64,000 nt of DNA from Porphyrobacter sp. HT-58-2 (lineage in GTDB: Bacteria > Pseudomonadota > Alphaproteobacteria > Sphingomonadales > Sphingomonadaceae). Made by a program: the position numbers and the translations under genes. The notes below the pieces were generated by a model. It was not told the DNA's origin and did no database searches. It worked only from the letters and a program-made list of their open reading frames with translations. Below, in pieces: positions 1 through 64,000 of the stretch; position 1 is the stretch's first letter, and every line of letters starts with the position of its first letter. Where the stretch lies: assembly GCF_002952215.1 (NCBI RefSeq), contig NZ_CP022600.1:2480001-2544000 (forward strand). Direction: 5' to 3'.

Positions 1-1
1 C

Positions 2-1594
2 CGCGCGCTGTTTGCCGCAATCGATGCCGAAAAATGGGCTGAGGTCGAAAACCTGTTGGCCCAGCGGCCAGGCGGCGTGCTGGATCAGGCGGCGCGGGCC
101 GAATATTACACCCATGCCAACAGCCCCAAGATTGCGGCTGAGCAGATCGCCGCCTGGTTTGCTGCGGGTACTGATCTCCCGCAGGCAGAACAGCTTGCCC
201 GGATGGGGGCCAAGCGCGGGCTGACCTATCTTCCGCCTTTGCCTTCTCCGCAGGGCTTTGCCCGCCAGCCCTATGCACCGAAGCGGATACTTCCGCGCCC
301 GGTCAACGATGGCACCATGCCCGCCGCAACCGCCAGTGCGATCCTTGCCGCGATCAAGGCTGACACGCCTGCCGAGGCGCATCGCCTGCTGATCGAGGCT
401 GACTGGCAGCTCTCCAGCGATGCCCGCGCCGAGTGGCGCCAGCGCGTGGCGTGGAGCTATTACATCGAAAACGATGATAACGCCGCGCTCGAACTTGCCC
501 GGACAGTGGCTGAGGGAACCGGCGAATGGGTCGCGGAGGGCGCCTGGGTCGAAGGGCTTGCCGCCTGGCGGCTCGGCCACTGCTCGCTCGCCGGTGAAGC
601 TTTTGCACGGGTTGCTGGCCGGGCCTCCAATGTCGAACTGGCCGCTGCCGGGCATTACTGGGCGCACCGCGCTGCGATCCGGTGCCGTGAGCCGGGTCTG
701 GCAGCGCAATATCTCAATGCCGCCGCCCAGATGGACGAGACGCTTTACGGCATGCTGGCCGCCGATCAGCTGGGCGTGGAACTGCCGGCCCATGCCCCGC
801 CCGCGGCTCTCAGCCGTGCGGACTGGCAGCAATTGGCGCAGCGTCCCAATGTCCGCGTTGCTGCGGCACTGATGGAGATCGGCCGCCCGGGCCTTGCCGA
901 CGAAGTCTTGCGCCACGAAGCGCGCATTGCCCCGGCAATGCACTTTGCCCCGCTTTCGCGACTGGCGCGCGAACTGGGTCTGCCTGCCACGCAGCTGTTC
1001 ATGGCGCACAATGCTCCTTACGGCGTCAGCAGCGACCGGTCCTTGCGTTTTCCGGTGGCACATTGGCAGCCGGTGGGCGGCTGGCAGGTCGATCCGGCGC
1101 TGGCCTTTGCCCATGCGCTTCAGGAATCGAACTTCCGTGCCAACGCCGTCAGCCCGGCCAACGCCCGCGGCCTGATGCAGATCATGCCTGCCGCGGCCCG
1201 CGACCACACGGTCCGGCTGGGCCTGGGCGCCTCCTATCAGGACCTCAACGACCCCCAGATCAACCTCGCCTATGGCCAGCGTCATCTGGAAATGCTGCGC
1301 GATCACCCTTCGACCGGCGGCGCGTTGCCCAAGATCATGGCCGCCTATAACGCAGGCCTGACGCCGATCGGCCGCTGGAATTACGAGATCAACGACCAGA
1401 ACGATCCGCTGCTGTGGATGGAATCGATCCCCTATTGGGAAACCCGCGGCTATGTCGCGATCGTGATGCGCAATTACTGGATGTACGAACGCGCCGCCGG
1501 GGTCCCCTCGCCCAGCCGCCGCGCCCTTGCACAAGGGCGCTGGCCGGAGTTCCCGCGCGCTGCTACGACCCGTTCGGCCAGATTGGAGCCATAG
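2..1594 (+). CDS. soluble lytic murein transglycosylase (5' end outside window)
   Basis: Partial gene: the frame is open to the left edge, so the N-terminus and signal peptide are missing. The N-terminal two thirds is an alpha-helical, Ala/Trp-rich superhelix like the Slt70 U-domain. The C-terminal third is the SLT catalytic domain, with the motif ALQESNFRANAVSP, whose Glu (codon at 1124) is the expected catalytic acid, followed by GLMQIMP and AYNAG. Family knowledge: it cleaves the MurNAc-GlcNAc bond of peptidoglycan in the periplasm, forming 1,6-anhydro ends. The moaB start lies 16 bases downstream, so the two may be co-transcribed. The class is clear; the exact Slt subgroup is less so. Confidence 0.9.
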   Translation, partial: RALFAAIDAEKWAEVENLLAQRPGGVLDQAARAEYYTHANSPKIAAEQIAAWFAAGTDLPQAEQLARMGAKRGLTYLPPLPSPQGFARQPYAPKRILPRPVNDGTMPAATASAILAAIKADTPAEAHRLLIEADWQLSSDARAEWRQRVAWSYYIENDDNAALELARTVAEGTGEWVAEGAWVEGLAAWRLGHCSLAGEAFARVAGRASNVELAAAGHYWAHRAAIRCREPGLAAQYLNAAAQMDETLYGMLAADQLGVELPAHAPPAALSRADWQQLAQRPNVRVAAALMEIGRPGLADEVLRHEARIAPAMHFAPLSRLARELGLPATQLFMAHNAPYGVSSDRSLRFPVAHWQPVGGWQVDPALAFAHALQESNFRANAVSPANARGLMQIMPAAARDHTVRLGLGASYQDLNDPQINLAYGQRHLEMLRDHPSTGGALPKIMAAYNAGLTPIGRWNYEINDQNDPLLWMESIPYWETRGYVAIVMRNYWMYERAAGVPSPSRRALAQGRWPEFPRAATTRSARLEP

Positions 1595-1610
1595 GCGGGA
1601 GAGGCAGAAC

Positions 1611-2141
1611 GTGGCGATTGACGAGAGCCGGGCATTCAAGCCGATCAACATCGCCGTTCTGACCGTTTCCGACACGCGCACGCCAGAGACTGATACCTCG
1701 GGCGATATCCTCGCGGGCCGAGTGACCGGCGCAGGCCACATCCTGGCCGCGCGCACCATCGTGAAAGACGACGCCCACCTGCTTGCCGCCCAGTTCGAGG
1801 CGTGGATCGACGATCCGCAGATCGATGCTGTGGTCAGCACCGGAGGCACCGGCCTGACCGGGCGCGATGTCACGCCTGAGGCACTGGCGATGATCAATGG
1901 CGCGCGCGACATTCCGGGCTTTGGCGAGCTGTTCCGCTGGCTCAGTTTCAAGAGCATCGGCACCAGCACGGTACAATCGCGCGCCTGTGCGGTGGTGGCG
2001 CGCGGCACCTACATCTTCGCGCTCCCCGGCTCGAACGGCGCGGTCAAGGATGGCTGGGACGGCATCCTTGCCGAACAGCTCGACAGCCGCAACCGCCCCT
2101 GCAACTTTGTCGAACTGATGCCGCGCCTCAGGGAAATCTAG
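1611..2141 (+). CDS. moaB: molybdenum cofactor biosynthesis protein B
   Basis: About 176 residues, the usual size for MoaB/Mog. It opens with INIAVLTVSDTRTPETDTSG and carries the molybdopterin-binding signature VSTGGTGLTGRDVTPEA, followed by an ELFRWLSF segment and a PGSNGAVKDGW loop. The family adenylylates molybdopterin, or acts at that step, in Moco synthesis in the cytoplasm. The GTG at 1611 is preferred: it has a purine-rich GGGAGAGG just upstream and places the conserved strand near residue 10, whereas a longer in-frame start at 1527 would overlap the transglycosylase and add an Arg-rich non-conserved stretch. It converges on the DUF1330 gene six bases away. Confidence 0.92.
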   Translation: MAIDESRAFKPINIAVLTVSDTRTPETDTSGDILAGRVTGAGHILAARTIVKDDAHLLAAQFEAWIDDPQIDAVVSTGGTGLTGRDVTPEALAMINGARDIPGFGELFRWLSFKSIGTSTVQSRACAVVARGTYIFALPGSNGAVKDGWDGILAEQLDSRNRPCNFVELMPRLREI

Positions 2142-2147
2142 GCCGCG

Positions 2148-2585
2148 TTACCCGAAACCCTCCCCCGCCTCGCCGGGTGCAAATCGCACCAACCGGCTGT
2201 CGACGAGTGCGGCGGTGCGATTAACCACCGCGATCTGGTAATCGGGGTCCTTGATCATGGCGAAGAAGGCGCCGGCATTGGGGTACTGGGCGATGAAGGC
2301 ATCGTGCCAGCGTTCGCCTTCCGGCCCCGTCACCATCGTCTCGAACCGTCCGCGCCACAGGATCTGCCCGCCGAGCTTGCGGAAGATCGGGCCGCTCGTG
2401 ACGCCGTATTCCTCATAGGCGCGCCGCCCGCTCCAGCCTTTGCCCGCGTGTTCATGACCCTCCGGGTATTCGGCCTGATCACGATAGAGCAGCAGATTCA
2501 GCATGTTGATCGGGGTATCGCGCGGCAGGTCCTTGAACGCCTGAAAATTGTCCGGCGAGGGGTCGATATAGGTCTGGCAGGTCAT
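2148..2585 (-). CDS. DUF1330-family protein
   Basis: About 145 residues from ATG at 2585. The sequence has the DUF1330 style: a start such as TYIDPSPDNFQAF, then PINMLNLLLYRDQA, a central EEYGVTSGPIFRKLGGQILW and a late WHDAFIAQYPNAGAFFAMI. The fold is a small dimeric alpha/beta barrel related to stress-responsive and EthD-like proteins, and no enzymatic role is established. The start overlaps the last bases of the GNAT gene upstream (ATGA-type overlap), so the acyl-CoA synthetase, GNAT and this gene probably form one operon. A longer upstream extension is possible in this frame but would lie entirely within the GNAT gene. Confidence 0.8.
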   Translation of the reverse strand: MTCQTYIDPSPDNFQAFKDLPRDTPINMLNLLLYRDQAEYPEGHEHAGKGWSGRRAYEEYGVTSGPIFRKLGGQILWRGRFETMVTGPEGERWHDAFIAQYPNAGAFFAMIKDPDYQIAVVNRTAALVDSRLVRFAPGEAGEGFG

Positions 2586-3100
2586 GGGCTGGGGTCCTCC
2601 TCCCTCAAGTCGCGTTGCATGTAGACGGTATCGAGCAGCCGCCCGAACTTGAAGCCGACATTGCGCATCCGCCCGGCGTGAGCAAAGCCGCACTTGCCGT
2701 GGAGTGCGACCGAGGCCGGCTCGCCCCCGCCGATCACCGCGATCATCTGCTGGAAACCGCTCGCACGCGCCGCCGCGATCAGGGCGAGGAGCAGCGCCGT
2801 TCCGATCCCGCCCCCGCGCGCATCACGGGTGACATAGATGCTGTCCTCGCAAGTGTGCGCGTAAGCGGCGCGGTCACGGAAGCGGGCGGCATAAGCATAG
2901 GCGACCACGTCACCCTCACGCTCGGCGACGAGAAAGGGAAATCCGCGGGTGGCGAAATCGGCAATCTTTGCCGCCCATGTCGCTTCATCAGGCGCGACGG
3001 TATCGAAGGTCGCCGTGCCATTGGCCACGTGCCATGCGTAGATCGCGGCGATGGCCTGCGCGTCGGCGGGACACGCAGGCCGGACGCCCGCATCAGGCAA
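2582..3100 (-). CDS. GNAT N-acetyltransferase, phosphinothricin acetyltransferase-like
   Basis: The N-terminus VRPACPADAQAIAAIYAWHV and the ending GFKFGRLLDTVYMQRDL are typical of the Pat/Bar/YncA subgroup, which acetylates phosphinothricin-like or methionine-sulfoximine-like amines with acetyl-CoA. The acetyl-CoA loop appears as RDARGGGIGTALL (Q/RxxGxG/A). No ATG lies near the conserved N-terminus. The best start is TTG at 3100, giving about 172 residues and overlapping the stop of the acyl-CoA synthetase gene (3093-3095). The native substrate cannot be told from the sequence. The start codon is the least certain part. Confidence 0.82.
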   Translation of the reverse strand: MPDAGVRPACPADAQAIAAIYAWHVANGTATFDTVAPDEATWAAKIADFATRGFPFLVAEREGDVVAYAYAARFRDRAAYAHTCEDSIYVTRDARGGGIGTALLLALIAAARASGFQQMIAVIGGGEPASVALHGKCGFAHAGRMRNVGFKFGRLLDTVYMQRDLREEDPSP

Positions 3101-4703
3101 GCTTGTAATCCGCAAACCGGTCGCGCAGATCCTTCTTGCTGATCTTGCCGGTGGCGGTGTGCGGAATGTCGTCGACGAATTCGACCGCATCGGGCAGCCA
3201 CCACTTGGCGATCAGCGGCTTCAAATGCTCGATGATTTCGCCGCCGGTCACCTCGGCCCCGGCCTTCTTGACCACGAACAGCACCGGGCGCTCGTCCCAC
3301 TTGGGGTGATAGATGCCGATACAGGCGGCCTCGGCCACTGCCGGATGCCCGCAGGCGGCGTTTTCGAGCTCGACCGAGCTGATCCATTCGCCGCCGGACT
3401 TGATCACGTCCTTGGTGCGGTCGGTCAGTTGCAGCGTGCCGTCGGGATGCAGGATGCCGACATCGCCGGTGTCGAACCAGCCTTCGTTGTTCACCGCGTC
3501 CTGTTCCGCCTTGAAGTAGCGCTTGATGATCCACGGACCCCGGATCTGGAGCGCGCCCGAGGTCTTGCCGTCGCGCGGCAATTCGGTGGTCATGTCGTCG
3601 AGATCGACGGTGCGCAGCTGCACGCCGAAGATCGGACGGCCCTGCATTGCGGTCTTCTCGATCTTTTCCTCAAGCGTGAGCTGGTCCCAGTCCCAGGTCG
3701 GCCCGCCAACCGTGCCGATGGGCGAGGTTTCGGTCATCCCCCAGGCGTGCTGGACGCGGGTGCCGTTCTTCATCAGCCGCTCGATCATGAACTTGGGCGC
3801 CGCCGAGCCGCCGATAGTGGCGGCTTTCAAAGGCGGCAGGTCGAGGCCGTTGGCGTCGCAATACTGGAAATGCGCCAGCCAAACGGTCGGCACGCCCGCG
3901 CTGTCGGTTACCCCTTCGCGCAGCATCAGATCGTGCAGCACGGCCGGGTCATTGACCGCCGAGAACACGAACTTGATCCCCGCCATCGCGCCCGCATAGG
4001 GCAGGCCCCAGCTTGCCGCATGGAACATCGGCACGACAGGCAGCATCACCGAAGCCGCGCTGAAATTGAACGCCGCCGGTTGCAGTCCGCTCATGGCGTG
4101 CATCACCGTCGAGCGGTGTTCGTATTGCACGCCCTTGGGATTGCCGGTGGTGCCGCTGGTGTAGCAGATCATGCAGGGGTCGGTTTCCGGCCCGGTGACC
4201 CATTCGAAATCACCGTCCTCTGCGCCGATCCAGTCCTCGAAGGCCGGGGCGTTAGCGCCAGAATCATAGCAGATGTAATGCTCGACCGTGGTCCAGCGCG
4301 CCTTCATCCGGTCAACGATAGGCTGGAACGCCGCGTCATAGCACAGCACCCGGTCCTCGGCGTGGTTTACGATATATTCGAGCTGATCGTCGAACAGCCG
4401 AGGGTTCACGGTGTGGAGCACCCCGCCCATGCCCGCCACGCCATACCAGCTCACCAGATGGCGCGCATGGTTCATGGCGAGGCTTGCCACTTTGTCGCCA
4501 GGCTTGATGCCGAGCCGCTGGAGCGCCTGCGCCATCTTGAGCGCATCGGCGCGGATGCCCGCCCAGTTGGTACGCGTCTCGCTGCCATCGGCCCAACGGC
4601 TGACAATCTCGCGATCACCCGCCTCGCGCGCGGCGTGATCGATCACTGCGGTGACCCGCATCGTCCAGTCCTGCATTGCTCCGAGCCGAGCCATGTCCGT
4701 CAT
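3093..4703 (-). CDS. fatty-acyl-CoA synthetase (AMP-forming ligase)
   Basis: 536 residues, full length for the ANL superfamily. Motifs in order: P-loop-like [19 protein letters not shown] near residue 180, [10 protein letters not shown] in the middle, [15 protein letters not shown] (core A7/A8), [18 protein letters not shown] and the catalytic-Lys region [15 protein letters not shown] near the C-terminus. It activates a carboxylic acid to the acyl-adenylate and then the CoA thioester, probably medium or long chain, in the cytoplasm. First gene of a probable operon with the overlapping GNAT and DUF1330 genes. The exact chain-length preference is not readable. Confidence 0.93.
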
Positions 4704-4806
4704 CCTCTCTCGTTAAAGCGCATTGGGCTGCGCATGTTGTAGGTGAATCAGAGCGATTGAATGCCCGCAGCCACCGCGCTTGGCAATCGGGCAGCATGAC
4801 CTGATA

Positions 4807-7800
4807 TCAGGCAACCAGCCGCAGATTGCCGCGTTTCTTGAGCGGGACAAGCGCCACGCGGGAAATACCTTCGACCGCCGCCAGCCGTTCGGCCAGTTCG
4901 CCGGTCAGCACGAAATTGCGCCCAAGCCGTACCTCGGCCTCGCCCCCGCCCGTCAGCATCAGGCGCACCACCACCTCGCCCGCCCCGGTCGGGCGGTCGC
5001 CCTTGGCCGCCTCCAATTCGATCTGGAGTTCGCGCAAGGCCTCGACCGAGGCGATTGCAGCGGTCAGCTCCATCGCCGTCGCCCCGCTCACCGCTGCCAG
5101 CGGCCGCGCCCCGCGCACGGTAAGGCGGGGTGGCTCATCGGGGTTGGGGCTGTCGAGTTCGACCGTGAGCAGCAGGCACTCACCATCCGCTGCCCAGCGC
5201 TCGAAATCGGGCACCAGCGCCTCTTCGAAGCAGGCGGCCGAAAACTGCCCTGAAGCGTCCGAAAAGTCCGCCCGCACGAAGGTTCCGCCCTTGCGGGTGC
5301 GCGCCTTGGTGATGCCTTCAACCAGCACCGCCATGACCGCAGAGCCCCGCCCGCCCGCAGGCGCGCCGGCTTCCATCAGGCTTTGATACGTCCGCGCACC
5401 ATTGGCCGAGGCGACTTCGCGGTATTGCTGAACCGGATGAGCGGAGAAATAGAACCCGAAATTCTCGCGCTCCTTGGCCATGCGATCATTGCGGCTCCAG
5501 GCCTCCGTCGGCTGGAGCCGGAGCTCTTCGGCCGGCCCCGCATCACCGCCAAACAGCCCCGCCTGCCCACTCGACCTCTCGCGGATCGCTGCATCGGCCA
5601 CCGCCATCAGAAGATCGGCATTGGCAAACAGCAGCGCGCGATTGGGCTCCAGAGCATCAAAGGCACCGGCACAGATCAGCCCTTCCAGCTGACGGCGGTT
5701 CATGGTGCCTTGCGGCAATCGTTCAAACAGGTCCTTGAGGCTGTCGAAAGGCCCGTTCTCGCGCCGCTCGGCCACGATCGCATCCATCGCCTTTTCGCCG
5801 ACATTCCTGATCCCGGCGAGCGCATAGCGCACGGCATAGCCGGTATCGGTCTGTTCGACGGTAAATTCAGCCTCGGAGGCGTTGATGCAGGGCGCGAGCA
5901 CCTGCACACCCCCTGCGCCATTGGGGTAACGCCGCGCATCATCGACAAACACGTTCAGCTTTTCCGACTGGTGCATGTCGAAGCACATCGAGGCGGCGTA
6001 GAATTCTTCCGGGTAATGCGCCTTCATCCACGCGGTCTGGTAAGCGAGCAGCGCATAGGCAGCGGCGTGCGACTTGTTGAAGCCATAGCCTGCAAACTTG
6101 TCGATCAAGTCGAACAGCTCGTTGGCCTGCTTGGCCTCGATATCCGATACAGCCTTGCAGCCTTCGACGAACCGCCCGCGCTGGGCGTCCATCTCGGCCT
6201 GCACCTTCTTGCCCATCGCGCGGCGCAAGAGGTCTGCGTCCCCCAGCGAATAGCCCGCCAGCACCTGCGCGGCCTGCATCACCTGTTCCTGATAGACGAA
6301 GATGCCGTAGGTTTCCGCCAGAATGCCTTCGAGCTTGGGGTGCGGATATTCGATCGGCACCTGCCCGGCCTTGCGCTGGCCGAACAGCGGGATGTTGTCC
6401 ATCGGGCCGGGACGGTAGAGCGAGACGAGCGCAATGATGTCGCCGAAATTGGTCGGCTTGACCGCCTTGAGCGTGCGCCGCATCCCTTCGGATTCCAACT
6501 GGAACACGCCCACGGTATTACCCGCTTGCATCAGCGCATAGACCTGAGGATCATCAAGCGCGAGCGCGCCGAGATCGATGGTGATGCCGCGAGCCGCAAG
6601 CAGGTCGACGGCCTTCCTCAACACCGACAGGGTCTTAAGGCCAAGGAAGTCGAACTTCACAAGGCCGCTGGATTCGACATATTTCATGTCGAACTGCGTT
6701 ACCGGCATGTCCGAACGCGGATCGCGATAGAGCGGCACCAGCTTGGCCAGAGGCCGGTCACCGATCACCACACCCGCTGCGTGGGTCGAGGAATTGCGCG
6801 GCAGGCCTTCGAGCTGCATCGCCAGATCGACAAGGCGCTTCACTTCCTTGTCGTTGTCATATTCGCGCTTGAACTCGGCCACCCCGTTGAGCGCGCGCGG
6901 CAGCGGCCAGGGGTCGGTCGGGTGGTTTGGCACCATCTTGCACAACCGGTCGACCTGGCCATAGCTCATCTGCAGGATCCGCCCGCAATCGCGCAGCACC
7001 GCGCGGGCCTTCATCTTGCCGAAGGTGATGATCTGCGCGACGTGATCCGCGCCATATTTCTGCTGGACGTAGCGGATCACTTCGCCGCGGCGCGTTTCGC
7101 AGAAGTCGATATCGAAGTCAGGCATCGACACGCGTTCGGGGTTCAAAAAGCGTTCGAACAGCAGCCCCAGCCTGATCGGATCGAGATCGGTGATGGTCAG
7201 CGCCCATGCGACTGCCGAGCCTGCCCCTGACCCACGCCCCGGCCCAACCGGAATCCCCTGCTCCTTGGCCCACTTGATGAAGTCGGCAACGATCAGGAAG
7301 TAACCGGGAAAGCCCATCTTCACGATCACGTCGATCTCGAATTCGAGGCGGTCGAAATAGGCTTTGCGCTCCTCCTCGGTCAGATCGGGATAGGCGGCGA
7401 GACGCGCCTCAAGACCCGAACGCGAATCCTCCGCCAGCATCCGCGCCTCGCCCGCCAGATCGCCCGCAAGGCTGGGAAGGATCGGCTTGCGATAGGGCGG
7501 CGCGAAGGCGCAGCGCTGGGCGATCACGAGGGTGTTGGCGGTCGCCTCGGGCAGATCGACGAAGGCCTCATCCATCATGCTCGCTGATTTGACGAAGGCC
7601 TGAGGGTTGGAACGCGGGCGCTCTTCCGCCTCGATCTGGGTCGAATGGGCAATGCACAGCATCGCATCATGCGCCTTGTGCATATGCGGTTCGGCAAAGT
7701 TGGCCGGGTTGGTCGCAACCAGTGGCAGGCCTCTGGCATAGGCGAGATCGATCAGTGCATCCTCGGCGCGTTCGCACACCGGATCGCCGTGGCGCGCGAT

Positions 7801-8307
7801 CTCGACATAGAGCCGCCCCGGAAACAGCGCCTCCAGCCGGTCAGCGAGCCGCTCGGCAGCGTCAAACTGCTCCTCTGCCAGCAGCCGCGTCAGCCCGCCC
7901 TCGCCCGCACCGGTGAGCGCGATGAGGCCATCGGTGCGCCCTTCGAGATCGGTCAGCGTGACATGGGGATCACGTTCCAGCGGGCGATCGAGATGCGCCG
8001 CCGATACCAGGTGGCACAGGTTGTCATAGCCCGCGTCATCCTGCGCAAACAGCGGCAGGTGGTCGATGGTGCTGCGGCTATCGTCCCGCGCCACACCCAG
8101 CAGCGCGCCGATGATCGGCTGCACGCCTTCGCTCTTGCAGGCGGCTGCGAAGGCCATGATGCCGTAAAGCCCGTTACGGTCGCAGATCGCCACCGCCGGA
8201 AAGCCGCGTTCCTTCGCCAGCTTGGCAATATCCTTGGGATCGACCGCCCCTTCGAGCATCGAATAGGACGACAGCACGCGCAGCGGGACGAAGGGGGCAA
8301 ACGGCAT
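4807..8307 (-). CDS. dnaE: DNA polymerase III alpha subunit
   Basis: 1166 residues, normal for DnaE1. The N-terminal PHP domain begins FVPLRVLSSYSMLEG and continues with AVAICDRNGLYG. The palm contains GPGRGSGAGS and the catalytic aspartates in PDFDIDFCE near residue 395. This is followed by the fingers (PGPMDNIPLFGQRK), the helix-hairpin-helix region and a C-terminal OB fold with the beta-clamp-binding and tau-binding regions. It is the main replicative polymerase catalytic subunit. The gene stands alone between acyl-CoA synthetase and glutathione peroxidase. The start ATG at 8307 gives the expected N-terminus. Confidence 0.98.
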   Translation of the reverse strand: MPFAPFVPLRVLSSYSMLEGAVDPKDIAKLAKERGFPAVAICDRNGLYGIMAFAAACKSEGVQPIIGALLGVARDDSRSTIDHLPLFAQDDAGYDNLCHLVSAAHLDRPLERDPHVTLTDLEGRTDGLIALTGAGEGGLTRLLAEEQFDAAERLADRLEALFPGRLYVEIARHGDPVCERAEDALIDLAYARGLPLVATNPANFAEPHMHKAHDAMLCIAHSTQIEAEERPRSNPQAFVKSASMMDEAFVDLPEATANTLVIAQRCAFAPPYRKPILPSLAGDLAGEARMLAEDSRSGLEARLAAYPDLTEEERKAYFDRLEFEIDVIVKMGFPGYFLIVADFIKWAKEQGIPVGPGRGSGAGSAVAWALTITDLDPIRLGLLFERFLNPERVSMPDFDIDFCETRRGEVIRYVQQKYGADHVAQIITFGKMKARAVLRDCGRILQMSYGQVDRLCKMVPNHPTDPWPLPRALNGVAEFKREYDNDKEVKRLVDLAMQLEGLPRNSSTHAAGVVIGDRPLAKLVPLYRDPRSDMPVTQFDMKYVESSGLVKFDFLGLKTLSVLRKAVDLLAARGITIDLGALALDDPQVYALMQAGNTVGVFQLESEGMRRTLKAVKPTNFGDIIALVSLYRPGPMDNIPLFGQRKAGQVPIEYPHPKLEGILAETYGIFVYQEQVMQAAQVLAGYSLGDADLLRRAMGKKVQAEMDAQRGRFVEGCKAVSDIEAKQANELFDLIDKFAGYGFNKSHAAAYALLAYQTAWMKAHYPEEFYAASMCFDMHQSEKLNVFVDDARRYPNGAGGVQVLAPCINASEAEFTVEQTDTGYAVRYALAGIRNVGEKAMDAIVAERRENGPFDSLKDLFERLPQGTMNRRQLEGLICAGAFDALEPNRALLFANADLLMAVADAAIRERSSGQAGLFGGDAGPAEELRLQPTEAWSRNDRMAKERENFGFYFSAHPVQQYREVASANGARTYQSLMEAGAPAGGRGSAVMAVLVEGITKARTRKGGTFVRADFSDASGQFSAACFEEALVPDFERWAADGECLLLTVELDSPNPDEPPRLTVRGARPLAAVSGATAMELTAAIASVEALRELQIELEAAKGDRPTGAGEVVVRLMLTGGGEAEVRLGRNFVLTGELAERLAAVEGISRVALVPLKKRGNLRLVA

Positions 8308-8377
8308 TCGCGCAGTTTAGGAATTCGGCGCGATTCTCAAAGCGGGCAGAGCGATTAATTCTCCACAGGCCGCCCTC

Positions 8378-8857
8378 TTACAGCAGGGCTTCGATGTCCT
8401 TGGCAATCGCTTCGGGCTTGTCGGTCGGGCCATAGCGCCTCACGACCTTGCCATCGCGTCCGATCAGGAACTTGGTGAAGTTCCATTTGATCGAGGTCGA
8501 CCCCATCAGCCCCTTCTTTTCCGACTTCATCCAGTCGTAGAGCGGCGAGGCATTGGCGCCGTTCACATCGATCTTGGCCATCAGCGGAAAGGTGACGCCG
8601 AAATTGACCTTGCAGAACTGGTCGATTTCCTCGGCAGAACCGGGCTCCTGCGCGCCGAACTGGTTGCACGGGAAACCCAGCACCTCGAACCCGCGATCCT
8701 TGTATTGCTGGTAGAGTTTCTCCAGCCCGTCATACTGGGGGGTAAAGCCGCACTTGGAGGCGGTGTTGACCACCAGCAGCACCGTGCCGAGCTTGCTCGA
8801 CAGGTCGAGCGGCTCGCCCCGGTTGGTCGTGACGGTGAAATCGGCAATCGTCGTCAT
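8378..8857 (-). CDS. glutathione peroxidase (Cys type)
   Basis: About 159 residues from ATG at 8857. A TTG nine bases further up would add only three residues. Family signatures are all present: LLVVNTASKCGFTPQY with Cys in place of selenocysteine, LGFPCNQFGAQEPG with the resolving-Cys/Gln region, and KWNFTKFLIGRDG with the catalytic Trp/Asn. It reduces hydrogen peroxide or lipid hydroperoxides; in bacteria of this type (BtuE-like) the reductant is often thioredoxin. It follows the lolC-lolD genes on the same strand with a 16-base gap, so co-transcription is possible. Confidence 0.95.
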   Translation of the reverse strand: MTTIADFTVTTNRGEPLDLSSKLGTVLLVVNTASKCGFTPQYDGLEKLYQQYKDRGFEVLGFPCNQFGAQEPGSAEEIDQFCKVNFGVTFPLMAKIDVNGANASPLYDWMKSEKKGLMGSTSIKWNFTKFLIGRDGKVVRRYGPTDKPEAIAKDIEALL

Positions 8858-8873
8858 GGCTTGCAATCCCCTG

Positions 8874-9563
8874 TCAAAGCCCTTCGATGAGCACGCCTTC
8901 CTTCAGACGCACCACGCGGTCCATTCTGGCCGCAAGGCGTTCATTGTGCGTGGCAACCAGCGCCGCGCTACCCTCGCCCCGCACCAGCGCCAGGAACTGC
9001 GCCAGCACCGCGTCGGAGGTGTGTTCATCAAGATTGCCGGTCGGCTCGTCCGCCAGCACCAGCGTCGGCTGATTGGCGAGCGCGCGGGCGACGGCGACGC
9101 GCTGCTGTTCGCCGCCGGAAAGCTGGCTTGGGCGATGAGACAGGCGGGCGCCCAGGCCAAGGCTCGTCAGCAAGCTGTCAGCCCGCGCTGCGGCATCCTC
9201 GCGCGACTGCCCACGGATCATCTGCGGCATCACCACATTCTCGCGCGCGTCGAAGTCGGGCAGCAGATGGTGGAACTGGTAGACAAACCCCAGATGGTCG
9301 CGCCGAAGCTGGGTGCGTTCATCGCCGGACAGATGCTCCGCCCGGCTTCCGGCAATCGTGATCGATCCTTCGAACCCGCCTTCGAGCAGGCCCACGGCCT
9401 GAAGCATGGTCGACTTCCCCGACCCCGAAGGCCCAAGCAGCGCAACGATCTCACCCGGCATGATGTCGAGATTGACGCCGCGCAGCACGTCGATCCGCTC
9501 CCCGCCCTGCTCGAACGAGCGTCTGAGATCGCGCAACGCGACGATGGGCTGGATGCTATTCAT
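8874..9563 (-). CDS. lolD: lipoprotein-releasing ABC transporter ATPase
   Basis: 229 residues with Walker [10 protein letters not shown] near residue 45, Q-loop [12 protein letters not shown], signature [15 protein letters not shown], Walker [10 protein letters not shown] and the H-loop in ATHNERLA. It has the MacB/LolD subfamily spacing. With its permease it extracts outer-membrane lipoproteins from the inner membrane and hands them to LolA. The ATG overlaps the permease stop by eight bases, so the two are translationally coupled. bamD at 47 kb encodes one of the lipoprotein clients of such a system. Confidence 0.96.
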
Positions 9564-10794
9564 AGCGCAGCACCTGCACAGGATCGGTATTGGCCGCCTT
9601 GAAGGCCGGATAGAGCGTTGCCAGGAAGCTCATCCCCAGCGCCAGCGTGACAATGCCCAGAATCTCCCACGGATCGGTGCGCGAAGGCAGGGTGGAGAGG
9701 AACCGCACCTCAGGATCCCATATCTCCTGCCCCGTGGCAAAGGCGATGAAGTCGACAATCGGCTCACGGAAGAACAGCACGGTTGCGCCCAGCATTAGCC
9801 CGGCCAGCGTCCCGATCGCGCCGACCGTGGTGCCGGTGGTCACGAAAATCTTGAGCATGGAACGCCGCGTCGCGCCCATCGTCCGCATGATCGCAATGTC
9901 ACGTGTCTTGGCACGCACCAGCATGACAAGGCTCGACAGGATGTTGAAGGCCGCGACCAGCACCATGAAGGACAGCGCGAAGAACATCGCCACCCGTTCG
10001 ACCTGCAAGGCTTCGAACAGGGCCGAGTTGATGGTCTTCCAGTCGGCCACCACCGCGCGACCGGTCAGCGCATCGGCGACGGGGCGAAGGATCTCTCCCA
10101 CCTTGTCGGGATCTTGTACGGTAACTTCGATCATTCCGACCGAATCTCCCATCAGAAGCAGGGTCTGCGCCTCCTTCATCGGCAGGACGACAAATTTCTC
10201 GTCATAGTCATAGATGCCGACCTCGAAGATCGCCGCGACTTCATAGCCAACCTGGCGGATCGAGGTGCCAAAGGGCGTGGCGCGGCCCTGCGGGTTGATG
10301 ATGGTGATGGTATCGCCCACCCTAACGCCGATGTTCTGCGCCAGACGGCTGCCGATCGCGACCCTGTTCGCCCCGGCCCGTAGCGCGCCGATATCACCGA
10401 GCAGCACTTTCTCGCCAAGTTCGGCAATGTCCTTGTCGGTCTGCCCCCGCACGAACACCGCCTCGGTGCGGCCTTCGTACTGGACCAGCAACGGCCGTTC
10501 GATCAGCGGGGAGGCATCGGTCACACCCGGGGTCGCCTTGACCCTGGCGAGCACATCCTCCCAGTTGTCGAGCCGCCCGCCATAGGCCTGCACCACGGCA
10601 TGGCCGTTCAATCCCACGATCTTGTCGAGCAGTTCGGCGCGAAAGCCGTTCATCACGCTCATCACGATCACCAGCATGGCAACCGACAGCATCACCACGC
10701 CCACCGAAATCCCTGCGACAAGCGCAATGAATGCCTCGCCCTTGCCGGGCCAGAGGTAGCGTTTGGCGATCATCCATTCGAACGGGGAAAGCAT
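9556..10794 (-). CDS. lolC: lipoprotein-releasing ABC transporter permease (LolC/LolE type)
   Basis: About 412 residues from ATG at 10794, beginning [15 protein letters not shown], the canonical LolC/E start. One TM helix follows the N-terminus ([20 protein letters not shown]), then a large periplasmic domain and three C-terminal helices. The cytoplasmic coupling segment [16 protein letters not shown] is conserved. Only one permease gene is present, as is common in alphaproteobacteria, where it may act as a homodimer (LolF-like use); that last point is inference. In-frame extension to 10875 is possible but begins with non-conserved sequence. Confidence 0.94.
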
Positions 10795-11029
10795 GAGTGG
10801 TAAGATCTGCCCTGTCTGCGCTGAACCAAGCCTGTAGTGGCAGGGCGCCAGCGCCGCAATCCCGCGACGGGGCAATCTCCCCGGCTTGCACCCGCTTGCG
10901 GTCCGCGCGTGTCACACGCCGGTCAGCAAAAAGACCGGGTCCACAGACGTGCTTTGACTTGTAATTGATCCGTCACATCGCCATTGGGGGCCTGCCCACT
11001 CCGCGGCAGGCTTGCGGACAGGTCTGGTG

Positions 11030-12517
11030 ATGCCGATGACACCCCTCAATGTGACCCATCCCTTTCTTGATGCAGATGGCGACAAGCTGCGCGAGGAATG
11101 CGGAATTTTCGGCGCGATCAATGCTGCCGATGCTGCTGCGGCGACTGCGCTCGGCTTGCACGCGCTCCAGCACCGCGGACAGGAAGCCGCCGGGATCGTC
11201 AGCTTCGATGGCAAGGAATTCTACGCCAGCCGCGGGCTTGGCCATGTGGCCGAGAATTTTTCCAGCTCCGAAGCCATCGCTGCCCTGCCCGGCCACATGG
11301 CGGCAGGCCATGTGCGCTATTCGACAACCGGCGGATCGGGGCTCAGAAACGTCCAGCCGCTCTATGCCGATCTGGCCAGCGGCGGTTTCGCCGTGGCGCA
11401 TAATGGCAACATTTCCAATGCGATGATGCTGCGCGCCGATCTGGTGGGCAAGGGTTCGATCTTCCAGTCGACCTCCGATACCGAAGTCATCATCCACCTC
11501 GTCGCCACAAGCCGCTACCCCACCATAGCCGACCGGCTGGTGGACGCGCTGCGGCTGGTCGAGGGCGCCTATGCGCTGATCGTGATGACGCCCGAAGGCA
11601 TGATCGCCTGCCGCGATCCGCTGGGCATTCGCCCGCTGGTGATGGGCCGCCTGGGCGAATCGATATTGTTCGCCTCCGAAACCGTGGCCTTCGATGTGGT
11701 CGGGGCCGAAGTGATCCGCGAAGTCGAACCGGGCGAACTGGTGCTGGTCGATTTCTCGGGCGAGATCCGTTCGGTGCGCCCCTTCGGCAGCCCCGCCGCG
11801 CGGCCCTGCATTTTCGAACACGTCTATTTCAGCCGCCCCGACAGCGTGTTCGCGGGCCGCTCGGTTTATGAAGCGCGCAAGGCGATCGGGATGCAGCTTG
11901 CGCTCGAAGCTCCGTGCGAGGCCGATCTGGTCGTGCCTGTCCCTGACAGCGGGGTACCCGCCGCGCTCGGCTTTGCGCAGCAGTCGGGCATCCCCTTCGA
12001 ACTTGGCATCATCCGGTCGCACTATGTCGGGCGCACTTTCATCCAGCCGGGCGATGGAGCGCGCCATTCTTCGGTCAAGCGCAAGCACAATGCCAACCGC
12101 GCCCTCGTCGAAGGCAAGCGCATCGTGCTGATCGACGATTCTATCGTGCGCGGCACGACCTCTCTCAAGATCGTCGAGATGATGCGCGAGGCAGGCGCGG
12201 CCGAAGTGCATTTCCGTGTCGCCAGCCCGCCGACCGCGCATTCCTGCTTCTATGGCGTCGACACGCCCGAACGCTCCAAGCTGCTCGCGGCGCGCATGGA
12301 GCTAGAACCGATGCGCGAATTCATCAAGGCCGACAGCCTCGCCTTCATCTCGATTGACGGCCTCTACCGCGCCGTCGGCAAGCAGGGGCGCGACAAGGCC
12401 TGCCCGCAGTTCTGCGATGCCTGCTTTACCGGCGACTACCCCACCTCGCTCACCGACCTCGCGCTGGCCGAGGCCAAGAGCGCCGAACTCCCCTTTGCCG
12501 ATCCGAAAGCAGCCTGA
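11030..12517 (+). CDS. purF: amidophosphoribosyltransferase
   Basis: About 495 residues. After a short propeptide, ECGIFGAI supplies the Cys nucleophile of the N-terminal glutamine amidotransferase (Ntn) domain, near residue 23. The C-terminal phosphoribosyltransferase domain has the PRPP loop IVLIDDSIVRGTTS. It catalyses the first committed step of de novo purine synthesis. Two ATGs (11030 and 11036) fit; 11030 is used. The 235-base gap to lolC holds the divergent promoters; a TTGACT box at 10954-10959 could be a -35 element, but no convincing -10 follows. The SDR gene follows four bases downstream. Confidence 0.97.
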   Translation: MPMTPLNVTHPFLDADGDKLREECGIFGAINAADAAAATALGLHALQHRGQEAAGIVSFDGKEFYASRGLGHVAENFSSSEAIAALPGHMAAGHVRYSTTGGSGLRNVQPLYADLASGGFAVAHNGNISNAMMLRADLVGKGSIFQSTSDTEVIIHLVATSRYPTIADRLVDALRLVEGAYALIVMTPEGMIACRDPLGIRPLVMGRLGESILFASETVAFDVVGAEVIREVEPGELVLVDFSGEIRSVRPFGSPAARPCIFEHVYFSRPDSVFAGRSVYEARKAIGMQLALEAPCEADLVVPVPDSGVPAALGFAQQSGIPFELGIIRSHYVGRTFIQPGDGARHSSVKRKHNANRALVEGKRIVLIDDSIVRGTTSLKIVEMMREAGAAEVHFRVASPPTAHSCFYGVDTPERSKLLAARMELEPMREFIKADSLAFISIDGLYRAVGKQGRDKACPQFCDACFTGDYPTSLTDLALAEAKSAELPFADPKAA

Positions 12518-12521
12518 TCCC

Positions 12522-13238
12522 ATGACCGACACTTCGAAACCGCTCGCCGGGAAGACCGCGCTCGTCACCGGTGCAAGTCGCGGGATCGGTGCCGCCACCG
12601 CCAAGGCTCTTGCCGCAGCGGGCGCACACGTCATCCTCGTCGCGCGCAAGGTCAAAGCGCTGGAAGAGGTCGAGGATGCGATCCATGCCGCCGGCGGCAC
12701 CTCGACCATCGCGCCCGTCGATCTGACCGAGCCTGATGCCGTCACCCGGCTTGCCAATGCCATTGCCGGGCGCTGGCAGACGCTCGACATCATGTTGCTC
12801 GCCGCCGCCTATCTGCCCGAGCTGACCCCTGCCTCGCAGATGGAGCCCAAGCAGTTCAATCAGGCGTTGCTGACCAATGTGGTCGCCACCCAGGCGCTGA
12901 TTGCCGGGTTCGACCCGCTGTTGCGCCGCGCCGAGGCGGGCCGCATCATTGGCCTCACCAGCAGCGTCGGCAGCGCGCCGCGCCCCTATTGGGCCGCTTA
13001 CAGTTCGACCAAGGCAGCCTTCGAGAACCTGCTCGAAACCTACGCAGCCGAAGTCGAACGGCTGAGCCCCTTGCGCGTCGCGATCATCGATCCCGGCGCC
13101 ACCCGCACTGAAATGCGCGCGCGGGCCTATCCCGGCGAAGACCCCGAAACGGTCAAGCCGCCCGAGGCGGTGGCCGACCGGCTGGTCGCGCTGCTGGCCG
13201 AGGGATTCGATACGCTTCACCGCGAACGCATTGGCTGA
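12522..13238 (+). CDS. SDR-family NAD(P)-dependent oxidoreductase
   Basis: About 238 residues, classical SDR length. It shows the cofactor motif TGASRGIGAATAKAL, an AAAYLPE segment where NNAG usually stands, SSVGSAPRP for the catalytic Ser and YSSTKAA for the YxxxK dyad. ATG at 12522 follows purF by four bases, so it is in the purF transcription unit. The usual NNAG is not seen; LLAAAY replaces it, a moderate divergence. Substrate unknown: FabG-like fatty-acid or ketone reductases share this pattern, but nothing specific supports FabG. Confidence 0.85.
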   Translation: MTDTSKPLAGKTALVTGASRGIGAATAKALAAAGAHVILVARKVKALEEVEDAIHAAGGTSTIAPVDLTEPDAVTRLANAIAGRWQTLDIMLLAAAYLPELTPASQMEPKQFNQALLTNVVATQALIAGFDPLLRRAEAGRIIGLTSSVGSAPRPYWAAYSSTKAAFENLLETYAAEVERLSPLRVAIIDPGATRTEMRARAYPGEDPETVKPPEAVADRLVALLAEGFDTLHRERIG

Positions 13239-13361
13239 TTTCCGGACTACTTACCCACGCGTTAACCCTTTCTTGTGACCTGCCCTTAGGGATTTTCGGC
13301 CATCAACGGTGCCGGACCAATCCGCCAGAGAGACCGCAGGCACGAGACAAGGTTAGCAAAA

Positions 13362-13709
13362 ATGCCGCTCAGTTCAGATCCCTACCGCACGGCAGCACAG
13401 GAAGATCGCTGCGGGCCGCGCACGCGTCTGACCATCCCGGCGACTCTCAGGGCCTCGGGCGGCCGCGCGTTCCAGAGCGTTGTGCATGATCTTTCGATTT
13501 CGGGCTTTTCGGCGGCTTCGATCAACCGGATGCACGAAGGCCAGATGTGCTGGCTGACCCTGCCCGGCCTCGAATCGCTGCAGGCCGAGGTCGTGTGGTG
13601 GGACAATTGCATCGTCGGCTGCGCCTTCAGCGAACTGCTCAGCCCGATCGTCCATGACAATATCCTGCAACGCTACAGCAATATCGGGGCTTACCGTCAG
13701 GTGATCTGA
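13362..13709 (+). CDS. stand-alone PilZ-domain protein
   Basis: 115 residues consisting of one PilZ domain. The c-di-GMP-binding signatures are recognisable: an RxxxR pattern as RCGPR near residue 11 and DLSISGF (D/NxSxxG) near residue 45, then strand-rich sequence ending in VVWWDNCIVGCAFSE. PilZ proteins bind c-di-GMP and pass the signal to a partner. Two GGDEF-EAL-PilZ proteins encoded at 53-58 kb are candidate sources or sinks of the ligand. The upstream gap contains TTAACC at 13262-13267, one half of a CtrA-like box, but the second half is poor. Confidence 0.85.
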   Translation: MPLSSDPYRTAAQEDRCGPRTRLTIPATLRASGGRAFQSVVHDLSISGFSAASINRMHEGQMCWLTLPGLESLQAEVVWWDNCIVGCAFSELLSPIVHDNILQRYSNIGAYRQVI

Positions 13710-13806
13710 TCCAGCCCCGGCCCGGACTGTTTCACGTGAAACCGTGCCGCAAACCCGCCGCAAGCAGGGGCCGAATTCCGGTCAAACATCCCGCAAAACG
13801 GGGCTA

Positions 13807-13837
13807 GAGGGGGTCTGGCCCCAGGTAAGACCCCCTC
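13807..13837. terminator. 10-bp stem-loop between convergent genes
   Basis: GAGGGGGTCT (13807-13816) pairs perfectly with AGACCCCCTC (13828-13837) around an 11-base loop. It sits between the ends of the PilZ gene (+) and the serine hydrolase gene (-), where a bidirectional terminator is expected. There is no U tract on either side, so it would be a weak or Rho-assisted terminator, or simply a stabilising 3' hairpin. Confidence 0.55.
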
Positions 13838-13850
13838 AAGCGCGCGCCTG

Positions 13851-15038
13851 TCATTCCACGCTGGCCGCGATCTTGCGGGCGAGATCGAGAAACTGGCCAC
13901 GCTCCGGCCCGCCGCTCGCCTGCGCCCAGTTGCCGACATAAGCGAACACCACGCGCTCCTTAGGGAAGATCGTGATCGCCTGCCCGAAGATCCCCTGCGC
14001 GCCATAGGTGGCTTGCGGATAGGTCCACCACTGGTAGCCATAGCCAAACCCGCTGTCGCCGAAATCGACCGCGCTATCGGTCGCCTCGGCGAACCAGCCC
14101 TCCGGCACGACGCCCTTTCCGCCTTCGAGCGCGAACTGGCCCATGCGCGCATAGTCGGCGAGCCGGATCGAAAGGCAGCACCCGCCGATATTCCCGCCGC
14201 GCGGATCGACCATCCAGAACAGCCCGCCTTCAAACCCCGCCGGATCGACGATCCTGGTCTTGGCATATTCGGCAAGCGGCATGCCGACCGCGTTTTCCAC
14301 CAGCAGGCCGATGAGGTTGGTCTCACCGGTCTTGTAGACCCACTTGGCCCCCGGCTCCGCCTCGCGCGGCAGCGCCTTCATCTGCGCGACGATGGCATCG
14401 GGGCCATATTCGATGGTGAAGCGGTTCATCTGTGCGACGTCGGAATTGGGATCGGTATAGTCCTCGTTCCATTTCACGCCGCTCGTCATGGTCGCGATCT
14501 GCCGCACCGTGACGCCTTCATAGGCGGAGCCTGCAAGGCCCGGGATATACTTCGTCACCGGATCATCGAGGCTGGCGATATGCCCGTCCTTCACCGCCGC
14601 GCCGAGCAGGGTGGAGGTGAAGCTCTTGGCGACCGAGAAGCTCGTCCAGCGGTCCTGCGGACCAAGGCCAAGACCATACCCCTCGTAACGCACCTTGCCA
14701 TCGACCAGCACCATCACGCCTGCGGTGCCGGTTTTGGCCATCAAGGCGGCGATTTCGGTCTGGAGCGCCTCGGACAGCGGATCGCCGTCGATCAGAGTGC
14801 GGGGCATGGCTGCACCGCTTACTTCGTGACCGGCGAACCATTCCTCCATCGCGCGGAAACGCTGGCTGCGCTGTTCATCGTTCCAGAACAGCACCTGAAG
14901 TTCGGACGGATCGCGCGGTGGGGGTTGCGTGAGGGTCGCGGTCGGTGCGGCGGGGCCTTGCTCCTGCGCCTGCGCACCTGCGCCCACCAGCAATGCCGCC
15001 AGCGCCAAGCCCGAAACCGCGCTTCTGATCATGCCCAT
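13851..15038 (-). CDS. secreted serine hydrolase, beta-lactamase (class C/esterase) fold
   Basis: About 395 residues from ATG at 15038, with a signal peptide (MIRSAVSGLALAALLVGAGAQAQ). The SxxK nucleophile motif is SVAKSFTS near residue 135, and a YKTGETN segment supplies the Tyr-type motif. The sequence resembles the serine hydrolase/6-aminohexanoate-dimer-hydrolase group (PF00144), which contains esterases, amidases and class C beta-lactamases. The odd NIGGCCLSIRLADYARMG segment has adjacent Cys residues. True beta-lactam hydrolysis is not predictable here. It is unlinked to the BlaIR-like genes at 26-28 kb. Confidence 0.85.
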   Translation of the reverse strand: MGMIRSAVSGLALAALLVGAGAQAQEQGPAAPTATLTQPPPRDPSELQVLFWNDEQRSQRFRAMEEWFAGHEVSGAAMPRTLIDGDPLSEALQTEIAALMAKTGTAGVMVLVDGKVRYEGYGLGLGPQDRWTSFSVAKSFTSTLLGAAVKDGHIASLDDPVTKYIPGLAGSAYEGVTVRQIATMTSGVKWNEDYTDPNSDVAQMNRFTIEYGPDAIVAQMKALPREAEPGAKWVYKTGETNLIGLLVENAVGMPLAEYAKTRIVDPAGFEGGLFWMVDPRGGNIGGCCLSIRLADYARMGQFALEGGKGVVPEGWFAEATDSAVDFGDSGFGYGYQWWTYPQATYGAQGIFGQAITIFPKERVVFAYVGNWAQASGGPERGQFLDLARKIAASVE

Positions 15039-15106
15039 AATGTCACCCTCTCGCCGTGTTGTTGGCAGGGGCATAGGCGGTGCGGAGGCCTGCGGGCAAG
15101 CCCTGC

Positions 15107-16498
15107 CTATCCGGTCTTCAGCGTCTTCAAAGCCGCCAATGCCCGCTCGCGCGCGGCCTTGTGGGGGACGATCTTGCGCGGATAGCCGGATGGCCTGCGC
15201 CCGAATTCCTCGGGATCGTGGACGTAGGGTTCCTCCAGCCCTTTGAGTTCAGGGACATAGGTGCGGATATAGCGCGCGGCGTCGAATTTCTCAGACTGGC
15301 TGAGCGGCGCCATGATCCGGCTGAACATGTTGCTGTCCACCCCTGTCCCCGCGGTCCACTGCCAATTGGTCGCGTTCGACGCATAGTCGGCATCGCACAA
15401 AGTGTCCCAGAACCACTTCTCGCCCTCGCGCCAGTCGATCAGCAGGTGCTTGATGAGGAAGCTGGCGGTGATCATCCGCACGCGGTTGTGCATCCAGCCG
15501 GTCTGCCACAGCTGGCGCATCCCGGCATCGACGATGGGGTAGCCGGTTCGGCCCTCTTGCCATGCCTTGAGGTCACGCGCGGCGGCGGAATCGGTAGCGG
15601 GATCGCGCCACGGGAAACGGTCGAAATCCTCGCGGTAGTTCTGGGTGGCATAGGCGGGGAATTGCAGGATCGCGTTGGCGGAGTAGTCGCGCCAGATCAG
15701 CTCACCCTCGAAGGTTTCCCAGCCTTTCGAGCGCCTGTCCTTGAAGCGGTGCCAGATCTGGATCGGGGAAATCTCGCCGAAGTGCAGATGCGGGGAGAGG
15801 CGCGAGACCTTGTCGACGCTGGGGAAGTTCCGCTTGTCGTCATAGTCGTCGACGTCGGCCTCCCATGCGGCGAGGCGGGCATGGGCGGCGTCTTCGCCGA
15901 CCTGCCAGAAATCGCGCATCCCGCCTGCCCAGTCGGGCTTAGTGGGGAGGAGGTTCCACGCGGCGAGATCGTCCGAAGCAGGCCATTGGGCGGGGGCTTC
16001 GAGCTTCTCGGGCGCGGGGAGTTCGGCGCGTGGCGGGAATTCGGCCCGCACCGCGCGGGAGAACGGAGTGTAGATCTTGTACTGCCCGCCGGTGCCGGTG
16101 GTGATCGAGCCGGGCGGCATCAGGTAGTTGCCGTGGTGGAGTTTCAGGTCGAGGCTCTTGCCCAGCTTGCGCTCGGCATTGAGCCACCAGGGTTCATAGT
16201 GGCAATTGGCGTGGATTGTCGTCGCGCCGGTTTCCTGCGCCAGCTTGGTGAGCTCTGCCACCGCTTCGCCGCGCCGGAGGATCAGGCGGCTGCCCTTGGC
16301 TTCTAGGCTCCGCGCAAGGTTCGCCAGCGAGTGATGCAGCCACCAGCGCGAGGCCCCGCCATAGGCGTGGTGCTTCGGGCTCTCGTCGTCGAGGACGTAG
16401 ACGGCGACGACGGGGCCAGCCTTGGCGGCATGATAAAGCGCGGGATTATCGGCCAGGCGCAGATCGCGCCGCAGCCATACGATTTGAGGGGAACTCAA
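15107..16498 (-). CDS. phrB: deoxyribodipyrimidine photolyase (class I CPD photolyase/cryptochrome family)
   Basis: 463 residues, normal length. The N-terminal antenna-binding alpha/beta domain begins QIVWLRRDLRLADNPAL. The FAD-binding C-terminal domain shows RTGYPIVDAGMRQLWQTGWM, NRVRMITASFLIKHLL and ATNWQWTAGTG. It repairs cyclobutane pyrimidine dimers using blue light. Translation most likely starts at TTG 16498: the perfect CGGAGG six bases upstream is a strong ribosome site, and the second codon onward matches the family. That ribosome site overlaps the edge of the palindromic repeat at 16508-16600, an unusual arrangement that could matter for expression. Confidence 0.95.
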   Translation of the reverse strand: MSSPQIVWLRRDLRLADNPALYHAAKAGPVVAVYVLDDESPKHHAYGGASRWWLHHSLANLARSLEAKGSRLILRRGEAVAELTKLAQETGATTIHANCHYEPWWLNAERKLGKSLDLKLHHGNYLMPPGSITTGTGGQYKIYTPFSRAVRAEFPPRAELPAPEKLEAPAQWPASDDLAAWNLLPTKPDWAGGMRDFWQVGEDAAHARLAAWEADVDDYDDKRNFPSVDKVSRLSPHLHFGEISPIQIWHRFKDRRSKGWETFEGELIWRDYSANAILQFPAYATQNYREDFDRFPWRDPATDSAAARDLKAWQEGRTGYPIVDAGMRQLWQTGWMHNRVRMITASFLIKHLLIDWREGEKWFWDTLCDADYASNATNWQWTAGTGVDSNMFSRIMAPLSQSEKFDAARYIRTYVPELKGLEEPYVHDPEEFGRRPSGYPRKIVPHKAARERALAALKTLKTG

Positions 16499-16507
16499 GA
16501 AAAACCT

Positions 16508-16600
16508 CCGTTCGCCCTGAGCTTGTCGAAGGGCTGTCCTTGTTCTTCACCCGTGGCTCAAAGAGAAGTGCGGGGCTTCGACAAGCTCAGCCCGAACGGG
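16508..16600. repeat. REP-like inverted-repeat pair
   Basis: Two imperfectly matching palindromic arms point at one another: CCGTTCGCCCTGAGCTTGTC followed by GAAGGGC (16508-16534), and GGCTTCGACAAGCTCAGCCC followed by GAACGGG (16574-16600). The core GAGCTTGTCGAAG and its complement CTTCGACAAGCTC are typical of sphingomonad interspersed palindromes. It occupies the gap between the photolyase and the YdjM-type gene and supplies the ribosome-binding site of the photolyase at its edge. Related elements occur inside ligA. Confidence 0.75.
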
Positions 16601-16618
16601 TGTGGGGAGGTAATGCGC

Positions 16619-17611
16619 TTACCTGCCCGGTAGTTCCTCGCACTTCACATCCGGCAGCGCGACCGAGAACCGGTCCCGCGCGCGCGGATCGTAGAAGCGG
16701 GCGTCGTAGAGGATCACTGATCCGTCCGCCGCGCGGGTCGCAAAGGGTGCGCGCGACCAGAACAGGAAAGCGTCGAGCTGGGAATTGGTGCGGCGGGCGG
16801 CGGTGAGGTCGGGGAGGCGGCACATATCAGAAGCGATCGGCTTCAGAGTGTAGGACAGAACCACAGGTTTCTTCGGTTTGCCGCCGGGCCCAAAGACGGG
16901 AAGCACCTGATCCTCGTCGGACTCGATACTCCAACTTCCGTCGCCACCCCCGCGGACCAAGACCTCCCGCTTCCAAAACTCGAGTGGCACTGGGTTCGCG
17001 ATGGTATGCGTTTCCCAGTTCATGCCAGAAAAACCGTTCGTCATGGTGATGAGGCCATTCACCCCGATATACGCCAACCCCACCGCGATCCCCACCCGCG
17101 CAGGCCTCGTCCAATCGCCGCCAGCCTTCTCCCGCCGCCGTGACCACCACACACTGCCGATCAACATCGCCCACAGCCACGGGTCGATGATGAACAGCGT
17201 ATCGCCGTAGAACCATTGCGAGGAGAACGGCTCCAGCAGCCGGATGCCGTAGACGTTGAGCCAGTCGAGCGCGGGGTGGCTGAGGCAGCCGATGAACGCC
17301 ATCGCATAAAGCCAGCCAAACCGCACCGGCAGCCGCCCCTCGGGCCGGGTGCCGCGCTTCGCCTGCCAACGGTCCCAACCCCACAACAGACCCGCCAAGA
17401 TCAACGGCAGCAGCACCAGCGCGGGCGGGCCGTGGGTGATGCCTCTGCGGAAAGCGAGATGCTCGGTGCCCTCCAGCCAGAAGAAGCACGCCGCGTCCAC
17501 GTCCGGCAGGTTCGCGCCGATGATGAGCGCGGGCATGGCGAGGCCGGTGGTGCGCTTCAGCCCCGCCTGCCCCAGCACCGCGCCGACAAGGCTATGTGTC
17601 AGATTGTCCAT
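16619..17611 (-). CDS. membrane-bound metal-dependent hydrolase, YdjM/YbcI family
   Basis: 330 residues. The start MDNLTHSLVGAVLGQAGLKR is the hallmark of this family, with His in the first helix, ANLPDVDA, RGITHGP and LSHPALDWLNVYG giving conserved Asp/His positions likely to bind metal. Several TM helices lie in the first 220 residues, and a soluble C-terminal part follows (about 230-330). Function is poorly known; it is annotated as an inner-membrane hydrolase, with LexA regulation in enterobacteria. Proximity to phrB fits a DNA-damage theme, but no LexA box was identified. Confidence 0.85.
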   Translation of the reverse strand: MDNLTHSLVGAVLGQAGLKRTTGLAMPALIIGANLPDVDAACFFWLEGTEHLAFRRGITHGPPALVLLPLILAGLLWGWDRWQAKRGTRPEGRLPVRFGWLYAMAFIGCLSHPALDWLNVYGIRLLEPFSSQWFYGDTLFIIDPWLWAMLIGSVWWSRRREKAGGDWTRPARVGIAVGLAYIGVNGLITMTNGFSGMNWETHTIANPVPLEFWKREVLVRGGGDGSWSIESDEDQVLPVFGPGGKPKKPVVLSYTLKPIASDMCRLPDLTAARRTNSQLDAFLFWSRAPFATRAADGSVILYDARFYDPRARDRFSVALPDVKCEELPGR

Positions 17612-17719
17612 ATGTTTGAGGGTCTAGCGCGCCGGATTGGCCCATGCGAGCGGAAATGCGCTTGGAAATCCGACCTTCTCTCGCCTATCGCACCGCCAAA
17701 CACACCGGAGAGAACCACG

Positions 17720-18670
17720 ATGACCGACGCGCCCTTTATCCGCCCCGACATGAAGGCCTTCCTCGACATGATGGCGCAGGTGAACGGGCCGAAGCTGGTC
17801 GACATGACGCTGGAGGAAGCACGCGCCTCCTATATCGCGATGCATAACCTCGCTGATCGGCCCGCGCGTGATCTGGCGGTGATCCGCGATCTTGTTTGCC
17901 CCGGCCCGGCAGGCGAAATTCCCCTGCGCCTTTATGACGCGCGCGAGAGCCGCGACGAGGCCTCGCCGGTGATCACCTTCTACCACGGCGGCGGGTTTGT
18001 GATCGGCGATCTCGACACGCACCATGCGCTCTGCACCGAAATTGCGGCGCTGATGGATCTGCCGCTGGTTGCCGTCCACTATGCCCGCGCGCCTGAAGCA
18101 CCCTTCCCCGCCGCGATCCTCGATTGCGAGGCGGCGACGCGCTGGGTGGCCTCCAGCCCTGCGGAACTGGGCCTGACCGCCTCCGGCATTATCACCATCG
18201 GCGATTCTGCGGGCGGCAATGCCACGGTGGTTGTCAGCCAGATGCTTGGGCAGCGCCCCGCCGAAGTCCCCGTGGTGCTGCAAGTGCCGATATTCCCGCT
18301 GGTTGCCGACGCCGTGGGATCAGCCAGCATGGCCGCCTTCAGCGAGGGCTTCCTGCTCACCGCCGACACCATGGGCTTCTTCGATGCGGCCTACGGCGCC
18401 GACCGCGCCGACCCGCGCGGCTTCCCGATCCTGGGGGACCACAGCAACGCGCCCCCCACCATCGTCGTCACCGCCAGCCTCGATCCGATCCGCGATTCGG
18501 GCCGCGCCTATGCCAAGGCGCTGGTCGATGCCGGGCGTGACTGCGTGTTCCTTGAAATGCGCGGCGTCACTCACTCCTTCACGAACCTCAGGCAGATGGT
18601 GCCGAGCACGCAAACCGATCTCGAACGCGTCATCGCGGCGATGCGCTTCATGCTGGCCAACCCCGCATGA
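17720..18670 (+). CDS. alpha/beta-hydrolase, hormone-sensitive-lipase-type esterase (family IV)
   Basis: 316 residues from ATG at 17720. The oxyanion motif FYHGGGFVIGD lies near residue 90, the nucleophile elbow GDSAGG has Ser near residue 163, Asp is in TASLDPIRD and His in GVTHSFTN. This is the full catalytic set of acetyl-esterase/HSL enzymes that hydrolyse short-chain esters; there is no signal peptide, so it is cytoplasmic. Its last bases overlap the rppH start (ATGA), so the two are coupled. It is divergent from the YdjM-type gene with a 108-base intergenic region. Confidence 0.92.
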   Translation: MTDAPFIRPDMKAFLDMMAQVNGPKLVDMTLEEARASYIAMHNLADRPARDLAVIRDLVCPGPAGEIPLRLYDARESRDEASPVITFYHGGGFVIGDLDTHHALCTEIAALMDLPLVAVHYARAPEAPFPAAILDCEAATRWVASSPAELGLTASGIITIGDSAGGNATVVVSQMLGQRPAEVPVVLQVPIFPLVADAVGSASMAAFSEGFLLTADTMGFFDAAYGADRADPRGFPILGDHSNAPPTIVVTASLDPIRDSGRAYAKALVDAGRDCVFLEMRGVTHSFTNLRQMVPSTQTDLERVIAAMRFMLANPA

Positions 18671-19146
18671 GCTTCGACCACCTGCCCTATCGCCCCTGTG
18701 CCGGCTTCATGCTGGTGAACCATGCAGGCCTTGTCTTCGTCGGCCAGCGGATCGACCCGACTGCGCATGGCTATTGGCAGATGCCCCAAGGCGGGATCGA
18801 CAAGGGCGAGGACGTGCGCGAAGCCGCCTTGCGCGAACTCCACGAGGAAGTCGGCGTTGCCGCCCACATGGTCGAGGTGATCGCAGGAACCTCCCGCCCA
18901 ATCCGCTACGACCTCCCGCCCGAATTGCAGGGCCGCGTGTGGAAGGGCAAGTATCGCGGACAGGAACAGCACTGGTTCCTCGGCCGCTTTCTCGGCGAGG
19001 ATGCCGATATCGACCTCGAAGCCCATGACCCGCCCGAATTCAACGCCTGGCGCTGGATCGAGCCGGGGTTGCTGCCCGAACTGATCATCCCGTTCAAACG
19101 GGCAGTCTATGAGGAAGTGCTGGCCGAGTTCCGCGACCTGATCTGA
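18667..19146 (+). CDS. rppH: RNA pyrophosphohydrolase (Nudix)
   Basis: 159 residues. The start YRPCAGFMLVNHAGLVFVGQR and AYWQMPQ-like GYWQMPQGGIDKGED are diagnostic of RppH/NudH. The Nudix box is complete: G-x5-E-x7-REU-x-EE-x-GU read as GGIDKGED, then REAALRELHEEVGV. It removes pyrophosphate from mRNA 5' ends or hydrolyses diadenosine polyphosphates. Translation is coupled to the preceding esterase by a four-base overlap. The gene converges on the TPR gene four bases away. Confidence 0.95.
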   Translation: MSFDHLPYRPCAGFMLVNHAGLVFVGQRIDPTAHGYWQMPQGGIDKGEDVREAALRELHEEVGVAAHMVEVIAGTSRPIRYDLPPELQGRVWKGKYRGQEQHWFLGRFLGEDADIDLEAHDPPEFNAWRWIEPGLLPELIIPFKRAVYEEVLAEFRDLI

Positions 19147-19150
19147 AGTC

Positions 19151-19648
19151 TCAGTTCGCCGCCGCGCTGTCGGCCTTGCTTTCGACCGCCAGCCTTGCAG
19201 GAACGCCGCGCGCGATGGTCGATTGCAGCGCAACGGTCTCCGGGCAGGCATCGCCGCACAGCGATTGCAGCTTGGCAAGATTGCGCTTGGCCTTTTCGAG
19301 CGCGCCCTTTTCCACCAGCGCCGCGCCTTCGCCCGAAATCGCGGCGAAATTGCCCGGATCACGCTCCAGCGCCTCACGGTAGTACCGGATCGCCTTGCCT
19401 TGTAGCCCGCTCTGACGCGCGGCTTCGGCAAGGTCGATGAAGATCGGGGTGTAACCCGGATCGACGGCCAGCGCCGCCTCGAAGGCGTCAATCGCGGCCT
19501 GAGTCTCGCCCGCCGACAATGCGGCCTGCCCCTGCGCGATCAGCACCTCGGCGCGCGGATCGGGCGTGCCGGGGCCACCGGCGCTGGTGATGCTCGCGGT
19601 GATCGCAAGACACAGCGAGAGAGCAGCGGCGGCAGGCGCAAAACGCAT
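19151..19648 (-). CDS. periplasmic TPR-repeat protein
   Basis: 165 residues from ATG at 19648, which has an AAGGAG ribosome site eight bases upstream. An N-terminal signal sequence (MRFAPAAAALSLCLAITASI) precedes about three TPR units: GQAALSAGETQAAIDAFEAA, PIFIDLAEAARQSGLQGKAI and FAAISGEGAALVEKGALEKA. Two Cys in LQSLCGDACPE may form a disulfide. TPR proteins of this sort scaffold periplasmic assemblies; the partner is unknown. It is transcribed towards rppH. Confidence 0.8.
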   Translation of the reverse strand: MRFAPAAAALSLCLAITASITSAGGPGTPDPRAEVLIAQGQAALSAGETQAAIDAFEAALAVDPGYTPIFIDLAEAARQSGLQGKAIRYYREALERDPGNFAAISGEGAALVEKGALEKAKRNLAKLQSLCGDACPETVALQSTIARGVPARLAVESKADSAAAN

Positions 19649-19710
19649 CAGAAGCTCCTTCAGGGCTTGGTTCCGGGAACCGTCAGGCTCGTCCATACCA
19701 TGCTAAGCTA

Positions 19711-20889
19711 TCATGGTGAACGCAAGCAGGCGATGAAAAAACCATCCGTGCCGTCGCGGTGCGGATCCATCCGCCATCCTTGCCCGCGCTGCCGTCCGAG
19801 CGGGAGCTTCAGCGCCTCGCTGCGCCAGCCGGGATGGCGGGTCAGGAAGGCGGCGATGCGGTCCGCCCCTTCGGCATCAAGCACCGAACAGGTGACGAAG
19901 CTGATACTGCCACCGGCACGCACCAGCTTCGCGGCCGTATCAAGCACGTGATCCTGAAGCCCGCTCAGCCGCGCCAGTTCGCCCTTGTCGAGTCGCCAGC
20001 GTCCCTCCGGGCTCCTGCGCCACGTCCCGCTGCCCGAACAGGGCGCGTCGACCAGCACGTGATCGGCCTTGCCCGCCCATGGCCCAAGCGCCGCCATCTC
20101 CCGGCCCGGATCGAGCAGCACGGTGTGATCGATGGCCGCCCCGGCGCGGGCAGCACGCGGCGCGAGATTGCCGAGGCGGCGCTTGTCGGTATCGGCAGCG
20201 ACAAGGCTCGCCGCATTGCCGAGCCTTGCGGCGAGCGCCAAGGTCTTGCCCCCGCCGCCGGCGCACAGATCAATGATGGTGTCGCCGGGGCTGACGGGCA
20301 GGGCCTCGACGATCAGCTGGCTGCCGAGATCCTGAATTTCGATCAGGCCATCAGCGTAAGCCTCCCACTGTTCAACGGGCGTGCCGGTTTCGAACCGCAG
20401 TCCTTGCGCGCTCGCGAGCGGCTCGCCCGGTTCGGGGAGCGCCAGCCCCGCGCGGTCGGCTTTCAGCGCATTGACCCGCACATCAAGCGGAGCGCGGTCC
20501 AGCAGCGCGGCGATTTCGCGCCCGCCGAGGTCCGATGCGCGCAAGGCCGCAGCGAGCCACTTGGGCGCAAGACCGGTGCTGGCGGCCTCCTCGCCCTCGG
20601 CACGCGGCGCAGGGCCGTGGGGGGAGCCATCGAACAGCGCGGCAAGGCTTGCGTCCTGCCCCGCCACCGCCAGCATCGCCGCGCGCCCGCTGGCCGGCAC
20701 CGGCCCGCACAGGCGGATCGCGCGATAGACCAGATCGCGCACCGCCCGGCGGTCCTTGGAACCGGCATAGCGGCGGGCGCGGAAATAGTCCGCAATGATG
20801 CGGTCGGCCGGCGCACCCTTGGCGCGTGCGGACGTGATGATGGTATCGAGCAGCTCGATCGCCGCCTGGACTCTAGCGGCGGGTGTCAT
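19711..20889 (-). CDS. RsmB/NOP-family RNA (cytosine-5) methyltransferase
   Basis: 392 residues. The N-terminal NusB-like region (MTPAARVQAAIELLDTIITS) is followed by the SAM-dependent domain: motif I IIDLCAGGGGKTLALA, motif IV VDAPCSGSGTWRRSPE and motif VI FVTCSVLDAEG with its catalytic Cys. It is expected to form 5-methylcytosine in 16S rRNA (C967-type). Nine bases separate it from guaB upstream on the same strand, so these are likely co-transcribed. Calling it RsmB itself rather than another NOP member is not certain. Confidence 0.9.
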   Translation of the reverse strand: MTPAARVQAAIELLDTIITSARAKGAPADRIIADYFRARRYAGSKDRRAVRDLVYRAIRLCGPVPASGRAAMLAVAGQDASLAALFDGSPHGPAPRAEGEEAASTGLAPKWLAAALRASDLGGREIAALLDRAPLDVRVNALKADRAGLALPEPGEPLASAQGLRFETGTPVEQWEAYADGLIEIQDLGSQLIVEALPVSPGDTIIDLCAGGGGKTLALAARLGNAASLVAADTDKRRLGNLAPRAARAGAAIDHTVLLDPGREMAALGPWAGKADHVLVDAPCSGSGTWRRSPEGRWRLDKGELARLSGLQDHVLDTAAKLVRAGGSISFVTCSVLDAEGADRIAAFLTRHPGWRSEALKLPLGRQRGQGWRMDPHRDGTDGFFIACLRSP

Positions 20890-20898
20890 GTCGAGGCC

Positions 20899-22440
<1,542 letters not shown>

Positions 22441-23946
22441 CTAGGGTGCCTCAGCGGCGGGTGGCTGATAGCGCGCCGGATCGGCGATTTGGCGGATCAG
22501 GGCCTCGTGCAGCAGCAGATCGTCGATCGCTCCACCGAGCTCAAGCGCTCCGGCCTCGTCCGAGGGGCGATGGTAGCGGGAGGAGAGAAAGGGGTTGAGC
22601 ACCCCACGGCTGCCATAGGTGCTCGACAGCAGCACCGTCGGCACACCGGCTTGCAGCAGCGCCCAGCCGTCCTGCCGCCGCAGGAAACTGTCGGCCAGCG
22701 CCTGATCGCCGAGCGCGCGGCCGCTGCGCGCGACGTGATCGAGGATCATGCCGTCGAGCGGTGTTTCGCCGCCTCCGATGAAGCCTAACGGACTGCCCGC
22801 CGGGGCCAGCGCGACCATGTCGAAGTTGAATGCCGCAACGATGCTTTCCAGCGGCACGGGCGAATCCCTCACAAAGGCGCGCGCGCCCAGCAGACCGGCT
22901 TCTTCGGCAGTGGTCGCCAGCACATAGATATCGCGGCCCATGGCCGGGCCACCCTTCAGCCGCCGCGCCAGTTCCAGCATCGCCGCAATCCCGCTGGCAT
23001 TGTCGGCAGCGCCGTTGCAGATCCTATCGACCGAGGCAGGCGGGCCGCATTCGCCAAGGTGATCCCAATGCCCCAGCAACAGCACCGCGCCCGATCCCGG
23101 CACAGCGCCGGGAATGCGGCCGAGGATGTTCTGGCTGGTGAACTCGCGCCGCTCGGCGCTTGCTTCGATATTGACCGCCAGATTGAGTTCGAGCGGAGCG
23201 AAGTCTGGCGCACCCGCATCGCGTTTCAGCCCTTCCCAGCGCCGCGCGCCCAGCACCCCGGCAATGGCACCATCAGTGATATAGGCCGACAGCGTATCCT
23301 GTTCCTCGCTCGCGAGGGCCACCCTCTCGCGGTCTCCCGTACGGCGCACCACCGCCAGCGCCGCGGCATCGGGCAGCACCGTCACCACCGCCGTCGCGCG
23401 CTGGGCGAACAGCGCCTCGCGCCGGGCGGCATCCTTGCCCGGATCGGCCAGCATCACCGCCACAGCGCCTGCCATCGCATCGCCAAGGACAGAGCCATCG
23501 CCAAAGCCCACGAACACGACCGGAACGCCAGTGCCGGGGCCGCCGATCGCCAGTGCGCGGCGGCGCGGCGTATAAACGACGGCATCATTGTCAGGCACGG
23601 TCACTGCCTGGCGCCCCTGCCCCAGCGTCAGCCGCCCGCCCAGCGGCATGGTCGCCACCAGATCGACCGGCATCCGCCAATAGGCACCGGGATCATTGGT
23701 GCCGGTGACAAGGCCGATCTCGCCCATGCGCCTTTCGAGATATTCGTACGTCGCCTGCCCGCCCGGCGTGCCGGGCTTGCGCCCCTGAAAGTCGTCGCTC
23801 GCCAGCACCCGTATATCGGCCATCATCCGTTCGGCAATGGCGCTGCGGGTGACATCGGGCGCGCTGGCAACCGGGGTGCGGGCGCAGGCGGCGAGCGTCA
23901 GGCTCGCCAGTACCAACACCAGCATCCGGGCGCGGGCAAGGATCAT
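22441..23946 (-). CDS. M28-family metallopeptidase lipoprotein
   Basis: 501 residues from ATG at 23946. A lipobox (SLTLAACARTP) predicts a lipoprotein. The M28 zinc site is recognisable from HWDHLGE, GAADNASGIAAMLELA and TTAEEAGLLGARAF; a PA-type insert precedes it (about residues 130-250). M28 enzymes are aminopeptidases or carboxypeptidases of the envelope. The start overlaps the stop of bdhA (ATGA), so translation is coupled to the 3-hydroxybutyrate dehydrogenase, an unexpected pairing by function. Confidence 0.9.
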   Translation of the reverse strand: MILARARMLVLVLASLTLAACARTPVASAPDVTRSAIAERMMADIRVLASDDFQGRKPGTPGGQATYEYLERRMGEIGLVTGTNDPGAYWRMPVDLVATMPLGGRLTLGQGRQAVTVPDNDAVVYTPRRRALAIGGPGTGVPVVFVGFGDGSVLGDAMAGAVAVMLADPGKDAARREALFAQRATAVVTVLPDAAALAVVRRTGDRERVALASEEQDTLSAYITDGAIAGVLGARRWEGLKRDAGAPDFAPLELNLAVNIEASAERREFTSQNILGRIPGAVPGSGAVLLLGHWDHLGECGPPASVDRICNGAADNASGIAAMLELARRLKGGPAMGRDIYVLATTAEEAGLLGARAFVRDSPVPLESIVAAFNFDMVALAPAGSPLGFIGGGETPLDGMILDHVARSGRALGDQALADSFLRRQDGWALLQAGVPTVLLSSTYGSRGVLNPFLSSRYHRPSDEAGALELGGAIDDLLLHEALIRQIADPARYQPPAAEAP

Positions 23947-24695
23947 TCGGCGGTCCAGCCCCCATCGATGGTATAGTTGGCTCCGGTGATCCCCCGCGCC
24001 GCATCGCCGCACAGGAACAGCGCCAGCGCGGCGACATCATCGGGCTGGATGAACTGCTTGGTCGGCTGCTTGGCGAGCAGCACGTCGTTCATCACCTGCT
24101 CGCGCGTCATCCCGCGCGCGGCCATGGTATCGGGGATCTGGTTTTCGACCAGCGGCGTCCAGACATAGCCGGGCGAAATGCAGTTGGCGGTGATCCCATG
24201 CGTCGCCAGTTCCAGCGCGATGGTCTTGGTGAAGCCCGCCAGCCCGTGCTTGGCCGCGACATAGGCGCTCTTGAACGGCGATGCGGCGAGCGAGTGGGCG
24301 CTGGCGGTGTTGATGATCCGGCCCCAGCCCTTCGCCTTCATCCCCGGGACCGCTGCCCGCGTGGTGTGGAACGCCGCCGACAGGTTCAGCGCCAGAATCG
24401 CATCCCATTTCTCCGCCGGAAACTCCTCCACCGGCGCAACGTGCTGCATCCCGGCATTATTGACGAGAACATCGACCGGGCCGACTTCCTCCATCATCGC
24501 CGCAATGGCGCGCGCATCCATCAGGTTTGCCGCATGATGGCTCGCCCCCAGCTCATCGCACAGGGCAGCAATGCTATCGGGGTCGCCAAAGCCGTTGAGG
24601 ATCACATCGGCCCCTGCCCCGGCCAGCGCGCGGGCTATCGCCAGTCCGATTCCCGAAGTCGAGCCGGTGACGAGAGCACGCTTGTCCTTGAGCAT
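23943..24695 (-). CDS. bdhA: D-3-hydroxybutyrate dehydrogenase (SDR)
   Basis: 250 residues, exact family length. Motifs: TGSTSGIGLAIARAL (cofactor), NNAGMQHVAPVEEFP, the SAHSLAASPFKSAYVAAKHG segment with Ser-Tyr-Lys, and the C-terminal QPTKQFIQPDDVAALALFLC. The NNAGMQHVAP and KQPTKQFI segments are characteristic of BdhA. It interconverts (R)-3-hydroxybutyrate and acetoacetate with NAD, linking polyhydroxybutyrate or ketone metabolism to the TCA cycle. phaC and the PhaZ-like gene at 58-61 kb are related in function but far away. Confidence 0.93.
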   Translation of the reverse strand: MLKDKRALVTGSTSGIGLAIARALAGAGADVILNGFGDPDSIAALCDELGASHHAANLMDARAIAAMMEEVGPVDVLVNNAGMQHVAPVEEFPAEKWDAILALNLSAAFHTTRAAVPGMKAKGWGRIINTASAHSLAASPFKSAYVAAKHGLAGFTKTIALELATHGITANCISPGYVWTPLVENQIPDTMAARGMTREQVMNDVLLAKQPTKQFIQPDDVAALALFLCGDAARGITGANYTIDGGWTAE

Positions 24696-24803
24696 TCAGC
24701 CTATCTCCTGCAGGTTCGCCCTGTTTGTGCATCGCTTTTGCCTTGCGATGTGCGGCTGTCCAGCAAATTGCTGTCGGGGACAGCGCGGGAGGGAGGATTA
24801 TCC

Positions 24804-25709
24804 ATGCGGTTAGGCCCGTTCGACACATCCAGCATCAAGGTTCGCTCCAGCGACGGCGGCGGGGGCGGCGGCGGGGGCGGCGGCGGGGTTGGCCGTGCCG
24901 GGGGGATCGGCTGCGGGACACTGCTGATCGCTTTGGTCGGTGCGCTGGTGTTCGGGATCGACCCGATGGCAACCATCGGTCTGGTCGAGAATGTCCAACA
25001 ACAGACCGCACCGGCAGGCTCAGTAACAGGCGGCAGCGGCGCAAGCGCCCTCAGCGAGACCGAGGTCTGCACCAGCAGCCCCTATGCGACCGAAGCCTGC
25101 AACGCGCTCACCAGCCTCAATGCCACATGGGAGGCCAGCTTTGCGCGCGCCGGGATCCCCTTCCAGCAACCGGTGCTCGATCTCTATCGCGGCGGGCGAG
25201 TGACCACCGATGGCTGCGGCAGCGCGACATCGGCGGTGGGGCCGTTCTACTGTCCGGCGGACATGGGCATCTATATCGATACCAGCTTCTATGACGAGCT
25301 GGCGCGGATGGCTGGCACGGGCGGTGACTTCGCGCGGCTTTACGTGATTGCCCATGAATATGGCCACCATATCCAGAACATCACCGGCCTTGCCCGCGAA
25401 GTGCGCGCCGCGCAGCAGCGCAACCCGGCCATCGCCAACCGCCTGCAGGTGGCGATGGAGTTGCAGGCCGATTGCTATGCCGGGATGTGGGCGGGCAAGA
25501 ACCGCGAACGGATCGAGCCGGGTGATCTGGAGGAAGGCCTCAAGGCTGCCAGCGCCATCGGCGACGACACGCTCCAACGCAATGCCGGACGCGCGATCAA
25601 TCCCGAAAACTTTACCCACGGCACCAGCCGCCAGCGCATGGCCGCGCTCAGGCTGGGGCTCGACGCGCGCAGCGACCGGGCGTGCGATGTGTTCTTCGAA
25701 GGAGGCTGA
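24804..25709 (+). CDS. YpfJ-type neutral zinc metallopeptidase
   Basis: 301 residues from ATG at 24804. After MRLGPFDTSSIKVRSSD comes an uninterrupted Gly tract (about residues 18-28), then one TM helix (GTLLIALVGALVFGI) and a large soluble domain. The zinc site HEYGHHIQNITG is near residue 184, followed by ELQADCYAGMWA, typical of this family (PF04228). The substrate is unknown. The following small secreted gene begins seven bases beyond the stop. The Gly tract is encoded by ggc/ggg repeats and may be length-variable. Confidence 0.93.
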   Translation: MRLGPFDTSSIKVRSSDGGGGGGGGGGGVGRAGGIGCGTLLIALVGALVFGIDPMATIGLVENVQQQTAPAGSVTGGSGASALSETEVCTSSPYATEACNALTSLNATWEASFARAGIPFQQPVLDLYRGGRVTTDGCGSATSAVGPFYCPADMGIYIDTSFYDELARMAGTGGDFARLYVIAHEYGHHIQNITGLAREVRAAQQRNPAIANRLQVAMELQADCYAGMWAGKNRERIEPGDLEEGLKAASAIGDDTLQRNAGRAINPENFTHGTSRQRMAALRLGLDARSDRACDVFFEGG

Positions 25710-25716
25710 AGCCGCC

Positions 25717-26217
25717 ATGCGCCCCGCACCCCTTGCTTTCGCTTTGCCCTTTGCACTGATGGCCGCGCCGCTTGCCGCACAGGTCATGCCCGAACCCGAT
25801 GCCGAAGAAGTAGCCAAAACCCCCTTGCGCGATCTCAACGTTGCCCGCCGCGACATTCCCGACGTGCTGCGCGCCGCTGCACGCGATCCCTACAGCATGG
25901 CGGGCCTTGGCGATTGCGATGCGATGGTCACCGCCATCGCGGCGCTCGATCAGGTGCTGGGCGCCGATTACGACATTGCCGATGATGACGGCAATGACCG
26001 CTTCAGCGAAGGGCGGATCGGGCAGAGCGTGGTTGGCTCGATCCTCCCCTTCCGCGGCATCGTGCGCGAGGTGACAGGGGCAGCGGGCAATGACCGCGCG
26101 CTGCGGGCAGCCTATACGGCGGGCATGGTGCGGCGCGCCTTCCTGAAAGGCTGGGGGCTTGGCAAGGGCTGCGCCTACCCCGCCCGGCCCAAGGCGGTGG
26201 GCGCAGGCGGGAACTGA
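25717..26217 (+). CDS. small secreted protein of unknown function
   Basis: 166 residues from ATG at 25717 with an AAGGAGG ribosome site around 25699. A signal peptide (LAFALPFALMAAPLAAQ) precedes a mature part with LGDCDAMVTAIAALDQVLGAD, an Asp-rich YDIADDDGND stretch, a hydrophobic SILPFRGIVREVTGAA segment and a single conserved-looking Cys near the end (GKGCAYPARP). I do not recognise the family. It follows the YpfJ-type gene closely and may share its transcript. It converges on the BlaR1-like gene. Confidence 0.75.
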   Translation: MRPAPLAFALPFALMAAPLAAQVMPEPDAEEVAKTPLRDLNVARRDIPDVLRAAARDPYSMAGLGDCDAMVTAIAALDQVLGADYDIADDDGNDRFSEGRIGQSVVGSILPFRGIVREVTGAAGNDRALRAAYTAGMVRRAFLKGWGLGKGCAYPARPKAVGAGGN

Positions 26218-26250
26218 CGCAGGCGCGCCCCGCCCGCGCTTTCAAGCAGG

Positions 26251-27918
26251 TCAGCCTCCCTTTTCCTTCCAGCGCGCAATCTGCCGGTCGAGCGTTTCCA
26301 GAACCTGCTTGCGGGTGTCTTCGGGGATGGACTTGTCGCTCGCGATTTCGGCGCGGGCCTGTTCCAGCCCGAGCCGCGCGGCCATGGGCATGCGCGGCTG
26401 GCAGATCATGATGGTCTTTTTGCCATCCTTGCCATTGATGATCTGCGCCTGGCCTTCGAAGGCAGACGTGCATTCCTTCATCACCATCACGTTGGGCGCA
26501 GCGCGCAAGGTCAGCACGTCGGCGCGGGCTTCGGCGAGCGCACGCGGCAGGTCGGGCGGCAGGCGCACGCCTTCGGCCAGTTCGGCGCGCAGTTCGGCGA
26601 TCATCGCATCGCGCTGCGCCGGATCGAGCGCGCCCGCGCCATCGCCGCTGGAGCGCAAGACCATCCTGAAACGGCGTTCCTTGCCGTCCTTCTCGCGCCA
26701 GACCTGTTCGGTAACCTGCTCCTGATCGCGGCCTTCCTCGCCCGCCTCGGCAGCGGCATCGTCGTCTGGACGCGCCATCCGCTTGATCACGAAGACGGCC
26801 ACATCGTCTTCGGCCTCCGGTGCCTCGGGCGCTTCGGGGGGCTGCGGCGGCGTGGGAGCATCGGGCGCAGCAGGGGCCGCCGGAGCCTCGGGCGGCGCAG
26901 GGGGTTCGGGTGCTTCGACCTGCGCTTCGGACGCTGCGTAGCTGATCGACGCGGTCAGCGGCAACGCCAGCAGGCCCGCGCCAAGCAGGGCGCGGCCCGC
27001 CAGACGGCGAGGCGGGGTGGGATCGGACATGGACAGGCTCCTCAGACGGTGAATGATCGATGTTTCCCCCAGCACCGGACAGGCCATCGGCGCGGCAAGC
27101 GCGGCATGGCCCGTCGCGCCGGGGGCTGCCGCGAAACCGGCGATAAGCGTGGCGTAGGTCGCGCGTTCCTGCGGGGTGCGCCGGGCCATCACCCGCGCAT
27201 CGCAGGCCGCCTCCTGATCGCGGCGCAGCGCCAGCCAGCCATAACGCCCGAGCGGATTGAACCAGTGCAGCGCGAACAGCGGCTGGACGATCATGTTGAC
27301 CAGCAGATCGCCGCCCCGGTGATGCGCCAGTTCATGCGCCAGCGCGAGATCGCGCGCCGTGCGGTCAGGCAGCGCCATGAAGCCGGGCGGCAGCGCGATC
27401 ACCGGATCGAGCACACCCATTGCCAGCGGCGCGGCCGTGGCCGGGGTCTCGACCAGCCGAACCTTGCCCAGCAATCCGCCAAAACCGCCCTCAGCGCGGC
27501 CGACCTCGCGCCCCTCTGCCAGCACATCATCACGCAGCGTGAAATAGGCACCAAAGCGCAAGGCAAGGGTCAGCATCGCCCCGCCCAGCCAGATCAACAG
27601 CAGTGTTTCAAGGATCGGCCAATCGGCCAGCGTCGCCAGCAGATCGAAGCCGCCGGGATCGGCAGCGGCAGAAGGCGCTGGCACAGGCTCCAGCACCAGC
27701 ACATCGGCTGCGACCGAGTCCGGCACGGCATCAGGGCGGGAGGGCGCCATCCATGCCGGCAGCGTCAGCGGCGGCAGGATCAGACGGGCAAGCGGCAAGG
27801 CCCACAGCGCATAGGCCACCTGCGGGCCGAAATGCCGCGTCACCGGGCGGCGCAGGATCAGCACAGCGGCGATCAGCACGCCGGTCCACACCAGCGTGTG
27901 CAACAACGCGGCGGTCAT
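26251..27918 (-). CDS. BlaR1/MecR1-like M56 membrane metalloprotease
   Basis: 555 residues. Several TM helices lie in the first 320 residues, with a cytoplasmic zinc-protease motif HELAHHRGGD near residue 194. Its C-terminus is not the penicillin-binding sensor domain of true BlaR1: after a Pro/Ala/Glu linker (about 330-375) comes a roughly 180-residue periplasmic segment of unknown type with two Cys (KECTS, MICQP). The stop-side neighbour is the BlaI-like gene, overlapping by four bases. By analogy it would sense an envelope signal and lead to cleavage of the BlaI-like repressor; the signal itself is unknown. Confidence 0.88.
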   Translation of the reverse strand: MTAALLHTLVWTGVLIAAVLILRRPVTRHFGPQVAYALWALPLARLILPPLTLPAWMAPSRPDAVPDSVAADVLVLEPVPAPSAAADPGGFDLLATLADWPILETLLLIWLGGAMLTLALRFGAYFTLRDDVLAEGREVGRAEGGFGGLLGKVRLVETPATAAPLAMGVLDPVIALPPGFMALPDRTARDLALAHELAHHRGGDLLVNMIVQPLFALHWFNPLGRYGWLALRRDQEAACDARVMARRTPQERATYATLIAGFAAAPGATGHAALAAPMACPVLGETSIIHRLRSLSMSDPTPPRRLAGRALLGAGLLALPLTASISYAASEAQVEAPEPPAPPEAPAAPAAPDAPTPPQPPEAPEAPEAEDDVAVFVIKRMARPDDDAAAEAGEEGRDQEQVTEQVWREKDGKERRFRMVLRSSGDGAGALDPAQRDAMIAELRAELAEGVRLPPDLPRALAEARADVLTLRAAPNVMVMKECTSAFEGQAQIINGKDGKKTIMICQPRMPMAARLGLEQARAEIASDKSIPEDTRKQVLETLDRQIARWKEKGG

Positions 27919-28316
27919 GGCCGCAGCTCCTTGAGCAGCTTCTCGATTTCGGCGAGGTCATCCTCGGTGAGCGCCTCGGTCTCGGCCAGATGCGCCACGA
28001 GCGAGACCGCACTGCCCCCGAACAGCCGCTCGACCAGTCGCCGACTCTCCCCGCCGACATAGGCCGCGCGGGCGATCAGCGGGCTGTAGAGAAACCGGCG
28101 CCCGTCAGGCTCGGCGGCCAGCGCACCCTTCTGAACGAGACGCGAAAGCAGGGTCTTGACCGTGGCGAGGCTCCAGCCGCGCTGCGAGCCGACTTCCTCG
28201 CAGACCTCGGCCGCGGTCTGGCGCGGACGATCCCACAGCACGTCCATCACCGCCAGTTCGGCCTCGGTGATGCGTTCGCCCGGCCCTTCGCCGGGATGGT
28301 CGCCTGAAGGGTTCAC
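27915..28316 (-). CDS. BlaI/MecI-family transcriptional repressor
   Basis: 133 residues from GTG 28316, which has a GAGGGAGA ribosome site six bases upstream. Winged-helix content is clear: ITEAELAVMDVLWDRPRQTA, then GWSLATVKTLLSRLVQKGAL and FLYSPLIARAAYVGGES, with a dimerisation helix at the C-terminus. Members repress beta-lactamase or envelope-stress genes and are cut by the partner protease. Two TACA-type dyads immediately upstream (28340-28349 and 28361-28370) are credible autoregulatory operators. Confidence 0.93.
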   Translation of the reverse strand: MNPSGDHPGEGPGERITEAELAVMDVLWDRPRQTAAEVCEEVGSQRGWSLATVKTLLSRLVQKGALAAEPDGRRFLYSPLIARAAYVGGESRRLVERLFGGSAVSLVAHLAETEALTEDDLAEIEKLLKELRP

Positions 28317-28339
28317 GCAGCGTCTCCCTCGCTTTCGAT

Positions 28340-28349
28340 TACGCCTGTA
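28340..28349. promoter_or_regulatory. BlaI-type operator half, proximal
   Basis: TACGCCTGTA, one mismatch from the TACA-N2-TGTA core. Its centre lies 21 bases, about two helical turns, from the perfect core at 28361-28370, which is how paired BlaI-family operators are usually placed. On the minus strand it overlaps TACAGG, a weak -10 candidate positioned 17 bases after a TTTACA -35 candidate. Confidence 0.6.
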
Positions 28350-28360
28350 GTCATTACGAT

Positions 28361-28370
28361 TACAGATGTA
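28361..28370. promoter_or_regulatory. BlaI-type operator, distal (perfect core)
   Basis: TACAGATGTA is an exact TACA-N2-TGTA palindrome of the BlaI/MecI type. It overlaps the minus-strand TTTACA (-35 candidate) of the BlaI-like gene and lies about 70 bases upstream of the divergent gene at 28441, so one repressor could control both directions. Promoter boxes are tentative; the dyad is directly visible. Confidence 0.7.
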
Positions 28371-28440
28371 AACCTTGCCCCTGCCTGAACAGCCCCCTTG
28401 CCCGCTTGCGCCTCGACAAAGCGCCGATATGCTGCGGCGA

Positions 28441-30045
28441 ATGTCAATCCGCGCTGCCTTTTCCGCTCTGTTCCTCGCCCTTTCCGCCCCCGCGCTGGCG
28501 CAGACGGAGGAATTCCTGCCGCTGACCGAGCCGGTGGAACTGACCGCTGGCGAACCCGATCGCGCGGTGGGCGATCTGATTTTTCGCGGCGGCGTGGCGA
28601 TTGCGCCCGACAAGGCCACAATCGGCGGCGTTTCGGGGCTGGAATGGCAGGACGGCGCCTTGTTTGCTGTCACGGATGATGGTCGCTGGCTGGAAATCAT
28701 CCCGGACGAGAGGGGTCTGCGCCTGGTCGATGTTGCGCAGGTCGTGATTGGCCCGATGGCTGACGAGCGCGGGCGCGACCTCAAGGACAAGGCGCGCGGG
28801 GATGCCGAAGCGCTGACCCGCCTGCCGACCGGCGAATGGCTGGTCGCGTTCGAGCAGGAGCACCGGCTGTGGCGCTATGCCGATGCGGTGCCTGGCGCGC
28901 TGGTGACTGGCGTTGATCCGCGCGCTGCCCCGCTGATCGCCGCAATCGCCCAAGCCAATAGCGGGATCGAGACCCTCGCCGCCTATGGCGAGGCCTTGCT
29001 GGCCTGCGGCGAGTGGGTCGATGCGGCGCGCCCCAACTGCCTCAGGGTGACCGAAGCGGGGGCGCAGGCCTTCCACCTCCCCGCGCCCGAAGGCATCGCC
29101 GAGGCCGGCGGCGTGCCGACCGATGCGGCCTGCAAGTCCGATGGCACCTGTTTCGTGCTGTTTCGCAGTTACCGGCAAGGCGAAGGCAACCGCGCTGCGA
29201 TTGTCGAACTGGCTGCCGACAACACCGCAAGAACCCTTGCCGTCCTTGCCCCGCCGCTCATGCTCGACAATTTCGAAGGGCTGGCCCTGCGCGAGGAGAC
29301 CGGGCGGCAGTTCCTCTATCTCGTTTCGGACGACAACTTCCGCAATTGCGACACCAGGCCAGGGGTCGGCTGCCAGCGCACCTTGCTGATGAAGTTCGAA
29401 ATCGCCGCAGTACCCGCCACCGGGCCGCAGCCGGTTACGCCCGCAGATTTTGCCCCCACTCCCGCCGCGCGCCCCGGCACGCGCCCCTTCCCCGATGCCG
29501 CAATTGTCAAGGTGGTGCTGGAAACCAGCCTCGGCCCGGTCACCATCGCGCTGGAGACAGAGCGCGCGCCTGTCACCGCCGGCAATTTCCTGCGCTACGT
29601 CGAGGAAGGGCGGCTGAATGGCACGACCTTCTACCGCGCGATGGACATGGCGGGCGATCGCCAGCCGGCCGGGATCGTGCAGGGCGGCACGCGCAACGAC
29701 GCCAAGCGCGTGCTGCCGCCGATCCCGCATGAGCCGACCGACCAGACCGGCCTGCCTCACAGCCACGGCGCCCTGTCGATGGCGATGAACGCGCCTGGTC
29801 TGGCCGACGGCGATTTCTTCGTGATGATCGAAGATCAGCCCGGCTTTGACGCCGATCCTTCCGCCACCGAACCGGCCTGGCGCGCAGGCTTTGCTGTGTT
29901 TGGCTATGTCACCGACGGCATGGCAGTGATCGCCAGCATCCACGCCGCCGCGCGCGATGCCGATGCGGGCGAAGGCGTGATGAAAGGCCAGATGCTGGCC
30001 GAGCCGGTGCGGATCATTTCCGCCCGGCGGGTTGTGGCGGAGTGA
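28441..30045 (+). CDS. secreted esterase-like-phytase / cyclophilin fusion protein
   Basis: 534 residues with a signal peptide (AAFSALFLALSAPALA). Residues about 40-330 resemble the esterase-like phytase beta-propeller family (GGVSGLEWQDGALFAVTDDG, LDNFEGLALREE). From about 355 a cyclophilin-type peptidyl-prolyl isomerase follows (VVLETSLGPVTIALE, TAGNFLRYVEEGRLNGTTFY, GDFFVMIEDQPGFD, AGFAVFGYVTDGM). The joining of the two folds in one chain is unusual. It is divergent from the BlaI-like gene across a doublet operator, so it may belong to that regulon. Its end overlaps the opposite-strand C13 peptidase gene by 32 bases. Confidence 0.85.
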   Translation: MSIRAAFSALFLALSAPALAQTEEFLPLTEPVELTAGEPDRAVGDLIFRGGVAIAPDKATIGGVSGLEWQDGALFAVTDDGRWLEIIPDERGLRLVDVAQVVIGPMADERGRDLKDKARGDAEALTRLPTGEWLVAFEQEHRLWRYADAVPGALVTGVDPRAAPLIAAIAQANSGIETLAAYGEALLACGEWVDAARPNCLRVTEAGAQAFHLPAPEGIAEAGGVPTDAACKSDGTCFVLFRSYRQGEGNRAAIVELAADNTARTLAVLAPPLMLDNFEGLALREETGRQFLYLVSDDNFRNCDTRPGVGCQRTLLMKFEIAAVPATGPQPVTPADFAPTPAARPGTRPFPDAAIVKVVLETSLGPVTIALETERAPVTAGNFLRYVEEGRLNGTTFYRAMDMAGDRQPAGIVQGGTRNDAKRVLPPIPHEPTDQTGLPHSHGALSMAMNAPGLADGDFFVMIEDQPGFDADPSATEPAWRAGFAVFGYVTDGMAVIASIHAAARDADAGEGVMKGQMLAEPVRIISARRVVAE

Positions 30046-31033
30046 CCTGAGCCGGATCGAAAGCGGGCCGCCCCACCGGCGCGCTGGCAATGCGCGGTGC
30101 CTTCGCCTCCAGCGCAGGCAGCCAGCCGCCGACCTCCGGCCCAATGCTGACCTGCGGCAGCGAGGCGAGGAACTGCGCCTTGGCCTCCCACTCCGCGACC
30201 GAACGCCCCGCCATCCGCGCCGCCTCGTCCAGCGCCACGGGCTGACGCAGCGCGCGGTTGATCAGCGCATCGCCAAAGAAGGTCCAGTCATTTTCCGCCA
30301 CGCAGCCGAAGGACGACCGGTTCCCGGCAGCAGCGGTAAGGATCGCCGTGTCGGCACTTGCGAGCACCGGCACAAACACGCCCGAATAGCAGGCTGACAG
30401 GATCAGCACCCGCCGCCGGATGCCTGCATCCTCAAGCGCCGACTTGAGGGTTGCCGGGCTCAGGATGCCATAGCCGCTATCGCCGTAGTGATAGGCCAGC
30501 CCCAGATCGAGCCCATGGCTGGTGGTATAGAGCACCAGCACGTCCTCTTCGCCATCCATCAGCGTGCCAAGATGCGCAATCGCCAGCAGCAGCGCGGTGA
30601 TCGAACCGCGTGGGGCATCGTCGCGGGTGCCATCCGGCCCTGCCAGCGTCAGCGTGCGCCCCTCCGCCCCGTACCGCGCGCCCAGCACCCGCGCGGCCTC
30701 ACGTGCCTCCCGCGCGAAGACGGGATCGCTGTCCAATGCGACGGTAAGGACATAGGCCTCGCTCGTCCCCGGCGTGTGCGGCGGCAGGGCAGCAAGCGCT
30801 GCATCGAGCCTGCGCTGCTGGGCGCGCACCTCGGCGGCGGACAGGCCGCGGTGCAATTCCGGCGAGGCATCATAGGATGCACGCCGCTCGGCCCGGCTCT
30901 CGCCATTGCCGAGATCGGGCCAGGGCGCGGTGTGCGGCGGCGGCTGAAAGGGATTGGGGGCGGAGGACTGGGAAAGCGCGGGGGCAGCAAGCAATGCCGC
31001 CAGCACCCCTGCGATGATCCTGCCCCTGTTCAT
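30014..31033 (-). CDS. secreted C13-type (legumain-fold) cysteine peptidase
   Basis: 339 residues with a signal peptide (MNRGRIIAGVLAALLAAPAL). The clan CD dyad is visible: His in VLYTTSHGLDLG near residue 173 and Cys in ILSACYSGVFVP near residue 215, each after a hydrophobic strand. This pattern matches peptidase family C13, best known from eukaryotic legumain and GPI transamidase; bacterial secreted members exist but are poorly studied. A Pro/Asn-rich N-terminal segment could be a propeptide. The 3' end overlaps the divergently oriented phytase-like fusion gene by 32 bases. It lies just after the succinate dehydrogenase cluster. Confidence 0.85.
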   Translation of the reverse strand: MNRGRIIAGVLAALLAAPALSQSSAPNPFQPPPHTAPWPDLGNGESRAERRASYDASPELHRGLSAAEVRAQQRRLDAALAALPPHTPGTSEAYVLTVALDSDPVFAREAREAARVLGARYGAEGRTLTLAGPDGTRDDAPRGSITALLLAIAHLGTLMDGEEDVLVLYTTSHGLDLGLAYHYGDSGYGILSPATLKSALEDAGIRRRVLILSACYSGVFVPVLASADTAILTAAAGNRSSFGCVAENDWTFFGDALINRALRQPVALDEAARMAGRSVAEWEAKAQFLASLPQVSIGPEVGGWLPALEAKAPRIASAPVGRPAFDPAQVTPPQPAGRK

Positions 31034-31081
31034 CGGAGAGCAAGGTGGCGGCGCACAGCCCTAGCGTCAAGCGCGCTCTTG

Positions 31082-31633
31082 TCAGCGCCGCGCTGTGCGC
31101 CACGCCGCCAGATCGAGCGCCATCTTTGCCGGGCGCAGGCCCTTGCCGGTGATCAGCCGCTTGAAGTCCGGCCAGTTGTCGAAATGCTGGAGCTGGCGGT
31201 GGTAGTAATTCACATATTCAGCCAGCGCGAGCAGCGCCGCCCCCAGCGATGCCCAACGATTGGCCGCATCGCTTCCCGATATCGGGACGAAGAAGCCGCC
31301 CACGCCTAGCACCAGCACGATCGCGGTCAGCACAAGCAGGGGCCGCTGCGCGCGGTCGGCGAGCGCCAGCACTGTGTCCAGCGCACGCCCGTCACCGCGC
31401 AACGCGTGCAGCTTGCCGCGCCAATAGAGCCCCCCGATCACCAGCAGGCCGATAACCGGCAGCAGCGTCACCAGCGTCGCCCAGCCTGCACCTTCGCCAT
31501 AGACCCGGGTAATGAACAGCACGAAGGCAGGGACAAGCACGGCATTGCCCAGCTCGACCTGCCAATACCATGACAGCCGACGCTCGACCCGTCCGCCGGT
31601 CTGCATCAGCAACACCTGCGGACGGGTCGGCAA
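31082..31633 (-). CDS. small multi-TM membrane protein of unknown function
   Basis: Up to 183 residues with three or four TM helices (VLVPAFVLFITRVYG, LVTLLPVIGLLVIGGLYW, LLVLTAIVLVLGVGGFF, LGAALLALAEYVNYY), ending in a basic tail. It begins four bases after the sdhA stop if TTG 31633 is used; GTG 31615 and ATG 31606 are alternatives. It holds the place where sdhB often stands after sdhA. I do not recognise its family and infer only a membrane location and co-transcription with the succinate dehydrogenase genes. Confidence 0.7.
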   Translation of the reverse strand: MPTRPQVLLMQTGGRVERRLSWYWQVELGNAVLVPAFVLFITRVYGEGAGWATLVTLLPVIGLLVIGGLYWRGKLHALRGDGRALDTVLALADRAQRPLLVLTAIVLVLGVGGFFVPISGSDAANRWASLGAALLALAEYVNYYHRQLQHFDNWPDFKRLITGKGLRPAKMALDLAAWRTARR

Positions 31634-31637
31634 ACGA

Positions 31638-33506
31638 TCAGTACACCCGCGCCTTGGGCTCGATGTACTTGATGTCGTCGGTCAGCGTGTATTCGTGGAC
31701 CGGACGGTAATCGATCCGGCTGTTCGAACCGCGCCCGCCCCAGCCGTCGAACCAGGCGATGGTGTGCTTCATCCATTCCTTGTCGTTGCGATCGGGGAAG
31801 TCCTCGTGCGCGTGGGCGCCCCGGCTTTCCTTGCGGTTGGCCGCGCTCGCCATGGTCACATTGGCCTGCGCCATGAGGTTGTCGAGCTCGAGCGTCTCGA
31901 TCAGGTCAGAGTTCCAGATCAGCGACTTGTCGGTGACGTGGATGTCTTCCATCCGCTTGTTCTGCTCGGCCAGCTTGGCGACGCCCTCGTCCATCAGCTT
32001 CTGGTCGCGGAACACGGCGCAGTGCTTCTGCATCGCCTTCTGCATTTCCGCGCGGATCTGCGCGGTGGGCGAGCCGCCCTGCGCGTAGCGGAAGTGATCC
32101 AGACGGGTCAGCGCGAAGTCGGCACTGTCGGCCGGGAGTTCGGGCTGCTTGGCATTGGGCTTCAGGTTGTCGCGCAGGTGGTGGCCGGTTGCCCGGCCGA
32201 ACACCACGAGATCGATCAGCGAGTTCGAGCCCAAACGGTTCGCCCCGTGCACCGACACGCAGGCCGCCTCGCCCACGGCATAAAGCCCGGGGATGACGGT
32301 ATCCGGATTGCCGTCCGGGCCGAGAGTGACGACCTGCCCGTGATAGTTACACGGAATGCCGCCCATGTTGTAATGCACCGTCGGGGTAACCGGCAGCGGC
32401 TGGCGGGTCAGGTCGACACCGGCGAAGATCTTGCCGCTCTCGGTGATCCCCGGCAGACGCTCGGCCAGCACCTTGGGATCGATGTGATCCAAGTGCAGGT
32501 AGATGTGATCGCCCTCCGGCCCGACGCCGCGCCCTTCGCGCATTTCCAGCGCCATCGAGCGGCTCACCACGTCGCGCGAGGCGAGGTCCTTTGCGGACGG
32601 GGCGTAACGCTCCATGAAGCGTTCGCCTTCGGAGTTGGTGAGATAGCCACCCTCCCCGCGCGCGCCTTCGGTGATCAGCACACCCGCGCCGTAGATGCCG
32701 GTGGGGTGGAACTGGACGAATTCCATGTCCTGCAGCGGCAGGCCGGCGCGCAGCACCATCCCGCCCCCGTCGCCGGTGCAGGTGTGGGCCGAAGTGGCGG
32801 TGTAGTAGCAGCGGCCATAGCCGCCGGTCGCCAGCACCACGGACTGCGCGCGGAAGCGGTGGATCGTGCCATCATCGAGGCACATCGCCATCACGCCGAC
32901 GCACTGCTTCACGCCGTCGCGTTCGTCCATGATGAGATCGAGCGCGAAATATTCGATGAAGAAGTCCGCGTCATACTTCAGGCTCTGCTGATACAGGGCG
33001 TGGAGCATGGCGTGGCCGGTGCGGTCAGCCGCAGCGCAGGTGCGCTGCACCGGCGGGCCGGCACCCATGTTCTGCATGTGGCCACCAAAGGGGCGCTGAT
33101 AGATCGTGCCATCGGCATTGCGGCTGAACGGCACACCGGCGTGCTCCAGTTCATAGACCGCCGCCGGAGCTTCGCGCGCGAGATATTCGATCGCGTCCTG
33201 ATCGCCCAGCCAGTCCGACCCCTTGACGGTGTCGTACATGTGCCAGGTCCAGTGATCGGGCGAATTATTGCCGAGCGACGCGGCGATCCCGCCCTGCGCC
33301 GCGACGGTGTGCGAGCGGGTCGGGAAGACCTTCGAGATGTTCGCGGTGCGCAGGCCCGCCTCGGCCGCGCCCATCGTGGCACGGAGGCCCGATCCGCCCG
33401 CGCCCACCACCACCACGTCATAGGTGTGATCGACGATGGTGTAGGCGCCCTTCAGATGCGCGCCCCCCACATCATTGGCCGTTCCCTTGGGTGCTGCGGT
33501 TGCCAT
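31638..33506 (-). CDS. sdhA: succinate dehydrogenase flavoprotein subunit
   Basis: 622 residues. The FAD-binding start is [16 protein letters not shown], the flavin-linking His is in [14 protein letters not shown], and active-site segments [12 protein letters not shown]-type (read as DRTGHAML) and [12 protein letters not shown] are present. It oxidises succinate to fumarate and passes electrons to the iron-sulfur subunit. Its ATG shares a base with the sdhD stop (TGATG). The matching iron-sulfur subunit gene is not in this window. Confidence 0.98.
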
Positions 33507-33892
33507 CAGGCGTTACCTCCGAATGCGAGCGCGGCGACGCTGAAAATCCCGAAGGCGCCGCCGCCAATGGTTGCAAGATTAAGCGCGGCAATGGCCGCAA
33601 ACTTGGTGCCGGCATCGTGGAGATAGTCCTCGATCAGCACCTGAAGGCCGAGCCGCGCGTGCCAGAACAGGCTGACGACCAGCAGGATCATCGCGGTCGC
33701 GTTGAGCGGGTGCGTCAGCCACTTGGCGACATTGGCGTGGCCGTAATCACCAAGCAGCACGAGGCTGACCAGCAGCCAGCTCATCAGCACCAGATTGCCG
33801 ATCGCGGTGAAACGCTGCACCAGCCAGTGATGCGCGCCTTCATGCGCCGGGCCGAGCCCGCGCACGCGTCCGATGGAAGTTCCGTTACCCAT
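33506..33892 (-). CDS. sdhD: succinate dehydrogenase membrane anchor subunit
   Basis: 128 residues with three TM helices. The diagnostic [19 protein letters not shown], with heme/quinone-region His and Arg, matches SdhD of alphaproteobacteria. It sits between sdhC and sdhA in the conserved order; the stop overlaps the sdhA start. Confidence 0.95.
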
Positions 33893-33905
33893 GTCTCGCC
33901 CTCCC

Positions 33906-34286
33906 TCAGCGCAGCATGATCAGGGCCCAGAAGGCCGCGGTGAGCAGAACAGCGATGATCGGCGCAGCGATCGACCACATGCGGTTGGTATCGAGTTCAT
34001 AACCCGCACCAATATCGAGCACGAAGTGACGAAGCCCGCTCATCATGTGGGTGAAGAAGGCCCATGACAGGCCCACCAGCACGATCATGCCGAGCGGCGA
34101 TCCCATCACGCTCTGAAAGCTGGCATAGGCCTCAGGCCCGCTCGCCAGCGCGCCCAGCCACCACAGCAGCACGCCAAGGCCCACCAGCGCCATGCCGTCG
34201 CCGGTTGCGCGGTGGAGGATCGATATCAGCATATGCGGCCCCCAGCGCCACACCTGCAAATGGGGAGAAAGCGGTCTTTGGTTCAT
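33906..34286 (-). CDS. sdhC: succinate dehydrogenase cytochrome b556 subunit
   Basis: 126 residues, three TM helices. PLSPHLQVWRWGPHMLISIL and HRATGDGM carry the family Ser/Arg quinone-site residues, and HMMSGLRHFVLDIG carries the proposed heme-ligand His. It anchors SdhAB and reduces quinone. First gene of sdhC-sdhD-sdhA; 13 bases separate it from sdhD. The 108 bases up to the divergent SDR start hold the promoter region, with no motif certain enough to list. Confidence 0.95.
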   Translation of the reverse strand: MNQRPLSPHLQVWRWGPHMLISILHRATGDGMALVGLGVLLWWLGALASGPEAYASFQSVMGSPLGMIVLVGLSWAFFTHMMSGLRHFVLDIGAGYELDTNRMWSIAAPIIAVLLTAAFWALIMLR

Positions 34287-34394
34287 GGTGATCCCGTCTG
34301 GTCCCTGTTATGTGCCCCCCACTTAGCGCGGCTGTCGCCTGAGGCAAGCGGCCAGCGGTGGACAGGACTTGCAAAGTTTCGGATAGGCAATTGC

Positions 34395-35116
34395 ATGGGA
34401 CACATTCTGGTCACGGGATCAAGCCGCGGAATTGGCAGGGCGGCACTTGTCGCACTCGCCGAGCGGGGGCGAAAATCATCGGCCACGCCTCGCGTGCGCC
34501 AGCATCGGCGGGCGCGGTGCCGATCATTGCCGCCGATTTCGGCGATCCGCTGAGTGTCCAATCGCTGTGGGAACAGGCGCTTGAGATCGCAGGCGGCGAA
34601 ATCGACGTCGTGGTCAACAATGCCGGGCGCTTCGAAGCCAACCGGCTCGACCGTTCCGATATCGAATGGCTCGATGCGTGGGAGGATACCTTGCGGGTCA
34701 ATCTCACCAGCGCCGCGCAGCTTTCGCGCTTTGCGGTGCTGCACTGGCAGGAGCGTGGATTCGCCGGACGGCTGGTCCATGTCGCCAGTCGCGCCGCCTA
34801 TCGCGGAGATTCGCCCCAGCACTGGCATTATGCCGCTGCCAAGAGCGGGATGGTGGGGATGCACAAGACCATTGCCCGTGCCTATGCCAAGGACGGGATC
34901 CTGAGCTTTGCCGTCACCCCCGGCTTTACCGACACCAGCATGGCGGGCGATTACCTCGCCAGCCGCGGCGGGCCGGGGCTGCTCGCCGACATTCCGCTGG
35001 GCCGCGTCGCCACGCCCGAGGAGATCGCCGCGATCATCACCTTCTGCGCCCTCGACGCGCCCCCGAGCATGACCGGCGCAGTGATTGACGCGAATGGAGC
35101 AAGCTTTGTCCGCTAG
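34395..35116 (+). pseudogene. SDR-family oxidoreductase with a single-base frameshift
   Basis: ATG 34395 starts a good SDR N-terminus (MGHILVTGSSRGIGRAALVA) in one frame, and the rest of the enzyme continues in another frame from AKIIGHASRAP onward, including VVVNNAGRFEAN, SRAAYRGDSPQHWHYAAAKSG and SMTGAVIDANG. The frames meet at a run of five G (34465-34469). Adding one G would restore one continuous protein of about 240 residues. So either the base is missing in the assembly, the tract is variable, or the gene is inactive. The sequence to the 3' end is otherwise intact and overlaps the start of the next gene. Confidence 0.85.
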
Positions 35117-36056
35117 GCTATTTGCAGCGCTCGTGCTCGCCCTGCCCCTGCTCGGTGCGCGGGAGCCGACGACCGGCCCCCTGACGACCCATCCCTGGGT
35201 TACCGCCTGCAAGGACCGGGATGATCGGGACAAGCCGGGCCCCGCCTTTCAGGTCTATCGGAACACCTATTACGTGGGGACTTGCGGAGTCTCCGCAATC
35301 CTCGTCACCTCGCCAGAGGGCCATCTCCTGATCGACAGCGGAACCGAGGCGGGCGCGGAGGTGGTGCTCGCCAATATCCGCGCGCTCGGTTTCGATCCCA
35401 AGGACATCAAGCTGTTGCTGGGCAGCCATGAGCATTCCGACCATATCGGCGGATTGCTCACCATTCAGGAGATAACCCGCGCCCCGATCGTCACGTCATT
35501 CGAAGGGCTGAACGTCATTGCCTCGGGTCAGGCAACCAAAGACGATCCCCGCTATGGCACGCTCGAACCGATGCGGAGCCTGCCGGAATCAAGCTACACC
35601 ATCGAGCCATCGCCGATCCTGCGCTATAATGAACCGAAGGCACAGTTCCTTCTCGACAAGTTCGGCGTATGGCCCATTCCCACTCCCGGCTACAGTCCGG
35701 CAGCGATGAGCTGGACCTGGCGCGATTGCGAGGGCGATGAATGCCTCACCATCATCTATGCCGCCAATCTCCTGCCCGTCAGCCGGGACGACTACAAATT
35801 CACCGATAACCCGCGCTACGTTCATGAATTCCTTGCATCACTGCAACGGATTGCCGATGCACCCTGCGACATTCTGCTGACCCCGCTCCCCTCGGCCAGC
35901 AAAATGCGCGACACGCTGCGGGCCGGTAGTTTGAACGCATCCTATGCCTATCGCTGCGACAGCTACACACGGTTCCAGCGCTCGTTGCTTATCGACCGCC
36001 TTCTTCAAGAAGATCCCGAATGGATGAAGAAGAACTTCCCGCAAGGTATCAAGTGA
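35094..36056 (+). CDS. subclass B3 metallo-beta-lactamase-fold protein with altered zinc site
   Basis: About 320 residues from ATG 35094, with a hydrophobic signal sequence (LFAALVLALPLLGA). It aligns by eye to B3 enzymes: LLGSHEHSDHIGG supplies H112, H114, D116 and H117. The other two B3 ligands are absent: the usual PTPGHTPG reads PTPGYSPA (Tyr200), and the usual SPHP/TPHP reads TPLP (Leu265). Surroundings such as AMSWTWRDC and APCDILLTPLP keep the family shape. Hydrolysis is therefore doubtful or uses a different metal arrangement. It overlaps the SDR 3' end and the next gene by four bases (GTGA). Confidence 0.88.
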   Translation: MEQALSARLFAALVLALPLLGAREPTTGPLTTHPWVTACKDRDDRDKPGPAFQVYRNTYYVGTCGVSAILVTSPEGHLLIDSGTEAGAEVVLANIRALGFDPKDIKLLLGSHEHSDHIGGLLTIQEITRAPIVTSFEGLNVIASGQATKDDPRYGTLEPMRSLPESSYTIEPSPILRYNEPKAQFLLDKFGVWPIPTPGYSPAAMSWTWRDCEGDECLTIIYAANLLPVSRDDYKFTDNPRYVHEFLASLQRIADAPCDILLTPLPSASKMRDTLRAGSLNASYAYRCDSYTRFQRSLLIDRLLQEDPEWMKKNFPQGIK

Positions 36057-36958
36057 ATACGTGGAAACTGTCCGCCCTCGCCCCCAAGCCCATCGTGCAG
36101 GCGGCGCTGCTGGCGCATGACCTCATCGAGGACTGGGACCCCGACCTCGTCATCGCCGGCCGCGAGGTGGCTGAAGACCGACCCGAGGACTGGGTGCTGG
36201 AAGGCTGGTATCCGAAGAAGCCCGGCAAAGCCGAAAAGCGGGCGCTCGCCGGACTGTTCGAGGGCAAGGCCCCGCTGATCACGGTCGAGGAATTGCCGCC
36301 CGAAGACTGGGTGACATTGAGCCAGCAGAACGCCCAGCCGATCCGCGCCGGGCGCTTCCACGTCCACACGCCGGAATTCCCCGCCGATCCCGATCTGATC
36401 GACTTCGTGATTCCTGCCAGCCAAGCCTTCGGCACCGGCCAGCACCGCACCACCGCCGGGTGTCTCGAAATGCTGGGCGACATGAAGGCGAGCGGCGTGA
36501 TCGCCCGCAATATCGCCGATATCGGCACCGGCACCGGCCTGCTCGGCTTTGCGGCGCTCCGCCTGTGGCCGCGCGCCTTTTGCACCCTCACCGATATCGA
36601 TCCGGTCTGCGTCCCCGTGGTCGAGGAGAACGCCGCCACCAACGGGATTCCCCTCGGCCCGCGCGCGGGCGAGGCGGTGATGATCGTCGCCGACGGGATG
36701 GATGATCCCTTGCTCCGCCTTCGCGGGCCTTATGATCTGCTGATTGCCAATATCCTCGCCGGGCCACTCGTCAGCCTCGCCCCCGATTTCGCCCGTGCGG
36801 TCAGTCCGGGCGGGAGCCTGCTGCTGGCGGGGCTCCTCGCAGGCGAACAGGAAGCGGCGGTCAGGCGCGCCATGCAGCGCGCCGGTTTCCGCATGGCCAA
36901 AAGGCTCCAGCGCGGCGACTGGGCGATCCTGTGGCTGCGGAGAAGGCGCGTGCGCTAG
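36053..36958 (+). CDS. prmA: ribosomal protein L11 methyltransferase-like
   Basis: 301 residues from GTG 36053, which overlaps the preceding stop as GTGA. The PrmA SAM domain is clear: AFGTGQHRTTAGCLEML, IADIGTGTGLLGFAALRLW, LTDIDPVCVPVVEENAATNG, LLIANILAGPLVSLAPDFA. PrmA trimethylates ribosomal protein L11. An additional N-terminal region of about 120 residues is normal for the family. It converges with and overlaps the CinA-like gene by four bases. Confidence 0.9.
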   Translation: MNTWKLSALAPKPIVQAALLAHDLIEDWDPDLVIAGREVAEDRPEDWVLEGWYPKKPGKAEKRALAGLFEGKAPLITVEELPPEDWVTLSQQNAQPIRAGRFHVHTPEFPADPDLIDFVIPASQAFGTGQHRTTAGCLEMLGDMKASGVIARNIADIGTGTGLLGFAALRLWPRAFCTLTDIDPVCVPVVEENAATNGIPLGPRAGEAVMIVADGMDDPLLRLRGPYDLLIANILAGPLVSLAPDFARAVSPGGSLLLAGLLAGEQEAAVRRAMQRAGFRMAKRLQRGDWAILWLRRRRVR

Positions 36959-37448
36959 GCAGCAAGCGCGTCTTCAAGCAGCGCCAGCGCGTTGCGGGTG
37001 AAGGCGGCCATGTTGGCGATGCGGTCATCCGAGGCGGTTTCGATCAAGCGGGTGAACTCCTCATCCGGCCCGGCCAGCGCGGCGACAGAGCGACCTGCGG
37101 GCGCGCCGCTGGGGTGCGACGATCCGCCGACTGATCCGCTTTCGGCCAGCCCCCATTCCGCGCCGAAATTGTCCCTGATCGCGCGGGCCTGAAGCAGGGC
37201 ATAGTCCTCGCTCGCCCCGCGCATCCCCTTGTAGGCCTCACGCGGGAGAGCGAACAGCACATCACGCGCGCGGAAGGAATAGACCACCCCGCCGCCGACG
37301 AAGAAATCAAGCGCGCCGGGGACGGTCAGCAGGCTCGCCGCGATCAGGCCGCCAGTCGCGCCATCGGCCACGGCCACCTTCTCGCCGCGGGCGCGCAACA
37401 GGGCCGCAATGCGCAGCGCCTGCGGCTGAAGCTCGGTCAGCAGGTCCA

Positions 37449-37449
<1 letters not shown>
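36955..37449 (-). CDS. CinA/PncC C-terminal-domain protein (nicotinamide-nucleotide amidohydrolase-like)
   Basis: 164 residues covering one CinA C-terminal domain. The family loop usually read as (A)ESCTGG appears here as VADGATGGLIAASLL, so the serine-containing ESC segment is replaced by DGA. Later family segments, such as VGGGVVYSFRARDVLF and WGLAESGSVGGSSHPSG, are recognisable. Characterised PncC enzymes hydrolyse NMN to NaMN; the change makes activity uncertain. The ATG overlaps the ligA stop (TGATG), so the two are translationally coupled, consistent with NMN being the by-product of the NAD-dependent ligase. Confidence 0.85.
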
Positions 37450-40683
<3,234 letters not shown>

Positions 40684-40694
40684 GATCTCTCCCC

Positions 40695-41597
40695 TCATTC
40701 GTCCCCCCTCAGCACCGCCAGCATTGCGGCCTCGTTGGCTTCGTAGACCGGATTGCCGGGGGTGATAATCGCGAAGTGGCTCTGCCCGATGTTTTCGCGG
40801 ACGCTTACCTGCGCCCCGCCCGCTGCCAGCGCGGCCTGCGTCGCGGCGGAGGGTGCGGGGAGCTTGGCCTGCACGAACAGCACTTCGGCGAGCTGGGGGG
40901 CAGCGGTCGCGGGGGAAATGGCGGTGTAGCGCGCAGGCGCAGCGGCGGGAGCATCGCCCATGAACGGCGCCACAGCCGAGAACTGGCACAGCGCATCGAA
41001 GGCGGGCTGTTCAGGGCCGACATCGCCCGGCCCGTCGAGCACGATCGCGGCGCGGGCCGCGAGCGCGGCGCGCTTGCCGACCGGGCCATCCTCGCCGCTC
41101 GCGCTCGCCAGCCACAGCGCCGGAAGTCCGCCCGCCGAATGGCCGACGAGAGTGATGCGCCCGCGGTCGATGGGGTATTTGCCTGCAACCGCGTCGATCA
41201 GTTTTTCGGACGCCGCCCAGTCTGCGAAAGACCCCGGCCACCCGCCGCCATCCCCCACCTCGCGGTAATCGACATTGAGCGTGGCGATGCCCTCTTGCTG
41301 CCAGCGTGTGGCGAGCGGGGCCATGTAGGCTTGGCTGGCAATGCCGGTCTTCCAGCACCCGCCATGATAGATCACCGCAAGCGGGAACGGGCCTTCCCCG
41401 GTGGGAAGCCGCAGTTCGGCAAACCCGCGCGGATGATCGGCATAGCGCAGGATCGCATCAGGCTTCGAGGCGGCGAGGTTGGCGTCGGTGCCATAGGTGG
41501 CGTTGTTGGGCTGCACGGTAGGCGGGGCCTCCTCAGGCGCGGGGGTGGCGGGGGCGCAGGCGGCGAGAAGGATGGGGAGCGGAAGAAAAGCTCTCAC
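40695..41597 (-). CDS. alpha/beta-hydrolase lipoprotein (copy 1)
   Basis: 300 residues starting MRAFLPLPILLAACAPATPA, a lipoprotein signal. The same fold as its neighbour: VIYHGGCWKTGIASQAYMAP, TLVGHSAGGLPALWLAS with the nucleophile in GHSAGG and a late QSHFAIITPG. The two copies share gene length, signal type and motif order, 11 bases apart, and are probably co-transcribed with recN upstream, whose stop overlaps by four bases. Specific function unknown. Confidence 0.85.
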   Translation of the reverse strand: MRAFLPLPILLAACAPATPAPEEAPPTVQPNNATYGTDANLAASKPDAILRYADHPRGFAELRLPTGEGPFPLAVIYHGGCWKTGIASQAYMAPLATRWQQEGIATLNVDYREVGDGGGWPGSFADWAASEKLIDAVAGKYPIDRGRITLVGHSAGGLPALWLASASGEDGPVGKRAALAARAAIVLDGPGDVGPEQPAFDALCQFSAVAPFMGDAPAAAPARYTAISPATAAPQLAEVLFVQAKLPAPSAATQAALAAGGAQVSVRENIGQSHFAIITPGNPVYEANEAAMLAVLRGDE

Positions 41598-43261
41598 ACC
41601 CCCTCCAGCAGCCGGTCCGCCTGCGCGCGTGCCTCGGGCGTCACTTCCGCGCCCGACAGCATCCGCGCGATCTCCTCCTGTCGCCCGGCGTGGTCGAGCA
41701 GCACCACGCTGGTGCGCGTCACCGTGCCGCTGGAGGCCTTGGCGATGAAATAGTGCTGCCCCCCGCGCGCGGCGACCTGCGGGGAGTGCGTCACCGCCAG
41801 CAATTGGCCTTCATTGGCCGCCAGCCGCGCCAGCCGCTCACCAATCGCGGAGGCCACAGCCCCGCCCACGCCGCGGTCGATTTCGTCGAAGATGATCGTC
41901 GCCGCCCCGCCCTTCTCCGCCAGCGCGACCTTGAGCGCGAGGATGAAGCGCGACAATTCGCCTCCGCTCGCAATCTTGCCCAAGGGCGCAAAATCCGCGC
42001 CGGGGTTGGTGGAGATCAGGAACTCCACCGCGTCCATGCCGCCTGCGCCCCAGCGGTCTTCGGGCAGCATCGCGACCTGCGTGCGGAACCGTGCGGAATC
42101 GAGCTTCAGGGGCGCCAGCTCCGCCGCCACAGCTTCATCGAGCCGCGCCGCGCCCGCGACCCGCGCGGCATGCGCGGCCTCGGCCTTTGCCACATAGGCG
42201 GCGCGCGCTTCCTTGGCGGCGGCTTCGAGCGCATCCAATTGCGCCTCCCCGCCCTCGATCGCGTCGAGCCGCGCGCGCATGGTGCGCATCAGTTCGGGCA
42301 GGTCATCGACCTCGCAGCGGTGCTTGCGCGCGGCGGCGCGCAGTTCGAACAGGCGGGTTTCGGCGCGCTCCAATTCATGAGGATCATGCACCAGCGCCTC
42401 GGCGGCGAGGCGCAGCTTGTCCTCGGCCTCGCTCGCCTCGATCACCGCGCGATCCAGCGCGGCCAAGGCCTCGGTCAGCAGGGGGTGCTGATCGGCGATC
42501 CGGTCCAGCTTGCGCGCCGCCACGCGCAGGGATGCGAGCGGCGAGTCCGATCCATCCCACACATGGCGCAGCGCCTCCAGCTCGCCAGAGAGCTTCTCGC
42601 CCTTCTGCATATCGGCCCGCGCCAGCGCGAGGCGGTTTTCCTCGCCCGCGACCGGCTCCAGCGCCGACAATTCCGCAAGGTGCGCGATCAGCAAATCCTG
42701 ATCGGCCCTAGCCTGCTCGACCGCATCGCGCGCTTCGGCCAGTTGCGCCTCGGCCCGCGCCCACGCGGCATAGGCACGCTCCAGCCCGGCCACATCGGTC
42801 CCGGCATAGCGATCAAGCAGCGTGCGATGCCCGCGCGGGTTCACGAGGCCGCGGTCGTCATGCTGGCCGTGGAGTTCCACCAGCGCAGGCGCGAGTTCGC
42901 GCAGCAGGGCGACGCTGGCGGGCTGATCATTGATGAAGGCCTTGGAGCCGCCATCGGCCTTGACCTGCCGCCGGATCAGCAGCGGCTCGCCCGGTTCGAT
43001 GGCGATCTCCGCCTCGTCGAGCGCAGCGGCGATACCGGCGGGCAGAGCGGCGAATTCGAAGCTGGCGGTGACGCTCGCCTTGTCCTCTCCGCTCCGCACC
43101 AGACTCGTCTCGGCGCGGTCGCCCAGCACCAGCCCCAGCGCATCGAGCAGGATCGACTTGCCCGCCCCGGTCTCCCCCGTAAGCACGCCCAGCCCTCGCG
43201 CGAAATCGAGATCGAGCGCTTCGATAAGGACGATGTTGCGGATCGAGAGGCGGGTCAGCAT
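41594..43261 (-). CDS. recN: DNA repair protein
   Basis: 555 residues. SMC-like: Walker A GLGVLTGETGAGKSILLDAL near residue 35, long coiled-coil helices through the middle (AEAQLAEARDAVEQARAD), ABC signature-like SGGELSRFILALKVAL, and Walker B IIFDEIDRGVGGAVASAI. It acts in double-strand-break recognition and recombinational repair. Its start is 43261; the gene is divergent from the DUF2946 gene. No LexA box was recognised in the gap. Confidence 0.95.
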   Translation of the reverse strand: MLTRLSIRNIVLIEALDLDFARGLGVLTGETGAGKSILLDALGLVLGDRAETSLVRSGEDKASVTASFEFAALPAGIAAALDEAEIAIEPGEPLLIRRQVKADGGSKAFINDQPASVALLRELAPALVELHGQHDDRGLVNPRGHRTLLDRYAGTDVAGLERAYAAWARAEAQLAEARDAVEQARADQDLLIAHLAELSALEPVAGEENRLALARADMQKGEKLSGELEALRHVWDGSDSPLASLRVAARKLDRIADQHPLLTEALAALDRAVIEASEAEDKLRLAAEALVHDPHELERAETRLFELRAAARKHRCEVDDLPELMRTMRARLDAIEGGEAQLDALEAAAKEARAAYVAKAEAAHAARVAGAARLDEAVAAELAPLKLDSARFRTQVAMLPEDRWGAGGMDAVEFLISTNPGADFAPLGKIASGGELSRFILALKVALAEKGGAATIIFDEIDRGVGGAVASAIGERLARLAANEGQLLAVTHSPQVAARGGQHYFIAKASSGTVTRTSVVLLDHAGRQEEIARMLSGAEVTPEARAQADRLLEGV

Positions 43262-43374
43262 CGGCGGAACAGATAGCGCACAGCCTCGGGCGCGTCACCT
43301 GCGCAAGGCGCGCAAATCCCCAAGCCCGCCTGAATTGCGCAAAGTGCAACAAAGTGCGCGCAACCCGCGAGCCA

Positions 43375-43929
43375 ATGCACATGACAAGCCGCCGCCCTGA
43401 AGCTAAAGCCGCCGCGCAAATGGGACAGGTGCGAACCCTTTTTCCGGCACATGGTCGCAGGCTGCTGAGTCTGGTGCTGGCCGCGCTGGCGATGCAGGCG
43501 CTGATGCCGGCCGGGCTGATGGTCGCGCCTGTCGCCGGGCATGGCGCGCAGATCACACTTTGCCCCCAGACCCATCCGCTGGCCCGCGCAGCAGCGACAC
43601 AGGCGTCCGAAGCGCAGGCTGCCATGGCCGCAATGCACGCGGCGATGGGCCACGCCATGCCAGATCATGGCGCGCCCGATCATGCCGCGATGGGCCATGG
43701 GCCGGCCTCGGAGGATGACGAGGCGCCTGCCTCTGCCGCTGGTTCACCGGCACAGTCCTGTGCCTTTGCCGGGGCGGGTGCGCTTGCCGCGCTGCTGCCG
43801 GATGATCTTGCAATGGGCGCGGCGCGGCAGGCCAAGCCGCCTGCGCCCGCGCTCCCTTTGCAACCGCTGCGTCTTGCTGAGCCGCAGCGCCTGCGCCCAC
43901 CGCTGCGCGCGCCTCCCGTTCTGATCTGA
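43375..43929 (+). CDS. DUF2946-family secreted/inner-membrane protein
   Basis: About 184 residues from ATG 43375. ATG 43381 and ATG 43420 are also possible. One hydrophobic segment (LSLVLAALAMQALMPAGLMV) is followed by a His/Met-rich region (MHAAMGHAMPDHGAPDHAAM), then LAEPQRLRPPLRAPPV, the Pro-rich end typical of DUF2946. The family is small, often linked with copper or TonB-dependent receptors. His/Met clusters support metal binding, which is inference. It precedes the TonB-dependent receptor by 101 bases. Confidence 0.7.
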   Translation: MHMTSRRPEAKAAAQMGQVRTLFPAHGRRLLSLVLAALAMQALMPAGLMVAPVAGHGAQITLCPQTHPLARAAATQASEAQAAMAAMHAAMGHAMPDHGAPDHAAMGHGPASEDDEAPASAAGSPAQSCAFAGAGALAALLPDDLAMGAARQAKPPAPALPLQPLRLAEPQRLRPPLRAPPVLI

Positions 43930-43960
43930 CCCACAACGACAATCCGGCCGCCCGTCGCTG

Positions 43961-43982
43961 GCAGAGGCATACGTGCCTCTGC
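43961..43982 (+). promoter_or_regulatory. perfect stem-loop in the gap before the TonB-dependent receptor
   Basis: GCAGAGGCA (43961-43969) pairs with TGCCTCTGC (43974-43982) around a TACG tetraloop (43970-43973). It lies 49 bases before the receptor start and 32 after the DUF2946 stop. There is no U tract after it, so it is not a typical terminator; it may be an mRNA-stabilising or attenuation structure. Function is inference. Confidence 0.5.
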
Positions 43983-44030
43983 GCGTGACTGCGTGGCGGG
44001 CATCATATGCAGATACAGGACTGAAATATA

Positions 44031-46151
44031 ATGACTATCACCCGATTGCTCCGGGCAAGCCTGCTTGCCGGATGCACCCTTGCGGCTGCGCCCCCGGCGC
44101 TGGCCGAACACGCCGCCACGCCTGCAACCCGCGAGGATGCGCTCACCGACACGATCATCGTCACCGCCCAGCGGCGCGAGACGATCGCCAGCGATGCTGT
44201 CGCCGCGCCGCGCCAGATTGCGCTCCCCGCCGATGCCGCCGCGATTGCCGCGCGCGTTGCCGGGGGCGACATCTTCGGCAATGGCGCGCTATCTGGCCAG
44301 CTCAGCTATCGCGGGCTGGCGGGCGAGCGCGTGCTGGGGCGCGTCAACGGGCAACGCTTCGCCACCGGCGGCCCCAATGCGATGGACCCGCCGCTGCATT
44401 ACGCGCCCTCGATCCTGGTCGAACGCATCGACATCGCCCGCGGGGTCGCACCCGTGGCCGAAGGGCCTTCGCTCGGCGGCGCGATCAATGCCCAATTGGT
44501 ACAGGCGCAATTTTCAGACAGCGCCAGCCTCACCCCGCAAGTGCGCATGGCGAGCCAGTACCGCAGCGTTGACGACAGCTATGCCGTCGGCGGCCTCGCC
44601 GCGCTGGCGAGCGAGCGCTGGCGCTTCGGCCTGATCGCCAGCCGCGAACAGGGCGAGGATTACCGCTTTCCCGGCGGCACCGCGGTCGGCACGTCATTCG
44701 AACGCAACCTCTACGGCGTCCATGCGGGCTTCCAGACGGGCGCGGGCGAGCTGTTCGTCGAATATCGCCGCTCCGAGACCGATCCTTCGGGCAATCCGCC
44801 CTTCGCGCTCGACATGGTCTATTTCAACACCGACTTCGTGCAGGGCGGCTTTCGCGGCCAGATCACCGAGGATCTCGGGCTGACGCTGCGATTGGGCCAT
44901 GTCGCGGTGCGGCACCTGATGGACAACCAGACGCTGCGCCAACCGGCCGCCGCGCCGATGCAGGCACGCGCGACCTTTGCCGATGCCGACACTGTCACGG
45001 CCGAAGCAGCACTGCGTTTCGGCGGAAGCCGCGCCTATGTCGAAGTGGGCGCGGATGCGGAACTGACCGATCGCTTTGTCACCATCACCAACCCCACCAA
45101 CCCGGCTTTCTTCATCCAGTCGCAGCCCAATGTGCGCGCCGAACGGATGGGGGCCTATCTGCAATGGCGTGGGCAGCTGGGCGCGGCGCAGTTCGAGCTC
45201 GGCGGACGGATCGACCGGACCGCGCAATCAGCAGGTATCCCGCAACTGGGCGCCGCCGTGCCGATGGGGCCGCGCGGGCTGGCAGCGGGCTTCATCGCCT
45301 CGGGGCGCGAGGCCGATGACACCACGGTCGATGCGGTCGCGCGGGTGTGGATCGAGGGCGGCGCTTTCGTCCCGCGCCTCACCCTCGCCCGCAAGACCCG
45401 CGTGCCGAGCGTGCTCGAACGCTTCGCCTGGCTGCCGACCGAAGCGAGCTTCGGGCTGGCCGATGGCAATATCTATGTCGGCAATCAGGCCCTCAAGCCG
45501 GAAGTCGCGTGGATTGCCGAGGCCGGGTTCGACTTTGCCAATGACTGGCTGACGCTGCGCCCGACGCTCTATTACCGCCGGGTCGACGACTTCATTCAAG
45601 GCACGCCTTTCGATGCCACGCCGGGCGTGATCAACAGCCCCGTCGAGATGGTGGCGAACATGAACGGCGATCCCACGCCGCTGATGTTCCGCAACACCGA
45701 TGCCGAGCTTTACGGCGCGGATCTCGACTTTGTGGTCCGCCCGCTGACGAACCTCGAACTGGCAGGGACAGCGAGTATCGTGCGCGGGCAGCGGCGCGAC
45801 ATCGTCGATGATCTCTACCGCATCCCGCCGGCCAATCTCAGGCTTTCGGCCACCTGGGCCACCGGCGACCTGTCGCTGGGGGCCGAATTGTTCGCCGCAG
45901 CCGATCAGAACCGGGTCTCGCTCACCAATAGCGAGCTTCCCGGCGATGGCTATGCCACGCTGGGCCTGTTCGCGCGTTACGCCTTTGCCGAAGGGCTGGC
46001 GATCGAGGCCGGGGTCGAGAACCTGCTCGACGAGCAATACGCCCCGCACCTTGCCGGACGCAGCCGGGTGGCGGCATCGGACGTGCCGCTGCTCGAACGC
46101 CTGCCCGGTCCGGGCCGCGGCGTCTGGGCGCGGCTGACAGCGCAGTTCTGA
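44031..46151 (+). CDS. TonB-dependent outer-membrane receptor
   Basis: 706 residues. Signal peptide (RLLRASLLAGCTLAAAPPALA), then a TonB box-like DTIIVTAQRRE near residue 40, a plug domain (QLSYRGLAGERVLGRVNGQR, VERIDIARGVAPVAEGPSLG) and a C-terminal beta-barrel of many amphipathic strands ending in RLTAQF with a terminal aromatic, as for outer-membrane proteins. Members import scarce metals or their complexes. With the His/Met-rich DUF2946 neighbour, copper is the best guess, comparable with the NosA/OprC group, but this is not proven. Confidence 0.9.
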   Translation: MTITRLLRASLLAGCTLAAAPPALAEHAATPATREDALTDTIIVTAQRRETIASDAVAAPRQIALPADAAAIAARVAGGDIFGNGALSGQLSYRGLAGERVLGRVNGQRFATGGPNAMDPPLHYAPSILVERIDIARGVAPVAEGPSLGGAINAQLVQAQFSDSASLTPQVRMASQYRSVDDSYAVGGLAALASERWRFGLIASREQGEDYRFPGGTAVGTSFERNLYGVHAGFQTGAGELFVEYRRSETDPSGNPPFALDMVYFNTDFVQGGFRGQITEDLGLTLRLGHVAVRHLMDNQTLRQPAAAPMQARATFADADTVTAEAALRFGGSRAYVEVGADAELTDRFVTITNPTNPAFFIQSQPNVRAERMGAYLQWRGQLGAAQFELGGRIDRTAQSAGIPQLGAAVPMGPRGLAAGFIASGREADDTTVDAVARVWIEGGAFVPRLTLARKTRVPSVLERFAWLPTEASFGLADGNIYVGNQALKPEVAWIAEAGFDFANDWLTLRPTLYYRRVDDFIQGTPFDATPGVINSPVEMVANMNGDPTPLMFRNTDAELYGADLDFVVRPLTNLELAGTASIVRGQRRDIVDDLYRIPPANLRLSATWATGDLSLGAELFAAADQNRVSLTNSELPGDGYATLGLFARYAFAEGLAIEAGVENLLDEQYAPHLAGRSRVAASDVPLLERLPGPGRGVWARLTAQF

Positions 46152-46167
46152 GGCTGACACCGCAAGC

Positions 46168-46201
46168 GGCTTTCCTGTGTGCTGCGGCATGCAGGAAAGC
46201 C
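46168..46201. terminator. 10-bp stem-loop between convergent genes
   Basis: GGCTTTCCTG (46168-46177) and CAGGAAAGCC (46192-46201) form a perfect stem with a 14-base loop. It lies between the receptor gene end (46151, +) and the end of the repeat-protein gene (46228, -). No U tract is evident, so efficiency is unknown, but the location fits a bidirectional terminator. Confidence 0.55.
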
Positions 46202-46227
46202 CGCTGGTGGCCTTACCTATGTCCGGA

Positions 46228-47136
46228 TCAGGGCTGTTTTACGCCGCGCAGTTTCTGCGCCTTGATCAGGTAGGCATTGGCCTGCGCAAGATCGGGCTTG
46301 GGATTGCGGTCGGAGCGCAGCAGGTCGCTCGCCTTGGCGCAGGCGTCGGCGAGCGAATGCGTGTCGCAGGCCCGGCGATAGGCGGCGATGGCAGCCGGGA
46401 AATCCTTGGCTGACGCAAGCATCTCCGCCGGGTCGTGATGCTTGCCAAGCATGACGCAGCCCTCCCCGTCGCCAAGATCGCAGGCCCGGGCAAGCGCGAA
46501 GCCTTCCTCGCGAATGGCATCGGCGGCACCGAAGAAGCTGCTCATGCCCTGCGCTTCACGATAGCGGATACAGGCCTGTGCAAGGCCAAGGCGGCAGGCG
46601 GAATGGAGGGCCGAAAGCACGGCCTCCTTTTTCTCGCCGGAGAGAGTTTTGTTCTTCAGCTTCTCTGCCTTGGCGAGCGCCTCGGCCTCGGCGAGCAGGC
46701 GCTCGGCGGTGCCGGGTTCGGCCTGCGGTACGAAACCTTCCGCGTCCTCGACCCACCTGCCGCAGGCTCTGAGATCGTTGTTGTAGCGACCAGCCCCGGC
46801 AGTGCTTGCTCCCGCAGCGATCCAGCGCTTATCCGTCTGTATAGCGGCCTCGAGCTTTTCCTTGTCGGCAGCGGACTTGCCGGAGAGAAACTTGCGACCA
46901 AGGAAGCGGGCCTTGGCGAGCCAGGCCTCCGCCTCACGGGGCCGCGCCTCCGCCGCCCACAGGAAGGTCGCAAGGCACAGCTGATCGGAGATTTGGCCCG
47001 GCTTCAATCTGGCCGTGGTCGCGGGCTTCGGCTGGGCATTCGCCCCTTGCGCCTGCGCGGCCAGCGGCTGCACCAGCAATGTCGCCGCGAGCGCCGCAGC
47101 GAGCGTGATCCCCGAACGAAATTTCCTTGCCGTCAT
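46228..47136 (-). CDS. secreted Sel1/TPR-like protein of unknown function
   Basis: 302 residues from ATG 47136. A signal peptide (SGITLAAALAATLLVQPLAAQAQ) is followed by several Cys-containing helical units: LCLATFLWAAEA, ACGRWVEDAEG, SACRLGLAQACIRYRE, ACDLGDGEGCVMLGKHH and ACDTHSLADACAKASDLL. The AC-x-GDG-x-GCV-LG spacing resembles Sel1-like repeats, which mediate protein contacts. Paired Cys residues may form disulfides. Family assignment is approximate. The stop converges on the receptor hairpin. Upstream lies a 186-base gap to bamD. Confidence 0.75.
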   Translation of the reverse strand: MTARKFRSGITLAAALAATLLVQPLAAQAQGANAQPKPATTARLKPGQISDQLCLATFLWAAEARPREAEAWLAKARFLGRKFLSGKSAADKEKLEAAIQTDKRWIAAGASTAGAGRYNNDLRACGRWVEDAEGFVPQAEPGTAERLLAEAEALAKAEKLKNKTLSGEKKEAVLSALHSACRLGLAQACIRYREAQGMSSFFGAADAIREEGFALARACDLGDGEGCVMLGKHHDPAEMLASAKDFPAAIAAYRRACDTHSLADACAKASDLLRSDRNPKPDLAQANAYLIKAQKLRGVKQP

Positions 47137-47322
47137 TCCAGTCCCCTCCTGCATGCGCTGCCTTTGGCGCGCCTCTGCCATCCCATCGGCTTTGGCAAAG
47201 CGCGTCGGCGGCGATGCGAGCACGCAGATGATGCCGCGCGAAATGCGGGGAAACCATACCCTGAACAGGGTAGGCGATGCCTGGCTGGCCTGGAACGCGC
47301 CGGGCGCGCGGCGCAGGTGCGA

Positions 47323-48117
47323 TTACGACGCGGTGACGCCCTCGGCGTGCTTGTTCACCAGCTTGAAGGCGCGCTCGTACCAGTCGCTGCCGGGATAGTT
47401 TGCGCCCAGCACCGCGGCATACTTCACCGCCTCCTGCGGCACGCCAAGGGCAAGGCTGCTTTCGGTGAGGCGATACAGCGCCTCGGCGGTGTGGCTGGTG
47501 GTATCGAACTTCTCGACCACATTGCGGAACCGCATATCCGCCGCGAGCCACAGGCCCATGCGCTGGTAGTGGCGGCCGATCTCCATCTCCTTGCCCGCAA
47601 GGTGATCCGCCACCAGATCGAGCTTCAGCCGCGCGTCGGCGGCATATTCGGTCTGGGGAAAGCGCCGGTTGACCTCGCGCAGCGCGGTCTGCGCCTGCTC
47701 GGTGATCTTCTGGTCGCGGTTCACGTCGCTGATCTGCTCGTAATAGCTGAGCGCGATCAGGTAGTAGGCGTAAGGCGCATCCTTGTTCCCCGGGTGGATC
47801 GACAGGAACCGCTGCGCGTTCTGGATCGCCTTGTTGTAATCGCGCGCGATGTAATAGCTGAAGGCGCTCATCAGCTGCGCGCGGCGCGCCCAGGGCGAAT
47901 AGGGGTGCTGGCGCTCCACCTCGTCGAACAGCGCGGCGGCCTGCAACGTGTTCCCCCGATCCAGCCGCTTCTGCGCCTCGGTATAGAGCGATTCGACATC
48001 GCGCGCGACATAGGCGACGTCCTTGCCCTTGGTGCTGCCCGAACAGGCGGCAAGAGCGGCAATGCTGGCGGCGACAAGTGCGGCGCGGGCGAGACGAGTG
48101 GTGAGCTTGGCTTGCAT
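47323..48117 (-). CDS. bamD: outer-membrane assembly lipoprotein BamD
   Basis: 264 residues from ATG 48117. Lipobox AALAACSGSTKG, then five TPR-like repeats: SLYTEAQKRLDRGNTLQAAA, LMSAFSYYIARDYNKAIQNA, SYYEQISDVNRDQKITEQ, and later RMGLWLAADMRFRNVVEKF. It is the essential accessory of the BAM complex that inserts beta-barrel proteins, such as the receptor at 44 kb, into the outer membrane. It is divergent from the hypothetical gene at 48244. Longer in-frame sequence to 48732 is antisense to that gene and not part of it. Confidence 0.95.
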   Translation of the reverse strand: MQAKLTTRLARAALVAASIAALAACSGSTKGKDVAYVARDVESLYTEAQKRLDRGNTLQAAALFDEVERQHPYSPWARRAQLMSAFSYYIARDYNKAIQNAQRFLSIHPGNKDAPYAYYLIALSYYEQISDVNRDQKITEQAQTALREVNRRFPQTEYAADARLKLDLVADHLAGKEMEIGRHYQRMGLWLAADMRFRNVVEKFDTTSHTAEALYRLTESSLALGVPQEAVKYAAVLGANYPGSDWYERAFKLVNKHAEGVTAS

Positions 48118-48243
48118 GGCGCGCGATATAGCGAGAGGGGCGGTGAATGGGAAGTGAAGCCGCACCGCCCTCCCCGCGCGCGCCCACATTTTCCTACTCG
48201 CGCAAAATGTGATCCAGAACGCTTGCGCCAGCAAGGACTCCCC

Positions 48244-49146
48244 ATGACCCGCAAGAAAGACCCCCGCACCGCCCGCCTCCCCGTCCCCTTGGGCGAGCTG
48301 CCCCCCTTCACCCCCGTCCCGCGCCGGTGCAACCGCCACGACGGCTGGACCCCGGAACGCCAGCGCGGCTTCATCGAGGCGCTGGCCGACACCGGCAGCG
48401 TCGAGGCCGCCTGCAAGGCCGTCGACATGAGCAGTGTCGGCGCCTACCACCTGCGCCGCCAGCCCGGCGCCGAGGAATTCCGCGCCGCATGGGAAGCCGC
48501 CCTCCAGCTCGGCGTCCAGCGGGTCGAGGACGTGGTGATGGACCGCGCCCTCAACGGCGTGGAGGAACCGCTCTACTCCTACGGCAAGCTGATCGGCACC
48601 CGCACCCGCTACAATGACCGGCTGCTGATGTTCATCCTCAGAAACCGCGCCCCCGAACGCTTTGCCGCGGGCGGCGGGCCGAGGGGCCTCAACGCGGTGA
48701 GCCAGATGCAGCTCGACCGCCTCAAGAAGCAATGGCGCAAGGAATGGGAGGCCGAACAGCCCAACGTCACCGCCGAAGAGGTGCGCGCCAGCATCGACCG
48801 CAAGATCGAGGACATCCGCCGCCGCATCCAGCGCGAACGCCCCGAACGCCGCGCCGTGCTCAGCGAAGAAACCCTCGCCGCCTTCGCCCGCTTCGCCCAG
48901 CTACGCGACCGCGACCTCGCCGCCGCCGGAGCGGACGACCGCACGCGCAAGATGGTCGGCGGCGGCCACAGCACCCCGACAGACTTTTACGACCCGCCCG
49001 CGCCCCCTGCGCTGCCCGCGCCCGAGCGGGACGACGAGCAGGAGCCACCCCGGCACCCGCCCGAGGGGTATTCCTACGGCAAGCCCAAGCCCGCGCCGCC
49101 GCCTAAGACGGTGTGGACGCTCAAAGACGACAACTTCGACCCGTAG
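48244..49146 (+). CDS. HTH-like conserved hypothetical protein
   Basis: 300 residues from ATG 48244. A basic N-terminus (MTRKKDPRTARLPVP) is followed by WTPERQRGFIEALADTGSVE and AACKAVDMSSVGAYHLRRQP, a helix-turn-helix like those of phage terminase small subunits or transposon-type HTH proteins. The middle has GVEEPLYSYGKLIGTRTRYN and a long charged helix (DRLKKQWRKEWEAEQPNVT). The C-terminal 60 residues are Pro-rich. It is not flanked by terminase large-subunit or capsid genes, so phage origin is unproven; function unknown. Confidence 0.75.
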   Translation: MTRKKDPRTARLPVPLGELPPFTPVPRRCNRHDGWTPERQRGFIEALADTGSVEAACKAVDMSSVGAYHLRRQPGAEEFRAAWEAALQLGVQRVEDVVMDRALNGVEEPLYSYGKLIGTRTRYNDRLLMFILRNRAPERFAAGGGPRGLNAVSQMQLDRLKKQWRKEWEAEQPNVTAEEVRASIDRKIEDIRRRIQRERPERRAVLSEETLAAFARFAQLRDRDLAAAGADDRTRKMVGGGHSTPTDFYDPPAPPALPAPERDDEQEPPRHPPEGYSYGKPKPAPPPKTVWTLKDDNFDP

Positions 49147-49164
49147 CGGCGAGGCCGCGCTGAT

Positions 49165-49183
49165 CCTCCCCTGCAAGGGGAGG
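49165..49183. repeat. GC-rich palindrome CCTCCCCT-gca-AGGGGAGG
   Basis: An 8-bp perfect stem (49165-49172 with 49176-49183) lies just after the hypothetical gene. With the flanking GGGGGACCACCAAAGGCGC and the later GGAGGGACTGGTGCGG it matches the sphingomonad intergenic element style. It may act as a transcript 3' hairpin, but it is more likely an interspersed repeat. Confidence 0.6.
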
Positions 49184-49274
49184 GGGACCACCAAAGGCGC
49201 TGGAGGGACTGGTGCGGTTGCTCCGTGTACGGCCTAACTTGATGGCAATCCGCCCGGCGCGTAGCTTGCGAGGT

Positions 49275-49412
49275 ATGACAACGCCGAATCCGGATAACAC
49301 ACTCGATCCTGACGCTGCCGCGTGGCTGGGAGACAATCGCGAAGCGATCTCTTCGGCCAACGCATGGGTCGAAGCCCAAGGTCTACCTCTGCGCGATCTG
49401 CGGCTGTTCTGA
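49275..49412 (+). CDS. orphan CcdA-family antitoxin-like small protein
   Basis: 45 residues from ATG 49275. The end WLGDNREAISSANAWVEAQG and LPLRDLRLF matches the C-terminal toxin-binding tail of CcdA antitoxins (W-x3-NREAI-x2-N-x2-VE-x2-GL). The usual N-terminal ribbon-helix-helix DNA-binding half is missing, and no ccdB-like toxin follows; the next DNA is palindromic repeat. So it is either a truncated relic or a stand-alone tail. Longer in-frame start at 49212 adds repeat-derived sequence only. Confidence 0.55.
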   Translation: MTTPNPDNTLDPDAAAWLGDNREAISSANAWVEAQGLPLRDLRLF

Positions 49413-49423
49413 CCGCCTCCATC

Positions 49424-49516
49424 CCCCTCCCGCTTGCGGGAGGGGTTAGGGGTGGGAGCGAGCGATGCGAGCCTTATCACTGGCCCATCCCCAGCCCCTC
49501 CCGCAAGCGGGAGGGG
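49424..49516. repeat. duplicated GC-rich palindrome unit
   Basis: Two perfect 10-bp hairpins, CCCCTCCCGC-TT-GCGGGAGGGG (49424-49445) and CCCCTCCCGC-AA-GCGGGAGGGG (49495-49516), are separated by 49 bases. The two stems are the same palindrome, and the spacer includes TTAGGGGTGGG and CCCATCCCCAGC. This is the common sphingomonad intergenic element. The first hairpin starts 11 bases after the CcdA-like stop. Confidence 0.8.
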
Positions 49517-49770
49517 AGTTATGCGTCCCGATGGCGCAGCTGCTCTCGGCGGTTGAGGTGCGGGAGTTGGAGGATTGTGTGGGGTCACTTGGGGGTCAGG
49601 GCGAGGCGGTGCTGGGGGCGCTGGATTTTCTGGTGACGGGAGTTGAGGCGGCGGAGGCGCCCAACACGGGCGATTGCTCAGCAATTGGCAACCTAGAAGC
49701 CGGTGGACGCCAGCTAGGGAGTTAACCCGCCAACCTCATGGCCGGGGCGTTCCAGTGGCTGGCTTACAAT

Positions 49771-49792
49771 TTCCTTCTCTAGGGAGAAGGAA
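49771..49792. promoter_or_regulatory. perfect 9-bp stem-loop at island edge
   Basis: TTCCTTCTC (49771-49779) pairs with GAGAAGGAA (49784-49792), loop TAGG. It sits where base composition falls, about 40 bases beyond the end of the membrane-protein gene. It could terminate that gene from the minus strand or be a repeat boundary. Confidence 0.5.
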
Positions 49793-49830
49793 CATAACGA
49801 ACATCTGCAAGATGGCGAAACAAGGGAAGA

Positions 49831-50571
49831 TCAAGGCATTGCTTGTGCACTTATTCCATCAGTAAGCATGTTTAAAATACGGACAAGCTCTTTTGCCATT
49901 TCCTTGTTCGCTTTAAATATAGTCACGTATTCTATCCCATCAGACCGATGACGATAAAGCAAAACCTCCTCACCTCTCCTGTAAACAAGAGAAAATTTCG
50001 GCTTCCCTGGTAGATTGAATTGCATTTTCTTTGCGTCAATCAATTGACTTATTAAGCAGGGATTTTGGCCTCTTGTACGCGCCGAACTGGCAAGAACAGC
50101 TTCTCTCGACTTATAGGATAGTAGCGTTAATTCATCCCTCTGCGCTAAATCAAACATCACCTTTGTGAGAGGCGGATGTTGGTAGATATAACTAAAATCT
50201 CCTGAATAAATTACAACTTTATCCGCTGACTTCATGTATTTTGCCATCTCACGCATGTCTTGATCCATCGTGACCACAACATTAATGAGATGCCCGTCGT
50301 CAGCAGCCATTTGCCAAAGTGGCCGAACAACGATCAAAAGTACCCCGGATATTGTACCTAGGGTCGCCATAAATTTTGACCATTCTGAAGTAAAAAATCC
50401 ACCTGCGGTTGGATCAAATATCGTTAAATATGAACTGAATAAAAACAATATGATGCCAAATACGAGTACAACTAGAGAGGCGCCACGCACCATGACATTA
50501 GCCCGCGCCCTAAAAATGTGAAATTTGTTAACAACCCACGTCCAAATAGATTGCCCTATTGCCGTCAACAT
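49831..50571 (-). CDS. AT-rich island: two-TM membrane protein with soluble PLD-like C-terminal domain
   Basis: 246 residues. Two TM helices (VRGASLVVLVFGIILFLFSS and FMATLGTISGVLLIVVRPLW) are followed by a soluble domain at about 95-245: EMAKYMKSADKVVIYSGDFS, TKVMFDLAQRDELTLLSYKS, YRRGEEVLLYRHRSDGIEYV and a final helix. The strand-and-helix order resembles a phospholipase-D-like sensing domain, but no HxK motif is present, so the resemblance may be only structural. Codon use is clearly AT-rich compared with neighbours. It lies 29 bases after the methyltransferase-like gene, with a GGTAGG ribosome-like site, so the two form one operon. Confidence 0.75.
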   Translation of the reverse strand: MLTAIGQSIWTWVVNKFHIFRARANVMVRGASLVVLVFGIILFLFSSYLTIFDPTAGGFFTSEWSKFMATLGTISGVLLIVVRPLWQMAADDGHLINVVVTMDQDMREMAKYMKSADKVVIYSGDFSYIYQHPPLTKVMFDLAQRDELTLLSYKSREAVLASSARTRGQNPCLISQLIDAKKMQFNLPGKPKFSLVYRRGEEVLLYRHRSDGIEYVTIFKANKEMAKELVRILNMLTDGISAQAMP

Positions 50572-50600
50572 AAGCGCGACCTACCCTGTCAAAAAAGAGC

Positions 50601-51497
50601 TTATTTTGGTCCCGAAGAATGAAAATAAGCGAACCTGCCACCACCCCCTTCAATCAGATGGGATATTTCCTCTCCGGCATAGAATTCGATAACTCCAGAC
50701 ACAACGCGCAAGTCCATTTCCTTGGCAATAGGCTCCAACAACGAGATCAAAAAAGGGGTATCAATCAACGTGAACGTCTTTGATTTTCTAATAAGCTGAA
50801 GAACATCAAATTTCTCACAGACCGATTCCCCGAGCGCATATGAACAAATTACATCAAGGCCAGTTGTGTCTAACGATGAGAAATCGCCAACTTGATATTC
50901 AATATGCGATGGAAAATTCAATCTTTCGAATATTATCTTTGCGTTCTCGATCTGCCGATATGACCTATCGATCATCGTCATCGACTCGAGACGACAGATC
51001 ATTGACAAAGCAATGCCAAACACCCCGGTACCTGCTCCTAAATCAGTGACCTGACTTATTCCAGCAAGGTGATGTTTCAGCAAATGCGATGCAATCAAAC
51101 ACTTGTATAGATTTTTGTAGAAATACGATCTTGTAAAAGCCTCAGAGTAATTCTCGTAAAAAAAATTCTCGGGAGCTCTTGGTATTTCTATCGGATTGAT
51201 CACCTTGGGTTGCCAAAGGCCGCTCAAAATGCGCTCGACCGACAATAGATCAAATTCGGCTGTTTGAGCAATTTGAGGGGGGAGAGCCATTCTTATGGAT
51301 TTGTTTGACGAGTTAACTGGTCGCCGAAACGCCTCAGACTCAAGGGACAACTTATCGCCCCGTGGCAGATGATGGGTGTGGGGAGCCATTCGTGTCACTT
51401 CGCGAAGCTGTGCATTGTCGTTTCCCTTTGAGAATCCGGTTCCAATTATGAAGCCGCTATTCAAGAGTTTATCGACTTTCCATAACCATAGGCCCAA
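50601..51497 (-). CDS. AT-rich island: class I SAM-dependent methyltransferase-like protein
   Basis: Up to 298 residues. Motif I is VTDLGAGTGVFGIALS near residue 150, an acidic post-I MIDRSYRQIENAKII, and a motif II-like DVICSYALGES. The N-terminal 100 residues are not recognised. Start is uncertain: TTG 51497, or ATG 51389 or ATG 51290, which would give about 262 or 229 residues. No REase or other partner gene is adjacent. The target is unknown (RNA, DNA, protein or small molecule). AT-rich base composition differs sharply from lepA on one side and from the CcdA-like region on the other. Confidence 0.75.
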   Translation of the reverse strand: MGLWLWKVDKLLNSGFIIGTGFSKGNDNAQLREVTRMAPHTHHLPRGDKLSLESEAFRRPVNSSNKSIRMALPPQIAQTAEFDLLSVERILSGLWQPKVINPIEIPRAPENFFYENYSEAFTRSYFYKNLYKCLIASHLLKHHLAGISQVTDLGAGTGVFGIALSMICRLESMTMIDRSYRQIENAKIIFERLNFPSHIEYQVGDFSSLDTTGLDVICSYALGESVCEKFDVLQLIRKSKTFTLIDTPFLISLLEPIAKEMDLRVVSGVIEFYAGEEISHLIEGGGGRFAYFHSSGPK

Positions 51498-51644
51498 TTG
51501 GATCGTCCCGTTGATCCGGACATTAGTGCTAAGGTCAACGCATAGACAAGCCTAGAGTTCGTCAGGTACATGAAAATGTCGGCCTCCTCGCACATCATGA
51601 GTATGCGCATTCGATCGTCGCAAGGTAGCCGGGTCGAGCAGGCT

Positions 51645-53462
51645 TCACTCCTCCCCCATCCGCAGCGCAGCGATAAACGCTTCCTGCGGGATGGACACAT
51701 TCCCATACTCCCGCATCCGCGCCTTCCCTTTCTTCTGCTTCTCCAGCAGCTTCTTCTTCCGGGTGATGTCGCCGCCATAGCACTTCGCGGTCACGTCCTT
51801 GCGCAGGGCGGCGATCGTCTCGCGGGCGATCACCTTGCCGCCGATGGCGGCCTGGATCGGGATCTTGAACAGGTGGCGGGGGATCAGGTCTTTCAGGCGC
51901 TCGCACATCCCGCGGCCGCGTTCTTCGGCGTTGGCGCGGTGGACGATCAGGGACAGGGCGTCGACCGGCTCGTTGTTGACGAGGATGTTCATCTTCACGA
52001 GGTCGCCCTCGCGCGTGCCGATCTGTTCGTAGTCGAAGCTGGCATAGCCGCGGCTGATCGACTTCAGGCGGTCGTAGAAATCGAACACGACCTCGTTGAG
52101 CGGCAATTCATAAGACACCTGCGCGCGGCCGCCCACATAGGTGAGTTCGGTCTGGATGCCGCGACGGTCCTGGCACAGCTTGAGGATCGCGCCGAGGTAT
52201 TCGTCGGGGGTATAGATCACCGCCTTGATCCACGGCTCCTCGATCGACTCGATCCGGTTGGTGTCCGGCCAGTCGGCGGGGTTGTCGATGTCGATGGTCT
52301 TGGCGTCCTCGGTCTTGGAATGGCCGAGGTGGATGCGGTAGACGACGCTGGGCGCGGTGGTGATGAGGTCGAGGTCGTATTCGCGGCTGAGGCGTTCCTG
52401 GATGATCTCGAGGTGCAACAGCCCGAGGAAGCCGCAGCGGAAGCCGAAGCCCAAGGCTGCGCTGCTCTCCATCTCGAAGGAGAAGCTCGCGTCGTTGAGA
52501 CGCAGCTTGGCGATGCTTTCGCGCAGTTTTTCGAAATCGGCGGCGTCGACCGGGAAGAGGCCGCAGAAGACCACCGGCTGGACTTCCTTGTAGCCCGGCA
52601 GCGCTTGCGCCGCGCCGTTCTTGACCGTGGTGATGGTGTCACCGACGCGGGCCTGTTCGACTTCCTTGATCTGGGCGGTGATGAAGCCGATTTCGCCGGG
52701 GCCGAGTTCAGCGAGGTCGGTGCGCTTGGGGGTGAAGCAGCCCACGCGGTCGACGAGGTGTTGCGTCCCCCCTTGCATGAACTTGATGTTGAGGCCCTTG
52801 GTGAGCTTCCCGTCGATCACGCGCACGAGGATGACGACGCCAAGGTACGGGTCGTACCAGGAATCGACGAGGCTGGCCTTGAGCGGTGCTTCGGTGGTGC
52901 CTTTGGGCGGGGGGATGCGCTCGACCACGGCTTCGAGCACTTCCTCGATCCCGATGCCGGACTTGGCGCTGGCGAGGACGGCGTTGGAAGCGTCGAGCCC
53001 GATGATATCCTCGATCTCGGCCTTGACCTTTTCGGGTTCGGCGGCGGGGAGGTCGATCTTGTTGATGACGGGGACGATTTCGTGATCGTGCTCGATCGAC
53101 TGGTAGACGTTGGCGAGGGTCTGGGCCTCGACGCCCTGCGCCGCGTCGACCACCAGCAGCGCGCCCTCGCAGGCGGCGAGGCTGCGGGAGACTTCATAGG
53201 CGAAGTCGACGTGGCCGGGGGTGTCCATCAGGTTGAGCTGGTAAGTTTCGCCGTTCTTGGCGGTGTAGTTGAGGCGGACGGTCTGGGCCTTGATGGTGAT
53301 GCCGCGCTCTTTCTCAATGTCCATGTTATCAAGGACTTGCTCGGACATCTCACGCGCGGTGAGGCCTCCGGTGAACTGGATCAGCCGGTCAGCGAGGGTC
53401 GACTTGCCATGGTCGATATGGGCAATGATCGAGAAATTGCGGATCTTGGAAAGGTCAGTCAT
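51645..53462 (-). CDS. lepA: elongation factor 4
   Basis: 605 residues, family length. G motifs: [40 protein letters not shown] and [15 protein letters not shown]. The C-terminal LepA-specific region reads [20 protein letters not shown]. It back-translocates or remodels stalled ribosomes under stress. A 147-base gap on its 3' side borders the AT-rich island. Confidence 0.98.
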
Positions 53463-53517
53463 CGCCGCGCGATGTAGCGCCCGGCCAAGGCATTGTCATT
53501 CGCCAAAAACGCAACAC

Positions 53518-55683
53518 CTAGGCAGGCTGCATCGCATAGCCGAACTTGGGTACGGCCCCGCCCTGATCCATGCCGATGAACTTGCCCGGCGCCAGCGGTG
53601 CAAGCGGCGTTCCAGCCGCAGCAAGCGCATAGGGTGACACGCGGTTCCTAGTGCACAGCCCACCGGAGCCATCCTCGATCAGCGATTGCTCGAACTCCAG
53701 TCCCTGCACATCGCCGTTGGAGCGCGTTACCGTTGCCACGGCAAGCTGCCCGCCACCCAGATCGACCACGAATTGCGTACCTTTTGGCACATCGGCCAGC
53801 CCTTGAATCAGCGCGCCCGACTTCGACAGGTTGCGCAAAGTGACTTCGTAGGCATAGTCGTCGTGGATCACCTGTATCTTGCGGAACACCGTCCGGCGGC
53901 GAGCGCGGCGGGTTCGTTCAGAGCCGGGCTCGATTTTCCAGGAGCCTTGCGAGAGCTCCTGTTCCAAGGTCGCTTCGTCAAGCGGTTCGCTGAAGATCGG
54001 CCCTTCAAGATAGCGCACCCCGCAGCCCTTCAGCGCGGCGAGCAGATCAGCGCTTTCGATGCCGTTGGCGATCGTGTCCATCTCCAGCGCACCGGCCAGC
54101 GCCACGATCGCGCGCACCAGCCCCAGTTCGCGGCTGTCATGGCGTTCGGCTTCAGCCACCAGCTTTTCGTCGATCTTGATGCTGTCGAACGGCGCCCGGC
54201 GCAGATAGGCGAGCGAGGAAAAGCCGCTACCGAATTCATCAAGCGTCAAGCGCACCCCAAGCTTGAACAGCGCCGCCAGGGTCCTGTCGACCACGCTGGA
54301 ATCGCCAAAGAACACCGCCTCGCTGATTTCGAGCTCAAGCCGTGAGGGCGCAATCCCAGCGGCCTCTATTGCAGCGGCAACGAGTTCCACGAAGTCATCA
54401 GCAAGGAACAACGGCACCGGAACATTGACAGCCACCCGCACGCTGTCAGGCCACATGGCGGCCCGCAAAGAGGCTGCACCGATCGCCCAGCGCCCCACGT
54501 CGCCGAGCAAGGCCGAGCCTTCCACGATCTGGGCAAATTCTTCCTCGTCAATCATCCCGCGATCAGAATGGTTCCAGCACACGTGCGCCTCAAGCGCGCA
54601 GACCGAACCGGCGACCGCCTCCACAATCGGCTCGAACCGCAGGAATAGCTGCTCATCGCGCAGCGCACTTCCCAGATCCTGTTCGAGCCTACGGCGGAAG
54701 ATCGTCTCGTTCTCCAGCTCGCCCGAGAAAAAGCGATATTGCCCGCGCCCACCGTTTTTAGAGGCATAGAGCGCAAGGTCGGCCGCGCGCACGATCTCTT
54801 CGCGGGTCACGCCGTCATGCGGGGCAATGGCAATTCCCACCGACGCACCGATCACACAGCGCCCCTCGTCAAGCGAATAGGGCTGACGCAGCATGGTGAT
54901 GATCTTCATCGCCATATCGCCCAGCACCCCGCGATCGTCGATATCGGGCAGCAGCACCTGAAATTCGTCACCGCCCAACCGACCAATTTCGCATTCACGA
55001 TCAATCGCGCGGCTCAGCCGGTCAGCAACCTGCTTGAGCAGATCATCACCCGCAGCATGGCCCAGCGTGTCATTGACGTGCTTGAAGCGATCAAGATCGA
55101 TCATCATCACGGCGCAGTTGCGGCGCGCCGCCTTGAAGGCCGTCAGCGTCGCTTCGATCTGATGCGCCATGCGGTGCCGGTTGGAGAGGCCCGTCAGCGA
55201 ATCATAGCGCGCCAGCCGTTCGGTTTCTTCCTCGCGGTGATATTCGTCGGTGATGTCGGCGCCGGTTCCCCGAAATCCCGCAAACCGACCATCAGGCGTC
55301 GTCACCGGCTGGCCTGCAAGCCGCAACACCGCCCCATCGGAACGCCGTGCAGCGCGCACAGCAAGCCCGGCAAAGGCCTTGTGCGCACCAAGCATCAGTG
55401 CAAGCGATTTACCCCGCCCTTCACGGTCGGCGGCCGCAAAGATCGTGGTCAGCGGCTGGCCAAGCAACTCGTCCAGCGGCACGTCAAGTCGCGCCGCGAT
55501 GGCTCCGGAAAGATAGGTCAGCTGGCCATGTGCATCCGATGCCCAGAACCAGCCAAGGCCGGACTGTTCAAGATCGTCGAGCATGGCAAGCCGCTCGCCA
55601 TCGGACATGGCCGAAGCCACCTGCGTTCGCAGGTGCCGTGCGGCTGAGCCGCTGCGTGGGGACAAGAGACCCTTAAGGGACAT
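53518..55683 (-). CDS. PAS-GGDEF-degenerate EAL-PilZ c-di-GMP protein
   Basis: 721 residues: PAS at about 30-150, GGDEF at about 160-320 (RLGGDEFQVLLP, intact), EAL-like at about 335-570, and a PilZ-like domain at about 600-690 (RRARRRTVFRK, LRNLSKSGALIQG). The EAL domain is eroded: EAL reads EAH (CALEAHVCWNHSD), the DDFG segment reads LTLDEFGSGFSSL, and the AEGVE segment reads ANGIES. It is likely a cyclase with an inactive or regulatory EAL module. No I-site RxxD lies at the usual spot before GGDEF. Same strand and order as the next gene, so probably duplicates. Confidence 0.9.
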   Translation of the reverse strand: MSLKGLLSPRSGSAARHLRTQVASAMSDGERLAMLDDLEQSGLGWFWASDAHGQLTYLSGAIAARLDVPLDELLGQPLTTIFAAADREGRGKSLALMLGAHKAFAGLAVRAARRSDGAVLRLAGQPVTTPDGRFAGFRGTGADITDEYHREEETERLARYDSLTGLSNRHRMAHQIEATLTAFKAARRNCAVMMIDLDRFKHVNDTLGHAAGDDLLKQVADRLSRAIDRECEIGRLGGDEFQVLLPDIDDRGVLGDMAMKIITMLRQPYSLDEGRCVIGASVGIAIAPHDGVTREEIVRAADLALYASKNGGRGQYRFFSGELENETIFRRRLEQDLGSALRDEQLFLRFEPIVEAVAGSVCALEAHVCWNHSDRGMIDEEEFAQIVEGSALLGDVGRWAIGAASLRAAMWPDSVRVAVNVPVPLFLADDFVELVAAAIEAAGIAPSRLELEISEAVFFGDSSVVDRTLAALFKLGVRLTLDEFGSGFSSLAYLRRAPFDSIKIDEKLVAEAERHDSRELGLVRAIVALAGALEMDTIANGIESADLLAALKGCGVRYLEGPIFSEPLDEATLEQELSQGSWKIEPGSERTRRARRRTVFRKIQVIHDDYAYEVTLRNLSKSGALIQGLADVPKGTQFVVDLGGGQLAVATVTRSNGDVQGLEFEQSLIEDGSGGLCTRNRVSPYALAAAGTPLAPLAPGKFIGMDQGGAVPKFGYAMQPA

Positions 55684-55833
55684 CTCGTGGGGTGACCTCC
55701 AGACTTCAGGCGCAGCTCGGATCGCATCGCCGCGCCGCCCTGTTGTCCTAGACGTAAAGCCCGATGGTTATTTTTCCGCTAACTGAAAGTCCTTAGAGGT
55801 GTAGCTAAAGGCCTGCTAACCAACCCTTCGCTG

Positions 55834-58554
55834 TTACCACGCACCGCCGCTGCTGGCCTGAGCAGGCTGGCCTTTCAGCACAGTGAAGGCGCCATCGGCC
55901 CGGCGCTTGAGTGGCGCATGGAATTCAACCCCGACCCGGTTCTCGCGTGACCAGCGCACCTGTGCTGTCACGGTCTTGTCGGCGGCAAATTCGATCCGGA
56001 TCGCGCTGCCGGCGGGCATGTTCCACAGGCCCTCAATCATCGCTCCGCTTTCCGAGATGTTGCGCAGCGTGGCATTGAGGCGATTGCCATTATGCACCAC
56101 CACCACCTTGCGCAGCAGGTTCTGGCGCGGGGCGCGGGCGCATTGCGGGCCATCAGCTTCGGCCACCAGATCGCCCGACACCAGCGCGGTCGCATCCGAT
56201 GCGTTCATCGGTTTGAAATAGATGTAGCCCTGAATGTGACTGCACCCCAGCAGGCGCACCAGTTCCAGCTCGTCGAGCGTCTCCACGCCCTCTGCCGTGG
56301 TGTCCATGTGCAGCGCTTCGGCGAGCGAAGTGATCGAGGCGATGATCGCGCCGTTGCGGCTGCCTTCCTCGGTCGCACCCTGCACGAAGCTGCGGTCGAT
56401 CTTGATCTTGTCGAACGGCGCTTTCTTCAGATAGCCCAAGGAGGAATAGCCGGTGCCGAAGTCATCAAGCGCAAGCCGCACCCCGACCCGCTTGAGTGCA
56501 TTGAACATGGCATCTGTGCCAGAGCTGTCGTTGAGGAACACGCTTTCGGTGATCTCCAGCTCGAGCCGCGAGGGCGCGACGCCGCTATGCGCAAGGGCAT
56601 TGGCGACGATGGTCGGCAGGTCGGGATTGGCGAATTGCAGCGCCGACACGTTGACCGCACAGCGCACCCCGCGCGGCCAGCGGGCAAGATCGGCGCAGGC
56701 GGTGCGCAGCGCCCATTGACCGATCCGGTCGATCAGACCGGCATCCTCGGCAATCGGCACGAACTTGGCGGGGCTTACCCAGCCGCGCTTGGGGTGGTTC
56801 CAGCGCATCAGCGCTTCGAAGCCGACGATCTTTTCGTCTGCCGCATAGACCACTGGCTGATAGTAGAGTTCGAGCTCGCCCTTGGCGATTGCATCGCGCA
56901 GATCCTGTTCGAGCTCGGCGCGTTCTTCGGCTGCTGCGTGGAGGTCTTCGGCATAGAAGCGGAACACCCCGCGCCCTGCGTCCTTGGCCGCATAAAGCGC
57001 AAGGTCGACGTTGCGGATCAGCTCATCGCTGGTGGTGCCATGCTCCGGGGCCAGCGCAATTCCGACCGAGGCGCCAATCACAACGCTCTGCCCCTCGATG
57101 GAATAGGGCTGGGACAGCGAGTTGATGATCTCCTGCGCCATGTGGCCGAGTGTGTTGCGGTTCTGATTGCCTGGCACGATGACCTGGAATTCATCGCCGC
57201 CCAGACGGCCACAGCGTCCCGCCTGACCAATCGCGCGCTCAAGGCGCTGCGCCACCTGCTTGAGAAGCGCGTCACCTGCCGGGTGGCCGAGCGTATCATT
57301 GACATGCTTGAAGCGATCGAGATCGAGCATCAGCACCGCGCAGCTGCGTTCTCGCCCGCTAGGCGCAGCAAGGATCTGTTCGAGCGCCTGGCTCATCTGT
57401 ACCCGGTTGGCGAGGCCCGTCAGCGAGTCGTAATGCGCAAGGCGCGAGACCTGCTGTTCGGAGCGGCGCTTTTCGGTCAGGTCGGTGCCGTGGCCACGAA
57501 AGCCGCAGAAATTCTTATAGCTGTCATAGACCGGGCGGCCCGCCAGCGCCCACCAGCGTTCATCGCCGCTGGTCGCCGCACGCACTTCCACATCCTGAAA
57601 GGCGGAACGCGCCGAAAGGTGGAAGGCTAGCGTGCGTTCGGCATCGGCAGCGCCCTGTGTGGGATCGACGATTTCACTCAAGGGCTGGCCGCACACTTCG
57701 TCAGAGGACTTGCCCAGCACCATCGCCGCCTTGGGCGAGATATAGGTGATGAGCCCGCGTCGGTCAGTTTCCCAGAACCAGCCCTGCCCGGTCTCCTCGA
57801 AGCTGCGCAGGATATCTTCGGCACGCGCCGCAACCCGTTCACGCGCTTCGCGGGCAAGGCGTCGCTTGGACGCGGCCCTGAGCTCAAGCCGCGCAATCAG
57901 GGCAAGGGTGATAATCGCCCCCACGATACCGGCGAGGGTCAAGGCATCTGGTGCCAGAACAGCAAAGCCGACCCAGCTGGCGATCTTGGCGCAGAACAAC
58001 GAAATGATGCGCGTATCGAACAGAGCTGCCGCAGCAGCATTGATGCACACCAGCGTCGCCACGGCCCACTGCCACGGCAGACCTTCTTGCACCCAGCCGG
58101 CCAACGCATAACCGGCGAGCGCCATTGGCAGAATGATGGCCAGAACCACCGTCACGAGCCGCACCAGCCGAGAAGCCTGCGCGCTGCGCTCTGTCGCGGC
58201 GAAAAGCGATCCGCACGCAAACAGCGCGGCAGAAGCCAATGCGGCTGCCGCAGTGTTGAGAGACGGGAGCGCGTTTGCGACCAGTGCCCCAAGAGCATAG
58301 GCAAGCAGCAGGAAAACGGTCATGCCACCGGCTTGCCGGGGCAGGAGGAAATTCTGCTCGCTGGCGGGCTCGTCGCCGGTTTGCCTCAGGCCACCGGCAT
58401 CTTCGATGTGATGGCGATCAGAACCGCGCCGCTCGCCGCGATTGCGCGCTTCGATCCCGCCTGTCTTGGCGCTCCCCAAAGGCCGGAACTCCCGCCCGCC
58501 GTTCAGCGGGCGCGGATTGGGTGTCGCAAACTTTCGTACAGGTTCCCCAGCCAT
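55834..58554 (-). CDS. membrane PAS-GGDEF-EAL-PilZ c-di-GMP protein
   Basis: About 906 residues from ATG 58554, or 829 from ATG 58323; a Gly/Arg-rich stretch of some 75 residues separates the two, and start choice is uncertain. Five or more TM helices (about 80-220) are followed by PAS (260-375), GGDEF (RLGGDEFQVIVP), an intact EAL domain (GFEALMRWNHPKRG, LALDDFGTGYSSL, TTAEGVETLDEL), and a C-terminal PilZ-like domain (LRNISESGAMIEG). It can potentially make and break c-di-GMP. It precedes its degenerate paralogue by 150 bases on the same strand. Confidence 0.92.
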   Translation of the reverse strand: MAGEPVRKFATPNPRPLNGGREFRPLGSAKTGGIEARNRGERRGSDRHHIEDAGGLRQTGDEPASEQNFLLPRQAGGMTVFLLLAYALGALVANALPSLNTAAAALASAALFACGSLFAATERSAQASRLVRLVTVVLAIILPMALAGYALAGWVQEGLPWQWAVATLVCINAAAAALFDTRIISLFCAKIASWVGFAVLAPDALTLAGIVGAIITLALIARLELRAASKRRLAREARERVAARAEDILRSFEETGQGWFWETDRRGLITYISPKAAMVLGKSSDEVCGQPLSEIVDPTQGAADAERTLAFHLSARSAFQDVEVRAATSGDERWWALAGRPVYDSYKNFCGFRGHGTDLTEKRRSEQQVSRLAHYDSLTGLANRVQMSQALEQILAAPSGRERSCAVLMLDLDRFKHVNDTLGHPAGDALLKQVAQRLERAIGQAGRCGRLGGDEFQVIVPGNQNRNTLGHMAQEIINSLSQPYSIEGQSVVIGASVGIALAPEHGTTSDELIRNVDLALYAAKDAGRGVFRFYAEDLHAAAEERAELEQDLRDAIAKGELELYYQPVVYAADEKIVGFEALMRWNHPKRGWVSPAKFVPIAEDAGLIDRIGQWALRTACADLARWPRGVRCAVNVSALQFANPDLPTIVANALAHSGVAPSRLELEITESVFLNDSSGTDAMFNALKRVGVRLALDDFGTGYSSLGYLKKAPFDKIKIDRSFVQGATEEGSRNGAIIASITSLAEALHMDTTAEGVETLDELELVRLLGCSHIQGYIYFKPMNASDATALVSGDLVAEADGPQCARAPRQNLLRKVVVVHNGNRLNATLRNISESGAMIEGLWNMPAGSAIRIEFAADKTVTAQVRWSRENRVGVEFHAPLKRRADGAFTVLKGQPAQASSGGAW

Positions 58555-58745
58555 TGCACCGCCATGCCGGAAACTGCTGAGAGAAGCGTTAATCGGTAGC
58601 CTTAATTCTTTTATGAATGCAGCCGTAAGGGCCAGTGCGCCGATGCTTGCAACTTGGCGCGGGGCGCTGCATTCTGGCTGTCAAGAACCGTAAACTGACC
58701 GGCATTGAAGCAGGCGGCGGCATAGCTGAATAAAAGGGGATCCTA

Positions 58746-60443
58746 ATGGCCAGCAGGAAAGTAACGCTCGAAAACGAGGCAGCCCAGTCGACCAACGCAT
58801 TGGGACCGCTGATCGGGGTGGCGCGGGAGGATTTCGTCAGCGCAGTCGCCCTGCTGCTGCGCGAGACCGCGTCCGATCCCTCGCGCTTCATTCGTCACAG
58901 CACGGCGATGGCGCAGGACATGGTCAAGATCATGACCGGCAAGAGCGAGCTTGCGCCCGATCCCAAGGACAAGCGGTTCATGGATCCCGCCTGGCAGTAC
59001 AACCCCTTTTTCCGCGCCGGGGCGCAGTATTATCTCGCCGTCCAGAAGGGCATGAAGAACTGGCTGGAGGAACTGGAGCTCGACGAGCTTGAACGCAACC
59101 GCGCCAATTTCATTGCCAACATCATCCTGGATGGCCTTGCGCCCACCAACACGCTGGCGGGCAACCCCACGGCGCAGAAGCAGATCATCAATTCAGGCGG
59201 CCTGTCTCTCATCAAGGGATTGCAGAACGCCTATAACGACATCGTCCACAACAAGGGCATGGTCAGCCAAGTCGACAAGCGCCCCTTCAAGCTCGGCGAG
59301 AATATTGCGACGTCCAAGGGCGCAGTGGTCTATCGCGATGAGATCATGGAGCTGATCCAGTATGCCCCCACCACCGAGGACGTCTACGAAACTCCCCAGC
59401 TGACCATCCCGCCTCAAATTAACAAGATGTATATCAACGACTTGTCGCCAGACAAGTCAGTGGTCAAGTGGCAGGTCGACAATGGCATCCAGACCTTCGT
59501 GATCTCCTGGCGCAATCCGTCGAAGGAACAGGGCCACTGGGGCATGGCCGATTACATCGCCGCCTGCGAAAAGGCGCTGGAAGTGGTATCCGCGATCACC
59601 GGTTCCAAGACAGTCAATGTCTCGGCCGGGTGTTCGGGCGGGCAGACCGCTTCGGTGCTCGCCTCCAAGCTCGCCGCCACCGGCAACCCCATCCTCGGCA
59701 CGCTGACCCTGATGGTCTGCGTGCTGCACCCCAAGCCGACCGATATCGAAGCCGGATCGCTGGTCAGTGAGAACGGGATGCAACTCGCCCGTCAACGCGC
59801 GATGAAGCAGGGTGTGATCAAGGCCGACGATCTGGCCCGCGGCTTTGCCTGGCTGCGCCCCAACGACCTGATCTGGAACTACGTCATCAACAATTACCTG
59901 CTCGGGCAAGACCCGCCAGCCTTTGATGTGCTGTTCTGGAACGCCGACGCCACCAACCTGTCGTCCAGCCTGATGGGCGATTTCCTGACCCTGTTCGAAA
60001 CGCTCGCCTTCACCAAGCAGGGCGAGGTCGAGATGGCCGGGCACAAGGTCGATCTCAGCAAGGTGACGGCTGATCTGTTCATCCTCGGCGGGGTGACCGA
60101 TCACATCACGCCGTGGAAGGCGACCTACCGTTCGACCCAGCTGTTCGGATCGAAGGACGTGACCTACGTCCTTTCCCAGAGCGGCCACATGCAGGCGATC
60201 CTCAACCCGCCGGGCAATCCCAAGGCCAAGTATTTCGTGCAGGCCAAGAAGGGCAAGCTGCCCGAGACCGCCGACGAATGGCTGCAAGGCACCGAAGAGG
60301 TCAAGGGCAGCTGGTGGCCGCTTTGGATGGAGTGGGTGCAAAAGCGTTCGGGCAAGAAGAAACCCGCACCTGCCACACTCGGCAATGACACCTATCAGGC
60401 GGGCGATGCAGCACCGGGACTCTACGTCGTCGAAGAAGTCTGA
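58746..60443 (+). CDS. phaC: polyhydroxyalkanoate synthase, class II-like
   Basis: 565 residues. The lipase-like box NVSAGCSGGQTASVLA supplies Cys296; Asp452 is in GGVTDHITPW and His481 in SQSGHMQAIL, the full catalytic triad. The N-terminus ANFIANIILDGLAPTNTLAG and WQYNPFFRAGAQYYLA resemble the medium-chain-length (class II) enzymes of pseudomonads. It polymerises (R)-3-hydroxyacyl-CoA on granules. It is the first gene of the PhaC-PhaZ-amidohydrolase row; no phaP or phaR is adjacent. Confidence 0.95.
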   Translation: MASRKVTLENEAAQSTNALGPLIGVAREDFVSAVALLLRETASDPSRFIRHSTAMAQDMVKIMTGKSELAPDPKDKRFMDPAWQYNPFFRAGAQYYLAVQKGMKNWLEELELDELERNRANFIANIILDGLAPTNTLAGNPTAQKQIINSGGLSLIKGLQNAYNDIVHNKGMVSQVDKRPFKLGENIATSKGAVVYRDEIMELIQYAPTTEDVYETPQLTIPPQINKMYINDLSPDKSVVKWQVDNGIQTFVISWRNPSKEQGHWGMADYIAACEKALEVVSAITGSKTVNVSAGCSGGQTASVLASKLAATGNPILGTLTLMVCVLHPKPTDIEAGSLVSENGMQLARQRAMKQGVIKADDLARGFAWLRPNDLIWNYVINNYLLGQDPPAFDVLFWNADATNLSSSLMGDFLTLFETLAFTKQGEVEMAGHKVDLSKVTADLFILGGVTDHITPWKATYRSTQLFGSKDVTYVLSQSGHMQAILNPPGNPKAKYFVQAKKGKLPETADEWLQGTEEVKGSWWPLWMEWVQKRSGKKKPAPATLGNDTYQAGDAAPGLYVVEEV

Positions 60444-60539
60444 TACAGCGAGCCCGCGTCGCGCCGGTTCCGCCTGCGGAACGGGCCAGCGCAAAATTTG
60501 TGGGCGCGCGCGCTTAGGGATCGGTGTGCGCGCCCAACC

Positions 60540-60558
60540 CGCCCCCTTCGCGGGGGCG
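60540..60558. promoter_or_regulatory. intercistronic stem-loop between phaC and PhaZ-like gene
   Basis: CGCCCCC (60540-60546) pairs with GGGGGCG (60552-60558) around TTCGC. An upstream GGGCGCGCGCGC and downstream GTGCGCGCCC pair could make a second stem. A transcript 3'-end or processing hairpin is plausible in the 134-base gap. Confidence 0.45.
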
Positions 60559-60577
60559 CCTGAAAGGACGTGAATAC

Positions 60578-61438
60578 GTGACCAATCCCATGGACGACGC
60601 GGTCGTTTCGATGGAGCAAGTGGGCGGTCGGACGCTACGGACTGCGGCCTGGCGGCTCGATATGCCTTCTGATCACCTGCCGGTTCTGTTCTTCAACGGC
60701 ATAGGCGCGAATATCGAGGCGGTGGCCCCGCTGGCAGCTGCTTTGCCCGAACGCGGCTTCCTGATGTTCGACATGCCGGGAACGGGCGAATCACCCGACC
60801 CGCTGGTGCCCTACAATCCCTTCACCATGAGCTGGACTGCCGCTCAGTTGCTGGGGAGATACGGGCTCGATGAGGTCGACGTGATGGGCGTTTCGTGGGG
60901 CGGCGCGATGGCGCAGCACTTCGCGCTTCAGCATCCCGGCCGCACCCGCCGCCTTACCCTGATCGCGACCACGCCGGGGATGGTGATGGTGCCGGGCAAT
61001 CCGGCCGCCTTCACCAAGATGGCCGACCCGCGCCGCTACATCGACCCGGAATTCATGAACGAGCATTTCGCCACGCTTTACGGCGGGATCGACCGTGACG
61101 GGGCAGAACACCAGAAGGACAGCCACATCGGCCGCCTCAAGCCCCCAAGCCCGCGCGGGTACATGTACCAACTGATGTGCATGCTTGGCTGGACGAGCCT
61201 GCCTGCCCTGCCCTTCATGAAGAAGGAAACGCTGATCATGATGGGCGAGGACGATCAGATCGTCCCGCTCGCCAATGGCAAGATCCTGAAGGCGATGATC
61301 CCCAATTCGCGGCTGGTGACCTTCGAGGGCGGTGGTCACCTGTTCCTGCTCACGCATTCCGATGAAAGCGTGGCCGCAATCCGCGAGTTTCTCGACGCGC
61401 CGGAGACCGACATCGAAACGCGGCGCTCGGCAGCATAA
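60578..61438 (+). CDS. phaZ: PhaZ-like alpha/beta-hydrolase (PHA depolymerase family)
   Basis: 286 residues from GTG 60578, preceded by AAAGGA ribosome sequence. Nucleophile elbow GVSWGGAMAQHFA has Ser106; Asp is in MGEDDQIVPLAN and His in GGGHLFLLTH. The sequence resembles the intracellular medium-chain PHA depolymerase group (PhaZ of pseudomonads), and the phaC neighbour supports it. It would release monomers from PHA granules. The annotation by neighbourhood is stronger than the sequence alone, which is also close to general hydrolases. Confidence 0.8.
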   Translation: MTNPMDDAVVSMEQVGGRTLRTAAWRLDMPSDHLPVLFFNGIGANIEAVAPLAAALPERGFLMFDMPGTGESPDPLVPYNPFTMSWTAAQLLGRYGLDEVDVMGVSWGGAMAQHFALQHPGRTRRLTLIATTPGMVMVPGNPAAFTKMADPRRYIDPEFMNEHFATLYGGIDRDGAEHQKDSHIGRLKPPSPRGYMYQLMCMLGWTSLPALPFMKKETLIMMGEDDQIVPLANGKILKAMIPNSRLVTFEGGGHLFLLTHSDESVAAIREFLDAPETDIETRRSAA

Positions 61439-61496
61439 GGGCGGCTGGACAGCCCGCTCTGATTGCGACATCCTCCCGAAAAACGGGAGAGAGAGC

Positions 61497-63263
61497 ATGG
61501 CGCAATACGACCTCATCATCCGGGGCGGCACGATCGTCGACGGCACCGGCGCGGCCGCCTTTACCGGCGATGTCGCGGTAAAGGACGGGCTGATCGCGGC
61601 CGTCGGCACGATCACCGGCAGCGCGGCGAAGGAAATCGACGCTGCCGGAAAGGTTATCGCCCCTGGCTTTGTCGACATCCACACCCATTATGACGGGCAG
61701 GCAACCTGGGATCAGGAGATGGCCCCGTCGAGCTGGCATGGCGTCACCACCGTCATCATGGGCAATTGCGGGGTCGGCTTCGCGCCCGCCAAGCCTGACC
61801 GCCACGAATGGCTGATCAGCCTGATGGAAGGGGTGGAGGACATCCCCGGCACGGCGCTCGCCGAAGGGATGACGTGGGACTGGGAGACCTTCCCCGAATA
61901 TCTCGACGCGCTGGATAAACTCCCGCGCACCGTCGATGTCGGCACCCACGTCCCGCACGGCGCGGTGCGTGCCTACGTACTGGGCGACCGCGAAAAGCCG
62001 GGGGCGGTGCCGACCGAGGCAGACATCGCCGAGATGAGCCGGATCGTCGAGGAAGGCGTGCGCGCGGGCGCTCTGGGCTTCTCGACCTCGCGCACCGTGC
62101 TACACAAGTCGGTCGACGGCGAACTCGTCCCCGGCACCACGGCCACAGCCGAGGAGCTGGTCGCGATCGGCAAGGCGATGGGCCGCGCCAAGGCCGCTGG
62201 CGGCCATGCAGTGTTCGAAATGGCGAGCGACCTGAAGCGCGAATGGAACGAGTTTGAGTGGATGGGCAAGCTGAGCCGCGAGGCCGGCATTCCTGTAACC
62301 TTCGCCGCGCTGCAATCCATCGCCAAGGAGCTCTCGCTCGACGAGCAGATCGCCCAGATGCGCGCCGAGAATGACAATGGCGCGAACATCGTCGCCCAGA
62401 TCGCGCTGCGCGGCAACGGGATCATCATGGCGTGGCAGGGCACCGTCCACCCCTTCCGCTTCCGCCCAAGCTGGATGGCGATTGCCGATCTGCCGTGGGA
62501 GGAACAGCGCGCCAAGCTGCTCGACCCCGCGTTCAAGGCGCAGATGCTGGCCGAACCCAACGACTACACCGATGCCCCCAAGGATATCGGTGGGGTGGTG
62601 ATGGCGATCAGCATGGGCTGGACGCTGCAATACGAGATGGACCCCGATTTCGACTACGAGCCTGCGGCCGATGCCAGCATCAACGCCCGCGCCGCGGCAG
62701 CAGGCGTCGCCCCGCAGGAATATGCCTATGACCTGCTGTGCCGCGACGAGGGGCGCGGGTTCATCTACCTGCCGATCCTCAACTACGCCGACGGCAACCT
62801 CGATTTCCTCCATCCGCTCCAGCACGCCGAGGATACGGTGAACTCGCTCAGCGATGGCGGCGCGCATTGCGGGACGATCTGCGATGCGGCCTCGCCCACC
62901 TTCATGCTCGAACACTGGGTCAAGTCCCGCCGTCGCGGCGCGCGCATTAGTCTGGAGCAGGCGATCAAGCGCCAGTGCCGCGATACCGCGATGCTCTACG
63001 GTCTGGAGGATCGCGGGCTGATCGCGCCGGGCTATCTGGCCGATCTCAATGTGATCGACATGGAGCGCCTCAAGCTCGGCAAGCCGTGGCTCGCCTTCGA
63101 CCTGCCCGCAGGCGGCAAGCGGCTGCTGCAGAAGGCCGATGGCTATGTCGCCACGATCAAGAGCGGCGTCGTCACCTTCCGCGACGGGCAATGGACGGGC
63201 GAGACACCCGGTGGCCTGATCCGCGGGCCGCAGCGGGTGGAGCTGGCCGAAGCGGCGGAGTAA
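61497..63263 (+). CDS. N-acyl-D-amino-acid deacylase family amidohydrolase
   Basis: 588 residues from ATG 61497, after GGGAGAGAG. Metal-binding HxH in [13 protein letters not shown] near residue 60, [23 protein letters not shown], and the late [14 protein letters not shown] (Asp/His). It belongs to the amidohydrolase-like D-aminoacylase family, which hydrolyses N-acyl D-amino acids. Its usual genomic link with PHA genes is not standard. The mature enzyme is cytoplasmic, with no signal peptide. Confidence 0.85.
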
Positions 63264-63279
63264 TCCTCCGCCGCGCGGC

Positions 63280-64000
63280 TCACGGCTCGATCACGATCCC
63301 CTTGGCCGGGTCGATCTGGCCGGCGACCATGGCGGCAAAGGTGTCGCGCGCCGCGGCGAGGCCGGGAAGGCGCTCGATGGCGACAGTACCATCGGCGGCC
63401 TTGAGGAATTCGTGCCACGCCGCCGCGACCAGCCTGCCGCCTTCCTCCGGGCCATGCGCCTTGAAGAAGGCGACCGCATGATCGGGCGCAAAGAACAGCG
63501 CAGGCTTGGGGCCGGGCAAGGCCTCGCCCCCGCCGCCCATCGTGGAGCGCGCTTCGATATGGGTCATGCCCACGAGCGCCGAATGGACCAGCGCGTCGTC
63601 GAAATGGCGGTGGATGCCCGCCAGCAACTCGGCATTGCCGGCAAAGTCGACGCTGACCGAGCGCAGCACTGGCACACGCTCCAGATCGTCATAGGCGACG
63701 ACCTCATCATAAAGCCCGGTCGCCGTGACGAAGGCGACATTGCCCCGCGATGTCAGGCCGATGCGCTTCACCCCCGGCGAGGTCTGCCGCGCAACGCTGG
63801 CAAGGCCCAGCGCGGTCTTGGACGAGGCGCTGGTGACGATCAGCTGCTCCGCCCCGAACCAGTCGGCCCCGCGCAGGAAACATTCGATCAGGAAGCCGGT
63901 GCGGAACAGCGGGCCGAAGATCATCCGCTCCGCCTCGCGCGCGGGATCATGCTCCGGATCGGCGGCGAGGCGCGTGTAACTGTTGTAGACCGGGCTCATC
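63280..64000 (-). CDS. DUF2855-family protein (5' end outside window)
   Basis: About 240 residues of a protein extending past the right edge. It resembles DUF2855: EAERMIFGPLFRTGFLIECF, QLIVTSASSKTALGLASVAR and VKRIGLTSRGNVAFVTATGL. An ATG at 63999 is in frame, but the family is usually nearer 350 residues, so the N-terminus is probably missing. Family members resemble zinc-free alcohol dehydrogenase-like Rossmann proteins; function is not established. It converges with the amidohydrolase gene 16 bases away. Confidence 0.85.
   Translation of the reverse strand, partial: MSPVYNSYTRLAADPEHDPAREAERMIFGPLFRTGFLIECFLRGADWFGAEQLIVTSASSKTALGLASVARQTSPGVKRIGLTSRGNVAFVTATGLYDEVVAYDDLERVPVLRSVSVDFAGNAELLAGIHRHFDDALVHSALVGMTHIEARSTMGGGGEALPGPKPALFFAPDHAVAFFKAHGPEEGGRLVAAAWHEFLKAADGTVAIERLPGLAAARDTFAAMVAGQIDPAKGIVIEP

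What the first reader, a model, noticed from the sequence alone, without database searches (positions are those of the whole stretch)
35427..35891. B3 metallo-beta-lactamase fold with two of six zinc ligands replaced
The HEHSDH segment (H112, H114, D116, H117) is intact, but the His expected in PTPGHTPG is Tyr200 and the His expected in PHP is Leu265. Both ligand losses occur in otherwise well-conserved sequence, so this is not a random pseudogene. It suggests a mononuclear, altered-metal or non-hydrolytic member that may have a different substrate or act as a decoy.
Basis: partly seen in the sequence, partly recalled or inferred. Interest (0 to 1): 0.75.

Follow-up and report, generated by a model that had tools for sequence, protein, structure and literature searches.

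The report
Beta-lactamase with dismantled zinc site
A bacterial enzyme gene of the kind that normally destroys penicillin-type antibiotics has, in this one genome, lost two of its six zinc-holding residues and a neighbouring conserved one while the rest of the protein stayed largely intact, so it probably no longer cuts antibiotics and may be either a re-used shell or a gene on its way out.

Summary
Confirmed, and more extensive than reported. [quoted passage not shown] HEHSDH is intact. In alignments to solved B3 structures Tyr203 and Leu268 (Tyr200/Leu265 from the ATG) sit at zinc ligands His196 and His263; the residue at Ser221 is Asn228. Each metal site keeps two of three protein ligands (HHY/DHL).

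The 'conserved branch' was not found: all 162 other relatives examined that show both columns keep both His, 64 of them in the same genus. The gene sits in an SDR-[MBL]-prmA slot from which it is absent in many congeners and half deleted in one. The upstream SDR is frame-broken here.

It does not look like simple neutral decay: the frame is open, all six conserved Cys are kept, 38 of 42 other conserved columns are kept, and the branch omega is 0.20-0.22 (1 rejected; background 0.09-0.10), though synonymous sites are near saturation.

Best reading: a beta-lactamase-dead B3 ortholog whose fold is still constrained; a dying gene is the main rival. HHY/DHL is not among the four B3 motifs of the published census. 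No usable structure model; no assay.

The parts
35094..36056 (+). [quoted passage not shown] in-frame TTG at 35085); N-terminal hydrophobic signal-like stretch (seen by eye)
   Evidence: NCBIfam blaECM 3e-68, blaSAM 9.4e-68, blaEFM 3.5e-64; PDB 6mfi 3.1e-68
35427..35444 (+). HEHSDH: intact H116, H118, D120, H121 equivalents (P0001 residues 115, 117, 119, 120)
35691..35693 (+). Tyr203 (Tyr200 from the ATG) at zinc ligand His196
   Evidence: alignments; His in 144 of 144 relatives with this column, and 20 of 20
35763..35768 (+). Ala227-Asn228 in place of Asp-Ser; Asn228 is at the B3 Ser221 position (recalled numbering)
   Evidence: Ser in 144 of 144 relatives with this column and 20 of 20; Asp in 143 of 144 but Ser or Ala in the 15 E116-type rows
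35886..35888 (+). Leu268 (Leu265 from the ATG) at zinc ligand His263
   Evidence: alignments; His in 142 of 142 relatives with this column and 20 of 20
36053..36958 (+). prmA (ribosomal protein L11 methyltransferase); its GTG start overlaps the MBL stop (GTGA, 36053-36056)
   Evidence: Pfam PrmA 1.6e-40; neighbour of the MBL in the 15 MBL-containing loci listed
34395..35116 (+). upstream SDR gene, reading frame broken once around 34.47 kb in this window; its end overlaps the MBL start

Best explanation
It is the local ortholog of the Erythrobacter-type subclass B3 metallo-beta-lactamases (ECM/EFM/SAM-like), probably exported and still folded, in which the dinuclear zinc centre has been taken apart in this lineage: Zn1 keeps two His (Tyr in place of the third), Zn2 keeps Asp+His (Leu in place of the third), and Ser221 is Asn. 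Shown: the replacements and their alignment to ligand positions, the intact frame, the six conserved Cys, the patchy SDR-[MBL]-prmA slot, and an omega about twice the background but below 1. Inferred: that without these ligands it does not hold the two zinc ions and bridging hydroxide, so it does not hydrolyse beta-lactams usefully, and that the shell persists because the fold still serves a non-hydrolytic purpose (for example binding a beta-lactam, lactone or other ligand in the periplasm). The purpose itself is a guess.
For: Ligand columns. Outside the active site 4 of 42 conserved columns changed, as many as in the intact long-branch relatives L175 and L207 (4 each), against 4 of 8 active-site columns; of the 142 other sequences in the tree set one (L189) has a single active-site departure. 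All six Cys are among the conserved columns kept. Codon likelihood: omega of this branch 0.20, 0.21 and 0.22 in three set-ups; omega=1 worse by 9.3, 10.5 and 9.0 log units. Neutral drift simulated on this gene (4,000 runs each) gives at least 4 of 8 active-site hits with at most 4 of 42 others and no stop in 0.1% of runs at 40 substitutions, 0.05% at 76 and none at 155 or 300.
Against: Found in one genome only, so retention over time is not shown. Synonymous sites are near saturation on this branch; with omega forced to 1 its length (0.93-0.96) is about that which prmA gives for the same branch (0.96-1.23), which is what a neutral branch would show. Omega is raised on this branch (likelihood-ratio 4.3-5.3) and not on the control branches L084 and L082, as relaxation would give. 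The 4 changes outside the active site exceed the 1.5 expected from a line fitted to all relatives. The active-site enrichment is post hoc: p = 0.016, but 0.16 when the two reported ligands are left out. The gene is lost or half-deleted in congeners, and the SDR before it is frame-broken. No usable structure, no expression data, no assay.
Confidence: 0.5

Rival explanations
1. A gene in the course of loss: beta-lactamase function was lost recently and substitutions accumulate without constraint; the open frame is either chance or held because the gene overlaps prmA by four bases, so that stops or frameshifts would disturb prmA translation.
For: The slot is loss-prone: 68 of 114 genomes of the genus carry the gene, some of the rest being incomplete assemblies; of the 30 best prmA loci 15 have it, 14 have SDR and prmA 4-19 bases apart, one is cut. 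G019 keeps only the N-terminal half in the same slot. Most divergent of 74 loci given prmA. Raised omega, and a neutral-length branch on the prmA clock. Upstream SDR is frame-broken. GTGA overlap.
Against: Omega 1 rejected over the branch; 38 of 42 other conserved columns and all six Cys kept; joint neutral pattern in at most 0.1% of simulated runs. These do not exclude a very recent loss plus chance.
Confidence: 0.3
2. An active hydrolase with an altered metal centre (Tyr as ligand, or a single Zn, Fe or Mn held by the HxHxDH residues), perhaps with a non-beta-lactam substrate such as a lactone.
For: B3 enzymes with three changed ligands exist: HRH/DQK proteins bind metal poorly yet are active after N-terminal truncation (PMC7381538, first of two parts of the text). 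MIM-1/MIM-2 have lactonase activity (passage in PMC5770381). HEHSDH is intact.
Against: Each site has lost one of its three protein ligands, Leu cannot bind metal, and Ser221 is gone. No replacement ligand could be shown: H247, in a column that is mostly Ala in relatives, is the one unusual His beyond the N-terminal tail, and no usable model could test its position.
Confidence: 0.15
3. Sequencing or assembly error.
For: The SDR just upstream has a one-base length difference in a G-rich stretch, which could be a sequencing error.
Against: The MBL changes are several in-frame missense changes in separate places with the rest of the frame open; among the rows I found no other clear high-identity frame change in a conserved gene of the window against stretches of G076 and G031.
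Confidence: 0.03

Closest known systems
Erythrobacter-type B3 metallo-beta-lactamases (ECM, EFM, EAM; also SAM, MIM, AIM)
   Same: Best profile and PDB matches along almost the whole protein; HEHxDH and the Cys set kept.
   Different: Loses H196, H263 and S221; scores 185 bits against the curated cut-off of 240 of the general B3 model, where the three nearest relatives score 237, 238 and 249, so the cut-off alone is not decisive.
B3 active-site variants B3-Q (QHH/DHH), B3-E (EHH/DHH), B3-RQK (HRH/DQK)
   Same: Natural B3 proteins with altered zinc ligands; B3-RQK also lost H263 (as Lys) and has low metal affinity (PMC7381538 part 1 of text, PMC10318434 passages).
   Different: Different positions: here H116, H118, H121 are kept and H196 and H263 lost (HHY/DHL). 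The census of 1,449 B3 proteins in PMC7381538 splits entirely into the four named motifs (1,150+162+90+47). This one was found in a single genome.
Catalytically inactive MBL-fold proteins (CPSF100, INTS9)
   Same: MBL fold without catalysis; CPSF100 lacks key residues of the HxHxDH motif (passages of PMC4819959).
   Different: Eukaryotic, RNA processing, paired with an active paralog; here no second match in the genome at E 0.001, no known partner, and HxHxDH is the part that is kept.

Membership tests
Subclass B3 metallo-beta-lactamase (sequence family) | Homology over the full domain to B3 enzymes | tested here: met
   38-55% identity to the full-length orthologs of the genus
Subclass B3 metallo-beta-lactamase (sequence family) | Curated score cut-off of NF033105 (240 bits) | tested here: not met
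   185.2 bits; nearest intact relatives 237.2, 238.4, 248.9, so two of these three miss it as well
Active B3 enzyme | Zn1 ligands H116, H118, H196 | tested here: not met
   H, H, Tyr
Active B3 enzyme | Zn2 ligands D120, H121, H263 | tested here: not met
   D, H, Leu
Active B3 enzyme | Ser221 (recalled) | tested here: not met
   Asn228; Ser in all 164 relatives with this column (144, 20)
Active B3 enzyme | Beta-lactam hydrolysis with bound zinc | not testable with these tools
   needs purified protein
B3-Q, B3-E or B3-RQK variant | Q116 / E116 / R118+Q121+K263 | tested here: not met
   none present; 15 relatives with E116 were seen and differ
Known mononuclear MBL pattern (recalled: B2 single zinc at D120/C221/H263; ETHE1-type iron needing the H196 equivalent) | Complete set of one site | tested here: not met
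   H263, residue 221 and H196 are all replaced; the patterns themselves are recalled
Pseudogene | Broken frame or no selective constraint | tested here: inconclusive
   frame open; omega 0.20-0.22, 1 rejected, but synonymous sites near saturation and the loss is not dated
Pseudoenzyme (selected non-catalytic member) | Catalytic residues lost and protein retained by selection across lineages | tested here: inconclusive
   first part met by sequence; second rests on one genome

The most novel reading that the evidence does not exclude
A natural pseudo-beta-lactamase: a B3 scaffold whose di-zinc centre was dismantled under selection and re-used as a non-hydrolytic exported binding protein (beta-lactam or other small-molecule sink or sensor), with a fifth B3 motif, HHY/DHL.
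Probability: 0.2. Interest if true: 0.65.

Novelty: new variant of a known kind. Interest (0 to 1): 0.42.

Why it matters
Annotation by overall similarity would call this a B3 beta-lactamase; it is a near relative of working enzymes that probably cannot work, in a slot where intact, half-deleted and absent states of the gene coexist among species of one genus. If the protein is retained for a non-catalytic role, it would be a natural pseudoenzyme in a family known for hydrolases, and its loss of H196 plus H263 is a combination not listed in the published B3 motif census (PMC7381538).

Tried and rejected
Structure: a single-sequence AlphaFold2 run gave mean pLDDT 37.2, pTM 0.24, so no fold search was made on it. 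Whether H247 or another side chain reaches the metal site therefore stays untested.

The genome-contig scan returned distant relatives only (80 kept of 182); genus, family and order searches replaced it. Plasmid search: 16 records, best 42% (LMB-1).

Lateral replacement of the query allele: the protein tree puts it outside L084, L082 and L083 (support for that split not printed), but the codon likelihood is 9.7 log units better with it beside L082/L083 as in prmA, so vertical descent is preferred. Against the ten loci whose prmA is 76-86% identical to the window's, MBL identity is 36-54%.

Taking the active-site enrichment as proof of selection: rejected as decisive because it is post hoc. The codon model and the drift simulation are my own scripts; the simulation ignores insertions and deletions.

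Literature: searches. 'metallo-beta-lactamase' + 'pseudogene' + 'Erythrobacter' gave 0 papers, 'metallo-beta-lactamase' + 'pseudoenzyme' + 'zinc' + 'lost' 0, in a library that lacks most subscription journals. Papers seen: PMC7381538, first of two parts of the whole text; PMC10318434, PMC5770381, PMC10740994 and PMC4819959, passages only; all others, search listings only.

Full report
What is there. The gene runs from 35094 (ATG; an in-frame TTG lies at 35085) to 36056 on the + strand and encodes 320 residues. It begins with a hydrophobic signal-like stretch (by eye). Its best NCBIfam models are the B3 families ECM (3e-68), SAM (9.4e-68) and EFM (3.5e-64), and its best solved-structure match is chain 6mfi_A (3.1e-68).

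The observation. In the four alignments to solved B3 enzymes that one search printed, H115, H117, D119 and H120 match, Tyr203 faces His in PGH (PAH in 6auf), and Leu268 faces His in TPHPSAS, without gaps beside them. The ligand sets H116/H118/H196 and D120/H121/H263 are as given in PMC10318434 and PMC7381538; that these two His are number 196 and 263 is recalled from B3 numbering and fits the order of the motifs. In addition the residue at Ser221 (recalled number) is Asn228 and the Asp before it is Ala227. The Asp is not essential to the family, since the 15 E116-type relatives have Ser or Ala there.

How unusual. I searched all 114 genomes held for the genus, then 397 of the family and 396 of the order, with overlap between the sets. 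In the genus 69 genomes match; one of them (G074) has only a weak match to a short stretch and was set aside, which leaves 68, all of which were fetched. Of these, 64 have all six ligands, 2 are cut by contig ends before His263, 1 (G019) lacks the C-terminal half, and 1 is the window. Over all 145 distinct relatives aligned (one duplicate dropped), 142 have all six columns and all 142 are canonical. I then fetched 20 low-scoring family matches: 15 have Glu at position 116 and 5 are canonical at the ligands; all 20 keep H196, S221 and H263. The other family and order matches (tallies 167 of 397 genomes and 160 of 396) were not all fetched. As a positive control, the same procedure does pick up E116 variants.

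The locus. The MBL lies between a short-chain dehydrogenase gene (SDR) and prmA, and its stop overlaps the prmA start (GTGA, 36053-36056). Among the 30 best prmA loci of the genus, 15 (the window included) carry an MBL in this slot, 14 have SDR and prmA separated by 4 to 19 bases with no MBL match, and one is cut by a contig end. In G019 an N-terminal MBL half lies between SDR and prmA. The gene is thus present in some and missing in other close species, and loss is the simplest reading. Against the ten loci whose prmA is 76-86% identical to the window's, the MBL is only 36-54% identical, and the window's MBL is the most divergent of 74 loci once prmA identity is allowed for. The genome has no second match to this protein at E 0.001.

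The SDR. Against six relatives the upstream SDR shows a one-base length difference around 34.47 kb that breaks its frame, and Pfam finds the domain without its first 40 or so positions in the remaining frame. In a comparison of the window with 60 kb each of G076 and G031, this was the only row that I read as a clear high-identity frame change in a conserved gene; other flagged rows look like reads of non-coding frames or low-identity ends. Parts of the window had no counterpart there. The break may be real or a sequencing error; intact copies exist in relatives.

Selection. A protein tree of 143 sequences gives the window's gene the second longest terminal branch (0.70; median 0.19). With the species-like topology, which fits better by 9.7 log units, omega is 0.21 (5.3 and 21.0); with 8 taxa and 296 codons it is 0.22 (4.9 and 17.9). 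Foreground controls L084 and L082 give 0.074 and 0.081 and no significant difference from the rest; prmA gives 0.11 on the same branch. Against my reading: synonymous change is near saturation, and with omega fixed at 1 the fitted branch (0.93-0.96) is about the prmA branch (0.96-1.23), so a neutral branch on the prmA clock is not absurd, only less likely under the model.

Where the changes fall. Of 50 columns at least 95% conserved in relatives, the window departs at 8: W48R, I69V, Q156R, H203Y, G206A, D227A, S228N, H268L. Four of the eight active-site columns changed against 4 of 42 others; the intact long-branch relatives L175 and L207 also have 4 of the 42 but none of the eight; a line fitted to all relatives would expect 1.5 of the 42 at this branch length. 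All six Cys are kept. Random drift simulated on this gene rarely gives this combination with an open frame: 0.1% of 4,000 runs at 40 substitutions, 0.05% at 76, none at 155 or 300. The Fisher test is p = 0.016, but 0.16 without the two ligands that drew attention.

Mechanism. In B3 enzymes two zinc ions share a hydroxide that attacks the beta-lactam (PMC10318434, passages). Here each site keeps two of three protein ligands and Ser221 is gone. Leu cannot bind metal; Tyr could in principle. Single-metal relatives that I recall need either H196 or residue 221 plus H263, all replaced here. I therefore infer that it is not a useful beta-lactamase (about 0.8). Whether the shell is kept for a non-catalytic task (0.5) or is being lost (0.3) is open. 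An active altered-metal enzyme (0.15) stays possible because HRH/DQK proteins of B3 work after truncation in spite of poor metal binding (PMC7381538).

Compared with what is known. B3 enzymes of Erythrobacter (EAM, ECM, EFM, ELM, EVM) are named in the tables of PMC10740994 (passages). The census in PMC7381538 lists 1,150 HHH/DHH, 162 QHH/DHH, 90 EHH/DHH and 47 HRH/DQK, which add up to its 1,449; HHY/DHL is not among them. MBL-fold proteins without catalysis are known, such as CPSF100 and INTS9 (PMC4819959, passages). So: a new variant of a known kind, in one genome.

Structure. The only model obtained is unusable, so the statement about ligand positions rests on sequence alignment, which is clear here.

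Noticed in passing
window 34395-35116 (+): SDR gene upstream of the MBL is frame-broken by a one-base length difference in a G-rich stretch near 34.47 kb; six relatives aligned are in frame. Real decay or sequencing error not resolved.
   Followed up: partly
SDR-prmA slot, loci L228-L257: The slot between two conserved genes holds an MBL allele, nothing, or (G019, L176) half an MBL among species of one genus, and the alleles are far more divergent than the flanks: a possible gain/loss or allele-exchange hotspot for a B3 beta-lactamase.
   Followed up: partly
window 48001-52000: Local drop in G+C (0.565; the other 4-kb blocks are 0.623-0.697) covering two ORFs without Pfam match (49121-49684, 49831-50571, - strand) and a methyltransferase-like ORF (50601-51497, - strand); a possible island.
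   Followed up: no
L175 (G048): Relative with all six ligands but unusual surroundings (NPTHSPGS, YADSNGTSSTGD) on the longest terminal branch of the tree; a possible second functional shift in the family.
   Followed up: no
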